This document shows positions 1 through 58,552 of a DNA stretch of 58,552 nucleotides, piece after piece (within the stretch, counting starts at the first letter, position 1; each line of letters begins with the position of its first letter). The DNA comes from Ensifer adhaerens (GTDB lineage Bacteria; Pseudomonadota; Alphaproteobacteria; Rhizobiales; Rhizobiaceae). The stretch covers positions 1 through 58,552 of the forward strand of contig NZ_LGAP01000036.1 in NCBI RefSeq assembly GCF_001270265.1, in the 5' to 3' direction. The notes below the pieces were generated by a model, which saw only the letters and a program-made list of their open reading frames with translations, had not been told where the DNA came from and did not search any database. A program made the translations under genes and the position numbers.

Positions 1-418
1 GCGGCTCCAGCAATTGGCCGATCCAGCCGTTGGGGGCATAAAGCGTCGCCAGCGCAATGCCGGCGACCGCCGTCGGCAGCGCAAACGGCAGGTCGACCAT
101 GGCGTCGATCACCCGCTTGCCGGGGAAACGATAGCGCACCAGCACCCAGGCGAGGATGACGCCGAAGATGAGATTGACGATGGCGGCGACAAAGGCCGTG
201 CCGAAGCTGATCCTGAGCGCATTCAAGGTGCGGGTGTCGAGCGCCAGCGTCATGAACTGCGACCAGCCAAGACTGCTCGAGCGCCAGATCAAGCCCGACA
301 GCGGGATCAGGATGATCAGCACCAGCCAGGCCAGCGTGACGCCGAGCGCCAGACCGAACCCGGGAAGCACACTCGGCTGGCGAAACCGCCAGCGCCTGTT
401 GTGGCCATGCTCACTCAA
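1..418 (-). CDS. cysT: Sulfate ABC transporter permease CysT (3' part missing)
   Basis: This is the N-terminal part (about 139 residues) of an inner-membrane permease that moves sulfate or thiosulfate in the CysTWA transporter. On the minus strand the frame reads RRWRFRQPSVLPGFGL, then hydrophobic segments, then WSQFMTLALDTRTLNALRIS and MVDLPFALPTAVAGIAL, which are typical of CysT. No ATG lies in frame near the start. TTG at 416-418 is chosen because a GGAAGAGGTGAG Shine-Dalgarno region precedes it. It lies 137 bp downstream of the sulfate-binding protein gene on the same strand, so the two form one operon whose remaining genes (cysW, cysA) should lie beyond base 1. Family and orientation are clear; only the exact start is uncertain. 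Confidence 0.9.
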   Translation of the reverse strand, partial: MSEHGHNRRWRFRQPSVLPGFGLALGVTLAWLVLIILIPLSGLIWRSSSLGWSQFMTLALDTRTLNALRISFGTAFVAAIVNLIFGVILAWVLVRYRFPGKRVIDAMVDLPFALPTAVAGIALATLYAPNGWIGQLLEP

Positions 419-498
419 ATCCAGCTCACCTCTTCCATGCGCCCGGTGAAACCGAAGCGGTCCCCTGATGCCCGCAATTCCCCTGCAGGCTTGTCAAA

Positions 499-532
499 GC
501 AATCGGCCGGATCGGATGGTCCGGCCGATTGC
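499..532 (-). other. Intercistronic stem-loop between binding-protein gene and cysT
   Basis: Perfect 13-bp inverted repeat (499-511 against 520-532, core AATCGGCCGGA) with an 8-nt loop, 24 nt past the stop of the sulfate-binding protein gene and without a U-run. Such structures between a binding-protein gene and its permease gene usually stabilise the upstream mRNA or partly terminate transcription, so the binding protein is made in excess. That role is inferred. Confidence 0.6.
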
Positions 533-555
533 ATCCTGTCGCAAGCAAGGTGCGA

Positions 556-1581
556 TTATTGGCCCGGCTTGTAGATCTGATCGAACAGGCCACCTTCGCC
601 GAAGAACTTCGGCTGCGCTTCCTTCCAGCCGCCGAAGTCGTCGATCGTCACGAGCTTGAGCTCACCGAAGCGGGCGACATCCTTGGGATCGGCGACCTCC
701 GGCTTGAACGGGCGATAGTAGTGCTTCGCCGCGATTTTCTGGCCGGCATCACTGTAGAGGTAACCGAGATAGGCCTCGGCGACCTTGCGTGTGCCCTTGG
801 CATCGACATTGCCGTCGACAAGCGCGACCGGAGGCTCGGCCTTGATCGAGATCGACGGCGTGACGATGTCGAAATTATCGGGCCCGAGTTCTTCAAGCGA
901 AAGATAGGCTTCGTTTTCCCAAGCGAGCAACACGTCGCCAAGGCCGCGCTGGACGAAGGTGGTGGTCGAGCCACGTGCACCGGTATCGAGCACCGGCACG
1001 TGCTTGAACAGCTCCGTCACGAATTCCTGTGCCTTGCCATCGTCGCCGCTGTTGGCAGCGCGTGCGTAAGCCCAGGCTGCGAGGAAGTTCCAGCGCGCGC
1101 CGCCCGACGTCTTCGGGTTCGGCGTGATGACCTGGACGTCGTCCTTGACGAGATCGCCCCAGTCCTTGATGCCTTTCGGGTTGCCCTTGCGCACCAGGAA
1201 GACGATTGTCGACGTATAGGGTGCGCTGTTGTTTTCGAACTTGGTCTTCCAGTCGGCCGGGATCTTTCCGGTTTCCTTGGCGATCGCGTCGATATCTGCC
1301 TCAAGCGCGAGGGTTACGACATCGGCCTGCAGGCCATCGATCACGGAGCGGGCCTGTTTGCCCGAGCCACCATGCGACGTCTGGATCGTTACCGTTTCGC
1401 CTGTGTCCGCCTTCCACTTTTCAGCGAAGGCTGCGTTGAAGTCCTTGTAAAGTTCACGTGTCGGGTCATAGGACACGTTCAGGATCGTCGTATCGGCAAA
1501 AGCCACACTTGCAGCGCCAAGCTGCAGGCCTCCGACTACAATTGCCAGTCCCACAATTCCGGTAATTCGTCCAAAGCCCAT
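556..1581 (-). CDS. Sulfate/thiosulfate ABC transporter periplasmic binding protein
   Basis: A 341-residue periplasmic receptor that delivers sulfate (or thiosulfate) to the CysTW permease. Residues 1-29 form a Sec signal peptide ending SVAFA. The mature protein opens with TTILNVSYDPTREL, the hallmark of the Sbp/CysP family, and carries TSHGGSGKQARSVIDGLQAD and ITPNPKTSGGARWNFLAAW, the conserved anion-binding blocks. An in-frame ATG lies four codons upstream, but the second ATG (1581) is chosen because GGAGG sits just before it. The gene leads the operon with cysT. Whether it should be called sbp or cysP cannot be settled from sequence alone. In this family expression normally rises on sulfur limitation. 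Confidence 0.92.
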   Translation of the reverse strand: MGFGRITGIVGLAIVVGGLQLGAASVAFADTTILNVSYDPTRELYKDFNAAFAEKWKADTGETVTIQTSHGGSGKQARSVIDGLQADVVTLALEADIDAIAKETGKIPADWKTKFENNSAPYTSTIVFLVRKGNPKGIKDWGDLVKDDVQVITPNPKTSGGARWNFLAAWAYARAANSGDDGKAQEFVTELFKHVPVLDTGARGSTTTFVQRGLGDVLLAWENEAYLSLEELGPDNFDIVTPSISIKAEPPVALVDGNVDAKGTRKVAEAYLGYLYSDAGQKIAAKHYYRPFKPEVADPKDVARFGELKLVTIDDFGGWKEAQPKFFGEGGLFDQIYKPGQ

Positions 1582-1925
1582 CTCGACCTCCATCGGTTAC
1601 CAGATAAAACTATCAATTTAATCGACTGTCACAACGCAAACTGATGATGCCGGAAGCGGCTATCGGGAAATGTCCTATCGTTATTGTGCCTTTTTCGGGA
1701 ACGGTTTGCCCGATGCCGGTTTGCCCGCCGATCTTCGCTACTCGGCGAACGGGCTGGAGAATAGCATGGCGTCTTCTCAGCCGCGCCCCAAAATTCCGAT
1801 TGGTGATTCTCCGGGGCTGCCGTTTGGCCGCGGCTTCGACAATGCGATTCACGGGTATCTGCCCCGTCAGGCGGACGGCCAGCGTTGGAAAGGTTGGCCA
1901 TACGGCGATTGCGTCCGCTGAGGGA
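1582..1925. other. Intergenic region upstream of the sulfate operon; 11-bp tandem repeat
   Basis: 344 bp without a convincing gene, between the minus-strand PLP enzyme and the sulfate operon it should help drive. It holds two identical 11-mers CGGTTTGCCCG (1702-1712 and 1717-1727), 15 bp apart from start to start, which could be a regulator-binding site. No clear -35/-10 pair was recognised. Confidence 0.4.
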
Positions 1926-2984
1926 CTAGAGGACGTGGCCGCGCGCGACGATCGGCCAAATGGTCTTGGGCTCGTCGCCTTCAACGATATGCACGGCGTC
2001 GACCATGTTGGTGACGACGCAGGCGTGGTTGGGAACGATCCGCAGTTGCTCTCCAACAGTCAAGCCGATCGGTCCGTCGCTCACCAGCCTGCCATGTTCC
2101 TCCGAGAGCTGGTCTATGCGGATGTCGTCGCGGCCGAGCACATGCCCATAGCCTGTCAGACCCAGAAGGTCGGCGGTCAGGACCTTGCTGCCGGCATCGA
2201 TGATCGCGCGGTGTTCCGACGGCACAGAGACGACGGTGGCGAGCACGGTGAGGGCACAGTCGTCCCAGGTTGCGACGCCGCGCGAAACGAGGGAGCGGTC
2301 GTTGTAGATGTAGGTGCCGGGCCGATACTCGGTCGCAATCGGCGCGCCGGCCGCATGCATCATGCTGGGCGTGCCGCCGGAGGTAATCGCAGGCACGGCG
2401 ATGCCGTCCGCCTCGATCAGGCGCTTGGCTTCGCTCATGAAGGCCTGGACCTTCGCCTCACCGGCGATCGGCGGATAGGTCATCAGTCCAGCAAATTCGA
2501 TGCCCTTGGCATCGTTGATCCGCTTCGCCAGACGTGCGGCATCCTCGGGCGTGCCGACGCCGCAGCGGTCCGCGCCGGTATTGCATTCGACGAACACGCT
2601 GAGCGGCTTCACCTTGTCGGCGAAATGGCCGGAAAGCCCGTCGATGACCGTCTCATTGTCGGCGACGACGGCCAGCGCGATGCGCCGGTTGAGGCGTTCG
2701 AGCCGGTTAAGCTTTGGCGTGCCGAGGATGTTGTAGGTGATCAGTACGTCTGAGATCCGCTCGCTGCCGTCAACCATGGCTTCGGCTTCGGTCACCTTCT
2801 GGCAGGTGATGCCAACGGCGCCTGCCTCCAGTTGCAGCTCAGCCATCTGCGGCAGCTTGTGGGTCTTGATATGCGGCCGCACGCGGATGCCATGCGCGTC
2901 CGCGTAGCCTTGGAACGTGCGGATGTTGCGTTTGGCAATCTCGATATCCACCAGGACGGCGGGTGTTTCGATCGGCAGGGGCAT
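1926..2984 (-). CDS. PLP-dependent D-threonine aldolase / D-serine dehydratase-like enzyme
   Basis: A 352-residue fold-type III PLP enzyme of the D-threonine aldolase/D-serine dehydratase family, acting on D-hydroxy-amino acids (cleavage to glycine plus aldehyde, or deamination). RPHIKTHK with K40 is the PLP Schiff-base site, and the alanine-racemase-like barrel shows FVECNTGADRCGV and TSGGTPSMM. Near the C-terminus PNHACVV gives H320-x-C322. The eukaryotic D-serine dehydratases ligate zinc with His/Cys, whereas classical D-threonine aldolases use His/Asp, so a dehydratase-like metal site is inferred. AAGGAA precedes the ATG. A remnant of an amino-acid ABC ATPase lies divergently upstream, hinting that the gene once sat beside an amino-acid uptake operon. 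The exact substrate is unknown. Confidence 0.85.
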   Translation of the reverse strand: MPLPIETPAVLVDIEIAKRNIRTFQGYADAHGIRVRPHIKTHKLPQMAELQLEAGAVGITCQKVTEAEAMVDGSERISDVLITYNILGTPKLNRLERLNRRIALAVVADNETVIDGLSGHFADKVKPLSVFVECNTGADRCGVGTPEDAARLAKRINDAKGIEFAGLMTYPPIAGEAKVQAFMSEAKRLIEADGIAVPAITSGGTPSMMHAAGAPIATEYRPGTYIYNDRSLVSRGVATWDDCALTVLATVVSVPSEHRAIIDAGSKVLTADLLGLTGYGHVLGRDDIRIDQLSEEHGRLVSDGPIGLTVGEQLRIVPNHACVVTNMVDAVHIVEGDEPKTIWPIVARGHVL

Positions 2985-3087
2985 CGCTCATCAATTCCTT
3001 TTGTCAGGCGCGGCACACGACGAAGCTACATCATCCGCCCTTGATAAGTTATGACCATCGGCTTTTCATACGTCAAACCATTGTTCA

Positions 3088-3099
3088 GGACTATAGTCC
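3088..3099. promoter_or_regulatory. Palindrome upstream of the PLP enzyme gene
   Basis: Perfect 12-bp palindrome GGACTATAGTCC, flanked by the arms ATTGTTC (3080-3086) and GAACAAT (3109-3115). It lies about 105 bp upstream of the PLP-enzyme start and is a candidate operator. A related string, ACTATAGTCC, occurs at 12028-12037 beside the LysR/pirin operator. Confidence 0.35.
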
Positions 3100-3138
3100 G
3101 TTGTATGGGAACAATAATCGGGAACCCAAAATGGGAGA

Positions 3139-3342
3139 ATGCAGGTGATCAAGGGGCTCGCGGCGGACGGGATGAGCATGTTGCTCGTGACCCACGAGAT
3201 GCGGTTCGCCTATGAGGTTGCTTCGCGTGTGATCTTCATGAACCAGGGATGCATCGGCGAAGAGGGCAGCCCGAGGGAAATGTTCCTGAAGCCGCAGACC
3301 GAGCGCTTGGCCGAGTTCCTGAAAACGTCGTCGTTCAATTGA
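3139..3342 (+). pseudogene. Truncated polar amino-acid ABC transporter ATPase (C-terminal remnant)
   Basis: This frame encodes only the last 67 residues of a GlnQ/HisP-type ATPase: VIKGLAADGMSMLLVTHEMRF (split here as the H-loop region), then VIFMNQGCIGEEGSP and the family end LAEFLKTSS. A complete member is about 240-260 residues and needs Walker A, the ABC signature and Walker B, all absent here. Homology begins at the first Met, and the frame upstream does not resemble the family. No permease or binding-protein gene lies next to it and no insertion sequence is visible, so this is most simply a deletion remnant. It is very unlikely to be functional. Confidence 0.8.
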
Positions 3343-3462
3343 GACCCGGGCACCGGTCGCAAGGGTCGGCCATGGGATGCGACGCGGAAACGCGCCATCG
3401 CCGCCCTTGCGGCCGTTCTAGACTCTGGACACGCAGCGAGACCGACTGAACCTTGCCTCGCA

Positions 3463-4548
3463 TTAACCCAGAAGCAGCGATCGCCCCGTTTCCGAGTCGA
3501 ACAGATGCAAGGCGCCCTCGTCGAAAGCGAATATTCGCTCCGCATCGATCGCCAGCTGCGTGCGCGGCGGCAGACAGGCGGTGATGCGCTGGCCGCCGAT
3601 GCGTGCCGTTACCACCAGTTCGGGGCCGGTCAGTTCGACAACCTCGACGCGCGCCGTCAGTCGCAGCGCATTTGCCTTGTCTGTTGCAAGCCGCAGCGCC
3701 TCCGGGCGGATGCCGACCTTGACACGTTGGCCATTCGACACCTTGCCGTGAAAACGCGTCGGCAGGGCGATCGGAGCGTCGCCGCCTTCCACGCGCAAAC
3801 CGCTGTCTGATACGTCGGCCTCGAAAATATTCATCGGCGGCGAGCCGACGAAGCCGGCGACATAGAGAGTTGCCGGGCGATCGTAGATCTCTTCCGGCGT
3901 GCCGAGCTGTTCGATACGGCCATCGCGCATGACGGCAATGCGCGTCGCAAGCGTCATCGCCTCGATCTGGTCGTGGGTGACATAGACCACGGTCGTCTTC
4001 AGCAATTGGTGCAGCCGCTTCAGCTCCGTGCGCATTTCCATGCGCAGCTTGGCGTCGAGGTTCGACAGCGGTTCGTCGAAGAGGAAAACCTGCGGGTTTC
4101 GCACCAGTGCGCGGCCGATGGCGACGCGCTGGCGCTGGCCGCCGGAAAGCTGGCTCGGCTTACGCTCGAGCAAGTTTTCGATCTGCAGCAGCTTTGCCGT
4201 TTCATTGACCGCCTTTTCTCGCTCAGGCGCCGGAACTTTACGCATTTCAAGGCCGAAGCCGATGTTTCGGGCGACGCTCATGTTCGGGTAGAGCGCATAG
4301 GATTGGAACACCATGGCGATGTCGCGATCCTTGGGATGCACGCCGACGATCGACCGGGTGCCGATACGAATGTCACCGCCGCTCGGCTCGGCAAGACCGG
4401 CAATGATATTGAGCAGGGTCGACTTGCCGCAGCCCGAAGAGCCGAGCAGCACAAGGAACTCACCGCTCTCCAGGGCGATGTCGATGCCCTTCAGCGTTTC
4501 GACTTCGCCGTAACGCTTGTGAATGTTGCGGATCTCAAGCGCGCTCAT
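3463..4548 (-). CDS. Sugar ABC transporter ATPase (UgpC/MalK type)
   Basis: A 361-residue cytoplasmic ATPase that powers a CUT1-type sugar importer. Walker A GSSGCGKST is at 36-44, the Q-loop at Q82, the signature LSGGQRQRV at 134-142, Walker B FLFDEP at 155-160 and the H-loop His at 192. The C-terminal third is a MalK-like TOBE/regulatory domain (VKVGIRPEALRL). The start at MSALEIRNIHKRYG gives a 4-bp ATGA overlap with the upstream kinase gene; a longer frame upstream adds a non-homologous leader. It is the last gene of the sugar operon. Position and family together make it the ATPase partner of the two permeases here. Confidence 0.93.
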   Translation of the reverse strand: MSALEIRNIHKRYGEVETLKGIDIALESGEFLVLLGSSGCGKSTLLNIIAGLAEPSGGDIRIGTRSIVGVHPKDRDIAMVFQSYALYPNMSVARNIGFGLEMRKVPAPEREKAVNETAKLLQIENLLERKPSQLSGGQRQRVAIGRALVRNPQVFLFDEPLSNLDAKLRMEMRTELKRLHQLLKTTVVYVTHDQIEAMTLATRIAVMRDGRIEQLGTPEEIYDRPATLYVAGFVGSPPMNIFEADVSDSGLRVEGGDAPIALPTRFHGKVSNGQRVKVGIRPEALRLATDKANALRLTARVEVVELTGPELVVTARIGGQRITACLPPRTQLAIDAERIFAFDEGALHLFDSETGRSLLLG

Positions 4549-5480
4549 GCGATCGTCTCCTGAAGAAAGGCGGACAAGGGTTTTCCGTAGCTGCGCGGCA
4601 GCGTTGAGATCGCCTCCGAGGCGATGGTGACGCCGGTGCGCAGGCACTCTTCCAGCGGCATCCCGGCGGCAAGGGCGGCGAGGAAACCGGCGTTGAACAC
4701 GTCACCCGCGCCGATCGTGTCGACCACTTTGACCAGGGGCGCGGCGACGGAGACGATGTCTCCGGTCGGGCCGAGGGCAAGCGCGCCATTCGGCCCGCGC
4801 TTGACGACGACGATCGCGTCGGCGGGCATGTGTGTCTTGAGCGCGCGCGCCGCCTCTGCGACATCGGCAAGGCCGGTCAGCGTCGTCGTCTCGACTTCGT
4901 TGAAGAGCGCGAGCCGGCAGCGCGTCAGCCAGCTGATGGTTGCGGCACAGTTGACATCCGTCCAGCCGTCGAGCGGCCAGCCGGTGTCGAGCGCCACGGC
5001 GATATCCCGCGCCTCGGCCCAGTCGAAGACATCGTCATAGGCGGCGGTCAGGGCATCGGTCAGGAACGAGCCGGCAAGCAGCGCCAGGCCGCCACGCAGG
5101 CGCTCACCGTCAAGCATCGCGCGGACTTCGTCGAAGCTGAAGAGCGGCAGGTGCCCGCGGGTGGTGAAAAAGGTACGCTCGCCATCTGGGTGGGTGATGC
5201 CGACCGACAGTGTCGTGCCGACGCTTTCCACCGGCCAGGCGCTTGCTCGCTCGGCAAAGGCTTCCTTCAGCCAGGTGCCGAACTGGTCGTTGCCGATATT
5301 GGCGGCGATCGCATAGTCGACGCCGAGCGAATCCCAGGCGAGCGCGCTGTTGCCGGCACACCCGCCGACGCGCAGCTCGTCGTGATCGACGATGATTTCG
5401 GTGCCGGCCTTCGGCCAGGGCGCAGCCGGCCCGAGAATAAGGTCGACGTTGACATTGCCGATGACGACAAGAGGACGCAT
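4545..5480 (-). CDS. PfkB-family carbohydrate kinase
   Basis: A 311-residue ribokinase-like kinase, predicted to phosphorylate a sugar or sugar derivative with ATP in the cytoplasm. The N-terminal substrate loop VGGCAGNSALAW is at 38-49. The C-terminal PfkB signature DTIGAGDVFNAGF starts at 254, giving the anion hole and the catalytic base D260. It overlaps the ATPase gene by 4 bp and starts 3 bp after the SIS-domain gene stop, so translation is probably coupled. The company of a SIS-domain protein and a sugar importer suggests that the imported compound is phosphorylated and then isomerised, deaminated or cleaved. The specific substrate cannot be read from the sequence. Confidence 0.88.
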   Translation of the reverse strand: MRPLVVIGNVNVDLILGPAAPWPKAGTEIIVDHDELRVGGCAGNSALAWDSLGVDYAIAANIGNDQFGTWLKEAFAERASAWPVESVGTTLSVGITHPDGERTFFTTRGHLPLFSFDEVRAMLDGERLRGGLALLAGSFLTDALTAAYDDVFDWAEARDIAVALDTGWPLDGWTDVNCAATISWLTRCRLALFNEVETTTLTGLADVAEAARALKTHMPADAIVVVKRGPNGALALGPTGDIVSVAAPLVKVVDTIGAGDVFNAGFLAALAAGMPLEECLRTGVTIASEAISTLPRSYGKPLSAFLQETIA

Positions 5481-5483
5481 GCT

Positions 5484-6509
5484 TTACTCGCTCCGGGTGA
5501 TTTTGGTCGACCTGACCGGCGTTCCGGCATCGGCGACGCGTGCTTCGGCAAAGGCGATCATGAACAATTGCGCCACCGGCAGCATCGCAAAGATCGCCGC
5601 CATTCCGGCGGCTGGTTTGAAGGAAAGGGTGGTGACGCCAGGGATCGGCGCTTCGCCGGAGGCATCGAATACGACGACCGGCGAGCCGGCTTCGGCGGCG
5701 GAAACCGCCATGGCACTGACGAGGCCGGCGGTCGCATCGGCGGCGCGAAACAAGACGACGCCAACGGACGGGCCGAGCATTTCCATCGGCCCGTGCCGGA
5801 GTTGCCCGCCTTCGAGGGAGAAGCAGGGTAGCCGGGACAGCTCCGTCAGCCCGAGCCCGATCGCTTCGGCCAGTCCTTGCATCTGGCGCCCCGAGGTGAC
5901 GACGGCGCGAACGTCCGCGAGCGTCGCCAGTGCTGCCGTCAGGTCAGGCGCTTGGCAGTTTTCAATCGCCTGTAGTGCCGATGAGGGATCGTCGCCAAGG
6001 GCGGCGAGGACCGAAAGATGCAGCGCAAAGCTGATCGTCAGGCTGCGTGTCGCGGCGAATGCCTTTTCGGTGCCGCCGACGCCGACCAGGGAGGGGGCGT
6101 TGCGGGCCAGGAACGAACCCCCTTCGAGGGTCAGACCGAAGATATCGCCGGTCGCACCATTCGTCTCGGCGAACCAGCGCAGAACCTCGGCGCTTTCTCC
6201 GGACTGGGAGGTGACGAGGATGGTTTTGCCTTCGATCGGCAGCGGCTGCCCAAGCTGTTCGGACAGCGGCAGCGCGATCGCATCGATGCCGTGGGCCCGG
6301 TAGAGCGGTTCGACGGCGCGGCCGACCGCATGCGAGCCGCCCATTCCCAGCAGCAGCAGCTTTCCGGTCGCTTTGAGCGACGCGGCGATCTCTCGGGCAA
6401 GCGCCTGTGCTTCGTGGAATGACGCGACGGCGTCAGCGGCCTGGCGGGCCATTTCGTGGTCGATTGCAATGAGCCCGGCCGGGCGGTTTCTGGTATCGGT
6501 CATGGTCAT
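5484..6509 (-). CDS. SIS-domain sugar-phosphate isomerase/deaminase-like protein
   Basis: A 341-residue protein with two SIS domains, like the isomerase half of GlmS and AgaS/FrlB-type enzymes. The first SIS domain shows LLLGMGGSHAVGR (52-64) and the phosphate loop VTSQSGESAE (99-108). The second holds EGGQLRHGPMEML, which matches the catalytic E-x(3)-L-x-H-G-P block of GlmS. It therefore probably converts a phosphorylated amino- or keto-sugar. ATG at 6509 is preferred because it overlaps the permease stop as ATGA; a second ATG follows two codons later. The gene lies between the permease and the PfkB kinase within the sugar operon. An amino-sugar or fructosamine-like substrate is plausible but unproven. 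Confidence 0.83.
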   Translation of the reverse strand: MTMTDTRNRPAGLIAIDHEMARQAADAVASFHEAQALAREIAASLKATGKLLLLGMGGSHAVGRAVEPLYRAHGIDAIALPLSEQLGQPLPIEGKTILVTSQSGESAEVLRWFAETNGATGDIFGLTLEGGSFLARNAPSLVGVGGTEKAFAATRSLTISFALHLSVLAALGDDPSSALQAIENCQAPDLTAALATLADVRAVVTSGRQMQGLAEAIGLGLTELSRLPCFSLEGGQLRHGPMEMLGPSVGVVLFRAADATAGLVSAMAVSAAEAGSPVVVFDASGEAPIPGVTTLSFKPAAGMAAIFAMLPVAQLFMIAFAEARVADAGTPVRSTKITRSE

Positions 6510-7351
6510 CCCTTGACGCCGCCGCTGGTGAGCCCGGAAATCAGGGCTTTCTGCATGACGAGGCCGATCAGCACCGGGGGCAGGGCGGCAAGCACGCCGG
6601 CGGTTGCGATCAATCCGTAGTCGGAAACCCGGCCGCCCGCGAGATCGGCGATGGCGACCGTCAGGGTCTTTGCGCGCAGGTCCGAGGTGAACAGCAGCGC
6701 ATAGAAGAATTCGTCCCAGGCCAGCAGGAAGGCAAAGAGCGCCGATGTCGCCATCACGGGGGCGGCGAGCGGCAGGGTAATTAGCCTGAGGATCTGGTCG
6801 AGCCTGGCGCCGTCGATCATGGCAGCGCTCTCGATCTCCTTCGGAATGGAATCGAAGCCGGATTTCAACAGCCAGGTGGTGAAGGGCGCAAGGATGGTGA
6901 GATAGACGAGCGCCAGGCCGAAGACCGAATTCAACAGGCCGAGATAGGCAAGCCCCATATAGAGCGGCACGGCCAGCGCCACTGGTGGCAGCATGTAGGT
7001 CGCGATCACCGCATAGAGCGACCACGAGACTGAGGGCGTGCGCGACACAGCCCAGGCCGAGGGGATGGCGACGGCGATCGCCGCAAGCGTCGCCATGCCG
7101 GCGACCTTCAGGCTGTTGAAGATCGAAGCGACGAAGGCGGCGCCAGCGCTGTTTTCGAGCGTGCTCAGCAGCAGCCCGTAGCGTGAAAGGTCGATCTCAT
7201 CAGGCCACCAGTTGAGCGGCTTTGCCGAAAGGTCGGCCGCAGACGAAATGCTCATGATGAAGAGCCACAGGACGGGCGCCAGGATGACGGCTGCCAGCAA
7301 CAGGGCTGAGGCGTAGACGAAGGCGGTGAACAGCGGGCTCTGGCGTTCCAT
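6506..7351 (-). CDS. Sugar ABC transporter permease (MalG type)
   Basis: A 281-residue inner-membrane permease with about six membrane segments, one of the pair forming the channel of the CUT1 sugar importer. The EAA loop that docks on the ATPase is visible as EIESAAMIDGARLDQILRLI followed by LPLAAP. The typical C-terminal GLTSGGVKG is present. MERQSPLFTAF is taken as the start; its ATG at 7351 shares a base with the TGA of the upstream permease (TGATG), while the longer open frame upstream runs antisense-like through the neighbour. It is co-transcribed with the neighbouring sugar genes. Confidence 0.92.
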   Translation of the reverse strand: MERQSPLFTAFVYASALLLAAVILAPVLWLFIMSISSAADLSAKPLNWWPDEIDLSRYGLLLSTLENSAGAAFVASIFNSLKVAGMATLAAIAVAIPSAWAVSRTPSVSWSLYAVIATYMLPPVALAVPLYMGLAYLGLLNSVFGLALVYLTILAPFTTWLLKSGFDSIPKEIESAAMIDGARLDQILRLITLPLAAPVMATSALFAFLLAWDEFFYALLFTSDLRAKTLTVAIADLAGGRVSDYGLIATAGVLAALPPVLIGLVMQKALISGLTSGGVKG

Positions 7352-8232
7352 CAGGTGGCTCCTGCAGCTTTGCGGACCAGGGCCGCATAGGCGACCGCCA
7401 GGATCGTGACGAGCAAGGTGACGATCAGCGCCAGCGAGGCGCCGGATCCTGCCCGCTGAAACGAGAAGGCTTCCTGATAGACGAGGATCGACAGCGTGCG
7501 TGTGCTGTTGGCCGGACCGCCGCGGGTCATCACCCAGATGATGTCGAAAACCTTGAAGGCTTCGATCGTGCGCAGCACGAGTGCGACGAGCAGCGGGCCC
7601 GCGAGATAGGGCATGATGACATAGCGGAAGCGGTTGAACGGGCCGGCGCCGTCGACGAGCGAGGCGGCCGTGATGTCGCGTGGCACGGCCTGGAGGGCCG
7701 CAAGCGCGATCAAGGCCACGAGCGGAAAGTTCTTCCAACAGTCGGCGATGATCAGGGCCGTCAGCGCCGAGCTGGGTTCGCCGAGCCAGGAGCGATAGCT
7801 GTCGATCAGTCCGATCTGCGTCAGGGCCGCGTTGAGCGCGCCATATTCCGGATTATAGATCAGCCGCCACAGCGTCGCGTTGACGACTGTCGGCAAGGCC
7901 CAGGGCAGGATCATCAAAGCGCGTAGCGCCGTGCGGCCGCGGAACTGCTGGTTGAGCAGCAGCGCCGCCAGCACGCCGATCACCATTTCGGCGGTCACGG
8001 AGACAACCGCGAACCATGTGGTCGTGACCAATGCCCGCTGGAAGTTCGAACCGCCGAGAACTTTGGCATAGTTGTCGAGGCCGACGAAGCTGCCTTCGGT
8101 GCCGACGAGCTTTGCGTCGGTGAACGAAAGCCTGACGGTGTCGACCAGCGGCCAGCCGATGACAGCGATCATGACTACGAGCAGCGGCAGCATCAGAAGC
8201 CACGCGCGCGTTGTTATCCAGGTACCGGACAT
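7351..8232 (-). CDS. Sugar ABC transporter permease (MalF/UgpA type)
   Basis: A 293-residue inner-membrane permease, partner of the MalG-type subunit. It starts MSGTWITTRAWLLMLPLL with a first membrane segment, then SFTDAKLVG and FVGLDNYAKVL, typical of UgpA/MalF-like subunits. The EAA loop reads DITAASLVDGAGPFNRFRYV followed by IMPYLAGP, and it ends after VILAVAYAALVRK-like hydrophobic sequence. It begins 106 bp after the binding-protein gene, across a strong stem-loop. Confidence 0.92.
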   Translation of the reverse strand: MSGTWITTRAWLLMLPLLVVMIAVIGWPLVDTVRLSFTDAKLVGTEGSFVGLDNYAKVLGGSNFQRALVTTTWFAVVSVTAEMVIGVLAALLLNQQFRGRTALRALMILPWALPTVVNATLWRLIYNPEYGALNAALTQIGLIDSYRSWLGEPSSALTALIIADCWKNFPLVALIALAALQAVPRDITAASLVDGAGPFNRFRYVIMPYLAGPLLVALVLRTIEAFKVFDIIWVMTRGGPANSTRTLSILVYQEAFSFQRAGSGASLALIVTLLVTILAVAYAALVRKAAGAT

Positions 8233-8296
8233 GGGATGGGAACCTTTTAGGCCATTTTGGCCATCATGCTATTGCCGGTGAAACCGTTCCGGCGAG

Positions 8297-8321
8297 TCCC
8301 GGGCGGCAATGCCACCCGGGA
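8297..8321 (-). other. Stem-loop between binding-protein and permease genes
   Basis: Inverted repeat with 12-nt arms (TCCCGGGCGGCA against TGCCACCCGGGA, one G-T type mismatch) and a 1-nt centre, 17 nt past the binding-protein stop. It has no U-run, so it is more likely an mRNA-stabilising or attenuating hairpin than a full terminator. The same arrangement occurs after the sulfate-binding gene at 499-532. Confidence 0.55.
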
Positions 8322-8338
8322 GGTCGAAACCGAAGCGA

Positions 8339-9577
8339 TCAGAGTCCGCTGTTTTCCGCGGCGGTCTTGAGCGCATCCTCGGCGGATGCCTGGCCAAGCA
8401 ACGCTTCCTGGATCGCCTGCTGCAGGGCTGTCGAAAGCTCCTGGTATTTCGGCGTCGTCGGGCGCGGATACATGGCTGCAAGACCGAGCTTGGCAGCGGC
8501 GATCAGCTCTTCCTGGCCCTTGGTGACGGTGGCATCTTCATAGGAAGAGGCCCAGATCGGCAGGCTCAGCTTGGCATAGGCGTTCTGCGTCTGCTGCGAG
8601 GTCATGTGGACGATATACTTCCACGCCTCGTCCGGGTGCTTGCTGGTCGAGGTAACGCCGAGGCCCATCGAGCCGTTGACGGCCGAAACCTCGCTCTTGC
8701 CTGCGACGCCCGGTGCCGGCACGACGCCGACCTTGCCGGCGACCTTGCTTTCCTTCGGGTCGTTGGCGAGGTTGTACATGTAGGTCCAGTTGAGCGCGAA
8801 GGCGGCTTCACCGTTCTGGAAGACCTTGCGAACGTCTTCCTCAAGGAATTCCTTCGAGTTCGGATTGGTCAGGCCCGACGAGTAGCTGGTCACCATGTAA
8901 TTGAGCGCGTCGAGACCGCCGCCCGAGGTGAACGCCGGCTTGCCGCCGTCGATGAACTTGCCGCCATAGGCGCTGACAAGCGTGGTGTAGTCGCAGATCG
9001 CGGCTTCGGCTTGCGACCAGCTCCAGGCGATCGGCGCTGCGACCAGCCCCTTGTCCTTGATGATCTTGGCCTGTTCCGTCAGTTCGTCCCAGGTCTTCGG
9101 CGGCGCCTTGATGCCGGCCTTCTCAAGGATTTCCTTGTTATAGAACAGGTATTTGGTGTCGAGGATCCACGGCATGCCGTAGCGCTTGGCGTCATATTCG
9201 ACCGTCGTCCAGGCGCCCGGCAGGATACCTGATTTCATCTCGTCGGTAATGCGGTCGGACACATCGACCAGCACCTTGTTGGCGGCGTATTCGGCCGGCC
9301 AGATCACGTCGAAGAGCACGACGTCGTAGCCGCCGCCGGAGCCCTGCGCCAGCACGGTCTTGTCGTGCAGGCCTTCATAGGGAACGAATTCGAGGTTCAC
9401 CTTCACATCCGGGTTGGCCTTGGTGAAGGCCTCGGTCATGGCGCGCACGTCGGCCTCGCTATAGGCCGCCTGCGCCATGAACAGCGCGTTGAGCGTCGTT
9501 TCGGCATAGGCGTGGCCGGCAAAGGACAAGCCGAGCAAGGTCGCGCTGAGCAACGTGGTTTTAATGGATTTCAACAT
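8339..9577 (-). CDS. Sugar ABC transporter periplasmic binding protein (family 1)
   Basis: A 412-residue family-1 extracellular solute-binding protein, the receptor that sets importer specificity. A Sec signal peptide (MLKSIKTTLLSATLLGLSFA, then GHAYA) is followed by the mature start ETTLNALFMAQAAYSE. Family features include FTKANPDVKVNLEFVPYE, YDVVLFDVIWPAEYA and YGMPWILDTKYLFYNKEIL. ATG at 9577 is preferred over a TTG four codons upstream because GGAGGCAGG sits directly before it. It is the first gene of the six-gene sugar operon. Expression is probably controlled by the divergent ROK protein through the operator-like palindrome at 9746-9766. The ligand is unknown. Confidence 0.92.
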   Translation of the reverse strand: MLKSIKTTLLSATLLGLSFAGHAYAETTLNALFMAQAAYSEADVRAMTEAFTKANPDVKVNLEFVPYEGLHDKTVLAQGSGGGYDVVLFDVIWPAEYAANKVLVDVSDRITDEMKSGILPGAWTTVEYDAKRYGMPWILDTKYLFYNKEILEKAGIKAPPKTWDELTEQAKIIKDKGLVAAPIAWSWSQAEAAICDYTTLVSAYGGKFIDGGKPAFTSGGGLDALNYMVTSYSSGLTNPNSKEFLEEDVRKVFQNGEAAFALNWTYMYNLANDPKESKVAGKVGVVPAPGVAGKSEVSAVNGSMGLGVTSTSKHPDEAWKYIVHMTSQQTQNAYAKLSLPIWASSYEDATVTKGQEELIAAAKLGLAAMYPRPTTPKYQELSTALQQAIQEALLGQASAEDALKTAAENSGL

Positions 9578-9745
9578 TCCTGCCTCCAATAGCTGAGTGG
9601 TTCAGTTTTCCCGGCGTACCTCCCCGGTGCACCGAATATGAGAAATCCGCCCGCTTGCGGACGGCCGTCGACATATCTATCGGAGCGTCTGTGACGACCT
9701 GGGGTCGTCGCCGTCGTTCCCCCGGAGCTCTTTGCGGCTCCCAAT

Positions 9746-9766
9746 TAAGTCAATTGTCTTGACTTA
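9746..9766. promoter_or_regulatory. Palindromic operator candidate between ROK gene and sugar operon
   Basis: Perfect inverted repeat with 8-nt arms TAAGTCAA and TTGACTTA around TTGTC, in the 232-bp divergent region. The right arm contains TTGACT, a -35-like hexamer facing the ROK gene, and the left arm gives the same hexamer towards the sugar operon. Binding here could repress both directions. A second, smaller hairpin (GACGACC, 9693-9699, against GGTCGTC, 9703-9709) lies nearer the binding-protein gene. Its role as the ROK site is inferred from position. Confidence 0.6.
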
Positions 9767-9809
9767 TTTCTTGTTCAATATTCTAACAGTGTCAAGAGGG
9801 GTTTTGGAG

Positions 9810-11039
9810 ATGAATGATTTACGCCCGATCCGGGCCAAGAGCGGCACCAACCAGGAAGGGACGAGCGCCCACAACCGTCGCGTCATGATCGATGCGTTGC
9901 GGTTGAACGGGCAACTGTCCCGCGCCGACCTTGCCCGCGCCACGGCGCTGACGAAGCAGACGGTTTCCAACATCATCGAGGAGCTGGAGCGTGACGGGTT
10001 GGTCCAGTCGCTGGCAGTCGTGCGCAGCGGCCGGGGGCAGCCGTCGACGCCCTATCGCCTGGTTGCCGAAGGTGCCTTCGCCATCGGCCTGCAGATCGAT
10101 CGTCACGTCACCCGCACCATCGCTGTCGACCTCGTGGGCACGGTTCTCGCACGGGGAGAGGCGAACCTTCCGGTCGGCGGGCCGGCGACCGGCGTGAAGA
10201 CCCTTCTCGACCTGATCGAAAAGACTCGACGCGACCTTGCGTCGATCGCGCCGCAATCAGAGGATCGCCTGGTTGGCCTCGGTGCGGCGATGCCCGGTCC
10301 CTTCGGTATCGAAGGGGAGGACGACGATCCCTGGATGATGGCGGCCTGGCAGAATTTTCCGCTGCTTGAAACGCTTGCCGCCGGGACCGGCCTCGATGTT
10401 GGTCTGCAGAACGATTCCGCGGCGGCGGCAACGGCCGAGCGTTTGGTCGGCGCGGCGCATGGCGTCGATCACGCGATCTGCATCTATCTCGGCTACGGCC
10501 TCGGCGCCGGGCTGATCCTCAACGGCGAGCTTTATCGCGGCGCCAACGGCAATGCTGGCGAGATCGGCATGATCCTCAGCCTGCCGCGCGGTGCAAGCGA
10601 GCAAGAACGCACGCCGCTCGAACATCGCGCGTCGATCGCCTCCCTGTGCAAATTGCTCGAGCTCGATCCGGCCGACCCGGACCTTTATGCCCGCATCGAT
10701 GCGGCCGTGACCGGCGAGGATGTCCGGTTGCCCGGTTGGCTGGACGCAGCGGTTTACGAGTTGCGTGCGGCCGTCCAAGCGCTCGAAACCATCTTCGACC
10801 CGCAGACCGTGATCCTTTGCGGCGGACTTCCGCCTGGCCTGGCGCGGCTGATCACGGATGCGATGCAGCCGCTGCTTCCGTCCCTCGCCGATCGCCGCGA
10901 TCGCAGCCTGCCGCGCCTGCAGATCGGCTTTACCGATCCCTGGGCGGTCGCGATCGGCGCTGCCGCCGAGCCGATCAGTCGCACCTTCGACCCGCGCTTT
11001 TCCGCGATCCTGAAGATCCGTACAGCCGACCTTTCGTAA
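9810..11039 (+). CDS. ROK-family transcriptional regulator (NagC/XylR type)
   Basis: A 409-residue repressor with an N-terminal winged helix (NRRVMIDALRLNGQLSRADLA, then ALTKQTVSNIIEELERDGLV) fused to a ROK sugar-kinase-like domain. The ROK core shows LGYGLGAGLILNGELYRGANG followed by NAGEIG. The canonical zinc-binding cysteine cluster (CxCGxxGC) is not present, as in some ROK regulators. The start at MNDLRPIRAKSG is chosen because GAGGGG precedes it at good spacing; the upstream extension is AT-rich promoter sequence. It is divergent from the sugar ABC operon and is the obvious candidate regulator, with a sugar or sugar phosphate as inducer (inferred). Confidence 0.9.
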   Translation: MNDLRPIRAKSGTNQEGTSAHNRRVMIDALRLNGQLSRADLARATALTKQTVSNIIEELERDGLVQSLAVVRSGRGQPSTPYRLVAEGAFAIGLQIDRHVTRTIAVDLVGTVLARGEANLPVGGPATGVKTLLDLIEKTRRDLASIAPQSEDRLVGLGAAMPGPFGIEGEDDDPWMMAAWQNFPLLETLAAGTGLDVGLQNDSAAAATAERLVGAAHGVDHAICIYLGYGLGAGLILNGELYRGANGNAGEIGMILSLPRGASEQERTPLEHRASIASLCKLLELDPADPDLYARIDAAVTGEDVRLPGWLDAAVYELRAAVQALETIFDPQTVILCGGLPPGLARLITDAMQPLLPSLADRRDRSLPRLQIGFTDPWAVAIGAAAEPISRTFDPRFSAILKIRTADLS

Positions 11040-11079
11040 AGCTATCGTTCAGCGGTGCGTCCTGGGCTGCCGGCACCGA

Positions 11080-12000
11080 TCATGTTTTCGGTTCGTCCAG
11101 GCGTGCGAGTTCGGCATATTCGGCCGCGAGGAAGTCGAGCAATGCCCTGACCGAGGGAAGCAGTCCGCGCCGGGATGGAAAAGCGGCGTGAATGATCCCG
11201 GCCCGAGGCGCCCAGTCGGGCAGCACGTCGACCAGCGTTCCATCCTTCAGGTCCTGCCGCACGACCATTGCAGGCAGTTGCGTGACGCCGACGCCTTTCA
11301 GGGCCGCAAGGCGCAGGGCGACCATGTCTTCGGTAACGAGCCGCGGGTAATGGCGCACGATGGCGCTGGCGCCATTCGGCCCGTCCAGGCACCAATCATG
11401 CTCCTGCCGGTTCGAATTCCAGGCCATGCTCGGGAGGGCCGTGAGATCGGCCGGCGTCAGCGGGCGGGTGTCATGGCCGAGCAATATGGGGCTGGCGACC
11501 AGACGTTGAGCGCTCTCGGCCAGCCTCTTGACGACGAGATCGCTCTCCTCGAGCGGCGGGAAACGGACGCGAATGGCGATGTCTATGCCTTCGCGCAGCA
11601 CGTCCACCTGTCTGTTGGTGCTTTCGAGCACCACCTCGACCTTCGGGCAGCCGGCCATGAAGCGGGCAATCATCTCCCCTACCTGGAAATAGAGGACCGA
11701 GGAGGGACAGCTGACATGCACGATGCCCTGCGGCTCGGAGCGCGTACGGTCGATCACTTCTTGCGCGGCTTCCGCCTCCACCAGCATTGCCACGCAATGG
11801 CGGTAATACTCCCTGCCGATCTCTGTCACGACAAAGTGGCGCGTCGAGCGCTGGACAAGGCGGACGCCGAGCCGCTCTTCCAGCATACCGATGCGACGGC
11901 TCAGCCGCGAACGCGGCATGTTGAGCTTGCGCGCGGCAGCGGCGAAGCCGTTCTGCTCGACGACATCGACGAAAAGCTTAAGGTCGTTCAAGTCCTGCAT
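11080..12000 (-). CDS. LysR-family transcriptional regulator
   Basis: A 306-residue LysR-type regulator. The N-terminal winged helix reads DLKLFVDVVEQNGFAAAARK followed by LNMPRSRLSRRIGMLEERLG, and the effector-binding domain starts near residue 90 (GIVHVSCPSSVLYFQVGEMI). The architecture places it in the CrgA-like group. It is divergent from the pirin-isochorismatase operon, with a perfect 18-bp palindrome 11 bp upstream of its start, so it probably controls that operon and itself. The inducer is unknown, though quinone-like or electrophilic compounds are typical for LysR-pirin pairs (inference). Confidence 0.9.
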   Translation of the reverse strand: MQDLNDLKLFVDVVEQNGFAAAARKLNMPRSRLSRRIGMLEERLGVRLVQRSTRHFVVTEIGREYYRHCVAMLVEAEAAQEVIDRTRSEPQGIVHVSCPSSVLYFQVGEMIARFMAGCPKVEVVLESTNRQVDVLREGIDIAIRVRFPPLEESDLVVKRLAESAQRLVASPILLGHDTRPLTPADLTALPSMAWNSNRQEHDWCLDGPNGASAIVRHYPRLVTEDMVALRLAALKGVGVTQLPAMVVRQDLKDGTLVDVLPDWAPRAGIIHAAFPSRRGLLPSVRALLDFLAAEYAELARLDEPKT

Positions 12001-12010
12001 GGTGAATTAT

Positions 12011-12028
12011 TGTCCTATTGATAGGACA
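12011..12028. promoter_or_regulatory. Perfect palindrome, LysR/pirin operator candidate
   Basis: Arms TGTCCTAT and ATAGGACA around TG give an 18-bp perfect palindrome in the LysR-pirin divergent region, followed at once by the self-complementary ACTATAGT (12028-12035). It fits the T-N11-A style of LysR target sites and lies where both promoters should be. Confidence 0.6.
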
Positions 12029-12125
12029 CTATAGTCCCAATTGGCTGTCTACCGCCAGGTTTGTCGCGGGAATATGTTCCTCCCAACGTCATCGCTTGCA
12101 AGGCGATGCACACGGAGAAACAGAC

Positions 12126-13001
12126 ATGCGCAAGATACTCGGCATCTTTGGAAACCCCCGGCCACATTGGGTCGGTGATGGCTTTCCGGTCCGCTCGTTG
12201 CTTTCCCATGACAGTGTTGGCGAACATGCAAGCCCGTTCCTGCTGCTCGACTATGCGGGTCCGACAGAATTTCGGCCGGCGACCCGCCCGCGTGGCGTCG
12301 GCGTGCATCCGCATCGTGGCTTCGAGACGGTCACCATTGTCTATCGGGGAGAGGTGGACCACCGCGACTCCGCCGGCAATGGCGGCCATATCGGCCCGGG
12401 CGACGTGCAATGGATGACTGCCGCCAGCGGGATCCTGCACGAGGAACATCACTCCGAGGCATTCACCAAACAGGGCGGGACGCTGGAAATGGTCCAGCTC
12501 TGGGTCAACCTGCCGGCGCGCGCCAAGTCCGCAAAGCCGGGATATCAGACCTTGCTCAACCGCGACATTCCCGAGGTGATGCTACCGGAAGGGGCCGGCA
12601 CGCTGCGGATCATTGCCGGCGAATTTGATGGTCGCGACGGACCGGCCCAGACATTCACGCCGATCAATCTTTGGGATCTTCGCCTGAGCGAGGGCGGTTC
12701 GCTCGGGCTCAATCTGCCCGAGGGGCATGCGGTCGGTCTGGCGGTGCTGCATGGTACCGTGCTCGTCAACGGCAGCGACCTGATCGGCGAAGCCCAGTTT
12801 GGGCTCATGAGCCGCGAAGGCGGTGCCATTACGCTCGACGCCAGCTCGGATGCGACCGTGCTTGTGCTGAGCGGCGAGCCGATCGACGAACCGGTGGTCA
12901 TGCATGGCCCCTTCGTGATGAACACCGCCGACGAAATCCGCCAGGCCTTCGCCGACTTCCAGAACGGCAGCTTCGGTGCCGTCTCGGCACCAGCACTTTG
13001 A
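12126..13001 (+). CDS. Pirin-family protein
   Basis: A 291-residue double-cupin protein of the pirin family (YhhW-like); characterised members are iron-binding quercetinases or redox-sensing co-regulators. The metal ligands appear in VHPHRGFETVTIVYRGEVDH (two His of HPHRGFE and the later His) together with E of ILHEEHH. Met start at 12126 follows CGGAGA. It is the first gene of an apparent operon with two isochorismatase-like hydrolases 93 bp and then 27 bp apart, and is divergent from a LysR regulator. This set recurs in proteobacteria as a stress or electrophile-responsive unit (family knowledge; the function here is inferred). Confidence 0.9.
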   Translation: MRKILGIFGNPRPHWVGDGFPVRSLLSHDSVGEHASPFLLLDYAGPTEFRPATRPRGVGVHPHRGFETVTIVYRGEVDHRDSAGNGGHIGPGDVQWMTAASGILHEEHHSEAFTKQGGTLEMVQLWVNLPARAKSAKPGYQTLLNRDIPEVMLPEGAGTLRIIAGEFDGRDGPAQTFTPINLWDLRLSEGGSLGLNLPEGHAVGLAVLHGTVLVNGSDLIGEAQFGLMSREGGAITLDASSDATVLVLSGEPIDEPVVMHGPFVMNTADEIRQAFADFQNGSFGAVSAPAL

Positions 13002-13094
13002 GTTCTCGGGGGGCTCGGATCTCCGCGCCGAGCCCATGACAACCGACAAACGGCCCGAGCACGCGGACATGACGAAAGACAAGGAGTCTTCACT

Positions 13095-13724
13095 ATGGCA
13101 AAAACCTACAAGCGTCTCGATAAGGATCAGGCGGCGGTTCTGCTCGTCGACCACCAGGCGGGTCTGCTCTCGCTGGTGCGTGATATCGATCCCGACAAGT
13201 TCAAGAACAACGTTCTGGCGCTCGCCGACCTCGCGAAATACTTCAAGCTGCCGACGGTTCTGACGACCAGCTTCGAGGACGGGCCGAACGGGCCGATCGT
13301 GCCCGAACTGAAGGAAATGTTCCCGGACGCGCCTTTCATCCCGCGCCCCGGCCAGATCAATGCCTGGGATAATGAAGACTTCGTCAAGGCGATCAAGGCC
13401 ACCGGCAAAAAGCAACTGATCATTGCCGGCGTCGTCACCGAGGTCTGCGTCGCATTCCCGGCGCTGTCCGCCATCGAGGAAGGCTTCGACGTCTTCGTCG
13501 CCACAGATGCCTCCGGCACGTTCAACGAAATCACCCGCCATTCTGCTTGGGATCGGATGTCGCAGGCCGGCGCCCAGTTGATGACCTGGTTTGGTGTCGC
13601 CTGCGAATTGCATCGCGATTGGCGCAACGACATCGAGGGCCTTGGAACGCTGTTCTCCAACCACATCCCCGACTACCGCAACCTGATCAACAGCTACACC
13701 ACCACCACCAAGGCTTCCCGCTAG
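13095..13724 (+). CDS. Isochorismatase-like cysteine hydrolase (YcaC type)
   Basis: A 209-residue cytoplasmic hydrolase very close to YcaC along its whole length. Catalytic Asp is D19 in LLVDHQAGLL, nucleophile C118 in GVVTEVCVAFPALSA; the basic residue at the triad position is read here as R84 in RPGQINAWDN. The C-terminal WFGVACELHRDWRND segment is family-typical. AAGGAG precedes the ATG. YcaC-type proteins have unsettled substrates. It forms a tandem pair with the next gene and follows pirin in the same direction. Confidence 0.9.
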   Translation: MAKTYKRLDKDQAAVLLVDHQAGLLSLVRDIDPDKFKNNVLALADLAKYFKLPTVLTTSFEDGPNGPIVPELKEMFPDAPFIPRPGQINAWDNEDFVKAIKATGKKQLIIAGVVTEVCVAFPALSAIEEGFDVFVATDASGTFNEITRHSAWDRMSQAGAQLMTWFGVACELHRDWRNDIEGLGTLFSNHIPDYRNLINSYTTTTKASR

Positions 13725-13751
13725 TCGCGGGCCAACCATAGGAGAAAAGCC

Positions 13752-14441
13752 ATGACCAACGTCAACAACGTCGCCAATTTCAACGGCGCCCGTCCGGTCA
13801 TCGATCCCGACGATGCGGTCATGCTTCTGATCGACCATCAGAGCGGGCTGTTCCAGACCGTCAACGATATGCCGATGCCGAAGCTGCGCGCCCACGCAGC
13901 AGCCCTTGCCAGCATGGCAACGCTGGCCAAGCTGCCGGTGATCACCACCGCGTCGGTGCCGCAGGGTCCGAACGGCCCACTGATCCCGGAAATTCATGCG
14001 AACGCGCCTCATGCCACCTATGTCGCCCGTCGTGGCGAGATCAACGCCTGGGACAATCCAGACTTCGTCGCAGCCGTTAAGGCGACGGGCCGCAAGACGC
14101 TTATCATTGCCGGCACCATCACCAGCGTCTGCATGGCGTTTCCGGCGATCAGTGCGGCGCATGAAGGTTACAAGGTCTTCGCCGTCGTCGACGCGTCGGG
14201 CACCTATTCGAAGATGGCACAGGAGATCACGCTCGCCCGTGTCGTTCAGGCGGGTGTTGTCCCGATGGACACGGCGGCCGTCGCCTCCGAGCTGCAGCGG
14301 ACCTGGCACCGTGACGATGCGCAGCAATGGGCCGAGATCTACACCAAGATCTTCCCGGAATATCAGCTGCTGATCGAAAGCTACCTGAAGGCCCAACAGG
14401 TCGAGAAGGATCACGAGCAGCTGGATTCGGGCCGCGGCTGA
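13752..14441 (+). CDS. Second isochorismatase-like cysteine hydrolase
   Basis: A 229-residue paralogue of the preceding gene with the same catalytic pattern: D28 in LLIDHQSGLF, R93/R94 before GEINAWDNPDF, and C127 in TITSVCMAFPAISA. It has a longer N-terminus (about 9 extra residues) and a distinct C-terminus (YTKIFPEYQLLIESYLKAQQ). GGAGAAAAGCC precedes the ATG. The two copies are clearly diverged (roughly half identical by eye), so this is not a recent duplication. It is the last gene before a strong terminator-like hairpin. Confidence 0.88.
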   Translation: MTNVNNVANFNGARPVIDPDDAVMLLIDHQSGLFQTVNDMPMPKLRAHAAALASMATLAKLPVITTASVPQGPNGPLIPEIHANAPHATYVARRGEINAWDNPDFVAAVKATGRKTLIIAGTITSVCMAFPAISAAHEGYKVFAVVDASGTYSKMAQEITLARVVQAGVVPMDTAAVASELQRTWHRDDAQQWAEIYTKIFPEYQLLIESYLKAQQVEKDHEQLDSGRG

Positions 14442-14448
14442 ATCAGCG

Positions 14449-14525
14449 TGTCGCGCAAAAGTGCGCAGCGGTTTTGCGATCACGACATGCGCAAAAACAA
14501 GAGCTAAAGCGCGATGCGCTTTAGC
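14449..14525. repeat. Rhizobial intergenic palindromic repeat, copy 1
   Basis: The region contains GTGCGCAGCGGTTTTGCG, then ACGACATGCGCAAAAACAAG, and ends in a perfect 10-bp stem (14503-14512 against 14516-14525, GCTAAAGCGC) around GAT. The same order of blocks recurs at 46641-46717. Such mosaic elements (RIME-like) are scattered through rhizobial intergenic DNA. Assignment to a named class is by memory of the pattern and not verified. Confidence 0.7.
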
Positions 14526-14540
14526 AAGTCTTGAAATCGG

Positions 14541-14571
14541 CGTCGCCGGCAGGGAAGCCCTGCCGGCGACG
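14541..14571. terminator. Strong bidirectional terminator hairpin
   Basis: Perfect 14-bp stem (14541-14554 against 14558-14571; core CGTCGCCGGCAGGG) with a 3-nt AAG loop, followed by TTT on the plus strand. It lies between the convergent second isochorismatase gene and the M20 hydrolase gene and can stop both transcripts. Confidence 0.75.
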
Positions 14572-14578
14572 TTTGCCA

Positions 14579-15838
14579 TTATTTCAGATCGATCTGCAGC
14601 ACGGTCTGCAACAGAACCCCGGCACCGCGCGCACATTCCTCCGGCGAGGAGTATTCTGCCTCGTTGTGCGACAGCCCGTCCTTTGATGGCACGAAGATCA
14701 TCGCGGTCGGGCAGATGCCGGCAATATGGGCCGCATCGTGACCGGCGCCGGAGACGACCTCGGTCGCGGAATAGCCGAGTGCCCCGGCGCTCGCGCGCAC
14801 CGCATCGACGATGGCGGGATCGAAGACCACCGGTTGTTTCGACCAGATGGGATTGAGCACAACCTTGGCATCGATCGCGCCGACGGCCTGCTCCAGAGCC
14901 GCCTGCATCAGGTCAAGCCCTTCTTCCGATGGGTGGCGCATATCGATCTGCAATTGCACCGCGCCGGGCACGACATTGCGCGAATTGGGGCCGACCGCGA
15001 CAAAGCCGACAGTGCCGACGCCGGGGGAATGTCGGCGCGCGATATCGCGCACGGCAAGCACGATCTGAGAGGCAGCGACCAGCGCGTCATCGCGCTGCGG
15101 CATCGGTGTGCTGCCCGCATGGGCTTCCGTCCCTGTGATGCCGACATCGAACCATCGCACACCCTGCACGCCGGTGACGATGCCGATCTCCGTTGCCGAC
15201 GCCTCCAGTAGCGGGCCCTGCTCGATGTGGAGCTCGATATAGGCGGCAAAACCGACATGCCCGACAGGGGTTTCGCCGCGATAGCCGATAGTTTCGAGCG
15301 CCGTTTGCACGGTCGTTCCATCCTGGTCCTGCACTGCATCGATCGCTTCCAGGCGCGATGCGCCGGAGAAAACGCCGGAACCCATCATTGCCGGTGAGAA
15401 GCGCGAACCTTCCTCGTTCGTCCAGTTGACGACCGTGAGGTTGTGCCGCAACACCGTTGCCGTCTCTTTCAGCGTGCGGATCAGTTCAAGCCCGGCAAGA
15501 ACGCCCAGGATGCCGTCGAACCTGCCGCCCTGCGGCTGGGTATCGAGATGGCTGCCGACAGCGATCGGCGGCAGTGACGGGTTTTCGCCAGGGTAGGTGG
15601 CGAAGATATTGCCGATCCGATCGATTTCGATCGTGCAGCCAAGGGAACGGCATTCTGCGACGAACCAGTCGCGGACCTGGCGGTCCTCTTCCGTCAGCGT
15701 CAACCGGGTGACACCACCCTTGTCGGTGCCACCGAAGCGGCCCGTGGAAACGATATCCGCCCACAGCCGGTCGCCGTTGATCTCAGGCATGTTGGTGCCG
15801 GTGGCCGGGGTGTTGCGGGCGTGTCCGGCCGCGGTCAT
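14579..15838 (-). CDS. M20 Zn-dependent N-carbamoyl-L-amino-acid hydrolase (AtcC/HyuC-like)
   Basis: A 419-residue M20 metallopeptidase-family amidase that removes carbamoyl groups from N-carbamoyl amino acids (or a similar ureido bond). Metal and catalytic residues are visible: H97 and D99 in VGSHLDTQ, D108 in GRFDG, E142/E143 in WTNEEGSRFSP, and the late His in GAGHDAAHI. The start overlaps the preceding ATC-hydrolase stop by 4 bp (ATGA). In Pseudomonas the same two families, AtcB and AtcC, convert L-2-amino-thiazoline-4-carboxylate through N-carbamoyl-L-cysteine to L-cysteine, so that role is the leading hypothesis. Allantoate amidohydrolase or a general carbamoylase are alternatives. Confidence 0.88.
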   Translation of the reverse strand: MTAAGHARNTPATGTNMPEINGDRLWADIVSTGRFGGTDKGGVTRLTLTEEDRQVRDWFVAECRSLGCTIEIDRIGNIFATYPGENPSLPPIAVGSHLDTQPQGGRFDGILGVLAGLELIRTLKETATVLRHNLTVVNWTNEEGSRFSPAMMGSGVFSGASRLEAIDAVQDQDGTTVQTALETIGYRGETPVGHVGFAAYIELHIEQGPLLEASATEIGIVTGVQGVRWFDVGITGTEAHAGSTPMPQRDDALVAASQIVLAVRDIARRHSPGVGTVGFVAVGPNSRNVVPGAVQLQIDMRHPSEEGLDLMQAALEQAVGAIDAKVVLNPIWSKQPVVFDPAIVDAVRASAGALGYSATEVVSGAGHDAAHIAGICPTAMIFVPSKDGLSHNEAEYSSPEECARGAGVLLQTVLQIDLK

Positions 15839-16371
15839 TTCTGCTCTCCGGCCGCTTCAGTATTCAACCGGTAGCGGAAATCACAGTGGGACGCGCCCTG
15901 CATCACCGTTTGCGTGCGCTCAAGCGTGATGCGCGGATCGTAGCCGGTGCAGAACACGCCGTCGCGGTTGCAGGAAAGCAGGTGTCCGATATGGCCGAGC
16001 CCCATCTCGCGATAGGTCTCGGCGTATCGACAGCGCTTGACGTTGTAGTGGAATTCGTCGTCGGTCGCCTTCGTCACCTCGATCGTCAGGGCATCGTCCT
16101 GTGTCCAGAGATCCTGCAACTCCTGGAACGTGCGCAGATTGGTGCCGCCGGGCGTCTTGGCCGCAAATGCCTTGCCGGCCTCGATGGCGGCCTGGCTGAC
16201 GGCCTTGTCGATGATCGCCTGGGCGCGCTCCTCGCCGATCTCTTCGCGCATTGCCTCATAGATCGGCGCGATGATCCCGGCCTCGATGCGCCGTCGTGCG
16301 AGAATGCCCAACTCGCCTTCCATCGCCGCTCGCGATGTCGCGGCGCTTGCTGCCTTGTCCTGGTCCGTCAT
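15835..16371 (-). CDS. L-2-amino-thiazoline-4-carboxylate (ATC) hydrolase-family protein
   Basis: A 178-residue protein of the ATC-hydrolase family, whose characterised member opens the thiazoline ring to give N-carbamoyl-L-cysteine. Conserved blocks are YNVKRCRYAETYREMG, IGHLLSCNRDGVFCTGYDP and TVMQGASHCDFRY, with four cysteines likely to matter for catalysis or metal binding. MTDQDKAAS is chosen as the start because GGAGG lies upstream; the longer frame adds a non-homologous leader. It is the first gene of a two-gene unit with the carbamoylase. The family is widespread and most members are uncharacterised, so a different cyclic substrate is possible. Confidence 0.82.
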   Translation of the reverse strand: MTDQDKAASAATSRAAMEGELGILARRRIEAGIIAPIYEAMREEIGEERAQAIIDKAVSQAAIEAGKAFAAKTPGGTNLRTFQELQDLWTQDDALTIEVTKATDDEFHYNVKRCRYAETYREMGLGHIGHLLSCNRDGVFCTGYDPRITLERTQTVMQGASHCDFRYRLNTEAAGEQK

Positions 16372-16677
16372 GAAGATACCCTGCCTCCCTGCCCAACAGA
16401 TGATTGGATCGATTGAGGTACAGAATACACCGCGAGCGGGGCCACTGTGTTGCAAATCCGTGCCATTCGCAAAGGCGGCTGCGCAAATATTTCGCGCCGC
16501 GTCGCATTTTCCGCGGAATTATTCTTGGCTCGACGGGGCTCTCCGAACGGTTTGCGCCCCTCTGGCGAAAATGCCGACCTAGCCAAGCGCTGCGGCAATC
16601 GAGCGCTCTTTTTCCTTGTACGGGCAGTTGCGGAAGCTGCCAGCGGGGCAAGGCCGCTCTTCAAGTCGATGCTCGTC
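16372..16677. other. Intergenic region upstream of the ATC hydrolase gene
   Basis: 306 bp between the end of batD and the ATC hydrolase start. It must hold the promoter of the ATC pair on the minus strand. A perfect decamer palindrome TTCCGCGGAA lies at 16509-16518. No recognisable gene or clear promoter was found. Confidence 0.35.
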
Positions 16678-18039
16678 TCATGCCTCCCTGAGTTCGGCGC
16701 CGAGCGCCGCGTTGAGGTCAGGCAGTTCGTTGGCCGGCGTCGGCTCGTCGTCGGAGGTTTGCTCGAGCCAGAGCCGCCTGGCCTTGCGGAGGCCGGTTCT
16801 GAGCGGCAGGAGATTGGCTTTTTGCGCTGCATCCTGTGTCTCTCGATAAAGCGACCGCTGGTGCTCGGCGAAGGCTGCCCTTGTCTCAGCGTCTGCGAAG
16901 CGGTCGAGCCAGCGGGCTAGCGGTATGTTCCCCGTCTTTCGCGACCACGCGTCGATCGCCGCCTCGAAACGTCGGGCGTCGCCGCTGCGGCATCCCTCAT
17001 CGACGCGATGGAAAGCCATGGGCTCGGACTGCGCCCGACGCATCCGTGTTTCGTCAAACCACGCCTGGATACGGCCAGCTATGCCGGCGGCAACGCGGAT
17101 CAGAAGCGCCAGCGCGGTCACGGCAAGGGCTGCCGCGCCCCACCATTGCCAATCGAAGGGTGCTTTCTCCGGTGGCGGGGGAGGCGGGGCTATAGCGGTC
17201 TCATTTGTTGGCGCTGCTGCAACCGACACCTTGGCCTCAGCTGCTTCGGCAGTTTGCATCTTGCCGAGCGACGGATCGAACCACTGCACGGTGATCGCGG
17301 GGATCGTGTAGTTTCCCGCCTTTGCGAAAACATAGGTGGCCGTGTCTTTGCGGACGCCGCCGCGAAATTCGCCGCGGTCCAATCTGTCCTCGGAGAGAAC
17401 GGGGTCGTGAACATAGACCTGCACGCCGGTCGGCGCCTCGAACGCCGGTTCGGGGATCATCATCGCCGCCAGCCCTTCCGCACGGACGGTGACAGTGCGC
17501 ACCAGCGCATCGCCGGCGCTGAGGCTCGCCGGGTCCCGGTCGAAGGCCTGGGTGATCGTCACTTTCGCGGCGGTGACGCCGGGCTGGCCGTCCGTGCCGC
17601 CAGGCACTGCCGTCACCGTCAGTCGCAGCGCCGGCAGTTTAACGCGGCCTTGCGTGGTCTGGCCGGGGACGGCTGCATAGCCGAACGGGATATCGACAGA
17701 CGGCAACACGTAGTCGCCGGCGGCCTGCGGGGTAATGACGTAGGTCTTGCGTATACCCGAGAAATCGACCCCGTCGACGGTTTCGTTGAGGTTCAGGCCG
17801 CGTTCGTCTGGCATCGTCACGACGGCGCCGGGGAGGTCGAAGAGGGGAAACTGCGGCGGCGACAGGAAGTAGTTTGGCGCGAAAACATCGACGTCGACCT
17901 CTACCTGCTGTCCGGCGTAGATCGTTCCCTTGGTGGCGAGCGTGGCGCGCGCGAATGGCTCGGCTGCAAGCGCGACGTTTGCCAGCGACAGCCAGAGGGC
18001 GAAAAACCCGAGGAGAATGGGCCCGATGCGAAGATTCAT
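16678..18039 (-). CDS. BatD-like oxygen-tolerance family membrane protein
   Basis: A 453-residue BatD-family protein: signal peptide (LWLSLANVALA), a large periplasmic part with repeated beta-sandwich-like segments (residues about 25-300, for example YAGQQVEVDVDVFAPNYF), a proline stretch PPPPPPEKAPFDWQWW, one membrane helix (AALAVTALALLIRVAAGIAG) and a cytoplasmic tail of about 120 residues. It is the last gene of the moxR-bat operon and overlaps the VWA/TPR gene by ATGA (18036-18039). BatD proteins are linked to aerotolerance and envelope stress in other bacteria; the biochemical role is unknown. The start at MNLRIGPILL is supported by the signal peptide beginning there. Confidence 0.87.
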   Translation of the reverse strand: MNLRIGPILLGFFALWLSLANVALAAEPFARATLATKGTIYAGQQVEVDVDVFAPNYFLSPPQFPLFDLPGAVVTMPDERGLNLNETVDGVDFSGIRKTYVITPQAAGDYVLPSVDIPFGYAAVPGQTTQGRVKLPALRLTVTAVPGGTDGQPGVTAAKVTITQAFDRDPASLSAGDALVRTVTVRAEGLAAMMIPEPAFEAPTGVQVYVHDPVLSEDRLDRGEFRGGVRKDTATYVFAKAGNYTIPAITVQWFDPSLGKMQTAEAAEAKVSVAAAPTNETAIAPPPPPPEKAPFDWQWWGAAALAVTALALLIRVAAGIAGRIQAWFDETRMRRAQSEPMAFHRVDEGCRSGDARRFEAAIDAWSRKTGNIPLARWLDRFADAETRAAFAEHQRSLYRETQDAAQKANLLPLRTGLRKARRLWLEQTSDDEPTPANELPDLNAALGAELREA

Positions 18040-19607
18040 GGTTCCGCGTCCTTCGCTTCGATTGCGAATTTCCGCGCCAACAGATCGGCGGGCGAGACCT
18101 GGATGTTGCGCATCCACATCTCGGCGGTTTGCGGCGCGCCCTGGACTGTGCCCTCCTTGCCCTGCTTTCCCTTGTCGTCGAACTGGACCTGATCGGGGTC
18201 GAGCCCGGCCGCCTCCTGCTGGGCATCCTGTTGCTGCTTGTCCTTGTCGGCCTTGCGTTTCTCGGCCACGGCCAGGTTCTGCTTGGCTTCGGGCCAGTCC
18301 GAGCGCCGCTTGAGGGCTTGCTGGTAGGCGGCGATCGCTTCTTCAGCCTTGTCGAGATGCATCAGGGCGTTGCCCTGATTGTAGTAGCTTTCGGCCGTGT
18401 CGCCTCGCGCAAAGGCGTCGATGGCATCCTGGTAACGCCCGATACGATAGGCCGCGACGCCTTGCCAGGCCGGATCGGTGAAATGACCGGCCGCCGCTTG
18501 GAAGTCGCCGCGCTCGAAGGCGCGCTGGCCCTGCTGGTCCGGGGTGAACCAGAGATCGGCAAAGCTGCGATCGGCTGCCTCCGCCTTTGCTCCCGATAGC
18601 ACCGTGCCGACGGCAATCAGATAGACTGCCCAGCGCACCGTCCAGCCACGACGGAACCAGAACGCGGCGAGGAGTGCGATCGGGATGGTCAGCCACCAGC
18701 CGGCGTCGTACCAGCGCGTCACACCTTCGGCGGTCTTTTGCGCAAAGCTGCTCTGGATCCGCCGCACGATCCAACGCACGTCGCTGTCGTCGAGCGTGAC
18801 CGTCGCGACCTCAGCCTTCGAGGCCGCCTGCAACGCCTTCAGTGCATCGATATCCAGTTTTGCGTGAACGCGCGCGCCCGTCGCATCGGTGAGGAACTGG
18901 CCTTCGGCGGTCTTCACCGGGCCGCCTTCGGCGGTGCCGATGCCGAGCACCATCAGGTCGTTGCGGCCCTTGTACTGCGCAAAGGCGTCGAACGCCGTGC
19001 GCTCGATGCCATCGGTCATGAACAGGATCGTGCCCGGCACCGTCTCGCCGGAAAGGGCGTTTTCCACCGCTTGCAGCGCTTTGCCGGTGTCCCTGCCGGC
19101 AACCGGCATGATGCCCGGCGACAAGGCTGCCAGATAGGTCTTGACGAGGTTCGCATCGTCTGTGAGCGGCAGCACCATGTGAGCCGTACCGGCATAGGCA
19201 AACAGGGCCGTACGTGCACCCTTTCGCAGCGAAAGGATGTCCTGCACCTTCAGCTTGGCCCGCTCGAGCCGCGTCGGCGAAACATCGGTGGCATTCATCG
19301 TTTCGGTCAGGTCGATCGCGATTGCCAGCGGCGCGGTATCCTCGACGAAGGGTGGCTTTTCGCGCTGCCATGTCGGACCGGCAGCCGCGATCGCGGCGAT
19401 CACAATCAGGCCAGCCGTCAGATGAACGGGATGGAGGCGGCGCTTCCCGGCTTTCTCGATCAGCAGGTGATCGAGAAGATGCGGCGCAATCATGTCCCGC
19501 CATTGGGAGCGCACGTCGGTGCGTCTACCGATCAGAACGACCAGCAAGGGCGCTGCTGCGAGCGCCAGCAGCCAGAGAGGTCTGAGGAAATGGAAGTCGG
19601 CAATCAT
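18036..19607 (-). CDS. VWA-domain plus TPR membrane protein (BatB/BatC fusion)
   Basis: A 523-residue protein with an N-terminal membrane pair (about 7-25 and 62-78), a von Willebrand factor A domain (about 90-290), another membrane segment (WWLTIPIALLAAFWF), a second hydrophobic stretch ending GAKAEA, then TPR repeats (SYYNQGNALMHLDKAEEAIA with AYQQAL) and a Gln/Lys/Asp-rich charged tail. The MIDAS reads D99-L-T101-E-T103 in place of the usual DxSxS, a conservative change. In other bacteria BatB and BatC are separate genes, so this is a fusion. The start MIADFHFLRP overlaps the batA stop by ATGA. It probably assembles with BatA and BatD in the inner membrane. Confidence 0.87.
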   Translation of the reverse strand: MIADFHFLRPLWLLALAAAPLLVVLIGRRTDVRSQWRDMIAPHLLDHLLIEKAGKRRLHPVHLTAGLIVIAAIAAAGPTWQREKPPFVEDTAPLAIAIDLTETMNATDVSPTRLERAKLKVQDILSLRKGARTALFAYAGTAHMVLPLTDDANLVKTYLAALSPGIMPVAGRDTGKALQAVENALSGETVPGTILFMTDGIERTAFDAFAQYKGRNDLMVLGIGTAEGGPVKTAEGQFLTDATGARVHAKLDIDALKALQAASKAEVATVTLDDSDVRWIVRRIQSSFAQKTAEGVTRWYDAGWWLTIPIALLAAFWFRRGWTVRWAVYLIAVGTVLSGAKAEAADRSFADLWFTPDQQGQRAFERGDFQAAAGHFTDPAWQGVAAYRIGRYQDAIDAFARGDTAESYYNQGNALMHLDKAEEAIAAYQQALKRRSDWPEAKQNLAVAEKRKADKDKQQQDAQQEAAGLDPDQVQFDDKGKQGKEGTVQGAPQTAEMWMRNIQVSPADLLARKFAIEAKDAEP

Positions 19608-20608
19608 GCTCCGGCCTCCCGTTCGCGACGCCGGTCCGCACGCGCTGACAGCAGCCACATGATCGCGTGATAGACGAGGACGATGATCAACGCCGCGCCG
19701 AGCGGATAGTGGAACAGCTCGATACGCGGCCGCCAGGACAGGGTCTTCTGGTTGGCCGGCGTCAACTGGTCGAGAAGCTCGTAGATGGTCTGGAGTGACG
19801 CCTGGTCCTGGCCGAAGAAGTAGCGACCGTGCGTGGCCGTCGCGATCTTTTGCAGGACCGATGTGTCGAGCTTCTGCTCCCCTTGCGCATTGGGATCGCC
19901 GATGCCGACGGTGTGGATGACGATGTGCTTTTCGGCTGCGATGCCGGCGGCCTTGTCGGGCGGCATCTTGCTTGCCGTGTCGTTGCCGTCGGTCAAAAGG
20001 ATCAGGACCTTATCCGGTGCCGTGCTCTGGTCGAACATCTTGATTGCAAGGCCGATCGCATCGCCGATCGCGGTGCGCGGCCCGGCCATGCCCGGCAGGC
20101 TGTCGGCCAGCATCGCCTTGACGGTCTTGTGGTCGAGCGTGAACGGCACGAGCGGGTAGGGCGCGTCGCCAAAGGCGACGAGGCCGAGGCGGTCGTCTGG
20201 GCGCTCGTCGATGAAATCGGAGACCACCTTGTGCACGGCATCGACACGGGCCTGCAGATTGCCGGCGGGATCGTGAAAGTCGCGCGTATCCATCGATTGC
20301 GACAGGTCGATCGCCAGCATCAGATCGCGCTGCGGTTCCGTCTTTTCGATCGGCGGTTCGATGTATTGCGGCCGTGCCAGCGCCAACACGATCAGGACCC
20401 AACAGATCGGCGCAATCAGCTTTTGCCCGAGATTCGACTTGGGCACGACCGATCCTTCGGTCGCGCCGATGCCCGCCGCCGCGGTGATGTCCTTGAAGAA
20501 CGGGATCCGGACCGCCGCCGATTGCTCGCGATAGGCGGGCAAGAGCCACCAGATGACGACGGGAAGCGGCAGCAGGACGAGCAGCCAGGATTGATCAAGA
20601 ACGTACAT
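19604..20608 (-). CDS. batA: VWA-domain membrane protein (BatA-like)
   Basis: A 334-residue protein with an N-terminal membrane helix (LLVLLPLPVVIWWLLPAY), a second helix near 64-78, and a VWA domain with a canonical MIDAS DLSQS at 101-105. It ends in a C-terminal helix (GAALIIVLVYHAIMWLL) and a basic tail. Its start overlaps the DUF4381 gene stop by 14 bp. MYVLDQSWLLVLL is chosen as the start since the upstream extension is Arg-rich and unlike the family. With the MoxR ATPase it forms the MoxR-VWA pairing that commonly acts as a chaperone or metal-insertion system (family knowledge). Confidence 0.88.
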   Translation of the reverse strand: MYVLDQSWLLVLLPLPVVIWWLLPAYREQSAAVRIPFFKDITAAAGIGATEGSVVPKSNLGQKLIAPICWVLIVLALARPQYIEPPIEKTEPQRDLMLAIDLSQSMDTRDFHDPAGNLQARVDAVHKVVSDFIDERPDDRLGLVAFGDAPYPLVPFTLDHKTVKAMLADSLPGMAGPRTAIGDAIGLAIKMFDQSTAPDKVLILLTDGNDTASKMPPDKAAGIAAEKHIVIHTVGIGDPNAQGEQKLDTSVLQKIATATHGRYFFGQDQASLQTIYELLDQLTPANQKTLSWRPRIELFHYPLGAALIIVLVYHAIMWLLSARADRRREREAGA

Positions 20609-21122
20609 GGTGCGCCTCGATCCAGTGCCGCGCCGCAGCGACGTGAGCCTTCGCTTCGGCCTCGGGAACAGATGCCAATGCCGCCGGTCCGCGGTATTCC
20701 GCCTCTTCGAAGAAACGCGCCGCAGCTTCGGGAAGGACAGGGCCACCGGAATGGGCGTCGAGAAAGCCGGTCCAGCCTCTGCCGCTCAGATTGGCAATTG
20801 TCTCGCGGGGCCAGACCGCGAGCGCGGTGCGCTTGAGAAGGACGGGTAGGGCAGCGAGCGCATCGCCACGTGTTTGGGCCGTGCCGATGCGCTCTTCGAT
20901 CAGACGAAGTTCGCCAAGCGCCTCGCGACGGTAGCGATTGATCTCACGGTAGCGATACCAGCGCCAGAGCGCGAAGGCGATTGCCAGGACAACGAGCGCG
21001 GTGAGCACGGCCCAGGCCCAGGTCTGCGGCAGCATGGAGACGGGCGGCGGCAAGGCGATATCGGCAAGACCGCGCAGCGCGGCAGCGAGCCCAGGATCGA
21101 CCGATGGCGTGGCGCCTTCCAT
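20595..21122 (-). CDS. DUF4381-domain membrane protein
   Basis: A 175-residue single-pass membrane protein of the DUF4381 family, almost always found between a DUF58 gene and a VWA gene in moxR operons. One helix (WAWAVLTALVVLAIAFALW) is followed by YRYREINRYRREALGELRLI and a cytoplasmic domain with LLKRTALAVWPRE and ISGRGW-like LSGRGWTGFLD. It starts 2 bp after the DUF58 gene. The function is unknown, probably as an accessory of the Bat complex. Confidence 0.83.
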   Translation of the reverse strand: MEGATPSVDPGLAAALRGLADIALPPPVSMLPQTWAWAVLTALVVLAIAFALWRWYRYREINRYRREALGELRLIEERIGTAQTRGDALAALPVLLKRTALAVWPRETIANLSGRGWTGFLDAHSGGPVLPEAAARFFEEAEYRGPAALASVPEAEAKAHVAAARHWIEAHHVRS

Positions 21123-21124
21123 CG

Positions 21125-22120
21125 CTACCGTCTCCGCTGGCGCCAGGCCAATTGGCCGAGCATGTTGCGCAATTGCGGTGCGATCTCTTCCGCCGAAGAA
21201 ACGGGCAGCATCGGCAGGCCGAGGTCCTGCTGCCATGCCTGCAGCGCACGCCCGCGCTTGCGGGCGAAGCTGTCGATCGCCTCGCGGACGTTTCCGTGGC
21301 CAAATTGAAGCCCGGCCTGCTGAGCGCCGCCGCTGACGACGATGTCGCCCTTGCGCGGCAATTCCAGCATGAAGGGGTCGTAGATCAGGATGGCGATCAC
21401 GTCATTATGGGCCGACAGCTTGAGCAGCATGTCGCGCGTTTCCAGACCGTGCCCGTCGAAATCGCTGATGACGATGATCAAATGATCATGCTTGGCGATA
21501 TTGGCGACGGTCGAAAGCACGAGGTCCAGTTGCTCGTCGCCCCTTGATACCTGAGAGGCAGCGGTGAGCGCCGTGTTGTGGCGAACGATGATGTCGGCAA
21601 AACGAATGACGGCTTCGCGGCTGCGATAGGGCCGGATCTCGTCGACGGTTTCATCGCCGAAGACGAAACCACCGACCCGGTCGCCGAGTGCCATTATGCG
21701 CCAGGCGCAGAGTGCCGCCACCTCGGCTGCTGCGACCGACTTCATGGCGCGGCGGCTGCCGAAGAACATGTTGATGCGCTGGTCGACGATAACAAGGGCT
21801 GGCCGATCCTTCTCCTCGTCATAGACCCGCACGACCGGCTTGCCGGTCCGCGCCGTCACTCTCCAGTCGATGGTGCGGATATCGTCGCCGGGCAGGTAGC
21901 CGCGAAGCTCCTCGAAGGAAAGCCCGCGGCCGCGCATGCGCGATTCATGGCGTCCGGCCAGCAAGCGCCGGACCGGCGCCTTGCGCAGGAAGGTCAGATC
22001 GCAGGCAATCGCTTCGAGGCCGACCAGTTCGTCGACGGAGGTGTAGGCGCCTGATGCCTCCCCTCTTCCGGGACGGGCGATGCCCTTCGACCTTGCGAAT
22101 GCGGACAGGGATATTGCCAT
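21125..22120 (-). CDS. DUF58-domain protein
   Basis: A 331-residue soluble DUF58 protein. The family signature is RMRGRGLSFEELRGYLPGDD followed by IRTIDWRVTARTGKPVVR. A VWA-like core follows, with DRPALVIVDQRINMFFGS and LIIVISDFDGHG. It starts 17 bp after the moxR stop with GGAGAAGG in front. DUF58 proteins are the standard partner of MoxR ATPases and are thought to be their substrate or adaptor. Confidence 0.9.
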   Translation of the reverse strand: MAISLSAFARSKGIARPGRGEASGAYTSVDELVGLEAIACDLTFLRKAPVRRLLAGRHESRMRGRGLSFEELRGYLPGDDIRTIDWRVTARTGKPVVRVYDEEKDRPALVIVDQRINMFFGSRRAMKSVAAAEVAALCAWRIMALGDRVGGFVFGDETVDEIRPYRSREAVIRFADIIVRHNTALTAASQVSRGDEQLDLVLSTVANIAKHDHLIIVISDFDGHGLETRDMLLKLSAHNDVIAILIYDPFMLELPRKGDIVVSGGAQQAGLQFGHGNVREAIDSFARKRGRALQAWQQDLGLPMLPVSSAEEIAPQLRNMLGQLAWRQRRR

Positions 22121-22137
22121 CGGGCCTTCTCCATCTC

Positions 22138-23109
22138 TCAGGCGACAGCGACCTGCTGCACGATCCGGTCCACGACCTGGTTGGCCGTCGTGCCGCCGGC
22201 ATGGGCTTCATAGGAAAGGACGAGCCGGTGGCGGAAGACGTCGTGTACGGTTGCCTGCACGTCGTCCGGCGTTACGAAGTCTCTGCCCTTCAACCAGGCG
22301 TGAGCGCGCGAGACCTTGTCGAGACCGATGACACCGCGCGGACTGATGCCCACCTGGATCCATTTGGCCAGGTCCTTGTCGAGCTTGTCCGGGTAGCGCG
22401 TCGCCATGACGAGGGCGACGATGTAGTCCTCGATCGCGCTTGAGACGGTCACCGCCGAGATTTCCTTGCGTGCCGAAAATACCGCGGCCTGCGCCAGCTT
22501 TTCGTCGGATTTGGCCTTGGCGGCGGCGGCCGTTTCTTCCGACCGCACCAGCCGCATGATCTCGGCCTCCGACTTGGCGTCGGGGTAGTCGACCTGGATG
22601 TGCATCAGGAAGCGATCGAGCTGGGCCTCCGGCAAGGGGTAGGTGCCTTCCTGTTCGATCGGGTTCTGTGTTGCCATGACCATGAAGAGATCTGGTAGCT
22701 CATGGCTGGCCCCGCCGACCGTGACTTGTCGCTCCTCCATCGCCTCAAGCAGGGCGGACTGCACTTTCGCAGGTGCGCGGTTTACTTCGTCGGCAAGGAT
22801 GAGATTGGCGAAGACCGGGCCTTGCTGAAAGCGGAACTCGCCCTTGCCGCCTTCCGTGAAATAGACTTCCGAACCGGTGATATCGGAGGGCAGAAGGTCC
22901 GGTGTGAACTGGATGCGTGATAGCTGGGCATCGAGGTTCTTCGCCATGCTCTTGATCGCCCTCGTCTTGGCAAGCCCGGGCAGGCCCTCGACGAGCAGGT
23001 GGCCGTTGCTGAGGAGACCGAGCAGCAGGCGCTCGATCATGCTCTCTTGGCCGACAATGGCTTCGCCGATCCGCTTGCCGAGCTGTTCGATGTCGTCACG
23101 TGTACCCAT
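22138..23109 (-). CDS. MoxR-family AAA+ ATPase
   Basis: A 323-residue AAA+ ATPase of the MoxR family, proposed to act as a chaperone that activates or assembles the VWA partners. Walker A is GLPGLAKT (42-49), Walker B LILADEVNRAP, sensor 1 in MVMATQNPIEQEGTYPLPEA, and the arginine-finger region follows (LDRFLMHIQVDYP). MGTRDDIEQL is chosen as the start; an upstream in-frame region crosses the promoter and is not family-like. It leads a six-gene operon and has one of the five shared 17-bp elements 84 bp upstream of its start (23194-23210). Confidence 0.92.
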   Translation of the reverse strand: MGTRDDIEQLGKRIGEAIVGQESMIERLLLGLLSNGHLLVEGLPGLAKTRAIKSMAKNLDAQLSRIQFTPDLLPSDITGSEVYFTEGGKGEFRFQQGPVFANLILADEVNRAPAKVQSALLEAMEERQVTVGGASHELPDLFMVMATQNPIEQEGTYPLPEAQLDRFLMHIQVDYPDAKSEAEIMRLVRSEETAAAAKAKSDEKLAQAAVFSARKEISAVTVSSAIEDYIVALVMATRYPDKLDKDLAKWIQVGISPRGVIGLDKVSRAHAWLKGRDFVTPDDVQATVHDVFRHRLVLSYEAHAGGTTANQVVDRIVQQVAVA

Positions 23110-23193
23110 GAGATTTAGCCCCTGCCGCCGACCCGGCGTCGCCAGCCCTTGTGAACTCTTCGCTAAGATTAAGGTTACATGTGGCCCGATGGA

Positions 23194-23210
23194 AAGAACG
23201 TAACAGTAAC
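23194..23210 (-). promoter_or_regulatory. Shared 17-bp element, copy facing moxR
   Basis: On the minus strand it reads GTTACTGTTACGTTCTT, a near-perfect match to the five-site consensus GTWACWGTTACGTWCTT. About 20 nt further on lies CTTAAT, a possible -10. It is placed and oriented to drive the moxR-bat operon. Confidence 0.7.
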
Positions 23211-23284
23211 GAAGCGGACGATTGCTGTACCCGATCACGCCGCAGACGCGGCAAGTGGCGCCCGAATTCAATTCATGTTCCGTC

Positions 23285-23301
23285 GTAACAGTTACGTACT
23301 T
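23285..23301 (+). promoter_or_regulatory. Shared 17-bp element, copy facing the FGE gene
   Basis: GTAACAGTTACGTACTT on the plus strand, with TCTAGA 19 nt downstream (23321-23326) as a possible -10. It is 75 bp upstream of the formylglycine-enzyme start and 74 bp from the oppositely oriented copy serving moxR, so the two divergent operons probably share a regulator. Confidence 0.72.
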
Positions 23302-23376
23302 TGGAGTCGGAAAGTTTGCGTCTAGACTTCGGGATATCAGGATGGTCGAGACATCTGCCCGGGAGATCGAACCCAT

Positions 23377-24348
23377 ATGCAAGCACCAGCCGCAAGGCCG
23401 ACCCCCGACGAAACGCCAATGGCGATCAGCGCGCGCGAGCCGATCTGGATCGAAGGCGGCACCTTCATCATGGGATCCGACAGTCATTACCCCGAAGAGG
23501 CGCCTGCCCACCCGGTGAAGGTCGACGGCTTCTGGATCGACGTCACGCCGGTCACCAACCGGCAGTTTGGCGCATTTGTCGAGGCGACCGGCTATGTCAC
23601 CGTCGCCGAGAAGGCTCCTGATCCGAAAGACTATCCGGGTGCCAAGCCGGAAATGATGCGGGCGGGTTCGGTTATCTTCGACCCGCCCAAACGCGTCGTC
23701 AGTCGGGATTCCTCACAATGGTGGGATTTCAAGTTCGGCGCAGATTGGCGACGGCCCTACGGCCGGCAAAGCAACATTCGTGGCAAGCTCGACCATCCCG
23801 TCGTGCACATCTCCTATATCGATGCCATGGCCTATGCGGCCTGGGCCGGCAAGGATCTGCCGACGGAGGCCGAGTGGGAGTTTGCGGCACAGGGAGGCCT
23901 TGAGGGTGCGGAATACGCATGGGGCGACGAACTGGTTCCGGAAGGTCGCTTCATGGCCAATACCTGGCACGGCGCCTTCCCGACGGAGAACCTGCGCCCT
24001 GACGGCTTCGAGCGAACCTCGCCCGTCGCTAGCTTCCCACCCAACGGCTATGGCCTTTACGACATGATCGGCAATGTATGGGAATGGACGAGCGATTACT
24101 GGTCGAGCAACCACCCGGAACCCGCGCAAAAAAGCTGCTGCATTCCCTCCAATCCGCGTGGCGGCGGGCCCGAGGCGAGTTACGATCCGAGGCAACCCGA
24201 AATCCTGATCGCACGGCGGGTGGTGAAGGGCGGGTCGCATCTCTGCGCGCCGAATTACTGCCGGCGGTATCGTCCCGCAGCCCGCCATGCACATGAGGAG
24301 AATGCGGCGACAACCCATATCGGTTTCCGCTGCATCCGGCGGCCCTAG
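23377..24348 (+). CDS. Formylglycine-generating enzyme (sulfatase-modifying factor)
   Basis: A 323-residue FGE-fold protein that oxidises a Cys (in CxPxR of sulfatases) to formylglycine. The family hallmarks are GGTFIMGSDS, then HISYIDAMAYAAWAGKDLPT with EAEWEFAA, then NVWEWTSDYW. The C-terminal block KGGSHLCAPNYCRRYRPAARHA contains both cysteines (C290 and C295) that bind copper and are essential in real FGEs; related EgtB and PvdO proteins lack them. This supports a true FGE. No sulfatase gene is present in the window, so its client lies elsewhere. A GGGAGA motif precedes the ATG; a later ATG at residue 15 is less supported. A Tat-exported HAD gene follows 45 bp on. Confidence 0.9.
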   Translation: MQAPAARPTPDETPMAISAREPIWIEGGTFIMGSDSHYPEEAPAHPVKVDGFWIDVTPVTNRQFGAFVEATGYVTVAEKAPDPKDYPGAKPEMMRAGSVIFDPPKRVVSRDSSQWWDFKFGADWRRPYGRQSNIRGKLDHPVVHISYIDAMAYAAWAGKDLPTEAEWEFAAQGGLEGAEYAWGDELVPEGRFMANTWHGAFPTENLRPDGFERTSPVASFPPNGYGLYDMIGNVWEWTSDYWSSNHPEPAQKSCCIPSNPRGGGPEASYDPRQPEILIARRVVKGGSHLCAPNYCRRYRPAARHAHEENAATTHIGFRCIRRP

Positions 24349-24393
24349 GCGCCTTGCTCCGATAGTCTTGTTTCAGTTGAGGGAGGACACCCA

Positions 24394-25458
24394 ATGACTA
24401 TGACGGCAGGACGATTCGCGTCGGTTGAGTTGAATGTGCATGGGAAGGGATGGCGGCGGCGAACCTTTATGGGTGCTGCGGCATCGCTCGCGTTGATGCT
24501 GGCCGCTCCGGCGCTTGTGGTGGCTGCCGATGCGCCTCCAGCCGGTCTTCCCTCCTGGAACGACAGCGAAGCGAAATCGGCCATCGTCGACTTCGTGACG
24601 CGGGTGACCACTGAGGGTGGCCCTGATTTTGTCGCTGAGGCAGACCGCATCGCCGTGTTCGACAATGACGGCACGCTCTGGACAGAGCAGCCGAACTATT
24701 TCCAGGCGATGTTCATCAACGATCGTATCAAGGCCATGGCTCCGGATCACCCGGAATGGAAGGACAAGGAACCGTTCGCGTCGCTGCTCAAGGGCGACAT
24801 GGCGGGCGTTGCGGCGGCAGGTGAAAAAGGCCTTGTCGAGCTTGCCATGGCGACCCATGCGGGCATGACGACGGACGAATTCGCAAAGATCGTCAAGGAT
24901 TGGTTCGCGAGCGCGAAGCACCCGCGCTTCGACCGGCCCTACAACGAGATTACCTATCTGCCAATGAGGGAGTTGCTGGACTATCTCCGGGAAAACGGCT
25001 TCAAGACCTACATCGTTTCGGGTGGCGGCATCGAGTTCATGCGGCCGATGACCGAGCAGATGTACGGGATTCCGCCGGAACAGGTTGTCGGCAGCACCAT
25101 AGCAACCAAGTATGAGCTGCAGGGCGACACGCCAGTGCTCATGCGCGAGCCGAAGGTGGATTTCATCGATGATGGCCCGGGCAAGCCGGTCGGAATCAAC
25201 AAGTTCATCGGTCGCCGCCCGATCTTTGCCGCGGGGAATTCCGACGGTGACTACGAGATGCTGCGGTGGGTTACGTCGGGCTCAGGCCCAAGCTTCGGGA
25301 TGATTGTGCATCACACGGACGGCGAGAGGGAATGGGCCTACGATCGCCAGTCGCATGTCGGCAAGCTCGACAAGGCGATGACCGAGGCGGAGCAGCGAAA
25401 GTGGCTCCTCGTCGACATGAAGGCCGACTGGAACAGGATCTACGCTTTCGAGAAATAG
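24394..25458 (+). CDS. Tat-exported HAD-family phosphatase-like protein
   Basis: A 354-residue HAD-superfamily hydrolase. The N-terminus has a twin-arginine signal (RRRTFMGAAASLALMLAAPA, residues 21-40) ending near VVAADAP, so it should be folded in the cytoplasm and exported to the periplasm. HAD motif I is FDNDGTLW with D90 and D92 (nucleophile and acid). Motif II lies in TYIVSGGGIEFMRP, and IFAAGNSDGDYEMLRW provides the acidic motif IV. GGGAGG precedes the ATG. It probably dephosphorylates a small periplasmic compound and is co-transcribed with the FGE gene. The substrate is unknown. A related pattern is common in rhizobia near sulfatase genes, but here the sulfatase is missing. Confidence 0.85.
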   Translation: MTMTAGRFASVELNVHGKGWRRRTFMGAAASLALMLAAPALVVAADAPPAGLPSWNDSEAKSAIVDFVTRVTTEGGPDFVAEADRIAVFDNDGTLWTEQPNYFQAMFINDRIKAMAPDHPEWKDKEPFASLLKGDMAGVAAAGEKGLVELAMATHAGMTTDEFAKIVKDWFASAKHPRFDRPYNEITYLPMRELLDYLRENGFKTYIVSGGGIEFMRPMTEQMYGIPPEQVVGSTIATKYELQGDTPVLMREPKVDFIDDGPGKPVGINKFIGRRPIFAAGNSDGDYEMLRWVTSGSGPSFGMIVHHTDGEREWAYDRQSHVGKLDKAMTEAEQRKWLLVDMKADWNRIYAFEK

Positions 25459-25474
25459 ACAGCGTCGCGGGTAT

Positions 25475-25505
25475 ACCCCTCGCCGCCAGCATGGCAGCGA
25501 GGGGT
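25475..25505. terminator. Bidirectional terminator-like hairpin
   Basis: Arms ACCCCTCGC (25475-25483) and GCGAGGGGT (25497-25505) with an inner GCC/GGC pairing, between the convergent HAD gene and the hypothetical gene on the minus strand. There is no long U-run, so termination strength is uncertain. Confidence 0.6.
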
Positions 25506-25518
25506 GCCAACATGCCTG

Positions 25519-26199
25519 CTATTTGGATGTCACCTGCGTGAAGGCGATGCCATCGATATGGCCGTCCTTCAGTCGATAAACGAGCGATTGCATGACCATC
25601 GTGTTCTGCTCGCCTTGCTGCTCATGGGCGTAGCGCACCATGCCTTGCTGCGGAGCTGCACCGAAGCGTTTCTCCAGGGCTTCCGTGCCGTCCTTCAAAG
25701 TGGGAACCGGTAGCAGCAGCGGCGCGAGCGCCACGGTTGGGGTGTCGCACTTGTCGGCATCGCCGGAAACTTCTTCGGTGGAGATGAACGTCACCGGCTT
25801 TTCGGCGGGCGCTGCGGCATCTCTACCGTTGGCGACGAACCAGATCCGCCGGGGCAGATCACCGGTCGAAAGCTCGTAGCACAGCCAGCCGATCGACAGG
25901 CCCTCGACAGACCGGCTGCGGATGTTGCCTCCGAACGCGGCCTTGACCTCGTCGAGAGTCGTCTTCTCGAGCACGATCGCGAGCTTGCCGGCATTGACGA
26001 GATTGTCGAAAGGCGTTTCGAATTGCAGCGTCTGCGCTGTGGCCGTCTGTCCGCCAAGGACGAGTGAGGGCAGGCCGCTCAATTTGTCGTCGCTTGCCGC
26101 AAGCTCCGTGCTCGCCAGCGTCAGAAAGAGTGCAGTGGTCCCGGCGGAAAAGAACGCCGCCACGCGTCGGTCATGAGATGTCTTGTCCAAGGATCGCAT
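25519..26199 (-). CDS. Hypothetical secreted protein
   Basis: A 226-residue protein I do not recognise. An N-terminal hydrophobic stretch (VAAFFSAGTTALFLTLASTE with LAAS after it) looks like a signal peptide or anchor. The rest is a mixed region with three notable pieces: TTLDEVKAAFGGNIRSRSVE, SIGWLCYEL and FGAAPQQGMVRYAHEQQG. It has two cysteines (WLCYEL and DKCDTP), which could form one disulfide in the periplasm. GGAGAG precedes the chosen ATG. It is preceded 89 bp upstream by a copy of the shared 17-bp element on its own strand, so it probably belongs to the same regulon as moxR and FGE. A secreted stress protein is a guess. Confidence 0.7.
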   Translation of the reverse strand: MRSLDKTSHDRRVAAFFSAGTTALFLTLASTELAASDDKLSGLPSLVLGGQTATAQTLQFETPFDNLVNAGKLAIVLEKTTLDEVKAAFGGNIRSRSVEGLSIGWLCYELSTGDLPRRIWFVANGRDAAAPAEKPVTFISTEEVSGDADKCDTPTVALAPLLLPVPTLKDGTEALEKRFGAAPQQGMVRYAHEQQGEQNTMVMQSLVYRLKDGHIDGIAFTQVTSK

Positions 26200-26287
26200 A
26201 GAAATCTCTCCGTTGTACTCAGCATGCGATACGGCCTGTGGCCGCATGTCGTCGTGCGCATTCTAGGCATCGCAGTCGTCCGCATCG

Positions 26288-26304
26288 AAGTACGTAACAG
26301 TTAC
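26288..26304 (-). promoter_or_regulatory. Shared 17-bp element, copy facing the 25.5-kb hypothetical gene
   Basis: On the minus strand it reads GTAACTGTTACGTACTT, identical to the consensus. CCTAGA follows 20 nt on as a possible -10. It lies 89 bp upstream of the hypothetical secreted protein gene. Confidence 0.72.
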
Positions 26305-26535
26305 AATCGGCGGCAATCCAACGTCGACGCGCGCCATATCTCGGCTGTGTCACCCTGCTGAGCCAACAATAGCGCACTATCCAAACCAGACAAGTTGCGG
26401 CGATGGCGGTCAAGCGGCGCTCCGCCGGCCCATGACAAGGCGGTTGCGGCGGAAGTCGCCGGACCCTAGGCCGACGAGACGTTAGCGATACGCTTCCGGC
26501 CCGCGATCTGGCGTGGTCGAGCACGCGGAGCCAAT

Positions 26536-26552
26536 GTTACTGTTACGTACTT
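26536..26552 (+). promoter_or_regulatory. Shared 17-bp element, copy facing the 26.8-kb small gene
   Basis: GTTACTGTTACGTACTT on the plus strand, identical to the copy at 51938. It lies 224 bp upstream of the next plus-strand gene, farther than the others, so a further small gene or a leader RNA between them is possible. Confidence 0.68.
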
Positions 26553-26776
26553 CCGGAAACGAACGGTTCCTGCGATTTTGTGGGACTGGAGAGGTATAGG
26601 CAGAAGTTGGTCATCTGCCTGACCCAGGACTGCATCCGTCAGGCAGGCATGTCTCAACGCGACGTTGGCAATCAGGGGAGCGGTGGCACTCTGGATCTGT
26701 GCAAGAGGCATGCACGAGTTCTTCGTGCGCAGGCATGGCATGAAGCATCGATCATCGTTCAAGCGGGTAGAGCACA

Positions 26777-27052
26777 ATGCCCAACGAAGCCAAGCAACGC
26801 GGACTGTTGAAACTGATGCTCAAGCTTCCGGCGTTGCGCGGCCAGTTGCAACTCCTGAGCGTCAAGAACATGCCGCTCGCCAGCCTTTGCGAGGCATATG
26901 ACGAGGCGACTTCCATGCTGGATCGGCAGCGTCGGCGTGATCCGCAGGATACTTCGATGGTGGCGGAGTACGAACTCATCTGTCTTGAGATCGAGGAAGA
27001 AGTGATTTCGATCTGCCTATCCAGTGCAGGCAGTGAATCTAATCCGTTATGA
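26777..27052 (+). CDS. Small hypothetical protein (91 aa)
   Basis: A 91-residue protein I do not recognise. It is mostly helical by composition, with a basic N-terminal half (LKLMLKLPALRGQLQLL) and an acidic end (YELICLEIEEEVISICLSSA). There is no signal peptide or membrane segment. The coding potential rests on codon-like use and the position 224 bp behind a copy of the shared 17-bp element. The downstream region to 27271 is unusually AT-rich. The start site is not strongly supported by a ribosome site. Confidence 0.5.
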   Translation: MPNEAKQRGLLKLMLKLPALRGQLQLLSVKNMPLASLCEAYDEATSMLDRQRRRDPQDTSMVAEYELICLEIEEEVISICLSSAGSESNPL

Positions 27053-27271
27053 TTAGTAATTTATTCGCCCGGAATCGAAGTTTCTATCGCGTTACCCCTG
27101 TAATCTCACTGGGTTTCCAGTTTACTTGTTGTTTCATTTCGAGCCTCCGGTATTTCATTGAAGAATGTTTTGTGGCGGCCCGATATTTTTCTTTCCGCTG
27201 TCGGTTCTGTGATCTAGAGTTCGCTTCGCATTTGCACTCTCTTTTGGGTTGTAGGTAAATGGGGGCGCGTT
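27053..27271. other. AT-rich intergenic stretch
   Basis: About 219 bp near 43% GC by eye, well below the neighbours. It holds a small ACTGG/CCAGT hairpin (27108-27121) followed by a T-rich stretch that may end the small gene, and presumably the promoter of the next gene. No gene seen. Confidence 0.45.
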
Positions 27272-29041
27272 ATGAACGCAGGACAAGACGCGGACCGAGC
27301 GGCTTACTGCACTGTTGTCGAGCGCGCGGCACGCGCCGAGCTCGACCGCATGTTGGGCGACCCGCGCTTTCATGGGACCGAGCGACACCGCAAGCTGTTG
27401 CGATACCTGGTTGACGAGTTCTTCGCCGGGCGTTCAGCGTCGGTAAAAGCCTATACGATCGCGATCGACGTCTTCGCCCGGCCGAGTTCTTTCGACCCGG
27501 CGACCGATCCGATCGTGCGCGTCGAAGCGTCTCGACTGCGCGCGGCCCTGGCACAATATTACGAGGCGCTTGGCGATGAAGTCGTCCTGCGCATTGAACT
27601 CCCGAAGGGCAACTACGTACCGCTCTTCGTCAGGGCAGAAGGCAAACCGTCGGAAGCCTTGCTCGCTTCGCCGACGGTGCCACTTGGTGTCGCCGAGCCG
27701 GCGCCGCAATTGCCTTCGGCTGCCGTTGTCGGCCGCCGTATATCGATGGCGAATGTTGCCATTGGGGGTGCCGGGGTTTTGGCGATCGCGGTCGCGTTCT
27801 ACACTTCGACGGCCGACCATTTCCCGTGGAAGCCGGTCTTGTCCGAAAAGCCGACCGTCGTTGTCGATGTTCAGCCGCAACGGCCGAAGGATCACCAGGA
27901 GCTGAGGAAAGCTGGTGGCTATCTGGTGCATGCGCTGTCACAGTTCTCCTCGGTGCGGACGCTGGCGCAGGAACAGCCTGCCGGCATCGACGTCGCTTCG
28001 GTGACGGGGTGGGTTGCGCCTGGTCCGGCTGTCCGGCTAGCGGGCAGCAAGGAATACAGACTGTCGATCAACTACACCATGGCGAACGATGTTCAAGAAC
28101 TCACCTGGCAGGTGGTGGACCCGCAAAGCAACGAGGCTCTGCGTTCCGGTGTGTCGAAGGTGCCGAACGAAGGCGGCGACGCCGACGAGATTCAACAGAT
28201 GCTGCTGGTGAGGCTTGCACGCGCGCTTGCCGGCGAAGACGGTGTCATCACCAGTCTGGAGGCGGCACGTCAGATCACCGCACCGTCCCTCGGTTACGGC
28301 TGTGTGTTGCAGGCGGATATGGCCTTGGCGCGGACCGACCCTGACAATCTCGCGAGCGCGCTTGCTTGCCTCGAGCGGTCGCTTGCCTACAAGGCAAACG
28401 ACCCGGATGTCTCGGCAAGCCTGGCAATGATCCTCGTGGCGACGGGCGAGGCGAGCACCTCAGCGATCACCGGCAACAGGGCATTGAAGCTTGCCGACAG
28501 GGCCGTCGCGCTCGCCCCTCAGGCGAGCCAGAGTTACGTGGCACAGATGATGGCGCGCTTTGCGGCGGGAGATATTGAGGCTGCCTTTCTTTCCGGCCAG
28601 CGCGCCAGCGCACTCAATCCGCTGGACGAAGCCATTCCGGCGAGACTTGGCCTGTTGCAGTATATCTCGGGTCACTGGGCCGAAGGTGTCAGATTGGCGC
28701 GCCTGGCCGAAACGAATGGCGAATATATGCACCACGATGCTGCCCTCACGCTGGCACTCGATGCCTATCGCGGGCGCCGTTATGATGAGGCCCTGCTTCG
28801 TTTGCGCCAGCTTGCAAACTCGTCGGATCGGGCTGTCAATCTGCTGCGCCTGGCCGTCGCCGGACAGCTCGGCTTGACGCAGGAGGCGGCCAGCGCACTT
28901 GAGGAAGTCCGCTCGCAGATGGGGTCCACCGAAATCTCGCTGTTGGCAGAGCCGGTCAAAAGAGGCTATGCGCCCGAACTATCAGCGCTCATCGAAGATG
29001 GTCTCGGCAAGGCCGGTATCCGGCTTGCCGGAAATCCGTAG
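27272..29041 (+). CDS. Membrane-anchored TPR protein with a regulator-like N-terminal domain
   Basis: A 589-residue protein in three parts. Residues 20-115 carry RHRKLLRYLVDEFFAGRSAS and DPATDPIVRVEASRLRAALA with QYYEALGDE, a segment that heads many rhizobial TPR and adenylate-cyclase-like proteins and resembles a CadC/ToxR-style DNA-binding region. A single membrane helix lies near 159-177 (NVAIGGAGVLAIAVAFYTS). The large periplasmic part is TPR-rich (about 330-560: ALACLERSLAYKANDPDVSA, SGQRASALNPLDEAIPARLG). No cyclase catalytic domain is present. A one-component membrane sensor-regulator is therefore plausible but unproven. It ends convergently with the reductase gene 41 bp away. Confidence 0.75.
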   Translation: MNAGQDADRAAYCTVVERAARAELDRMLGDPRFHGTERHRKLLRYLVDEFFAGRSASVKAYTIAIDVFARPSSFDPATDPIVRVEASRLRAALAQYYEALGDEVVLRIELPKGNYVPLFVRAEGKPSEALLASPTVPLGVAEPAPQLPSAAVVGRRISMANVAIGGAGVLAIAVAFYTSTADHFPWKPVLSEKPTVVVDVQPQRPKDHQELRKAGGYLVHALSQFSSVRTLAQEQPAGIDVASVTGWVAPGPAVRLAGSKEYRLSINYTMANDVQELTWQVVDPQSNEALRSGVSKVPNEGGDADEIQQMLLVRLARALAGEDGVITSLEAARQITAPSLGYGCVLQADMALARTDPDNLASALACLERSLAYKANDPDVSASLAMILVATGEASTSAITGNRALKLADRAVALAPQASQSYVAQMMARFAAGDIEAAFLSGQRASALNPLDEAIPARLGLLQYISGHWAEGVRLARLAETNGEYMHHDAALTLALDAYRGRRYDEALLRLRQLANSSDRAVNLLRLAVAGQLGLTQEAASALEEVRSQMGSTEISLLAEPVKRGYAPELSALIEDGLGKAGIRLAGNP

Positions 29042-29082
29042 AGCAGAGGCAATGGCGGCAAGACTTGCTGCCGCTCCAGCCC

Positions 29083-30111
29083 TCAGTTTTCGTCGGCGAC
29101 GCGAATGACGAGCTTGCCGAAGTTGCGGCCCTCCAGCAGTCCGATGAAGGCGGTCGGCGCATTCTCCAGGCCGTCGACGATGTCCTCCCGGTAACGAATC
29201 TGGCCCGAAGCAATCCATCCAGCCATTTCACGATAAAAGTCGGGGCGCTGGTCGACGAACTCCCTTTGGATGAAGCCGCGAATTTGGAGGCTCTTGCTTA
29301 GAACGTCACGCATGACAAGCGGCAGGCGATCGGCACCGGTCTGTTCGTTGGGGCGGTTGTTGTATTGCGCGATCAATCCGCAAACGGGAATTCGGGCGAA
29401 ATCGTTGAGGAGCGGAAACACCGCGTCCCACACATGTCCGCCGACATTTTCGAAATAGACGTCGATCCCACCCGGGCAGGCGGCTGCCAGTTGTTCGGCA
29501 AAATCGGCCGCGTGGTGATCGATCACCGCGTCAAAGCCGAGCTCGTCGCGAACGAAAGCGCATTTCGCAGCGCCACCTGCAATCCCAACCGCACGTGCGC
29601 CCTTGATGCGGGCGATCTGCCCGACTGCTGAGCCGACCGCCCCGCTCGCCGCGGCAACCACCACGGTCTCGCCCGGCTTCGGCCTGCCGATCGTCAGGAG
29701 GCCGGAATAGGCGGTAAAGCCGGGCATCCCCAGAACGCCGAGCGCGGTTGACAGCGGCGCCGCCGACGGGTCGAGCTTGCGCAGACCCGCGCCATCGGAC
29801 AGCGCGTAACTCTGCCAGCCGGAATGGGAAAGCACGAAATCACCCTCGCGGAATTCGGGATGGCGCGAGCGCACCACGCGCGCCACCGTTCCGCCCTCCA
29901 TCACGTCGCCGATCTCGACGGGCTTGGCATAGGATTTTCCGGCGTTCATGCGACCGCGCATATAGGGGTCCAGCGACAGGTAGATGATCTTCAGCGACAC
30001 CTGGCCATCGGCAGGCTCAGGAATCGCTGCGTGCCGGACCCTGAAATCGTCCTGTGTCGGCTTGCCGATCGGGCGGGCGGCGAGAAGGATCTGGGTGTTC
30101 TGGGCGGTCAT
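29083..30111 (-). CDS. NADP-dependent oxidoreductase, CurA/YncB-like (medium-chain)
   Basis: A 342-residue zinc-free medium-chain reductase of the leukotriene-B4-dehydrogenase/CurA group, which reduces conjugated double bonds of enones with NADPH. Typical signatures are LSLDPYMRGRM near 46-56, the nucleotide-binding loop VVVAAASGAVGSAVGQIARI, FENVGGHVWDAVFPLLN and ICGLIAQYN-like VCGLIAQYNN. AAGGAAA precedes the ATG. It stands alone on the minus strand, convergent with the TPR protein gene, and probably detoxifies electrophilic aldehydes or enones. The substrate is not predictable. Confidence 0.9.
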   Translation of the reverse strand: MTAQNTQILLAARPIGKPTQDDFRVRHAAIPEPADGQVSLKIIYLSLDPYMRGRMNAGKSYAKPVEIGDVMEGGTVARVVRSRHPEFREGDFVLSHSGWQSYALSDGAGLRKLDPSAAPLSTALGVLGMPGFTAYSGLLTIGRPKPGETVVVAAASGAVGSAVGQIARIKGARAVGIAGGAAKCAFVRDELGFDAVIDHHAADFAEQLAAACPGGIDVYFENVGGHVWDAVFPLLNDFARIPVCGLIAQYNNRPNEQTGADRLPLVMRDVLSKSLQIRGFIQREFVDQRPDFYREMAGWIASGQIRYREDIVDGLENAPTAFIGLLEGRNFGKLVIRVADEN

Positions 30112-30284
30112 GGCGTTTCCTTTCGCCGCGGACGTATGCGTCCGGCGGCAGCATGGCGGGTATGGTGTTTTTGGTCGGGCCTACCTTCGCGGGCGTGTCT
30201 CAACACGGCAAGCCGCGACTTCTGACCCTGGGTCCGGATGTTCGAACTGACCAAGCATTGAGCCGATCATCGAAGATGTCAAAA

Positions 30285-30309
30285 GCCCAACCGCTGCTGA
30301 CGGTTGGGC
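30285..30309 (-). terminator. Rho-independent terminator of the MetY-IPNS operon
   Basis: Arms GCCCAACCG (30285-30293) and CGGTTGGGC (30301-30309) with a 7-nt loop. Read on the minus strand the hairpin is followed by TTTT, the classical form, 28 nt after the MetY-like stop. Confidence 0.82.
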
Positions 30310-30337
30310 CAAAGAGCGCAGTGTTAATCACGCCGGG

Positions 30338-31699
30338 CTAGGCGGCGTCGATCGCCTGTTTCAGGTCGGCGATAATATCGTCGGGATGCTCGATGCCGAT
30401 CGACAGTCTGACATAGCCGGGCGTCACCCCGGTTCTCAATTGGTCTGCCTCGGACAGCTGCGAGTGGGTGGTAGTTGCTGGATGGATCGCCAGCGACCGC
30501 GCGTCACCAATGTTGGCGACGTGGTAGAGCAGTTGCAGCCCGTCGATAAAGCGACGGCCGGCCTTGCGTCCGTCCTTCAATTCAAAGCCGACCAATGCGC
30601 CATAGTGGCCGTTGCGCAGGTATTTTTCACCACGCGCCTTGGCTTCTCCATCCTGGAACTTCGGAAAGATCACCCGTGCCACCTTGGGGTGGGCGCGCAG
30701 GAAGTCCGCGACCTTGATGGCGTTTTCGCTGTGCTGGCGGATGCGCAGCGGCAAGGTTTCCAGCCCCTGGATGAATTGAAACGCATTCTGTGGACTGATC
30801 GCGGCGCCGAGGTCGCGCAGCAGAACGGCGCGGGCACGCAGGATATACGGATGAAAGTCGATCGTAGCGGCCTTTTCCAGCCATGTCTTGCCCTGATAGC
30901 TCGTATCCGGATCATGCAGATTGGGATGGCGTTCGGCATGTTCGTGCCACGGGAAGGCGCCGCTATCGATGATGGCGCCGCCGATAGAGGTGCCGTGCCC
31001 GCCGATATACTTCGTGGTGGAATAGACCACGATCGCCGCGCCGTGATCGAATGGCCGGATGGTCAAGGGCGCCGCCGTGTTGTCGACGATCAGCGGTATG
31101 CCGAACCGGCGGCCGATCTCGGCGACTTCGCCGATCGGGAAGACCTCGAGGCTCGGATTGGGAAGCGATTCCGCGTAGTAGGCACGCGTCCGGTCGTCGG
31201 TCGCCTTCGCAAATGCCTCCGGATCGGACGCGTCGACGAAACGCACCTGGATGCCGAAGCTTTTCATCGTTGAGGCAAAGAGCGCCCAGGTTCCGCCGTA
31301 GAGCCCAGCCGCGCTGACGATATTGTCGCCCGAGCGGGCGAGGTTAAGTACCGCAAACGCCGACGCCGCCTGGCCGGAGCCAAGCGCCAGCGCCGCCGCA
31401 CCGCCCTCGATTTCAGCAAGGCGCTGCTCGAATGCGTCTTGCGTTGGGTTGGAGACGCGTGTGTAGAGATGTCCGGCAGCCTCAAGCGCAAACAGCTTGT
31501 CTGCACCATCGGTGCCCGGCAACTGGTAGGAGCTCGTCTGGTAGATCGGCACGGCGACAGCGCCGCTCACCGGATCGAAACGATAGCTGCCGCCATGAAG
31601 CGCCAGCGTTTCGGGCTGAAGCGACCGCGACGTATCGCGCAGGCCGCTCGGCGCCGTGATTTCGACTGCAGGTTCCTCAGGCTTTTGATGGATCGTCAT
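30338..31699 (-). CDS. O-acetylhomoserine sulfhydrylase-like PLP enzyme (MetY/Cys-Met family)
   Basis: A 453-residue Cys/Met-metabolism PLP enzyme. The PLP lysine is K230 in VVYSTTKYIGGHG; the cofactor pocket is also marked by LALGSGQAASAFAVLNL and IPLIVDNTAAPL. Residues YTRVSNPTQDAFEQRLAEIE and the length fit O-acetylhomoserine or O-acetylserine sulfhydrylases more than cystathionine synthases. It would make homocysteine or a related thiol-amino acid from an acylated homoserine and a sulfur donor. It starts 42 bp after an IPNS-like dioxygenase, on the same strand and in the same transcript. Such pairs occur in sulfur-source operons of rhizobia. GAAGGA precedes the ATG. Confidence 0.88.
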   Translation of the reverse strand: MTIHQKPEEPAVEITAPSGLRDTSRSLQPETLALHGGSYRFDPVSGAVAVPIYQTSSYQLPGTDGADKLFALEAAGHLYTRVSNPTQDAFEQRLAEIEGGAAALALGSGQAASAFAVLNLARSGDNIVSAAGLYGGTWALFASTMKSFGIQVRFVDASDPEAFAKATDDRTRAYYAESLPNPSLEVFPIGEVAEIGRRFGIPLIVDNTAAPLTIRPFDHGAAIVVYSTTKYIGGHGTSIGGAIIDSGAFPWHEHAERHPNLHDPDTSYQGKTWLEKAATIDFHPYILRARAVLLRDLGAAISPQNAFQFIQGLETLPLRIRQHSENAIKVADFLRAHPKVARVIFPKFQDGEAKARGEKYLRNGHYGALVGFELKDGRKAGRRFIDGLQLLYHVANIGDARSLAIHPATTTHSQLSEADQLRTGVTPGYVRLSIGIEHPDDIIADLKQAIDAA

Positions 31700-31741
31700 G
31701 GATTGCTTCCTTCAGCTTTTGAGTGGTTGCAGTAGGATCGA

Positions 31742-32794
31742 TCAGGCCGGCACCGGCGCCTTTAGCTGCTCGACAAGATCGGCATGGTGGGCGGCGGCGA
31801 CGTCGGGGTGCGATCTGAGGCGTGATTTCAGGACATTGCGCCCGACCTCGTGGAACAGCGGGTTGAGCGGATCCTGCGTCACGCCGCGGACTTCGGCCGC
31901 AAGTTCGGTTGGCAGATCGAGAACCGGAATGGTGGAGGCGAGGTTGGCGCCGAGGAAGAAGGCGACCGACCGGCGATCGCCGCCGGCGGGCGGCGTGACG
32001 ACGCGATGAATGTTGGCGAGCAGGTAGCCGTTCGATGCCAGTTCCAGCAGTTCGCCGACATTGATGACGAAGGTGCCGCGCTTCGGCGGCGCGTCGATCC
32101 AGCCACCCTTGCCGTCGTCGACCTGAAGGCCGCCGACTTCGTCCTGAAGCAGGATGGTGACGAAACCGCCGTCCTTGTGAGCGCCGACCCCCTGGTCGCT
32201 TTCGGTCTTGTCGCGGCCGGGATAGCGGATGATCTTCAGCAGCTGGTTGGGGCCGTCGCGATAGATCGGCTCGAACACATCGGCACGCTGTCCGAGCGCC
32301 TCGGCGAAAACCTCGATCAGTCGGATACCAAGCCGGGTCACCGCCTCGATCCAGGCGAGGATTGCCGGTTTCAGTTCGGGCAGGGCGTCCGGAAACTGAT
32401 TGGGACCCACCAGCCGCCTCCACGGCGCATCGCTTGCCTTGTTCTCGAGGCGTGCGCGCTCAGGTCCAAAATCCACCTGCTCCCGCCAGTCCTGCGTTCC
32501 GCGGGTATATTCCAGACCGGCGCGGTTGTAGCCGCGAAAGTGCGGCGACTTGCGCATCTCGATCGCCAGCTTGTCCTGTTCCGGCAGGGCGAAGAAGCGC
32601 CTGGAGAGATCGAGGACGCCATCGATCTGCTCCTGGGGAATACCGTGACCTTCGAGATAGAAGAAGCCGACCGAGCGGGCGACGGAACGCAATTCTTCAA
32701 GCGCCGCCGCCCGCTCGGGGTGGCCCGCCGCAAAGCGTGTCAAATCGAGAACGGGCAAGGATGAGTTGGCGTCGGTCAATGGTGGCTCCTTCAT
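31742..32794 (-). CDS. Isopenicillin-N-synthase-like 2-oxoglutarate/Fe(II) dioxygenase
   Basis: A 350-residue enzyme of the IPNS/2OG-Fe(II) dioxygenase family. The N-terminal DIOX_N part is seen in LPVLDLTRFA and GFFYLEGHGIP. The iron ligands are H206 and D208 in GAHKDGGF and H263 in NIHRVV. The 2-oxoglutarate-binding R-x-S is R274-R-S276. The length is usual for bacterial members. The outermost ATG is used here, but a TTG five codons on (32779) has AAGGAG in front and is a serious alternative. The pairing with MetY suggests oxidation of a sulfur-containing or amino-acid-derived substrate, with no direct evidence in the sequence. Confidence 0.88.
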   Translation of the reverse strand: MKEPPLTDANSSLPVLDLTRFAAGHPERAAALEELRSVARSVGFFYLEGHGIPQEQIDGVLDLSRRFFALPEQDKLAIEMRKSPHFRGYNRAGLEYTRGTQDWREQVDFGPERARLENKASDAPWRRLVGPNQFPDALPELKPAILAWIEAVTRLGIRLIEVFAEALGQRADVFEPIYRDGPNQLLKIIRYPGRDKTESDQGVGAHKDGGFVTILLQDEVGGLQVDDGKGGWIDAPPKRGTFVINVGELLELASNGYLLANIHRVVTPPAGGDRRSVAFFLGANLASTIPVLDLPTELAAEVRGVTQDPLNPLFHEVGRNVLKSRLRSHPDVAAAHHADLVEQLKAPVPA

Positions 32795-33221
32795 TTTCTG
32801 TGCTGCGGCGCTCGGGCGGTGCCGTCATCACCTGTGTGAAGCGGAACCGCTGAAATGGCCGGTCGCAAATGGTGAGGGAAAGCCTACCTGTCGCAGTCAT
32901 TTATTCAATATTGTCTATTGAAAATATAGACTAAAAATTGCGTCATAGGCGCAGAAGCATTTGGGCAACGACCGGCTCGCGAGAATTTCCATCCTGCTGC
33001 GGTTGGCCAAAGTATCTCCGCACGCCCGCCCTGACGCTGCATGGCCAGCATAAAGTTGCGATCGGCACGCGCAGGTCGCGACGGATATGCCGAAGCAAAG
33101 CGAAAATGCGACCTCGGTGACCGTGGAATGACGAGGGTGGCGCGGCTTTCGTCAGTCCGAATATTTGTCTGAATGGCGTGCCGGGGAGCCGCCAATCAAG
33201 GTTGCTCCCCGGTGGCTTCAT
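32795..33221. other. Intergenic region upstream of the dioxygenase-MetY operon
   Basis: 427 bp without a supported gene. The AT-rich part near 32895-32940 holds the overlapping inverted repeats listed separately. The 32940-33221 part towards the SDR gene stop shows no recognisable element. Confidence 0.45.
32904..32931. promoter_or_regulatory. Overlapping inverted repeats, operator candidate
   Basis: Two interleaved perfect repeats: TTCAATA/TATTGAA around TTGTC (32904-32922), and GTCTAT/ATAGAC around a 7-nt centre (32913-32931). They lie in an AT-rich block 110-137 bp upstream of the dioxygenase start, fitting a LysR-type two-site operator. The regulator is not encoded next to it. Confidence 0.55.
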
Positions 33222-33932
33222 TCAACGCAATGCAAAACCGCCGTCGGGGTAAAGCGTCGAACCGTTCATGAAACCGTTCTCCATGAGGTAAATGACGGTG
33301 CGCGCGACCTCGTCTGTGGTGCCGACCCGTTTCAGCAGTGCAGCTTCGCCGTAGCTGGAGAGCGACGCCTCCCTGATGGCGTCCGGTTGACGGCGCCACA
33401 GGTCGCTGTCGATCGTGCCAGGCGAGATGACATTCACCCGGATCGGCGCAAGCTCGACGGCAAGTGCCCGGCCAAGGCCTTCGATCGCGGCATTGCAGGC
33501 GCCGTACGCAGCACCCTCGGCCGCCGGCCTGACGCTGTAGGCGCCTGCCATCAAGGTGACGGACCCGTTGTTGTCCAGATACGGCAAGGCATGCCTGACC
33601 GCGTAATATTGCCCCCAGAACTTCGATCGGAAGGAGCTTTCGGCGACCTCGTCGGAAGCCTTGTCGATCGGTCCGCGCGAATAGGAAGCGTCTGGCGTAA
33701 AGGGGTGGTTGATAGGTCCGGATTGCTCGAAGAAGCGGCGCAGGGAGTCTTGATCGACGTTGTCGACCAGTACGGCGTGGCTGGCCGGATCAAGCCTGCT
33801 GGTTGCGCGCTGCAGCCTTTCCGGGTCGCGCCCGCCAATGACCACCTCCGCGCCAAGGTCGATCGCGCGCTCGGCAACGCGCAGACCGATGCCGGAACTG
33901 CCGCCGATGATTGCTACTCTCTGCTTTCTCAT
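33222..33932 (-). CDS. Short-chain dehydrogenase/reductase-like protein with YxxxN in place of YxxxK
   Basis: A 236-residue SDR-fold protein. The cofactor loop is GGSSGIG (10-16) and the usual NNAG region is replaced by PINHPFT. The active-site segment is AAYGACNAAIEGLGRALAVE: Y143 is kept but the catalytic lysine position is N147. A serine upstream (AYSVRP) is present. I recall SDR-like proteins with this YxxxN variant, some of which may lack classical dehydrogenase activity. GGGAG is found upstream of the ATG. It is divergent from a LysR gene with a palindrome between them, so probably LysR-controlled. Substrate and activity are uncertain. Confidence 0.83.
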   Translation of the reverse strand: MRKQRVAIIGGSSGIGLRVAERAIDLGAEVVIGGRDPERLQRATSRLDPASHAVLVDNVDQDSLRRFFEQSGPINHPFTPDASYSRGPIDKASDEVAESSFRSKFWGQYYAVRHALPYLDNNGSVTLMAGAYSVRPAAEGAAYGACNAAIEGLGRALAVELAPIRVNVISPGTIDSDLWRRQPDAIREASLSSYGEAALLKRVGTTDEVARTVIYLMENGFMNGSTLYPDGGFALR

Positions 33933-34006
33933 TCTGTCGGCTCCCTGAGATGTGAATGCCTGATCCGCACTATATCTGCGAACGCAAATCGCTTACGAGA
34001 GCACTT

Positions 34007-34023
34007 ATCGCAGTACCTGCGAT
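34007..34023. promoter_or_regulatory. Palindrome between SDR and LysR genes
   Basis: Perfect inverted repeat ATCGCAG-TAC-CTGCGAT, 20 bp upstream of the LysR start and about 75 bp upstream of the divergent SDR start. It is a plausible autoregulatory and target site for this LysR protein. Confidence 0.6.
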
Positions 34024-34042
34024 CCGCATTCTGGAGTGTGCC

Positions 34043-34942
34043 ATGCTTCCCGGCGATCATCTCAGTGCCATCCGTGCGTTCATGCAGGCGTCGCGGTCCT
34101 CCAGCTTTTCCGAGGCGGCCGAGCGGCTCGGCCTTTCCACCTCGACGGTGGGCAAGGCGGTTTCCCGGCTCGAGGGGCAGCTGGGCGTACGCCTGTTCCA
34201 CCGCAGCACGCGCCACCTGGCGCTGACGGAGGAGGGCAGGGTGTTCCTCGATGGGTGCGAGCGCGCGGTGGCGGAACTGGCAGCAGTCGAGGCAGCGCTT
34301 GCCTCGCGCATGGAGGAGCCGGCCGGTCGGCTCCGGGTGAGCTTGCCGGAGCTACTCGGCAGGCGCATTGCCGGGCCATGCCTGATCGCCTTGGCAGCCG
34401 ACTATCCGAAGCTCGAACTCGACATTGCCTTCACCAACCGGCTCGTCGATCTGATCGAGGAGAACATCGATCTTTGCGTGCGTGTCGGCGAGCTTGCCGG
34501 CGGGAGTGACCTGATGGTCCGAAAGCTCGGTTTGCAGCGCCTGACGGTTTGCGGCGCGCCGGACTATCTGGCGAAGCACGGGACGCCGTCGCGCCCCTCG
34601 GAGCTTGCTGCGCATCTCTGCGTGACCCAATCGCGTGGGCCGGCGGCAGAGACCTGGCGGTTTGCCGAATCCGGACAGGCAAGGCATATCAGCGTGCGTA
34701 GCGCCCTCAGCATTGCGGATCATGCATTGACGGCGGACGCCGCCTGCCGTGGACATGGATTGGTGCAATTGCCGCGCTGGATTGTCGCCGATGAGATCGG
34801 CGTCGGTCGCCTCGTTCCCGTCCTCGAGGCCCATGCGCCGGCGCCTCTTCCGATTTATGCACTCTGGCCGCATCGGCTTGGCACGACCCCGCGCGTACGC
34901 CTTGCGGTCGACGCGCTGGTCGATCGGTTTCGCGATTTGTAG
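34043..34942 (+). CDS. LysR-family transcriptional regulator
   Basis: A 299-residue LysR regulator. The winged helix reads AIRAFMQASRSSSFSEAAER with LGLSTSTVGKAVSRLEGQLG, followed by the effector domain from about residue 90 (GRLRVSLPELLGRRIAGP). ATG at 34043 has GGAG in front; an upstream in-frame Met would place the helix after a non-homologous leader. It is divergent from the SDR gene and is expected to control it. The effector is unknown. Confidence 0.9.
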   Translation: MLPGDHLSAIRAFMQASRSSSFSEAAERLGLSTSTVGKAVSRLEGQLGVRLFHRSTRHLALTEEGRVFLDGCERAVAELAAVEAALASRMEEPAGRLRVSLPELLGRRIAGPCLIALAADYPKLELDIAFTNRLVDLIEENIDLCVRVGELAGGSDLMVRKLGLQRLTVCGAPDYLAKHGTPSRPSELAAHLCVTQSRGPAAETWRFAESGQARHISVRSALSIADHALTADAACRGHGLVQLPRWIVADEIGVGRLVPVLEAHAPAPLPIYALWPHRLGTTPRVRLAVDALVDRFRDL

Positions 34943-35064
34943 AACGGCGTGGCGGCAAACCGCCAGCGATACAGGTCGGCCCGCCTATTCTGACTTTCTA
35001 ACTCGAGCGTCATTGTCTAGGTTTCGGCGATAAACGGGCCCAGGTCCCGTTGGGCAGATATTGA

Positions 35065-37431
35065 ATGGCTGATACGTCCCACAAAGCGATCGACATCCAG
35101 CGAGACGAGCTTCTGCGGCGAATCGTGACCGCGGCCGAACCAATCGCGGTTCTGGACGCCGTTGCCGGCATGGGAAAGTCGACACTGTTGTCTCAGCTGG
35201 CGTCAAGGCTTCAATGTCGGATATGGCGCTCGGCACATCCTCCTGACGAGGACGACACCTTCGGCGAGGTGCTGCTCTGGGACGTGCCGCCGGACGTCCA
35301 TGAGGCCGAATTGCCTGCCAGCTGGCGGGACGAGGGACGACGTATCGTCATTGCGAAACGGCCGCGAACCCGGCTCTGCGGTCTGGACCGGGCGATTGCG
35401 TATGGCAAGGCGCTCTGTCTCGGCGCTGGTGACCTCTGCTTGTCAGCCGGCGAACTCGAAGGGTCCTATGGCAAGATCGAGGCGGGCCGGCTCCTGGCCG
35501 AGACTGGAGGATGGCCGTTTCTGGTTGGGTTGCTGTCCCGGCAATCGCGAGACGAGGCGGCAGTCACCCGCTTTCTGGCAAACGATGTCCTGACCGACAT
35601 GGAAGATGCCGAGCTCGTCCAGCTCAGCCTTGCCCGGCATCCTGCAAAGTCGACGGCCAGGGCGAAAGAAACTGTGCCCGCCTATCTGCAGGCAAGCGGC
35701 ATCGGTGGCGCGCTTGCCGCAGCGCTTGACATGGTGCTGGCCGAGCGTCTCGAAGACAGCGCCCGCGTACCGGCGATCTCGGCGGCCTATTCCGCGCACG
35801 GCATGCAAACGGAAGCGATCCTTGTCCTGCAGCAGGCAGGGCTTCACGAACTGGCAGTCCGCGCTTTCGTCGCCGCTTTCGGGCGGTATTACATCTTCTT
35901 CCACGGATCGGAGGCGTTCGACCGGGTTCTCGCCGGGTTTCCGGCCGAGTTGGCCGCGCAGAACGAAGGCATCGTCACGGCGCTTGCCATGCAGGCGCTG
36001 AAGCGCGGCGAGGTCCTGCGCGCGCAGCGGCTGCTTGCCGATTGTTACGGATCGCGCGCCAACAATGTCCTGAAGGTTCTGAGCGACCGTGCTGCGTTCT
36101 CGGCCGCATTCCGCTCGTTTCGCCTCGTGATGCTCATCTACGAGGACGTCGTGCTTGGCGACGATCTGCTGGAGCAATCGACAACGCTGCTGTCTGAGTT
36201 TCCGCTGGGCGCCGATCTGGAACGCGGCAGCATCTACAATTCGATCCTGGAATTCTACATTCGCCGGCGGCGGTTCGCCGTCGCGCAGGACATCGCCGAT
36301 CGAGCACTCTTCCATTATGAACGCGCCGGCGTGCCGCTCCTGTGCTTCTACATCAACCTGCATCAGGCAATGATGCATCTGATGAGCGGCGACGCCGTGC
36401 GCGCCCGCAAGAACGCGACCGATGCTGCTGAACAATTGTCGCGCGTGCCCTTTGACAGCCCGATGGACGCGCGCCTCCTGGCTCTGCTGCAGGCATGCGT
36501 CGAGTATGAGGACGGCAAGCCGGAGCCGCTCGCGCGCTTCCTGACCTCCGAGATGGATGATTTCTCGCATGGGGAGATCTGGCCGAGCCTGATCGAGTTC
36601 GCGCTGCAATACGGCAGCCAGGCGCTGAGCGAGCATTTTTCGATGATCGCCGCGCGAGGCTTCCTCGATCGCTGGCGCGCCTATCAGGTCTACAACAGGC
36701 AGTTTCGCCTGATGATCGAGGTCAGGGATGCCGTCATTCTTCAGAACGGCAACCGCTGGCAGGAAGCCGCGGAAAAGCTTGCGGCGGTGCAGGCCCGCAT
36801 CAATCGAACCTGGGTGGAAGCGGCCGTCGATGAACTGACCCGTCTGCAGGACCGAGACGAGATTGCACTGGCTGTAGTCTGGCTACGCCATATCGTCTTC
36901 GAAATGCCGGGTCGCGTGCATCTCGACCGGCAGCTTGCGGCGCTGGCGAGCAACCTCAACCTGACGGGCCGTCAGCGATTGTGCATCGAGGTCTGGCAGG
37001 CCTATGTCGCCCGTCGCCGGCACAACCTCACCAGCGCGCGCGCCATTCTGCAAAAGACCTTCGAAAATGCGGCGCGGCTCGGCACTATTGCGCCGCTGTC
37101 GGAGGAGCGCCAGTTTCTGCGGGAGTTGACCGGCGACCGACGCATCAGCGACTTCCTGCAGACGACGCCCATGGCGCAACAGATCCTGCGGCGCCTGCGC
37201 GATACCGGCCTGCCCAATACGACGCTCGGCGAAAAGAGCGGGCTCACCCGGCGTGAAACGCGTCTGCTGCTGATGATCGCTGAGGGTGCCTCGAACAAGT
37301 CCATCGCCCATGCCCTGGGCTTGAGTGAAGCGACGGTGAAATCCCCCCTCGGCAATCTCTATCGCAAGCTCGGCTGCAACAGCCGGGGGGAAGCGATCAC
37401 CGCCGCAAAGGCGCTCGGCGTCATTTCCTGA
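35065..37431 (+). CDS. MalT-like ATP-dependent LuxR-family regulator
   Basis: A 788-residue STAND-type activator. The N-terminal NTPase has Walker A DAVAGMGKSTLL (loop 34-40), the central 250-700 region is TPR-like helical repeats, and the C-terminus has a LuxR helix-turn-helix (about 728-785: LTRRETRLLLMIAEGASNKS, IAHALGLSEATVK). The recognition helix end reads VKSPLGNLYRKLG where most family members have VKFHLxNIYRKL, an odd change that may alter DNA specificity. In MalT proteins, ATP and inducer trigger multimerisation on repeated DNA boxes. The ABC operon downstream has a 21-bp-spaced direct repeat in its promoter, so this is the likely regulator of that operon. Confidence 0.86.
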   Translation: MADTSHKAIDIQRDELLRRIVTAAEPIAVLDAVAGMGKSTLLSQLASRLQCRIWRSAHPPDEDDTFGEVLLWDVPPDVHEAELPASWRDEGRRIVIAKRPRTRLCGLDRAIAYGKALCLGAGDLCLSAGELEGSYGKIEAGRLLAETGGWPFLVGLLSRQSRDEAAVTRFLANDVLTDMEDAELVQLSLARHPAKSTARAKETVPAYLQASGIGGALAAALDMVLAERLEDSARVPAISAAYSAHGMQTEAILVLQQAGLHELAVRAFVAAFGRYYIFFHGSEAFDRVLAGFPAELAAQNEGIVTALAMQALKRGEVLRAQRLLADCYGSRANNVLKVLSDRAAFSAAFRSFRLVMLIYEDVVLGDDLLEQSTTLLSEFPLGADLERGSIYNSILEFYIRRRRFAVAQDIADRALFHYERAGVPLLCFYINLHQAMMHLMSGDAVRARKNATDAAEQLSRVPFDSPMDARLLALLQACVEYEDGKPEPLARFLTSEMDDFSHGEIWPSLIEFALQYGSQALSEHFSMIAARGFLDRWRAYQVYNRQFRLMIEVRDAVILQNGNRWQEAAEKLAAVQARINRTWVEAAVDELTRLQDRDEIALAVVWLRHIVFEMPGRVHLDRQLAALASNLNLTGRQRLCIEVWQAYVARRRHNLTSARAILQKTFENAARLGTIAPLSEERQFLRELTGDRRISDFLQTTPMAQQILRRLRDTGLPNTTLGEKSGLTRRETRLLLMIAEGASNKSIAHALGLSEATVKSPLGNLYRKLGCNSRGEAITAAKALGVIS

Positions 37432-37480
37432 CTAGGTTGCAGTCCGCGCGGCACGCGCATTCCTCCGTGCGGCTGAGATG

Positions 37481-37516
37481 AAAACCTATACCTTTCTTGT
37501 CAAAACCTAGCCTTTC
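37481..37516 (+). promoter_or_regulatory. Direct repeat in the ABC-HyuA operon promoter
   Basis: AAAACCTATACCTTTC (37481-37496) and AAAACCTAGCCTTTC (37502-37516) start 21 bp apart, two helical turns, which is what cooperative binding by a MalT-like multimer would need. The region lies between the MalT-like gene and the transporter operon. Confidence 0.6.
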
Positions 37517-37550
37517 AAGCCGTTGTGCAAATGACCCTTTCGGCTTGAAA
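37513..37550. promoter_or_regulatory. Inverted repeat in the same promoter
   Basis: TTTCAAGCCG (37513-37522) and CGGCTTGAAA (37541-37550) are perfect complements separated by 18 nt. The left arm overlaps the second direct-repeat unit, suggesting one composite control region 66-104 bp upstream of the first transporter gene. Confidence 0.5.
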
Positions 37551-37616
37551 CTGCCCTCGACCGCAAAAAGCGGCAGACAGGCCGGACGCTAACCGGCCGA
37601 GGGGAAAGGGTTGCCA

Positions 37617-38645
37617 ATGGGCAATTATTACGTCGCATTGTTTGCGCGGCGCGCGGTCGGCTTCCTCATGGTGCTGTTCGTGTTGTCGCTTATGATTTTC
37701 GTCCTCGCTCGCATCGTGCCGGGCGACCCGGCACGCATGGCGCTCGGTCCGAGCGCAACCCAGGAGCAGGTCGACCAGCTCCGCCAGCGCATGGGGCTCG
37801 ATGAGCCGCTCATCACCCAATATGTCAGCTACGTCGGCCATGCGGTGACCGGCGACCTTGGGCGCTCGATCGTGTCCGACCGGGAGGTCAGCGCCGACAT
37901 CGCCACCTTCCTGCCGGCGACGCTCGAGCTTGTGATCGTCACCATCGTCATCATCTTCGCAGTGGCCGTGCCGCTTGGCGTCTTGACGGCGCGTTACAGA
38001 AACAGCTGGATCGACAATAGCGGTCGCTTCTTCTCGCTCATCGGCGTCACCATACCGAGCTTTCTCTTCGCCGTGACCCTGCAGATCATCGCCGCGGACC
38101 ACTTCCCCTCCTGGCCCACACTCGGCCGGGTCGACTTCCAGCTCGGCGCGCCCGCTGGCCCGACAGGCTTCCTGTTGGTCGACAGCCTGCTTTCCGGCCG
38201 CCCCGACGTGTTTCTGAGCGCGCTTCAGCATCTGGTCTTTCCGGCGCTGGCACTGGCAATGGCCGGCATCGGGCAGATCACCCGCATCACCCGCTCGGCA
38301 ATGATCGACCATCAGCGCCGTGATCATGTGCTGACGCTTAAATCCTTCGGCGTGCCGGACCGCGTCATCGTGTTTCGCTATCTGCTGAAGCTTTCGTCGA
38401 TCGCGCCATTGACGATCATGGGGCTCGAATTTGCCTCGCTGATCGGCAACGCCTTCGTCGTCGAAATGGTCTTCTCCTGGGGCGGCTTTGCCTCCTACGG
38501 TCTCGACGCCATCCTGCAGAAGGACCTCAATGCCGTCATGGCCGTGGTCCTCGTCTCGGGCATTTTCTTCATCGCCGCCAATCTCGTCATCGACCTGATC
38601 ATCAGCATCCTTGATCCGCGGCTTCGCTTCAAGGAGGCCCGCTGA
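37617..38645 (+). CDS. Oligopeptide-type ABC transporter permease (DppB/OppB)
   Basis: A 342-residue inner-membrane permease of the peptide/nickel family. The N-terminal helix RRAVGFLMVLFVLSLMIFVL is followed by RIVPGDPARMALG, the standard DppB region, and it ends LIISILDPRLRFKEAR, also family-typical. ATG at 37617 is preferred to a TTG two codons earlier because AAAGGG sits 6 nt in front of it. It opens the operon of permeases, fused ATPase, HyuA, two DUF917 proteins and binding protein, with TGATG coupling to the next gene. Confidence 0.93.
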   Translation: MGNYYVALFARRAVGFLMVLFVLSLMIFVLARIVPGDPARMALGPSATQEQVDQLRQRMGLDEPLITQYVSYVGHAVTGDLGRSIVSDREVSADIATFLPATLELVIVTIVIIFAVAVPLGVLTARYRNSWIDNSGRFFSLIGVTIPSFLFAVTLQIIAADHFPSWPTLGRVDFQLGAPAGPTGFLLVDSLLSGRPDVFLSALQHLVFPALALAMAGIGQITRITRSAMIDHQRRDHVLTLKSFGVPDRVIVFRYLLKLSSIAPLTIMGLEFASLIGNAFVVEMVFSWGGFASYGLDAILQKDLNAVMAVVLVSGIFFIAANLVIDLIISILDPRLRFKEAR

Positions 38646-39505
38646 TGCAGGATATGACCCGCTTGTCCGCCGGCTACATGACCTGGTACCGGTTCAGCCG
38701 AAACCCAGCCGCCGTCATCGGCGCGCTCATTGTGCTCTCGGTCATTGTCATGGCCGTCTTCGCACCTCTGATCGCGCGTTTTCCCGAGCATGTCGGCGCC
38801 GTCGTCGACTTCCGCAACCGCCATATGCCGCCGGATGTCGACAACTGGTTCGGCACCGACAAGGCTGGCCGCGACATCTTCTCGCGTACCGTCTTCGGTT
38901 TTCGCGTGTCGCTGCTGCTCGTCATCGGCGTGCTCGGCGTGGCGGTGCCGATAGGCTCGGCGCTGGGCATGATCGCCGGTTATGCCGGCGGCCTGACCGA
39001 ACGGCTCCTGACCGGCTTCACGGACATCATGCTGGCAATCCCGCCGCTGGTGATGGCGCTCGCCATCGGCAACGTGCTCGAGCCCAACCTGGTCAATGCC
39101 ATGCTCGCGATCACGCTGCTCTGGTGGACCTGGCACGCGCGCCTTGTCTATCGCGTCACGAAGTCGATCGCGGCGGAAGACTATATCGAGGCAGCGCGGC
39201 TCGCCGGCGCCAGCCACTTTCATATCCTTGCCAAGGAGATCCTGCCGAACTGCATCTCGGTTATCTCGGTCAAGACCACGCTCGACGCCGCCTTCGTCAT
39301 CCTCTTCGGCGCGACGCTCTCCTTCCTCGGCCTCGGCGTGAAGCCGCCGACACCGGACCTCGGCTCGATGGTCGCCGACGGCCGGCAGTTCCTGCCGGAA
39401 AAGTGGTGGGAGGTGCTGGCCCCCGGCTTTGCCATCTTCTACGCCACGCTCGGCTTCAACCTGCTCGGCGACGGGCTGCGCGACATGTTCGATGTGGAGG
39501 CCTGA
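38645..39505 (+). CDS. Oligopeptide-type ABC transporter permease (DppC/OppC)
   Basis: A 286-residue second permease of the same importer. Family blocks are NWFGTDKAGRDIFSRTVFGF, GALAGMIAGYAGG-like ALGMIAGYAGGL and the EAA loop DYIEAARLAGASHFHILAKE, then LSFLGLGVKPPTPDLGSMVA. Its ATG overlaps the previous stop (TGATG) and the next gene follows after 4 bp, so all three are co-translated. Confidence 0.93.
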   Translation: MQDMTRLSAGYMTWYRFSRNPAAVIGALIVLSVIVMAVFAPLIARFPEHVGAVVDFRNRHMPPDVDNWFGTDKAGRDIFSRTVFGFRVSLLLVIGVLGVAVPIGSALGMIAGYAGGLTERLLTGFTDIMLAIPPLVMALAIGNVLEPNLVNAMLAITLLWWTWHARLVYRVTKSIAAEDYIEAARLAGASHFHILAKEILPNCISVISVKTTLDAAFVILFGATLSFLGLGVKPPTPDLGSMVADGRQFLPEKWWEVLAPGFAIFYATLGFNLLGDGLRDMFDVEA

Positions 39506-39509
39506 GACC

Positions 39510-41177
39510 ATGAGCCATCCTCTCCTCAAGGTCGAAGACCTCAATATCGCCTTCACCACCTACGGCCGCCGCCAGCATATCCTGAAGGATGTTTCCTTCC
39601 AGATCGGCAGGGGCGAGCGGGTGGCGCTGATCGGCGAGACCGGTTCGGGCAAGTCGGTCACCTCAAAGGCGATCCTCGGCACGCTTCCGGACAATGCCCG
39701 CATCGAAAGCGGCAACATCGAATATGACGGCAGGCGGGTGCTCGATATGCCCGGCCGCGAGCGCGAGGCGCTGAAAGGCACGGCGTTCTCGATCATCATG
39801 CAGGACCCATTGTCGTCATTCAATCCGGTCTTCCGGATCGGCCGGCACCTCGACGATGTGATGTTTTATGCCGATCGGCGCGAGGGTGTGCGCAGCTCGG
39901 CGAAAGACCGCAAGCAGCGCATCTTCGACGTCCTGCGCCGCGTACAGCTCCAGGATCCGGAGCGGGTGTTCGACGCCTATCCCTCGCAACTTTCTGGCGG
40001 CATGCGCCAGCGCGTGCTGATCGGCCTTGCGCTGCTGCACCAGCCGCAACTGCTGATCGCCGATGAACCCGGCACGGCGCTCGACGTGACCACGCAGGAC
40101 GAGATCCTCAAGCTGATCAATCGCCTGGTCGACAGCGAGGGACTTTCCCTGCTGATGATCACCCATAACCTTGGTGTTGTCCGGCAAACCGCCGATCGCG
40201 TCTTCGTCATGCGTCATGGCGAGATCGTCGAAAGCGGCAACTTGCGCCAGATCTTCCAGGCGCCGCAGCAGCGCTACACGATCGATCTGATCGATGCGAT
40301 CCCGCCGCTTTATGGACCGAAGGTGGTCGATCAGCCGGTTTCGTCGAATGCGCCGATCATCAGACTTGAAGCGGCCGGCAAGGTCTATGTCGAAAAGCCG
40401 TTCCTCGGCCGCATGAAGCGTCACGAGGCGGTCAAGCCGGTGACGCTGTCGGTGCCTGAGGGCGAGATCTTCGGGCTTGCGGGCGAATCCGGCTCCGGCA
40501 AGACGACGATTGCCCGCATGGTGATGGGGCTGATTGCGCCGAGTTCCGGGACGATCAGCGTCGGCTCGCCGGCGCAAGCAAGAGCATCGCAGCGGCTAAC
40601 CCAGATCGTCTACCAGAATCCCGGCACGTCGCTGAACCCCAAGCGCACGGTGACGCAGACCTTGGCGGTCCCGCTCAGCCATGTCGGCCTGCGCGGCAAG
40701 GCGGCGACGGCCCGGATGGAAGAGCTGATGGCGCTGGTCAACCTGCCGTCCGCCTACCTCTCGAAATATCCGCACGAGCTTTCAGGTGGGCAGAAGCAGC
40801 GCGTGGCAATCGCCCGGGCGCTTGCGGCCGAACCGAAGATCATCGTGCTCGACGAGCCGACGTCGGCGCTCGACGTCTCCGTTCAGAAGCAGGTGATCGC
40901 CCTGCTGCAGCGCCTGCGTGACGAGCTTGGGCTGACCTATTTCTTCATCTCCCACGACCTTTCGCTGATGCGCAATTTCTGCAGCCGCATCGCCATCATG
41001 CTGAAGGGCGAGATCGTCGAGGAGGGGCGAACGGCGGATGTCTTTGCCGATCCCCGCCATCCCTACACCCGTGCGCTCATCTCGGCGATCCCGGTGATGA
41101 GCGACGAGGAGGAAGCATTGAAACCCACTGTAAGCGTCGAGGAGAGAGCGCGCTTTCTGGTGAGATCAACGGCCTGA
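39510..41177 (+). CDS. Fused oligopeptide ABC ATPase (DppD-DppF in one chain)
   Basis: A 555-residue protein with two complete ATPase halves. The first has Walker A GETGSGKS (42-49), signature LSGGMRQRV and Walker B LLIADEP. The second has Walker A GESGSGKT (near 326), signature LSGGQKQRV and Walker B IIVLDEPTSALDVS. Each half carries an oligopeptide-transporter C-terminal region (YTIDLIDAIPPLYG and HPYTRALISAIPV), typical of the peptide/nickel importers. The start at MSHPLLKVED follows the DppC stop by 4 bp. It powers the importer formed by the two permeases before it. Confidence 0.92.
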   Translation: MSHPLLKVEDLNIAFTTYGRRQHILKDVSFQIGRGERVALIGETGSGKSVTSKAILGTLPDNARIESGNIEYDGRRVLDMPGREREALKGTAFSIIMQDPLSSFNPVFRIGRHLDDVMFYADRREGVRSSAKDRKQRIFDVLRRVQLQDPERVFDAYPSQLSGGMRQRVLIGLALLHQPQLLIADEPGTALDVTTQDEILKLINRLVDSEGLSLLMITHNLGVVRQTADRVFVMRHGEIVESGNLRQIFQAPQQRYTIDLIDAIPPLYGPKVVDQPVSSNAPIIRLEAAGKVYVEKPFLGRMKRHEAVKPVTLSVPEGEIFGLAGESGSGKTTIARMVMGLIAPSSGTISVGSPAQARASQRLTQIVYQNPGTSLNPKRTVTQTLAVPLSHVGLRGKAATARMEELMALVNLPSAYLSKYPHELSGGQKQRVAIARALAAEPKIIVLDEPTSALDVSVQKQVIALLQRLRDELGLTYFFISHDLSLMRNFCSRIAIMLKGEIVEEGRTADVFADPRHPYTRALISAIPVMSDEEEALKPTVSVEERARFLVRSTA

Positions 41178-41226
41178 GGCCGAACGAGGAAACAGGGCCG
41201 AAGGCCCGCCAACAAGGAGACTGTCC

Positions 41227-42786
41227 GTGTACCGATTGGGAATAGATGTCGGGGGTACGAACACCGACGCCGTCATCATGGAAGGACGGCACGTCCTGTC
41301 GGGCGTCAAGGCGTCGACGACGGAAGACGTGACGACAGGTGTCATCGAGGCGCTGGAGGGTGCGATCGCCAAGGCCGGTATCGATCGGTCCAAGATCAGC
41401 ACCGTGATGATCGGCACGACGCATTTCACCAATGCGGTGATCGAGCGCAAGCACATCAACCACGTCGCCGCCATCCGGCTCGGCCTGCCGGCGACCGCCT
41501 GCCTGCCGCCGATGGTCGACTGGCCGAACGATCTTGCCGAGGCCGTCGGCCATCACACCTACCTGGTGCGCGGCGGCTACGAATTCGACGGCCGTGCCAT
41601 CGCGCCGCTCGATGAAGAGGAGCTGGTCCGCATTGCCGCCGACATCCGCCTCAAGAATGTCAAGGCGGCGGCCATCACCTGCGTCTTCAGCCCGATCAAT
41701 GCCGAGATGGAGCAGCGCGCCAAGGCTGTCATCGAGAAGCATTGCCCCGGCCTCCCGATCGTCGTTTCCGGCGATATCGGCCGCATTGGCCTCCTGGAGC
41801 GCGAAAGCGCCGCCATCATGAACGCAAGCCTGCTGTCGCTTGCGGCCAAGACGGTGGATGCCTTCGCCAAGGCGCTGAAAGACGCCGGGCTTTCCTGCCC
41901 GTTCTTCATCACCCAGAACGACGGCACGCTGATGGCGGCAGCCACCGTCAGAAGTTTTCCGGTCCTAACCTTCGCCTCCGGCCCGACCAACTCGATGCGC
42001 GGCGCGGCGTTCCTGACCGGCCGCAAGGAAGCGATCGTCGTCGACATCGGCGGCACGACCTCCGACGTCGGCGCGCTGCACCACGGCTTTCCCCGCCAGG
42101 CGGCGACCATTGTCGACGTTGGCGGTGTGCGCACCAACTTCCGCATGCCCGACGTTTTCTCGATCGGTCTCGGCGGCGGCTCGCTGGTGCGCGAGCTCGC
42201 CAATGGCGAGGTGACGGTCGGTCCGCAATCAGTCGGCTATCGCATCGCCAAGGATGCTTTGGTCTTCGGCGGCCAGACCCTGACGACGACGGATATCGCC
42301 GTCGCACTCGGCAAGGCCGATATCGGCGATGCGTCGAAGGTCGCGCATCTCGATCGGACGCTGGCCGAAAAGGCCCATGCCAGGATCGTGCAGATGCTTG
42401 AGAACTCGGTCGAACGCAGCCGCGTCTCGGCCGATCCGATCCCTGTCATCGCCGTCGGAGGCGGCTCGATCCTGATGCCGGACAGGCTTGGAGATCTGGA
42501 CGTCATCCGCCCTGAGAACTTCGCCGTTGCCAACGCCGTCGGTGCGGCCATCGCTCAGATCAGCGGCGAAGTCGATCGCGTCTTTGCGCTTGAAAAGGGC
42601 CTGACCCGCGAAATCTGCCTGAAGCAGGCAGAGCAGGAAGCGACGGAACGTGCGCTTTCGGCCGGCGCCATTGCCGAAACCATTCAGGTGATCGAGCGGG
42701 AAGACGTGCCGCTTGCCTATCTGCCGGGCAATGCCACCCGCATCCACGTCAAGGTCGTCGGCGAGATGGGAGGCTTCCATGGCTGA
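41227..42786 (+). CDS. HyuA-like hydantoinase/oxoprolinase A subunit
   Basis: A 519-residue protein of the hydantoinase A/oxoprolinase family, which uses ATP to open five-membered lactam or hydantoin rings. The N-terminal actin-like motif is GIDVGGTNTDAV (5-16), the second nucleotide loop VVDIGGTTSDVGAL lies near 270-283 and GLGGGSLVREL follows. It is shorter than classical HyuA (about 690 residues) and has no HyuB partner here. The start is GTG at 41227 with AAGGAG in front. It lies 49 bp after the ATPase gene and overlaps the first DUF917 gene by 8 bp. A ring-opening or activation role on the imported compound is the natural inference. Confidence 0.87.
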   Translation: MYRLGIDVGGTNTDAVIMEGRHVLSGVKASTTEDVTTGVIEALEGAIAKAGIDRSKISTVMIGTTHFTNAVIERKHINHVAAIRLGLPATACLPPMVDWPNDLAEAVGHHTYLVRGGYEFDGRAIAPLDEEELVRIAADIRLKNVKAAAITCVFSPINAEMEQRAKAVIEKHCPGLPIVVSGDIGRIGLLERESAAIMNASLLSLAAKTVDAFAKALKDAGLSCPFFITQNDGTLMAAATVRSFPVLTFASGPTNSMRGAAFLTGRKEAIVVDIGGTTSDVGALHHGFPRQAATIVDVGGVRTNFRMPDVFSIGLGGGSLVRELANGEVTVGPQSVGYRIAKDALVFGGQTLTTTDIAVALGKADIGDASKVAHLDRTLAEKAHARIVQMLENSVERSRVSADPIPVIAVGGGSILMPDRLGDLDVIRPENFAVANAVGAAIAQISGEVDRVFALEKGLTREICLKQAEQEATERALSAGAIAETIQVIEREDVPLAYLPGNATRIHVKVVGEMGGFHG

Positions 42787-43909
42787 GCGTGCATTGAAGG
42801 CCCTGAACTACGATCCGTCCGATCTCTGGGTGCTCGACGAAGAGGATCTGGAGGCGCTGGAAATCGGCGCCGGCATTCTCGGCACCGGCGGCGGCGGCAA
42901 CCCCTATATCGGCAAGCTGCGGGCGCGGCTCGCGATGCGCAGCGGCTACAACCTGTCGATCCTGCCGCTCGACCGGCTGGCGGACGACGCGCGCTGCATC
43001 TCGCTCGGTGGGATCGGCGCACCGGTCGTCGCCTATGAGCGACTGAAGGAAGGGCGCGAAGGTTTGCGTTGCGTGCGCGCACTCGAAGAGCATCTCGGAA
43101 TCGCAATTGACGCCATTGTCTGCGAGGAAATTGGCGGTGCGAACTCGATGGAGCCGTTGATCGCGGCCGCCTTCGCCGGCCTGCCCGTTGTCGATTGCGA
43201 CGGCATGGGGCGCGCTTTCCCGGAAATGCAGATGACCACCTTCTCGATCTACGGTCACCGCTCGACCCCCAGCGTCATGTGCGATCTGCACGGCAATGTC
43301 GTCCTGTTCCAGCATGCGGCATCCGAACTCTGGCACGAGCGCATGGCGCGTGCCTGCGTCGTCTCGCAAGGCGGCGCCTCGACGCTTGCCTCGGCGCCGA
43401 TGACGGGGGCCTTCCTCAAGAAGTACTCGATCCCGCATTCCTACACCCAGGCGGTCTCACTCGGACGCGCGGTGCTGAAGGCGCGGCGTGAGCACGCCGA
43501 TCCCGTGGCGGCCATCTGCGCCCAGGAAAACGGCCGTCAGGTCTTTTCCGGCAAGATCGTCGATCTCGAACGCCACCTGCGTGGCGGTTTCGTCATCGGT
43601 GAGGCCAAGCTTGCCGGCATCGACGCCTTCAACGGCGATACCGCCTCGGTGATGATCCAGAACGAAAACCTTGTCTTCAGCCGCAATGGCGAGGTCGAAG
43701 TGTCGGTGCCGGATCTGATCATCGTTCTGGATGTCGACAGCGGCAACGCAATCACCACCGAAATGCTGCGCTACGGCCAACGGGTCGCGATCGTGGCGTT
43801 GCCGTGCCACTCCTTGCTGCGCTCGACCGCGGCACTTGAGGTTGTCGGCCCGAAAGCCTTCGGCTTCGACGACATCACCTTCCGGCCGATCGAGGAGATG
43901 CAGCCATGA
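42779..43909 (+). CDS. DUF917-family protein, first copy
   Basis: A 376-residue DUF917 protein with the family's N-terminal loop GILGTGGGGNPYIGKL (residues 33-48) and conserved IVCEEIGGANSMEPLIAAAF plus DCDGMGRAFPEMQM. A member of this family has been described as an S-methyl-thiohydantoin desulfurase in ergothioneine breakdown, and the pairing with a hydantoinase fits hydantoin chemistry, though I rely on memory for that link. It overlaps HyuA by 8 bp (start 42779) and the second copy by ATGA. The two copies differ enough that they may form a heteromer. Confidence 0.82.
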   Translation: MAERALKALNYDPSDLWVLDEEDLEALEIGAGILGTGGGGNPYIGKLRARLAMRSGYNLSILPLDRLADDARCISLGGIGAPVVAYERLKEGREGLRCVRALEEHLGIAIDAIVCEEIGGANSMEPLIAAAFAGLPVVDCDGMGRAFPEMQMTTFSIYGHRSTPSVMCDLHGNVVLFQHAASELWHERMARACVVSQGGASTLASAPMTGAFLKKYSIPHSYTQAVSLGRAVLKARREHADPVAAICAQENGRQVFSGKIVDLERHLRGGFVIGEAKLAGIDAFNGDTASVMIQNENLVFSRNGEVEVSVPDLIIVLDVDSGNAITTEMLRYGQRVAIVALPCHSLLRSTAALEVVGPKAFGFDDITFRPIEEMQP

Positions 43910-45000
43910 CCGAGCAGCTTATTACCGCTGCCGACATGGAGGCGATCGCCATCGGCGGTGCCTATCTCGGCACCGGCGGCGGTGGCGATCCCTATATCGG
44001 CAAGCTGATGGCCAGGACCGCGATCGAGGCGAATGGCCCTGTCCGTGTGGTCCAGCCCGAAGCTGTTGCCGATGACGCGCTTTGTGTTCCCGTCTTCATG
44101 ATGGGGGCGCCGACGGTGATGGTGGAGAAGCTGCCGCGCGGTGACGAAGCGCTAGAGGCGCTGCACCAGCTTGAGAGGTTTCTCGGGCGCAAGGCCGATG
44201 CCCTGATCTGCGTGGAGGCCGGCGGTCTGAACTCGACCATCCCGTTTGCAGTGGCCGCCGCAACGGGCCTGCCGCTCATCGACGGCGACGGCATGGGCCG
44301 GGCTTTCCCTGAGTTGCAGATGGTGAGCTTCACCATGCATGACATCAGCGCCACGCCGCTGGTTCATGCCGACGACAAGGGCAACAGCTCGATCATCAAT
44401 GCGGTCTCGAACCTGTGGACCGAACGCTTGGCTCGCGTCCAGGCGATCCAGATGGGCGGTGCCAGCCTTGTGGCTGCCTATCCGATGACCGGGGCGCAGA
44501 TGAAGGCAGGGATCCTGCGCGGCACGCTCAGTCTCATTAAGGGCATCGGCGAGACGATTGCCGCCGAGCGCGCCGCCAAGCGCCACCCCGGTATCGAGCT
44601 TCGCGAGCAGTTCGATGGGCGGCATCTGTTCACCGGCCGGGTCGTCGACGTCGACCGGGCGACGACCGGCGGTTTTGCGCGGGGCAGGGCCGTGCTCAAG
44701 GGAATCGACGGCTTTGCTGGCCGCACGTTCGAAGTCGCGTTCCAGAACGAGTTTCTGGTCGCCCGTAGCGACGGCGGACAGGTCATCGCGTCCACGCCGG
44801 ATCTCATCTGCGCGCTCGACGCCGATGGCGGACTGCCGGTCACGACCGAACAACTGCGTTACGGCCTGACGGTCGAATTCACCGGGCTTCCGTGCGATCG
44901 CCAGTGGCGGACGGCGAAGGGGCTCGAACTCGCTGGCCCCGGATACTTTGGTTACGACCACGCCTACGAACCGGTCGAGGCGCTCAATCCGGCCGCCTGA
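43906..45000 (+). CDS. DUF917-family protein, second copy
   Basis: A 364-residue paralogue of the preceding gene. The same loop reads YLGTGGGGDPYIGKL (20-34), and DGDGMGRAFPELQMVSFTMH repeats the second block. It lacks the N-terminal extension of about 12 residues seen in copy one. It starts within the copy-one stop (ATGA, 43906-43909) and ends 59 bp before the binding-protein gene. Tandem non-identical DUF917 genes next to HyuA point to a two-subunit enzyme or consecutive reactions; both are inferences. Confidence 0.82.
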   Translation: MTEQLITAADMEAIAIGGAYLGTGGGGDPYIGKLMARTAIEANGPVRVVQPEAVADDALCVPVFMMGAPTVMVEKLPRGDEALEALHQLERFLGRKADALICVEAGGLNSTIPFAVAAATGLPLIDGDGMGRAFPELQMVSFTMHDISATPLVHADDKGNSSIINAVSNLWTERLARVQAIQMGGASLVAAYPMTGAQMKAGILRGTLSLIKGIGETIAAERAAKRHPGIELREQFDGRHLFTGRVVDVDRATTGGFARGRAVLKGIDGFAGRTFEVAFQNEFLVARSDGGQVIASTPDLICALDADGGLPVTTEQLRYGLTVEFTGLPCDRQWRTAKGLELAGPGYFGYDHAYEPVEALNPAA

Positions 45001-45059
45001 CGGCGACCGCACCCAAAGCAATGAAAATCAACGACAATCAACGAAAAGGGAACTGAGAC

Positions 45060-46637
45060 ATGAAGAGAACACTCATCACAGGGCTGCTTCTGGGGCTGGT
45101 GCAGACGACGGCACTCACCGCCCCGGCCGCGGCTCAGGAGAAGGTGTCGATCGTCGTCAACGCGACGCAGGAATTCGGCACCATCGATCCCGGCAAGATC
45201 AACGACTACACCGAATACATGGCGGCCGTGAACCTCTATTCGGGCCTGACGACCGTGAACCCGGACGGTTCCGTGGTGCCGGAACTTGCCGAAAGCTGGA
45301 GCGTTTCCGACGACGACAAGACCTATACCTTCAAGCTGAAGGAAGGTACGACATTTCAGGATGGTACGCCGGTCAAGGCCTCCGATGTCGTCTACACCGT
45401 CAAGCGCCTGCTCGCGATCAACGAAGGTCCATCCTACCTCTTCACCGATATCGTCGATCCGGCCAAACTGAAAGTCGTCGATGACAGGACCGTCGAGATC
45501 GGGCTGAAGAAAGTCTACGCACCGTTCATCAGCAACACGCCGCTGATCCTCGTTCTCAACGAAAAGCTGATCCGGGAAAACAGCAAGGAGGAATGGGGCA
45601 CGGACTACCTGACGGATCATCCGGCCGGCGCTGGGCCTTACATGCTGTCATCCTGGCAGCGCGCCTCGCAGATGGTCGTCAATCGCTACGAGGGCTATCA
45701 CGGCGGCTGGACCAAGGGTAAGCCGATCGACGAGATCCGTTTCGTCATCACCCATGACGAAGCAACGGTGAAGGCGCTTGCGGCAAAGGGCGAACTCGGC
45801 ATGTCGGCACGCGCTCAGGCGAACGAGACCTTCGAGGCGATCGAGAAGATGCCGGGCTACAAGATCTTGCGCGGCACGACGGCGACCGGCTTCTACATCA
45901 AGATGAACACCAAAATCCCACCGACCGACGATATTCACGTCAGGCGTGCGATAGCGCTTGCAACCGACTACGAGACGGTGCGCAACGTCATACATCCGGG
46001 CGAGCCGATGAACGGACCTTTGGCATCCGTGTTCAAGGATGCCTATCTCAACGACCTGCCCGCACCGGAGTACAACCTGGAGAAGGCGAAGGAAGAGCTT
46101 GCCAAGTCGAAATATGCCGGCAAGGGGCCGATCAAACTCAGCCACACCTACGTCACGGGTCTGGCCTTCGAAGAAGACATCGCGCTCTTGATGCAGGCCA
46201 ATCTCGAACAGATCGGCATCGAGCTCGACATCAAGCCGGAGCCTTGGAACCGCATCACCGAACTGGCCGCCAAGGTGGAGACGACGCCTGCGACCACCCA
46301 GGTCTTCTACGGCCCGACGTATCCGTCGCCCGACAGCGTCTTCTACGTGCAGTATCACTCCAAGGCGAAAGGCACCTGGGCCTCTATGGAGTGGCTGCAG
46401 GATCCGGAAGTCGATACCTTGATCGACAAGTCACGCGAGACGCTGGATGCCAGAGCGCAGAATGACCTTTACAAGGAGATCCAACGCAAGGTCACCGAGG
46501 CGCAGGCTGATGTGTTCCTGACGGTGGAGTCCCAACGTTACGCGGCAAGCAAATGCTTGCAGGGTTACGCCTACATCCCGATGCAAAGCTGGGACCTGAA
46601 CTTCTCGCGCTTCTGGTGGGATTGCCAAGCCGACTAA
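45060..46637 (+). CDS. Oligopeptide-type ABC transporter binding protein (family 5)
   Basis: A 525-residue family-5 extracellular solute-binding protein. A Sec signal peptide (MKRTLITGLLLGLVQTTALT, then APAAA, cleavage near 25) precedes the mature start QEKVSIVVNATQEFGTIDPG. Family features are LYSGLTTVNPDGSVVPELAE and SWSVSDDDKTYTFKLKEGTT, with GAGPYMLSSWQ and HVRRAIALATDY later. The gene closes the operon, an unusual place for a binding protein, which normally comes first. Its C-terminal two cysteines could pair. The ligand is unknown; a modified amino-acid or hydantoin-like compound is suggested by the HyuA and DUF917 neighbours. Confidence 0.92.
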   Translation: MKRTLITGLLLGLVQTTALTAPAAAQEKVSIVVNATQEFGTIDPGKINDYTEYMAAVNLYSGLTTVNPDGSVVPELAESWSVSDDDKTYTFKLKEGTTFQDGTPVKASDVVYTVKRLLAINEGPSYLFTDIVDPAKLKVVDDRTVEIGLKKVYAPFISNTPLILVLNEKLIRENSKEEWGTDYLTDHPAGAGPYMLSSWQRASQMVVNRYEGYHGGWTKGKPIDEIRFVITHDEATVKALAAKGELGMSARAQANETFEAIEKMPGYKILRGTTATGFYIKMNTKIPPTDDIHVRRAIALATDYETVRNVIHPGEPMNGPLASVFKDAYLNDLPAPEYNLEKAKEELAKSKYAGKGPIKLSHTYVTGLAFEEDIALLMQANLEQIGIELDIKPEPWNRITELAAKVETTPATTQVFYGPTYPSPDSVFYVQYHSKAKGTWASMEWLQDPEVDTLIDKSRETLDARAQNDLYKEIQRKVTEAQADVFLTVESQRYAASKCLQGYAYIPMQSWDLNFSRFWWDCQAD

Positions 46638-46640
46638 CGC

Positions 46641-46717
46641 ATGTCGCCCGACGTGTGCAGCGGTTTCGGGAAAACGGCATGCGAAAAAGCCAAGACCTGA
46701 AGCAGGTTACATGAATC
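46641..46717. repeat. Rhizobial intergenic palindromic repeat, copy 2
   Basis: Shares with 14449-14525 the block order ATGTCGCCCGACGTG, then TGCAGCGGTTTCGGG, then GGCATGCGAAAAAGCC and AAGACCTGAAGC. Copies are about 70-75% alike by eye, as expected of an old dispersed element. It begins 4 bp after the binding-protein stop. Confidence 0.68.
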
Positions 46718-46747
46718 CGTTCGGGTGCAGCGTACTTTAAATGGAAA

Positions 46748-46777
46748 GCCCTGCTTTGCGGGAGCGCAAAGCAGGGC
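46748..46777. terminator. Bidirectional terminator hairpin
   Basis: Perfect 13-bp stem (46748-46760 against 46765-46777, core GCCCTGCTTTGCG) with a GGAG loop. Pyrimidines (CCCTTTCT) follow on the plus strand and TTTCC on the minus strand. It closes the ABC-HyuA operon from one side and the minus-strand small gene from the other. Confidence 0.8.
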
Positions 46778-46819
46778 CCTTTCTGTGCCACCGGCGAAAT
46801 TGATATCGACCCCGCCTGC

Positions 46820-47056
46820 TCAGCAGTTTCCGAGGCTGGCGCGGCTCATGAGTTCGTTGGTCAGCAGTGCGGTCTTGTCGCCGCATTCCTCGACTTCCTT
46901 GAGCAGAGCGGCAAGCGCCAGCTCGAGGCAATATTGAACGCCTTCGATATTCAGTGTGCGCGAAGAATCGCGTGCGTAGGTGACAAGGCGGGCCAGCGCC
47001 AGCAGCTCCTTTTCCTTGTCTTCAGGTTCAAAGGACATGGCGATCGAAGATTGCAT
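46820..47056 (-). CDS. Small hypothetical protein (78 aa)
   Basis: A 78-residue protein of unknown function, rich in Leu and Glu, with predicted helices (KEKELLALARLVTYARDSSR and IEGVQYCLELALAALLKEVE). ATG at 47056 is preferred because GGGGA lies in front; a Met 15 codons upstream has no ribosome site. It has no signal peptide. It lies 120 bp after tfuA on the same strand, with a possible promoter between, so it could be either a separate gene or a distal member of the RiPP cluster. Confidence 0.55.
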   Translation of the reverse strand: MQSSIAMSFEPEDKEKELLALARLVTYARDSSRTLNIEGVQYCLELALAALLKEVEECGDKTALLTNELMSRASLGNC

Positions 47057-47176
47057 GATTTTCCCCAGTTCCCTGCGGATCAGCGCGATCCACTTCAACA
47101 TGTCAAATCATAGCGTGACTTTTTGTCAGCGCGCGTGACACGAGCGTGACACACGTTGCATGGGAAATTCGTACGC

Positions 47177-47902
47177 TTAAGATGAAGCGGCAAGTTGATT
47201 GAGCAACCGCTTCCAAAGGCTTGTAGAATTGAATGCCCAGCCTTCCGGCGTCGCTCGCCGCCGGTCAGGGGCAGAGCAAATGGTATCGAGCAGTTCCAGG
47301 GCGTCGAGGCGCTTCTGGTTGATCGCCCCGCCCGCCAGAAGCGCTTCCATCCGTTTGTGATCAGTGCCTTCTGGAAGCTTTGCACGCGCCACGATCGTCG
47401 GCCAGCGGCGCTGCTTGTAAAAGATCTCGGCCGCCGCCATCCGCAGTTGTGCGGCAGAGGCGGCGTCGATCTGTTGACGCGCGTGCAAATCCTCAAGCGT
47501 CGCCACGACATTGACCAGCGGCAGGGTCAAAGGCAGATAACCCAGTTCCGCAGGGCCGTGCAGAAGGGCGACATCGGCATCGTCATCAAGCTCGCCTGCC
47601 GCATATTGCCGATAGATCCTGCCGATGCCGATCATGCCGAAGGCTGCGCATTCGGCGGCGCGAAGCGCGCCCATGCTGGCCGCGCCGTAGACGCCCACAC
47701 CTTGGGAAAGCGCAAACAGGATCTCCTTGTGCCAGACGGGCGCTACCTGTTCGAAGTGGCCGTCAACGAGCCCGATGACAGTTGCGCCGTCCTGCGTGGC
47801 TCGCAAGATGTCGCCTTGCACGGCCGGCGGTCGCAGCTCGATGTCGGTGCCGACAAGCGCTTGCGCGTCCGGCAAGGTCGGCCCGGCAAAGAGGATCTTC
47901 AT
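47177..47902 (-). CDS. TfuA-like protein
   Basis: A 241-residue protein of the TfuA family, the YcaO partner that supplies or directs sulfur in thioamide formation (for example in methyl-coenzyme M reductase and, in rhizobia, near trifolitoxin genes). Characteristic blocks are TVIGLVDGHFEQVAPVWHKE (41-60), the GAASMGALRAAECAAFGM loop (73-90) and DDDADVALLHGPAELGYLPL. It overlaps the YcaO gene by 4 bp (47899-47902), so the two are translationally coupled. TfuA together with YcaO marks a backbone-modifying RiPP or protein-thioamidation system. Confidence 0.87.
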   Translation of the reverse strand: MKILFAGPTLPDAQALVGTDIELRPPAVQGDILRATQDGATVIGLVDGHFEQVAPVWHKEILFALSQGVGVYGAASMGALRAAECAAFGMIGIGRIYRQYAAGELDDDADVALLHGPAELGYLPLTLPLVNVVATLEDLHARQQIDAASAAQLRMAAAEIFYKQRRWPTIVARAKLPEGTDHKRMEALLAGGAINQKRLDALELLDTICSAPDRRRATPEGWAFNSTSLWKRLLNQLAASS

Positions 47903-49149
47903 GCGATCTCCAGGGCGTGCGACAGTGCCCGTGCGCCGAAACGGCGCTTGCGTGCTCCATCAGGATTTTCGAGTTCCGGCACGAAGACCTTGACCACGGA
48001 AAACGGTAGCGGCTCGGCGAGCAGCGGAACCGCAACCACGGTGGAGATGCCGGCGCGCATGAGGGCTTCAATGACGTGCGCGAGCAAAGCGTTTTCGCCC
48101 TTGCCTGCAGCCCAGGCAAGTGGGTTTCGGGTGCAAGGCGAGGCCTCGAACAGTTGCTGTGTCTCGCGCGGCAGCCTGCGGGTGAAGGTTTCCGGAAAAA
48201 CGTCGTCGCGCGCGCCGCTGATATAGGTGAGGCGCGACTGCGCGGCCTCGGTAATGGCCCGGATCGCGGCGCATCGCGGATCGGGATGGGCGCCATGCCC
48301 GATGGTGACGTCATGGTAGCGCGGCTCTTTGGCGTCGCGGATGCCGGCATCCGCGATAACGGCGGACAGGCAGGGAATGCCGATGTCGCTTGTCATGTCG
48401 AACAGGCGAAGCGTCAGGCCCGCGGTGGCGATCCGGCTTGTCATGTCGTTAATGATGGGATCGTCGAACAGATCCGCGTCGATGCAGGTGCGCAGTCGCG
48501 CCGTCAGGGGCAGTAGTCGCCACAAGGTTTCGGCATCGCGTTCGATCCGCTCCAGCAGGCCGTGCAGAACCGCCTCGCCTTCGGTGTTGCCGGAGGCAAG
48601 CCCGTCCGACGATTGCCAGTAGCGGCAGCGCTCAAGTGTGCGGTCGAGCAGTGCGGCATGAAACGGTACGAATGTCGTTTGCTGACGGAGAAGATCGACA
48701 CCGCGCAGCCACGCCGTCGGTTCGGCATCGCTAAGGTCGGCCTCGCCCGCTGCCACAAGGCCGGGAAGGGTGAGCGCTCGTTCGCCCTTTTCCAATAGTG
48801 TACGTCGCGTCGCGTGCACTATTGGTGCTGACGGGTTGCAGGCGACCGCGCGCTCCAGCGCTTCCATCGCCGCCGATACCTTTGCGCCGATATCGGTGAT
48901 GCCTTTGCCCTGGTTGATGACGATCGACTTCGCATTTGGCGAAACCGCGTTCCACACGGGTATGCCGATGCTGTCGAGCCCGGTCAGACGGGCAAGCCGG
49001 CTGATGCCGAAAGCGGGCAACAGAGGAGCGACGCGCGCGAAGGTCTCTTCGGGCGCGCAGACACGGTCGGAGTAATGATCTGCAGTGAAAGGATTGCCTG
49101 AAATCGGGCGGCTTTCGCTCGCCCGATCTGGATGTGTGGCCGAAACCAT
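47899..49149 (-). CDS. YcaO-family cyclodehydratase/thioamide synthetase
   Basis: A 416-residue YcaO enzyme that uses ATP to activate a peptide backbone amide for azoline or thioamide formation. The ATP/Mg-binding residues are suggested by SAAMEALERAVA (92-103, S-x-x-x-E-x-x-E style) and by SSDGLASGNTEGEAVLHGLL followed by ERIERD (180-205). The C-terminus ends ARALSHALEIA without the Pro-rich tail of the stand-alone E. coli YcaO. It is followed by tfuA (4-bp overlap) and preceded by an 18-bp gap to a 75-residue peptide gene, forming a minimal RiPP set. Thioamidation is the predicted chemistry because TfuA, not an E1-like partner, is present. Confidence 0.86.
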   Translation of the reverse strand: MVSATHPDRASESRPISGNPFTADHYSDRVCAPEETFARVAPLLPAFGISRLARLTGLDSIGIPVWNAVSPNAKSIVINQGKGITDIGAKVSAAMEALERAVACNPSAPIVHATRRTLLEKGERALTLPGLVAAGEADLSDAEPTAWLRGVDLLRQQTTFVPFHAALLDRTLERCRYWQSSDGLASGNTEGEAVLHGLLERIERDAETLWRLLPLTARLRTCIDADLFDDPIINDMTSRIATAGLTLRLFDMTSDIGIPCLSAVIADAGIRDAKEPRYHDVTIGHGAHPDPRCAAIRAITEAAQSRLTYISGARDDVFPETFTRRLPRETQQLFEASPCTRNPLAWAAGKGENALLAHVIEALMRAGISTVVAVPLLAEPLPFSVVKVFVPELENPDGARKRRFGARALSHALEIA

Positions 49150-49167
49150 GCGCTAGCGCGCCGAGAC

Positions 49168-49395
49168 TTAGCCGTCCATGAACCCGCCGGACACTGAGCC
49201 GGCGGAGTTGGCGCGGACGGCGAAGTTGACGCCCTTCACCACCGTGGCGCCGGCATTTCTGTGCTCATTGGCCGAAGCCAAGGCGCCCGTGAGCGGGTCT
49301 ACGATGCGCGTGACGGTGCCCGTCCCGAGATCGGCCAGCCACAGGCCATCGTCGCCCTCAACGCCAAATACAACTACCTGAGTTGTCGTCGTCAT
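49168..49395 (-). CDS. Candidate RiPP precursor peptide (75 aa)
   Basis: A 75-residue peptide 18 bp upstream of ycaO on the same strand. The N-terminal half (FGVEGDDGLWLADLGTGTVT with RIVDPLTG, residues 10-37) reads like one NHL/Vgb-type beta-propeller blade and may serve as the leader recognised by the YcaO-TfuA pair. The C-terminal tail (VKGVNFAVRANSAGSVSGGF, then MDG) is rich in Gly, Ala, Ser and Asn and has no Cys, so any azole would have to come from Ser or Thr; backbone thioamides, often next to Gly, are more likely. ATG at 49395 has AAGGGGAAAG in front. No named family is recognised. It could also be an unrelated small protein that binds the pair. Confidence 0.65.
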   Translation of the reverse strand: MTTTTQVVVFGVEGDDGLWLADLGTGTVTRIVDPLTGALASANEHRNAGATVVKGVNFAVRANSAGSVSGGFMDG

Positions 49396-49430
49396 CAACT
49401 TTCCCCTTGTCCCTCATGTGGTGATGATAC

Positions 49431-51299
49431 TTAGAAACCGGCCTTGCGCAGGCCTTCGCAGTAATGAGTGCGTTGCCATTCCTCGCGGAACGGAACGATC
49501 GTGATCCACTTGTCCAGGTTGAAGTCCGGGTGGACCTCAAACGTCTTGCGCACGTATTGGCCAGCCTTCTTGCGATTGCCGAGCATACCCCAGCTCGCCG
49601 CGGCGAGACGATCGGCCGGGGTGGGATCGCGCATGCGTTCGATATAATCAAGTGCTTGATCGTATTGAGAAAGTGAGTAGCAGGCGCCGGCGGCGGTCCA
49701 GAAATATTCGTCCGGAGCCATCGGATTGAGATTGATCGCCGCTTCGATCTTGCGCAGGCCGCCATCCGGGCGCGAGGCCTGCACCAGCGTATCGGCGTAG
49801 CTGGCAATCACATTGGCATGCTGCGGGCTGAGCGCTTCGGCTCTCTCATGGAATTCGATGCTTTCGTCGAACTGCCGGCTGTAGAGCTTGACGACGCCGA
49901 GTTCGCGGTAGCCCGCCGCAAGCGTATCGTCGATCGCAATCGCATCTCGAGCGTGCTGTTCGGCGAGAGCCAGAAGTTCGCTGTCGCCGCGGGCGGTCAG
50001 AAGCCACTCCACGAAGTAGCTTCGGGCAAGCCCGCTCATCGCCGGAGCCAGATCGGCATTCTGACTGAGCGCCTCGCGGAAGCTCTTTCGGGCACGCCGG
50101 ACCTCCGGCAGATTGAGTTGCTTGAGATAGCGTTGGCCGAGCAGGTAGCTGCGATAGGATCCGCCGTTGCTCTCATAGGCCTTGCGCATGGTCTCATTGC
50201 GCTCGACCTGGCTGGCAATGGCAAATGCGATCTGTCGGGCGATCTCCTGGCGCGACTTCATCAAGCCATCGTCATCCAGCGTGAAGCGGTCGGCCCAGAT
50301 CACTTCGTCATTGGCAAAGAAGATCAGCTGCGTGAACAGCGTTTGTCGATTGCCCTCGTTCGTCAGCCGGGTATCGAGGATATAGCTGATGGCGTGTTGT
50401 TCGTAGGTGCTGGCCTTGTCTGCCTGCAGGCTGATCTGCGCTGCCGTGTAGGGCGCAATCACCGAGACCGAACGGAGCGCGCAAAGTCCAATCGTGACGT
50501 CCTCGATCAGGCAATGAGCGAAAAGCGTGGCAGCCGCGTCGGCATTGCCGGCACCCGGCGGCAGCAGCACCACGCGCGGCGGGCGCGTCTCGCCCATGGT
50601 CTCCAGCAGTGGGCCGTTGGTCAAGGCGGACAGTGGCGACGCCTTGGCAGTTGCTGCCACCAGTCCGCCGCCCGGCAGAAGGCGCGCGTCATACTGGCGG
50701 CCCTCCGAGGCCAGGACGGTCTTAAGGATCTTGCGAACCTCGTCGTCGGGGTTCTGTTCTAGAAGCTTGACCGCAGCGGATTTGACGAGCTTTCGATCTG
50801 TGCCGGTGGCATTCTCGGCCGCGTTGACCAGGCTCTCGCGCAGCAGCGCCGAATGATCGGCGCGTTGCTGCTCGATCCAGTCGTGAAGCGCTCGGCCCTG
50901 CGACTTCAAGTCCTTGAGAAAATCGTCACGGAATTTCTCCGCGGCCCACCGCAAGCGCGATAGCGCGTCCTGGTCGGCGTTCCGGCCGATGTCGTCGAGA
51001 TCGCTCGCAACCGCATCCGGCTCCAGCCGGACCGTCGACGGCGAGAAGCTGAGGAACGTGTGGCCGAGTTCTTCCTGCCGTGACGTTACGCGGGAGATCG
51101 TCTTGCGCAGATTGACGAAGGCCTGGCTCGGAACGATTTCGTCCCACAGAAGCTTGGCCACATCGTTTCGAGACTGCTCGCGATGGCCGCCGGCGATCGC
51201 TTGAGCGAGAATAAGCAGACCCTTTTCCGGGAAGGCAACATCGCACTCGTCTTCGTCGACAAGGCGCAACCGCCCCAGGGTCTGCAATCTGAATTTCAT
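49431..51299 (-). CDS. SARP/BTAD-type transcriptional regulator with TPR
   Basis: A 622-residue regulator of the SARP class. The N-terminus (about 1-90) is an OmpR-like winged helix (LGRLRLVDEDECDVAFPEKG, then LLWDEIVPSQAFVNLRKTIS), followed by a BTAD region to about 200. A middle segment (PPRVVLLPPGAGNADAAATL) recalls the adenylyl-cyclase-associated linker of such proteins. TPR repeats fill 390-600 (RSYRSYLLGQRYLKQLNLPE-like, AIAIDDTLAAGYRELGVVKL). It ends 35 bp upstream of the precursor-peptide gene on the same strand. Actinobacterial SARPs often control peptide or antibiotic clusters, so a cluster-specific activator is a reasonable inference. Confidence 0.8.
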   Translation of the reverse strand: MKFRLQTLGRLRLVDEDECDVAFPEKGLLILAQAIAGGHREQSRNDVAKLLWDEIVPSQAFVNLRKTISRVTSRQEELGHTFLSFSPSTVRLEPDAVASDLDDIGRNADQDALSRLRWAAEKFRDDFLKDLKSQGRALHDWIEQQRADHSALLRESLVNAAENATGTDRKLVKSAAVKLLEQNPDDEVRKILKTVLASEGRQYDARLLPGGGLVAATAKASPLSALTNGPLLETMGETRPPRVVLLPPGAGNADAAATLFAHCLIEDVTIGLCALRSVSVIAPYTAAQISLQADKASTYEQHAISYILDTRLTNEGNRQTLFTQLIFFANDEVIWADRFTLDDDGLMKSRQEIARQIAFAIASQVERNETMRKAYESNGGSYRSYLLGQRYLKQLNLPEVRRARKSFREALSQNADLAPAMSGLARSYFVEWLLTARGDSELLALAEQHARDAIAIDDTLAAGYRELGVVKLYSRQFDESIEFHERAEALSPQHANVIASYADTLVQASRPDGGLRKIEAAINLNPMAPDEYFWTAAGACYSLSQYDQALDYIERMRDPTPADRLAAASWGMLGNRKKAGQYVRKTFEVHPDFNLDKWITIVPFREEWQRTHYCEGLRKAGF

Positions 51300-51328
51300 C
51301 TGGCTATCTCATCGGCAACCGGTGACGC

Positions 51329-51787
51329 CTATCCATGCAGGTCAGGGGCGTGCGCAGTGCTGCCGTGGGCGGCGACTGTTTCTGCCTCGGGCGTCTGTGC
51401 GACGGCGGCCACCAGCGAAATGATCTTCTTGCGCAGGATCGGGTCGGTAATCTTCAAAAAGGCCCGATTGAGCGCAATACCCTCCTTCGACGACACGAAG
51501 GACGAGATTTCGTTGGGCTCGCGCACATCGCCAAGGCCTGCCCGGGGAGCCGCACCCTCTTCGCCTTCCTGGAAGAAAAAGCTTGGGTGAACGCCGAGAA
51601 CATCGGCGATTGCCTGCAACCGGCTCGCTCCGATGCGATTCGTGCCCTTTTCATACTTCTGAACCTGCTGGAACGTGATGCCAAGGCCGTCTGCCAGCTT
51701 CTCCTGGCTCAACCCGGCCATCAACCGACGCATCCTGACGCGGGAACCGACAAAGACATCAATCTGGCTGGGTGCTTTTGTGTTCAC
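51329..51787 (-). CDS. XRE-family HTH regulator
   Basis: A 152-residue regulator with an XRE helix-turn-helix at about 12-66 (VGSRVRMRRLMAGLSQEKLA, LGITFQQVQKYEKGTNRIG) and a C-terminal region (about 70-150) resembling the rhizobial small-XRE group. The start is GTG at 51787 with GGAGG in front. It lies 29 bp upstream of the SARP gene on the same strand and is the first gene of the array. It may sense growth phase or stress and switch the cluster; this is inferred from position only. Confidence 0.85.
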   Translation of the reverse strand: MNTKAPSQIDVFVGSRVRMRRLMAGLSQEKLADGLGITFQQVQKYEKGTNRIGASRLQAIADVLGVHPSFFFQEGEEGAAPRAGLGDVREPNEISSFVSSKEGIALNRAFLKITDPILRKKIISLVAAVAQTPEAETVAAHGSTAHAPDLHG

Positions 51788-51937
51788 GTGTGTTTCCTCC
51801 GCATGTAAGCGTGATCAAATCATACATATGAGTTTGCTCGAATAAATGACTCGATGCAATCACTACGCGCCAAAACATGGATAATTGCGCTGTGTGACGC
51901 CGAACGCTCCCTTTGCATGGCCGACGTTACGGCCGTT

Positions 51938-51954
51938 GTTACTGTTACGTACTT
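51938..51954 (+). promoter_or_regulatory. Shared 17-bp element, copy facing the SH3 gene
   Basis: GTTACTGTTACGTACTT on the plus strand, identical to the 26536 copy, in the divergent region between xre and the SH3 gene. It lies 90 bp upstream of the SH3 start. An XRE promoter on the other strand presumably also lies in 51788-51912. Confidence 0.72.
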
Positions 51955-52044
51955 GCGCCGGGTCGGGGTGGAGCGATGTTGTTGAGCAATGCGGGCCATG
52001 CCCGCCTGCAACAAAGTCAATTGCGGCAACGTCGGAGATGCGAG

Positions 52045-54669
52045 ATGCGCGGAATATCCTTGACCTTCACCCTGCTCGCCATTGCCGCCGCTCCGGCGTG
52101 GGCAGGCCCTGCCACGGCGACGGCATCGGTCAATTTTCGGGCAGGGCCGGGCACCGGGTTCGACAGCCTCGGCAAGATCGCCGCGGGGGGGCAGGTCGAC
52201 GTCAAGGAGTGTGACGATGCCGGGACCTGGTGCGCCGTCAGCTTCGAAGGGAAAGACGGTTTCGTCAGCGGCAAGTACCTGGCCGATGCCGATCCGACGG
52301 GCCTCGGCTGGCCGCGCGCCTACAAGACCGACAAGGGGGCGACAATTACGCTCTATCAGCCGCAGGTGAACGCCTGGAAGGATTTTACCGATCTCGATGC
52401 CCTGATCGCCGCCGAATACAAGCGGTCCGACGATGCCAAGCCGATCTTCGGTGTCATCGGGGTGACGGGCAAGACCGTGACGGACAGCGGCTCGGACGAG
52501 GTGGTCGTCTCCGACATCAAGGTCGACGAGATCAATTTCTCGGTTCTCGATCGCCAGGAACTGGCCGACCTCGCCTTGGAGGTCGGCAAGGTGATGCCCG
52601 TCGGCACCCTAACGCTGTCGGAGGACAAGCTGACCGCGAGCCTTGCCGACTATGAGCGGCTCGGCAATGTCGAAGGGCTGAAGGCCGATCCGCCGCCGAT
52701 CTATGTCAGCAAGGAGCCGGCGCTGCTGGTGCAGACCGACGGCAAGGCGGTGTTCGCGCCGGTCAAGGGCGCCGAAGGCCTGTCCTTTGCCGTCAACACC
52801 AATTGGGATCTGTTCAAGCTCGACGCCGACGGCAGCTACTATCTTCGCAACGAAAAGGCATGGCTGCAGTCGAAAGACCTGTCGGGCGGCTGGCAGTCGG
52901 CAACGTCGCTTCCCGATCTCTTCGGCAAATTGCCGGATGACGACAACTGGAAGGATGCGAAGGGGGCCATTCCGCCGGCGGCCGGCGAGGGCGCGGCGCC
53001 GAAGGTCATCTATTCGGACAAGCCGTCGGAACTGTTCGTGTTCGACGGCGAGCCGAAGCTCGAAGCCGTGCCGGGTACCGGACTGAAGATTGCGACGAAC
53101 ACCGAGAGCGATGTGTTCTATCTCGCTCAGGATTCGAATTGGTACGTGCTCGTCTCCGGCCGCTGGTTCTCGGCTGCGTCGCTCGATGGCCCCTGGACCT
53201 TCGCCACCCCCAACCTTCCCCAGGACTTCCAGAATATTCCGGAGGATGCCGCCTATTACACGGTCCGCTCGTCGGTTCCGGGCGCCTCGGAAAATGCCGA
53301 AGCCAGGTTGAAGGCCAGCATCCCCGAAAAGGCCCGCGTCTCGCTGGACGGTTCGGTGAAGGTTGAGGTCGCCTATAGCGGCGACCCGAAATTCGAGAAG
53401 ATCGACGGAACGGCGCTCACCTATGCCGTCAATACCAATGAAACGGTGATCCAGGTTGCCGACAAGTACTTCGTGTTGAATGACGGCATCTGGTTCGTCG
53501 GCGATACGCCGACCGGTCCGTTCACCGTGGCAAAGGCCGTCCCCGACGAGATCTACACGATCCCGCCGTCGTCGCCGGTCTACAACGCCACCTATGTCCG
53601 CATCTACGACACCGAGCCGGACGCGGTTTGGGTCGGATACACCATGGGTTATCTCGGGGCCTATCTCGCCTGGGACACGTTCGTCTACGGCACCGGTTGG
53701 TACTATGACGACTACTGGGACTATGGCTGGGCCGGCGGCGGCTACTGGCCCTATTATCCACGGCCGGTAAGCTATGGCGTCGGCGCGTTCTACAATCCGG
53801 CGGTCGGCACGTTCGGTCGTTACGGCTATGCCTACGGTCCCTATCGCGGCATCGCGGCCGGCGCGGCCTACAACCCGCGCACCGGCACTTACATCAGGGG
53901 CGCGGCCGGTTATGGGCCGGCGGGTGAGCGCGGCTTTGTCGCTGCCTATAATCCCCGCACCGGTAATGCGGCGATCGCGCGCGGCGGGCACAATGTCTAC
54001 GGCAGCTGGGGGACGGCTGCGGTCAAGCGCGGTTCGGATTTTGCCCGGATCAGCGGCGGCTCGACCGCCGGCGGCGCCGGTGCCCATTGGCGCACCTCCG
54101 ACGGCAATCACGGCTTTGTTGCAGGCGGCAAGGGCGGCGACGTCTATGCCGGACGCGATGGCAACGTCTATCGTCGCGACGATGGCCAATGGCAGAAGCA
54201 TACGCCGGACGGCTGGCAGCCGATTCAAAAGCCGTCGATCCAGGATGCGAAGAAAGCCGGTCAGCAGTTCGCAACCCAGCACCCGGATGCGGCGCAGAAC
54301 CTGAACAAGCGCATCGACGATCGCCGCCCGGCTAGTGGCGGGAACGCCATCGGCAATCGCGCGCCCGACCATCTGGCGATCGATCGTGCCGGCCGCCAGA
54401 TCGGCAACCAGCGCTCCTTCGAGCATCAATCGTTCAACCAGCGTCCGTTGAACCTGCCGAGCGGCGGTAATTTCGGTGGGGGCGGGTTTGATCGTCCCGG
54501 GGCTTTGGTGGCGGCGGTTTCCACGGCGGAGGTGGGTTCTCAGGCGGCGGGGGCTTCCATGGCGGAGGTGGCGGCTTTCATGGTGGTGGTGGCGGCGGCT
54601 TCCGCCGCCGTTGACGGCAGAAAGCGAACCGGAAACGGAAGTTGGCATAAACGCCAGGGACTGTGTTAG
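52045..54669 (+). CDS. Secreted SH3-domain protein, C-terminus apparently frameshifted
   Basis: An exported protein with signal peptide (MRGISLTFTLLAIAAAPAWA), an SH3b domain (about 25-90: VNFRAGPGTGFDSLGKIAAG), a long middle with repeated FxYAVNTNxxxF-like modules (for example at 230-300 and 400-460) and a Tyr/Gly-rich region around YDDYWDYGWAGGGYWPYYPR. The in-frame reading ends at 54669 with an Ala-rich tail unlike the rest. A 1-nt gain in the CCCGGGG run at 54496-54502 would instead give GFGGGGFHGGGGFSGGGG, then GFRRR and a stop at 54614, which matches how such proteins end. GGAG precedes the ATG. It is preceded by the shared 17-bp element and followed by MscS and MltF-like genes. Confidence 0.78.
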   Translation: MRGISLTFTLLAIAAAPAWAGPATATASVNFRAGPGTGFDSLGKIAAGGQVDVKECDDAGTWCAVSFEGKDGFVSGKYLADADPTGLGWPRAYKTDKGATITLYQPQVNAWKDFTDLDALIAAEYKRSDDAKPIFGVIGVTGKTVTDSGSDEVVVSDIKVDEINFSVLDRQELADLALEVGKVMPVGTLTLSEDKLTASLADYERLGNVEGLKADPPPIYVSKEPALLVQTDGKAVFAPVKGAEGLSFAVNTNWDLFKLDADGSYYLRNEKAWLQSKDLSGGWQSATSLPDLFGKLPDDDNWKDAKGAIPPAAGEGAAPKVIYSDKPSELFVFDGEPKLEAVPGTGLKIATNTESDVFYLAQDSNWYVLVSGRWFSAASLDGPWTFATPNLPQDFQNIPEDAAYYTVRSSVPGASENAEARLKASIPEKARVSLDGSVKVEVAYSGDPKFEKIDGTALTYAVNTNETVIQVADKYFVLNDGIWFVGDTPTGPFTVAKAVPDEIYTIPPSSPVYNATYVRIYDTEPDAVWVGYTMGYLGAYLAWDTFVYGTGWYYDDYWDYGWAGGGYWPYYPRPVSYGVGAFYNPAVGTFGRYGYAYGPYRGIAAGAAYNPRTGTYIRGAAGYGPAGERGFVAAYNPRTGNAAIARGGHNVYGSWGTAAVKRGSDFARISGGSTAGGAGAHWRTSDGNHGFVAGGKGGDVYAGRDGNVYRRDDGQWQKHTPDGWQPIQKPSIQDAKKAGQQFATQHPDAAQNLNKRIDDRRPASGGNAIGNRAPDHLAIDRAGRQIGNQRSFEHQSFNQRPLNLPSGGNFGGGGFDRPGALVAAVSTAEVGSQAAGASMAEVAAFMVVVAAASAAVDGRKRTGNGSWHKRQGLC

Positions 54670-54723
54670 CGTTTGTACGGATAAGGACAGGAATCGATCG
54701 GCGTTCCGCCGGTCGCTGGGGGT

Positions 54724-56877
54724 ATGATCAGCATGATCGGTGTCAGTTCGTCACGTGGATTCTGGGCCCCCGTGGCCCGTATTCTAGCTTTTTTGATGGT
54801 GTTTCTGGGGCTTATGTCCGCAAGCCAGGCCCAGTCCCAAGGCACCGCGCCCACTGCCGAGCCCGCCAAGGTTCAACAGCTGATCGAACTGCTCGATGAT
54901 CCGGAGGTCAGGCAATGGTTGGCCACCAAACAGCCGGCGACGCCTGCCGGGACGACACCTGCGGCAACGACACCCGCAGATGCGGCGCCGGCGAGCGGGC
55001 TTGCTGCACGCTGGACGGCTGAACTCCGCCGCCATATGACCGGCATCACGAACGCGTTTCCGCGCGTCGGTCCCGAAATCGATGCGGCGCGGACCAGCCT
55101 CTCGGGAGCCATGGAAAACCATGGCACTGCGCCAATCCTCAAAGGGTTCTTCTTCATCCTGTTGATTGGCTACGGCGCCGAATACCTGCTGCGCTATCTG
55201 CTGAGACAGACATTGAGTTCAGCGCAATTGACCGGTCCCGCGCGTTCGATGCTCGTCAAAGTGCTGCCGCTGCTCGTGTTCGCGATCGCCACGACCACCG
55301 TGCTGGCCGTGGCCGGCTGGCCCTCGCGGCTTGAAGAGACCATCGCGCCGCTCCTGGTTGCCTGGATCGGAGCTCGCCTGCTGATCACGATCGCATCCGC
55401 CGTGCTTTCCGGCGGACCGGTTGACGCGACGGATCCGGCCGGTCGGACCGGCTATCTTTCGCTGACGACCGAGGATGCACGTTTCTGGTACCGCTCGTCC
55501 GTGGGGATTATTTGTGCGGCCGCCGCGATCTGGGGCATCGGCGACGCCATGCGCGCCCTTTCAATCTCCGCCGACGTTCGCAATCTTATTGCAGCAGTTC
55601 TCGGCCTTGTCGTGCTTGCGCTTGCGATCGTCACAGTGCTGCGGCGACCTGTCGGCGTCACAACGCGCTCACGCCGAGTGGTCGGCAATATCCTGATGGT
55701 TGCGTTCCTGGTCCTATTGTGGCTGCTGTGGGTGGCGGACATGCGGGTTCTGTTCTGGATCGGCCTTTACATCATCGGTCTGCCGCTGCTTCTGCGTTTC
55801 ACCAGTGCCTTTGCCAAGACGATGCTCGACACGTCGGCAGACGACGACATGCGTGTGATGCGCAACGTGCTGATCGAACGCGGCGCCAGACTTGTGATCA
55901 TTGCCTTAGCGGCGGGTTGGCTTGCGCTTGTCTTCCGCGTCAACGCGTCGATGATGATTCAGGACGATGCAGTCAATCGGATCTTTCGCGGTGTGCTTGC
56001 CGGCGTCGTCATACTGCTGACGGCTGATCTGGTGTGGCAGTTGACCAAGAGCCTGATCAGCCTTCGCGTCAAGCATGCCGCCGTCGAAACGACGGACCCC
56101 GCTGAACGTGCCCGCAACACCCGCCTGCTGACGCTGATGCCGATCCTGCGCAATTTCCTAGCGGCCTTCATTCTTGTGGTGGCGGTGCTGATGGTGCTTT
56201 CCGGCCTTGGTGTCCAGATCGGCCCGCTGATCGCAGGCGCTGGCGTTTTTGGCGTCGCCATCGGCTTCGGTTCCCAGACCCTGGTCAAGGACGTCATCAG
56301 CGGGATCTTCTACATGACGGATGATGCGTTCCGTATCGGGGAATACATTCAAAGCGGCAGCTACAAGGGCACCGTGGAATCCTTCAGCATCCGATCGGTG
56401 AAGCTCAGGCATCATCGCGGCCCGGTCTTCACCGTGCCATTCGGCTCCCTTGGTGCGGTTCAGAACATGAGCCGCGACTGGGTGATCGACAAGTTCATGA
56501 TTAACGTGTCCTACGATGCCGATATCGCCAAGGTAAAGAAGGTGGTGAAAGGCATCGGCGCGGCACTTCTCGAAGATCCCGAATTGGGGCCGATGATTAG
56601 CGAGACGGTGAAGATGAAGGGCGTCGAGACCTTCGGCGACTACGGCATCACCTTGAGCTTCGCGATGACGACCAAACCGGGACATCAGACGCAGATCAGA
56701 CGCCGGGCGCAAGCCATGATCAAGGAGGCATTTGACAAGAACGGCATCTCCTTCGCCTCGCCGACGGTGCAGGTGGCGGGTGATGAGCAGCATACGGCTG
56801 CGGCTGCGGCAACGCGCGATGCGATCGCCAAGAAGAATGCAGCGGCGGCGCTCGGCGAGGGCGCTCCGCCGGAATAG
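54724..56877 (+). CDS. MscS-family mechanosensitive channel
   Basis: A 717-residue MscS-like channel with an N-terminal signal or helix (ILAFLMVFLGLMSASQAQSQ), a periplasmic Ala/Pro-rich segment (PATPAGTTPAATTPADAAPA), about nine to eleven membrane helices and a C-terminal MscS core. The pore-lining helix and vestibule appear in GPLIAGAGVFGVAIGFGSQT and LVKDVISGIFYMTDDAFRIG, with YIQSGSYKGTVESFSIRSVK next. It protects against hypo-osmotic lysis. The N-terminal extension is long, as in YnaI/MscK-like members. It starts 55 bp after the SH3 gene's in-frame end and is likely co-transcribed with the next gene. Confidence 0.9.
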   Translation: MISMIGVSSSRGFWAPVARILAFLMVFLGLMSASQAQSQGTAPTAEPAKVQQLIELLDDPEVRQWLATKQPATPAGTTPAATTPADAAPASGLAARWTAELRRHMTGITNAFPRVGPEIDAARTSLSGAMENHGTAPILKGFFFILLIGYGAEYLLRYLLRQTLSSAQLTGPARSMLVKVLPLLVFAIATTTVLAVAGWPSRLEETIAPLLVAWIGARLLITIASAVLSGGPVDATDPAGRTGYLSLTTEDARFWYRSSVGIICAAAAIWGIGDAMRALSISADVRNLIAAVLGLVVLALAIVTVLRRPVGVTTRSRRVVGNILMVAFLVLLWLLWVADMRVLFWIGLYIIGLPLLLRFTSAFAKTMLDTSADDDMRVMRNVLIERGARLVIIALAAGWLALVFRVNASMMIQDDAVNRIFRGVLAGVVILLTADLVWQLTKSLISLRVKHAAVETTDPAERARNTRLLTLMPILRNFLAAFILVVAVLMVLSGLGVQIGPLIAGAGVFGVAIGFGSQTLVKDVISGIFYMTDDAFRIGEYIQSGSYKGTVESFSIRSVKLRHHRGPVFTVPFGSLGAVQNMSRDWVIDKFMINVSYDADIAKVKKVVKGIGAALLEDPELGPMISETVKMKGVETFGDYGITLSFAMTTKPGHQTQIRRRAQAMIKEAFDKNGISFASPTVQVAGDEQHTAAAAATRDAIAKKNAAAALGEGAPPE

Positions 56878-56902
56878 GTTTTCTCGGGCTGGGGAGGCCA
56901 AG

Positions 56903-58357
56903 ATGAGACGCCTTGCATTGTTTATTCTGCTCTTCGCGATCGTTGGGATCGGGAACCTGCAGGCGCAATCGAACGAAAGCACATTCGAGGCGATCACCGC
57001 CCCGCACCTCGGCGATCTCGACGTCATGCAGAAGCGGCGCCTCATTCGGATCGTCGTTCCGTTCAGCAAGACCGTCTACTTCATCGATCGCGGCCGGCAG
57101 CTTGGCACCGCGGTGGAATTCGGGATGGCCTTGGAGAAGGAGCTCAATGCCGGGCGGAAGAAGGAGATCGAGAAAATTCGCATCGCCTTCGTGCCTGTGC
57201 CCCGACCGCGGCTATTGACGGCGTTGGAGGACGGGCGTGGCGACATCGTGATGGGCAACCTGACGATAACGGAAGCACGATTGGCGAAGGTTGATTTCAC
57301 CGCCCCTTTGTTCGATGAGGCCAGGGAGGTACTGGTAACCGGCCCCACTGCGCTGGCCATTGCCAGTGTCGACGATCTGAGCGGACAGGAGGTCCGCGTC
57401 CGCAGCTCAAGCAGCTACCATGAACACCTCGTCGCCCTGAGTGCCGGATTCGTCAAGACCGGCCGCGCACCGATATCGATCAAGGATATGGACGAAAATC
57501 TCGAGGACGAAGATGTGCTCGAGATGATCAATGCCGGTCTGTTGCCGTGGACGGTTGTCGACAAGTACAAGGCCGACATCTGGGCTACGGTCTTTAGGGA
57601 TATCAAGGTACGCGACGATATCCTGGTGTCAGATCATGGGCAGATCGCCTGGGCGATCCGAAAGGACAGTCCCAAGCTGAAGGCGACGCTCGATGCCTTC
57701 GTCAAGACGCATCGCGTAGGAACCACCTTCGGCAATATCCTGAAGAACTCCTACTACAAGAGCGACAAGATGCTGAAGCGCGCCTATGCGCCGGCCGATG
57801 TCGAACGGTTCCAGAAATTGGTCGAGATTTTCCGCAAGCACGGCGATACGTACTCCTTCGATTATCTCATGCTGATGGCGCAGGGCTATCAGGAGTCCCA
57901 GCTCGATCAGTCCAGGCGCAGCCCGCGTGGTGCGGTCGGCGTCATGCAGCTCCTGCCGTCGACGGCGGCCGACAAGTCCGTTGGCATCAAGGGGATCGAC
58001 AAGGATCAGGATCTGAACGTCCAGGCAGGGTCGAAGTACCTACGGCACCTGGTGGACACGTACATCGCCGATCCCGCGATCACGCCGCGCAACCAGCTCC
58101 TCTTTGCATTTGCAGCCTACAATGCCGGCCCGGGAAACTTGCGCAAATTCCGGGCGAAGGCGAGGGATATGGGGCTCAATCCTGACCTCTGGTTCGGCAA
58201 TGTCGAAAATGCAGCCGCCGAGATTGTTGGGCGCGAGACGGTTCAGTATGTCGGCAATATCTACAAGTACTACGTAGCCTATGGGCTGTTGGCGGAACAT
58301 GCCAGAGAGGCGCCTACGGCACAGTCACCGGTTGCTACCGACGCTAGCGTACAGTAA
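56903..58357 (+). CDS. MltF-like lytic murein transglycosylase with solute-binding domain
   Basis: A 484-residue periplasmic protein: signal peptide (LALFILLFAIVGIGNLQAQS), a family-3 solute-binding-like domain (about 45-290: PHLGDLDVMQKRRLIRIVVP, DIVMGNLTITEARLAKVDFT) and a C-terminal SLT domain (about 310-450). The catalytic Glu lies near residue 331 in GYQESQLDQ, with SPRGAVGVMQLLPSTAADKS and FAAYNAGPGNL. This is the MltF architecture, where the binding domain senses muropeptides and gates cleavage of glycan strands. GGGGAGG precedes the ATG at 56903; the longer upstream frame overlaps MscS and lacks homology. It follows MscS by 25 bp, completing an envelope unit. Confidence 0.9.
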   Translation: MRRLALFILLFAIVGIGNLQAQSNESTFEAITAPHLGDLDVMQKRRLIRIVVPFSKTVYFIDRGRQLGTAVEFGMALEKELNAGRKKEIEKIRIAFVPVPRPRLLTALEDGRGDIVMGNLTITEARLAKVDFTAPLFDEAREVLVTGPTALAIASVDDLSGQEVRVRSSSSYHEHLVALSAGFVKTGRAPISIKDMDENLEDEDVLEMINAGLLPWTVVDKYKADIWATVFRDIKVRDDILVSDHGQIAWAIRKDSPKLKATLDAFVKTHRVGTTFGNILKNSYYKSDKMLKRAYAPADVERFQKLVEIFRKHGDTYSFDYLMLMAQGYQESQLDQSRRSPRGAVGVMQLLPSTAADKSVGIKGIDKDQDLNVQAGSKYLRHLVDTYIADPAITPRNQLLFAFAAYNAGPGNLRKFRAKARDMGLNPDLWFGNVENAAAEIVGRETVQYVGNIYKYYVAYGLLAEHAREAPTAQSPVATDASVQ

Positions 58358-58552
58358 TTTCGCATCACGTCTGCTTGAGCGGCTCCGCGCCTTTCTTGAC
58401 GACGGCAATCCGAAGACTAGGTCCAGACCCTCTTATGACCGTGGTCAAGGGTGATACGCGGACTTATGCGCCCCATGTCTTTGACACCGATTTTGTTACC
58501 GTTGATGGGGCAGCGCGGGGACGGGATGGGCCTTCAGACGACGGTTGATCCA
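58358..58552. other. Downstream non-coding end of window
   Basis: 195 bp after the MltF-like gene without a supported gene. A 37-codon frame from 58434 has no ribosome site or recognisable sequence. The string GTTACCGTT at 58497 resembles part of the shared 17-bp element but lacks its second half. Confidence 0.4.

Follow-up and report, generated by a model that had tools for sequence, protein, structure and literature searches.

Gene content of the locus

The window analysed here is the whole of a 58,552-nucleotide stretch of Ensifer adhaerens DNA (contig NZ_LGAP01000036.1), and five closely packed genes lie on its minus strand. An XRE-type helix-turn-helix regulator (positions 51329..51787; 152 aa, GTG start; Pfam PF01381, 4e-15) is followed by a SARP-type regulator (49431..51299; 622 aa), a precursor-like peptide (49168..49395; 75 aa), a YcaO protein (47899..49149; 416 aa; Pfam PF02624, 4e-63) and a TfuA protein (47177..47902; 241 aa; Pfam PF07812, 4e-44). 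The original prediction had named the two enzymes and the XRE protein from the letters of the sequence, and the Pfam matches bear this out; recomputed coordinates reproduce its gene order and its spacing, with gaps of 29 nucleotides (XRE-SARP), 35 (SARP-peptide) and 18 (peptide-YcaO) and an overlap of 4 between YcaO and TfuA. Its five-gene unit holds as to the five genes but not as to size: an additional minus-strand ORF at 47101-46820 (46820..47101; up to 93 aa, start uncertain) had been overlooked. An iterated profile, in which drift is possible and some members match at E 1e-5 only, places this ORF downstream at 72 of the 102 related loci. Judged by this conservation, the unit is one of six genes, not five.

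Naming the sixth gene by family was attempted and given up: Pfam and NCBIfam gave just weak, single-member rows for 25 relatives. Likewise, Pfam holds no family for the window peptide, and NCBIfam returned a single row (E 0.17). A defence system was also considered and rejected, as among the six proteins PADLOC models matched the XRE protein alone, through its helix-turn-helix. A long ORF (51913-54669), whose beginning we take to be SH3-like, diverges from the operon in the window; a relative lies next to the operon in one set of 15 among the 65 full operons described below.

The YcaO and TfuA enzymes

The joint presence of YcaO and TfuA, as expected of a thioamidated RiPP system, is observed in the window and in its relatives. 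The closest solved structure to YcaO is MJ1094 (6pe3; E 4e-38), with which it shares the stretches GKG..I..AKVSA.MEA.ER and EA.LH..LE.IERDA, and TfuA has a sole solved relative, 6xp8 (E 4e-24). Both enzymes are closest to the NCBIfam models for McrA-glycine thioamidation, each match falling below the model cut-off, so that by models and structures alike their nearest relatives are archaeal proteins. Thioamide chemistry is suggested by this proximity to archaeal thioamidation proteins and by published work on YcaO-TfuA pairs: in the thiovarsolin pathway, a thioamidated product reportedly needs no more than precursor, YcaO and TfuA (PMC6511847). Amidines or azolines are reported as the products of other YcaO proteins (PMC8442711, PMC7136475).

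A conserved peptide family with a precursor-like architecture

The peptide belongs to a gene family found in all 16 genus genomes searched and in at least 78 of 394 genomes of the family, spread over 20 of its 109 genera (profile of 20 relatives in both cases). At the level of the order, at least 32 of 397 genomes have a match (profile of 35); nine of these are family members, and among the rest several matches are short and weak. In a sample of 385 genomes from the class, the source genome alone matched among the candidates scored (profile of 28). The counts for family, order and class are lower bounds, only part of the first-look candidates having been scored in most genomes. Searches retrieved 63 database proteins, and those that bear names are called hypothetical or uncharacterized. 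Six groups of relatives, whose pairs are not independent, have median dN/dS values between 0.09 and 0.16; three of these groups consist of regulator-peptide pairs standing alone. Sequence comparison thus indicates a conserved gene family under purifying selection, and the peptide gene is more than a chance reading frame, since relatives occur in so many family genomes and dN/dS is low. Synonymous versus non-synonymous changes in the last ten codons number 22/0, 39/10, 32/8, 14/0 and 8/4 in five groups, and are less clear in one (33/21).

The structure model of the window peptide (mean pLDDT 86.2) places three strands and a helix with high confidence; the tail that follows is modelled less surely, and the leader is probably folded. 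This looks like a RiPP precursor, in which a leader precedes a short core at the C-terminus (SGGFMDG in the window; 49171..49191, minus strand). The boundary of this putative core is one we infer; the segment aligns with one repeated in relatives. Shinella has two to three tandem copies of the core, L136 and L144 have three each and L124 has four (L numbers designate loci). L224 has four copies, L231 six or seven, and L238 six of another unit that does not fit the core motif. A motif chosen after viewing the peptides, G-x-[FYLHMV](M)-[DE], is present within the last 40 residues in 83 of the 97 distinct peptides and within the first 50 in four; it is missing from 14, one being a frameshifted copy, and it occurs in 2 to 4 copies in seven. 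The absence of Cys from the 75-residue peptide, already noted in the original prediction, is plain from its sequence and is shared by 95 of the 97 distinct peptides, Cys occurring in two.

No Foldseek match to the peptide fold was obtained at E<=1e-3. Weak Foldseek rows hinted at an RRE-like leader; profile comparison and VIA gave no support. A PqqD match was sought in the source genome and not found. Among individual loci, L087 carries the peptide gene in two frames (about 4974-5215), apparently frameshifted, while its other five genes match full profiles. Two tandem peptide genes, the second one shorter, precede YcaO in L026 (5468-5972) and L138 (about 5000-5506), and a partial second peptide-like ORF (G308:C10:56116) lies within L117.

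Gene order across related loci

We compared 102 peptide loci obtained from the genus and family searches; the window and the short contig-end matches G345:C44 and G345:C9 were left out, and the frameshifted peptide of L087 was kept, as was the L160 regulator, which lies in two frames. The regulator lies directly upstream of the peptide in all 102 loci. YcaO is downstream in 84, being absent beside the peptide in 18, TfuA is downstream in 78, and XRE precedes the SARP gene in 72. The complete six-gene operon is present in 65 loci, and 17 carry the regulator alone with the peptide. The conserved peptide gene is thus linked to YcaO and TfuA, as expected of a thioamidated RiPP system, and the absence of the peptide from other ycaO-tfuA loci, which the original prediction named as one of its refutations, is not what is seen. 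Beyond the family, regulator, peptide, YcaO and TfuA occur together in all 15 loci fetched, from six further families; these come from 23 non-family genomes with the peptide, the other eight being left out.

Shared flanking genes (at least 90 aa, within about 5 kb) sort the 65 full operons into 27 groups, of 18, 15 and 3 members, five of 2 and 19 of 1. Since the flanks differ in this way, conservation of the unit stops at the sixth gene. No flanking gene of this size is common to all 65 operons, and the unit has neither a conserved exporter nor a conserved protease, in agreement with the original prediction, which saw no dedicated one and, among the window's ORFs, no E1-like cyclodehydratase partner; a transporter may stand beside the operon in a given flank group.

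A sister arrangement is seen in L222 (2256-7285) and L216 (4156-9352), where a related regulator is found with an unrelated peptide of 43-47 aa, YcaO, TfuA, a small ORF and XRE. In L017 (5465-5953) and L018 (5336-5947), of the Rhizobium giardinii type, long multi-repeat precursors lie beside YcaO-TfuA without a SARP gene; the same genomes also carry a normal XRE-SARP-peptide-YcaO set elsewhere.

Co-occurrence and split loci

YcaO at E<=1e-50, a cut-off of our choosing applied to genomes that are related, is present in 78 of 78 family genomes with the peptide versus at least 18 of 316 without it. In four genomes (G308, G044, G1161 and G1162, the latter two searched with the regulator rather than the peptide profile) the peptide is encoded apart from YcaO, and the YcaO locus has no peptide match. 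The YcaO-TfuA locus of G308 and G044 retains XRE together with a regulator of reduced length, and both genomes have an intact regulator-peptide pair at another site. In the genomes of L022 and L023 a regulator-peptide pair is distant from a YcaO gene that has no peptide. TfuA can also separate: in group g46, XRE-TfuA is apart from regulator-peptide-YcaO in all five genomes fetched, TfuA is divergent and upstream in a sixth (G215) and inside the operon in a seventh (G382), so that six of the seven g46 loci in the family sample have no downstream TfuA. All separated parts are kept, whether peptide and YcaO (four genomes) or TfuA (five), which suggests that they work in trans. A YcaO-TfuA pair may therefore act on peptides whose genes lie at other sites in the genome. 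The source genome itself has two stand-alone regulator-peptide pairs besides the window array.

Two more YcaO-TfuA pairs with other neighbours are found in the source genome, on G000:C46 (L052 1645-4260) and G000:C10 (L051 6189-8795), each adjoined by a different small ORF (67 aa in one case, 97 aa in the other).

The SARP-type regulator

In Pfam, the window regulator matches TPR-type repeats and otherwise weak unrelated rows only, with neither BTAD nor Trans_reg_C at E<=0.1. Among 36 aligned relatives, eight match BTAD and two Trans_reg_C, which supports the SARP label given originally. The structure model comprises an N-terminal DNA-binding and BTAD-like part, a middle alpha/beta part and a C-terminal TPR superhelix; its secondary structure agrees with a winged helix and BTAD, and a CadC-like part is seen together with the superhelix. 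SARP profile matches in L155 and L158 start only at about residue 230. A TPR regulator with a peptide gene adjoining is the layout by which RRNPP pairs are recognized, and it is present here.

A probable thioamide-type RiPP system

We favour the view that these loci encode a thioamide-type RiPP system of Hyphomicrobiales in which the peptide is the precursor modified by YcaO-TfuA, and we give it about three chances in four. The enzymes would recognize the peptide leader and exchange backbone amide oxygen for sulfur in the C-terminal core. This core mostly reads G-x-(aromatic, Leu, His, Met or Val)-(Asp or Glu), and peptides carry between one and about seven copies of it. Expression would be under the control of the SARP-type regulator, whose gene immediately precedes that of the peptide, with XRE and the sixth gene as presumed auxiliaries, and one YcaO-TfuA pair may act on peptides from other loci, as the split loci suggest. 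Because the unit has no conserved exporter or protease, the product would act in the cell or use general ones; it may be sensed inside the cell, as the peptide gene is nearly always beside its own regulator gene. As to the original reading of the locus as a thioamide RiPP system, comparison gives good support to YcaO-TfuA acting on the peptide, while thioamide formation is the part that we infer. Several points count against our reading: the thioamidation models match below cut-off, some peptides lack the motif or carry it in their first 50 residues, 18 loci have no adjoining YcaO, and most g46 loci have no downstream TfuA.

We may also hypothesize, tentatively and by analogy, that each SARP regulator binds as its ligand the modified peptide encoded beside it, through its CadC-like and TPR parts, with YcaO-TfuA as maturase. 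Such signalling is compatible with a thioamide-type RiPP system, which leaves the role of the product open. In support of it, the regulator is a more constant neighbour of the peptide than YcaO (102 versus 84 of 102 loci), the 17 stand-alone pairs include three groups under purifying selection, the regulator model has both the TPR superhelix and the CadC-like part, no exporter is conserved in the unit, and RRNPP pairs are reported as two adjacent genes (PMC10075063). However, plain pathway regulation fits the adjacency as well, TPR repeats give high Z scores with many proteins, and the SARP profile covers L155 and L158 only in part. The long-repeat peptides of L017 and L018 stand with YcaO and without an adjoining SARP gene, yet both genomes have the usual set elsewhere. 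A bolder version, which we regard as rather doubtful, would make the system a Gram-negative counterpart of RRNPP, with a backbone-thioamidated signal, several SARP-TPR/precursor pairs per genome and one YcaO-TfuA pair acting in trans. Because regulator and peptide are paired so constantly and some loci are split, a signalling role can be put to a direct test.

A secreted antibacterial peptide, exported and trimmed by general machinery, appears improbable. The model for it is trifolitoxin, and Breil 1996 is reportedly the work cited for TfuA in its production. A role of TfuA there is indeed described (PMC4603692), but the 65 full operons share no flanking gene, and hence no exporter or immunity gene is conserved beyond the six, and the last ten codons vary little in most groups, the group with 33/21 changes being less clear. 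It is just as improbable that YcaO-TfuA act on a cellular protein with the peptide as small partner or adaptor: protein thioamidation is known for McrA and a ribosomal protein (PMC5589413, PMC13063428) and the leader is modelled as folded, but the repeated C-terminal segment, the low-confidence tail behind the folded part and the strict co-occurrence fit a precursor better.

Relation to known systems

The thiovarsolin pathway of Streptomyces varsoviensis has the same combination of precursor, YcaO and TfuA, and its precursor has imperfect repeats (PMC6511847), whereas the precursor and phylum differ here and SARP, XRE and the sixth gene are present. Archaeal McrA-glycine thioamidation supplies the closest NCBIfam models, matched below cut-off, and the closest solved structures; its substrate is a large enzyme, in contrast to the dedicated short peptide that is probable here. 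Trifolitoxin of Rhizobium T24 is likewise rhizobial and TfuA-associated (PMC4603692). Set apart by description, it is azol(in)e-modified and encoded by a tfxABCDEFG cluster (PMC9670871), unlike the Cys-free peptide and constant SARP pair found here. The RRNPP quorum-sensing pairs of Firmicutes also place a small peptide gene beside a TPR-regulator gene, a likeness of gene layout alone, as the present systems have a SARP-type DNA-binding part and YcaO-TfuA and are Gram-negative.

The locus had been called undescribed. No description of the SARP-peptide-YcaO-TfuA set was found in the open-licence literature, by title or abstract start, and the passages of Malit 2021 that were consulted do not describe the window peptide family or use the term SARP (PMC8120280). 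That study mined TfuA clusters, over 500 of them from Rhizobium, which leaves novelty uncertain. The peptide provides a defined and widely conserved candidate substrate for the TfuA-associated YcaO clade of rhizobia and relatives.

The peptide occurs with YcaO in strains of Sinorhizobium meliloti and S. medicae (L031, L034; Ak57), which makes a genetic model available for testing the system. On the pSymB record of S. meliloti 1021 lies a TfuA that shares 91.8 percent identity with the one of L217. In S. meliloti Ak57 (L240 4157-5983), on a 3.7 Mb record labelled pSymB, the SARP-type regulator is annotated 'adenylate cyclase'.
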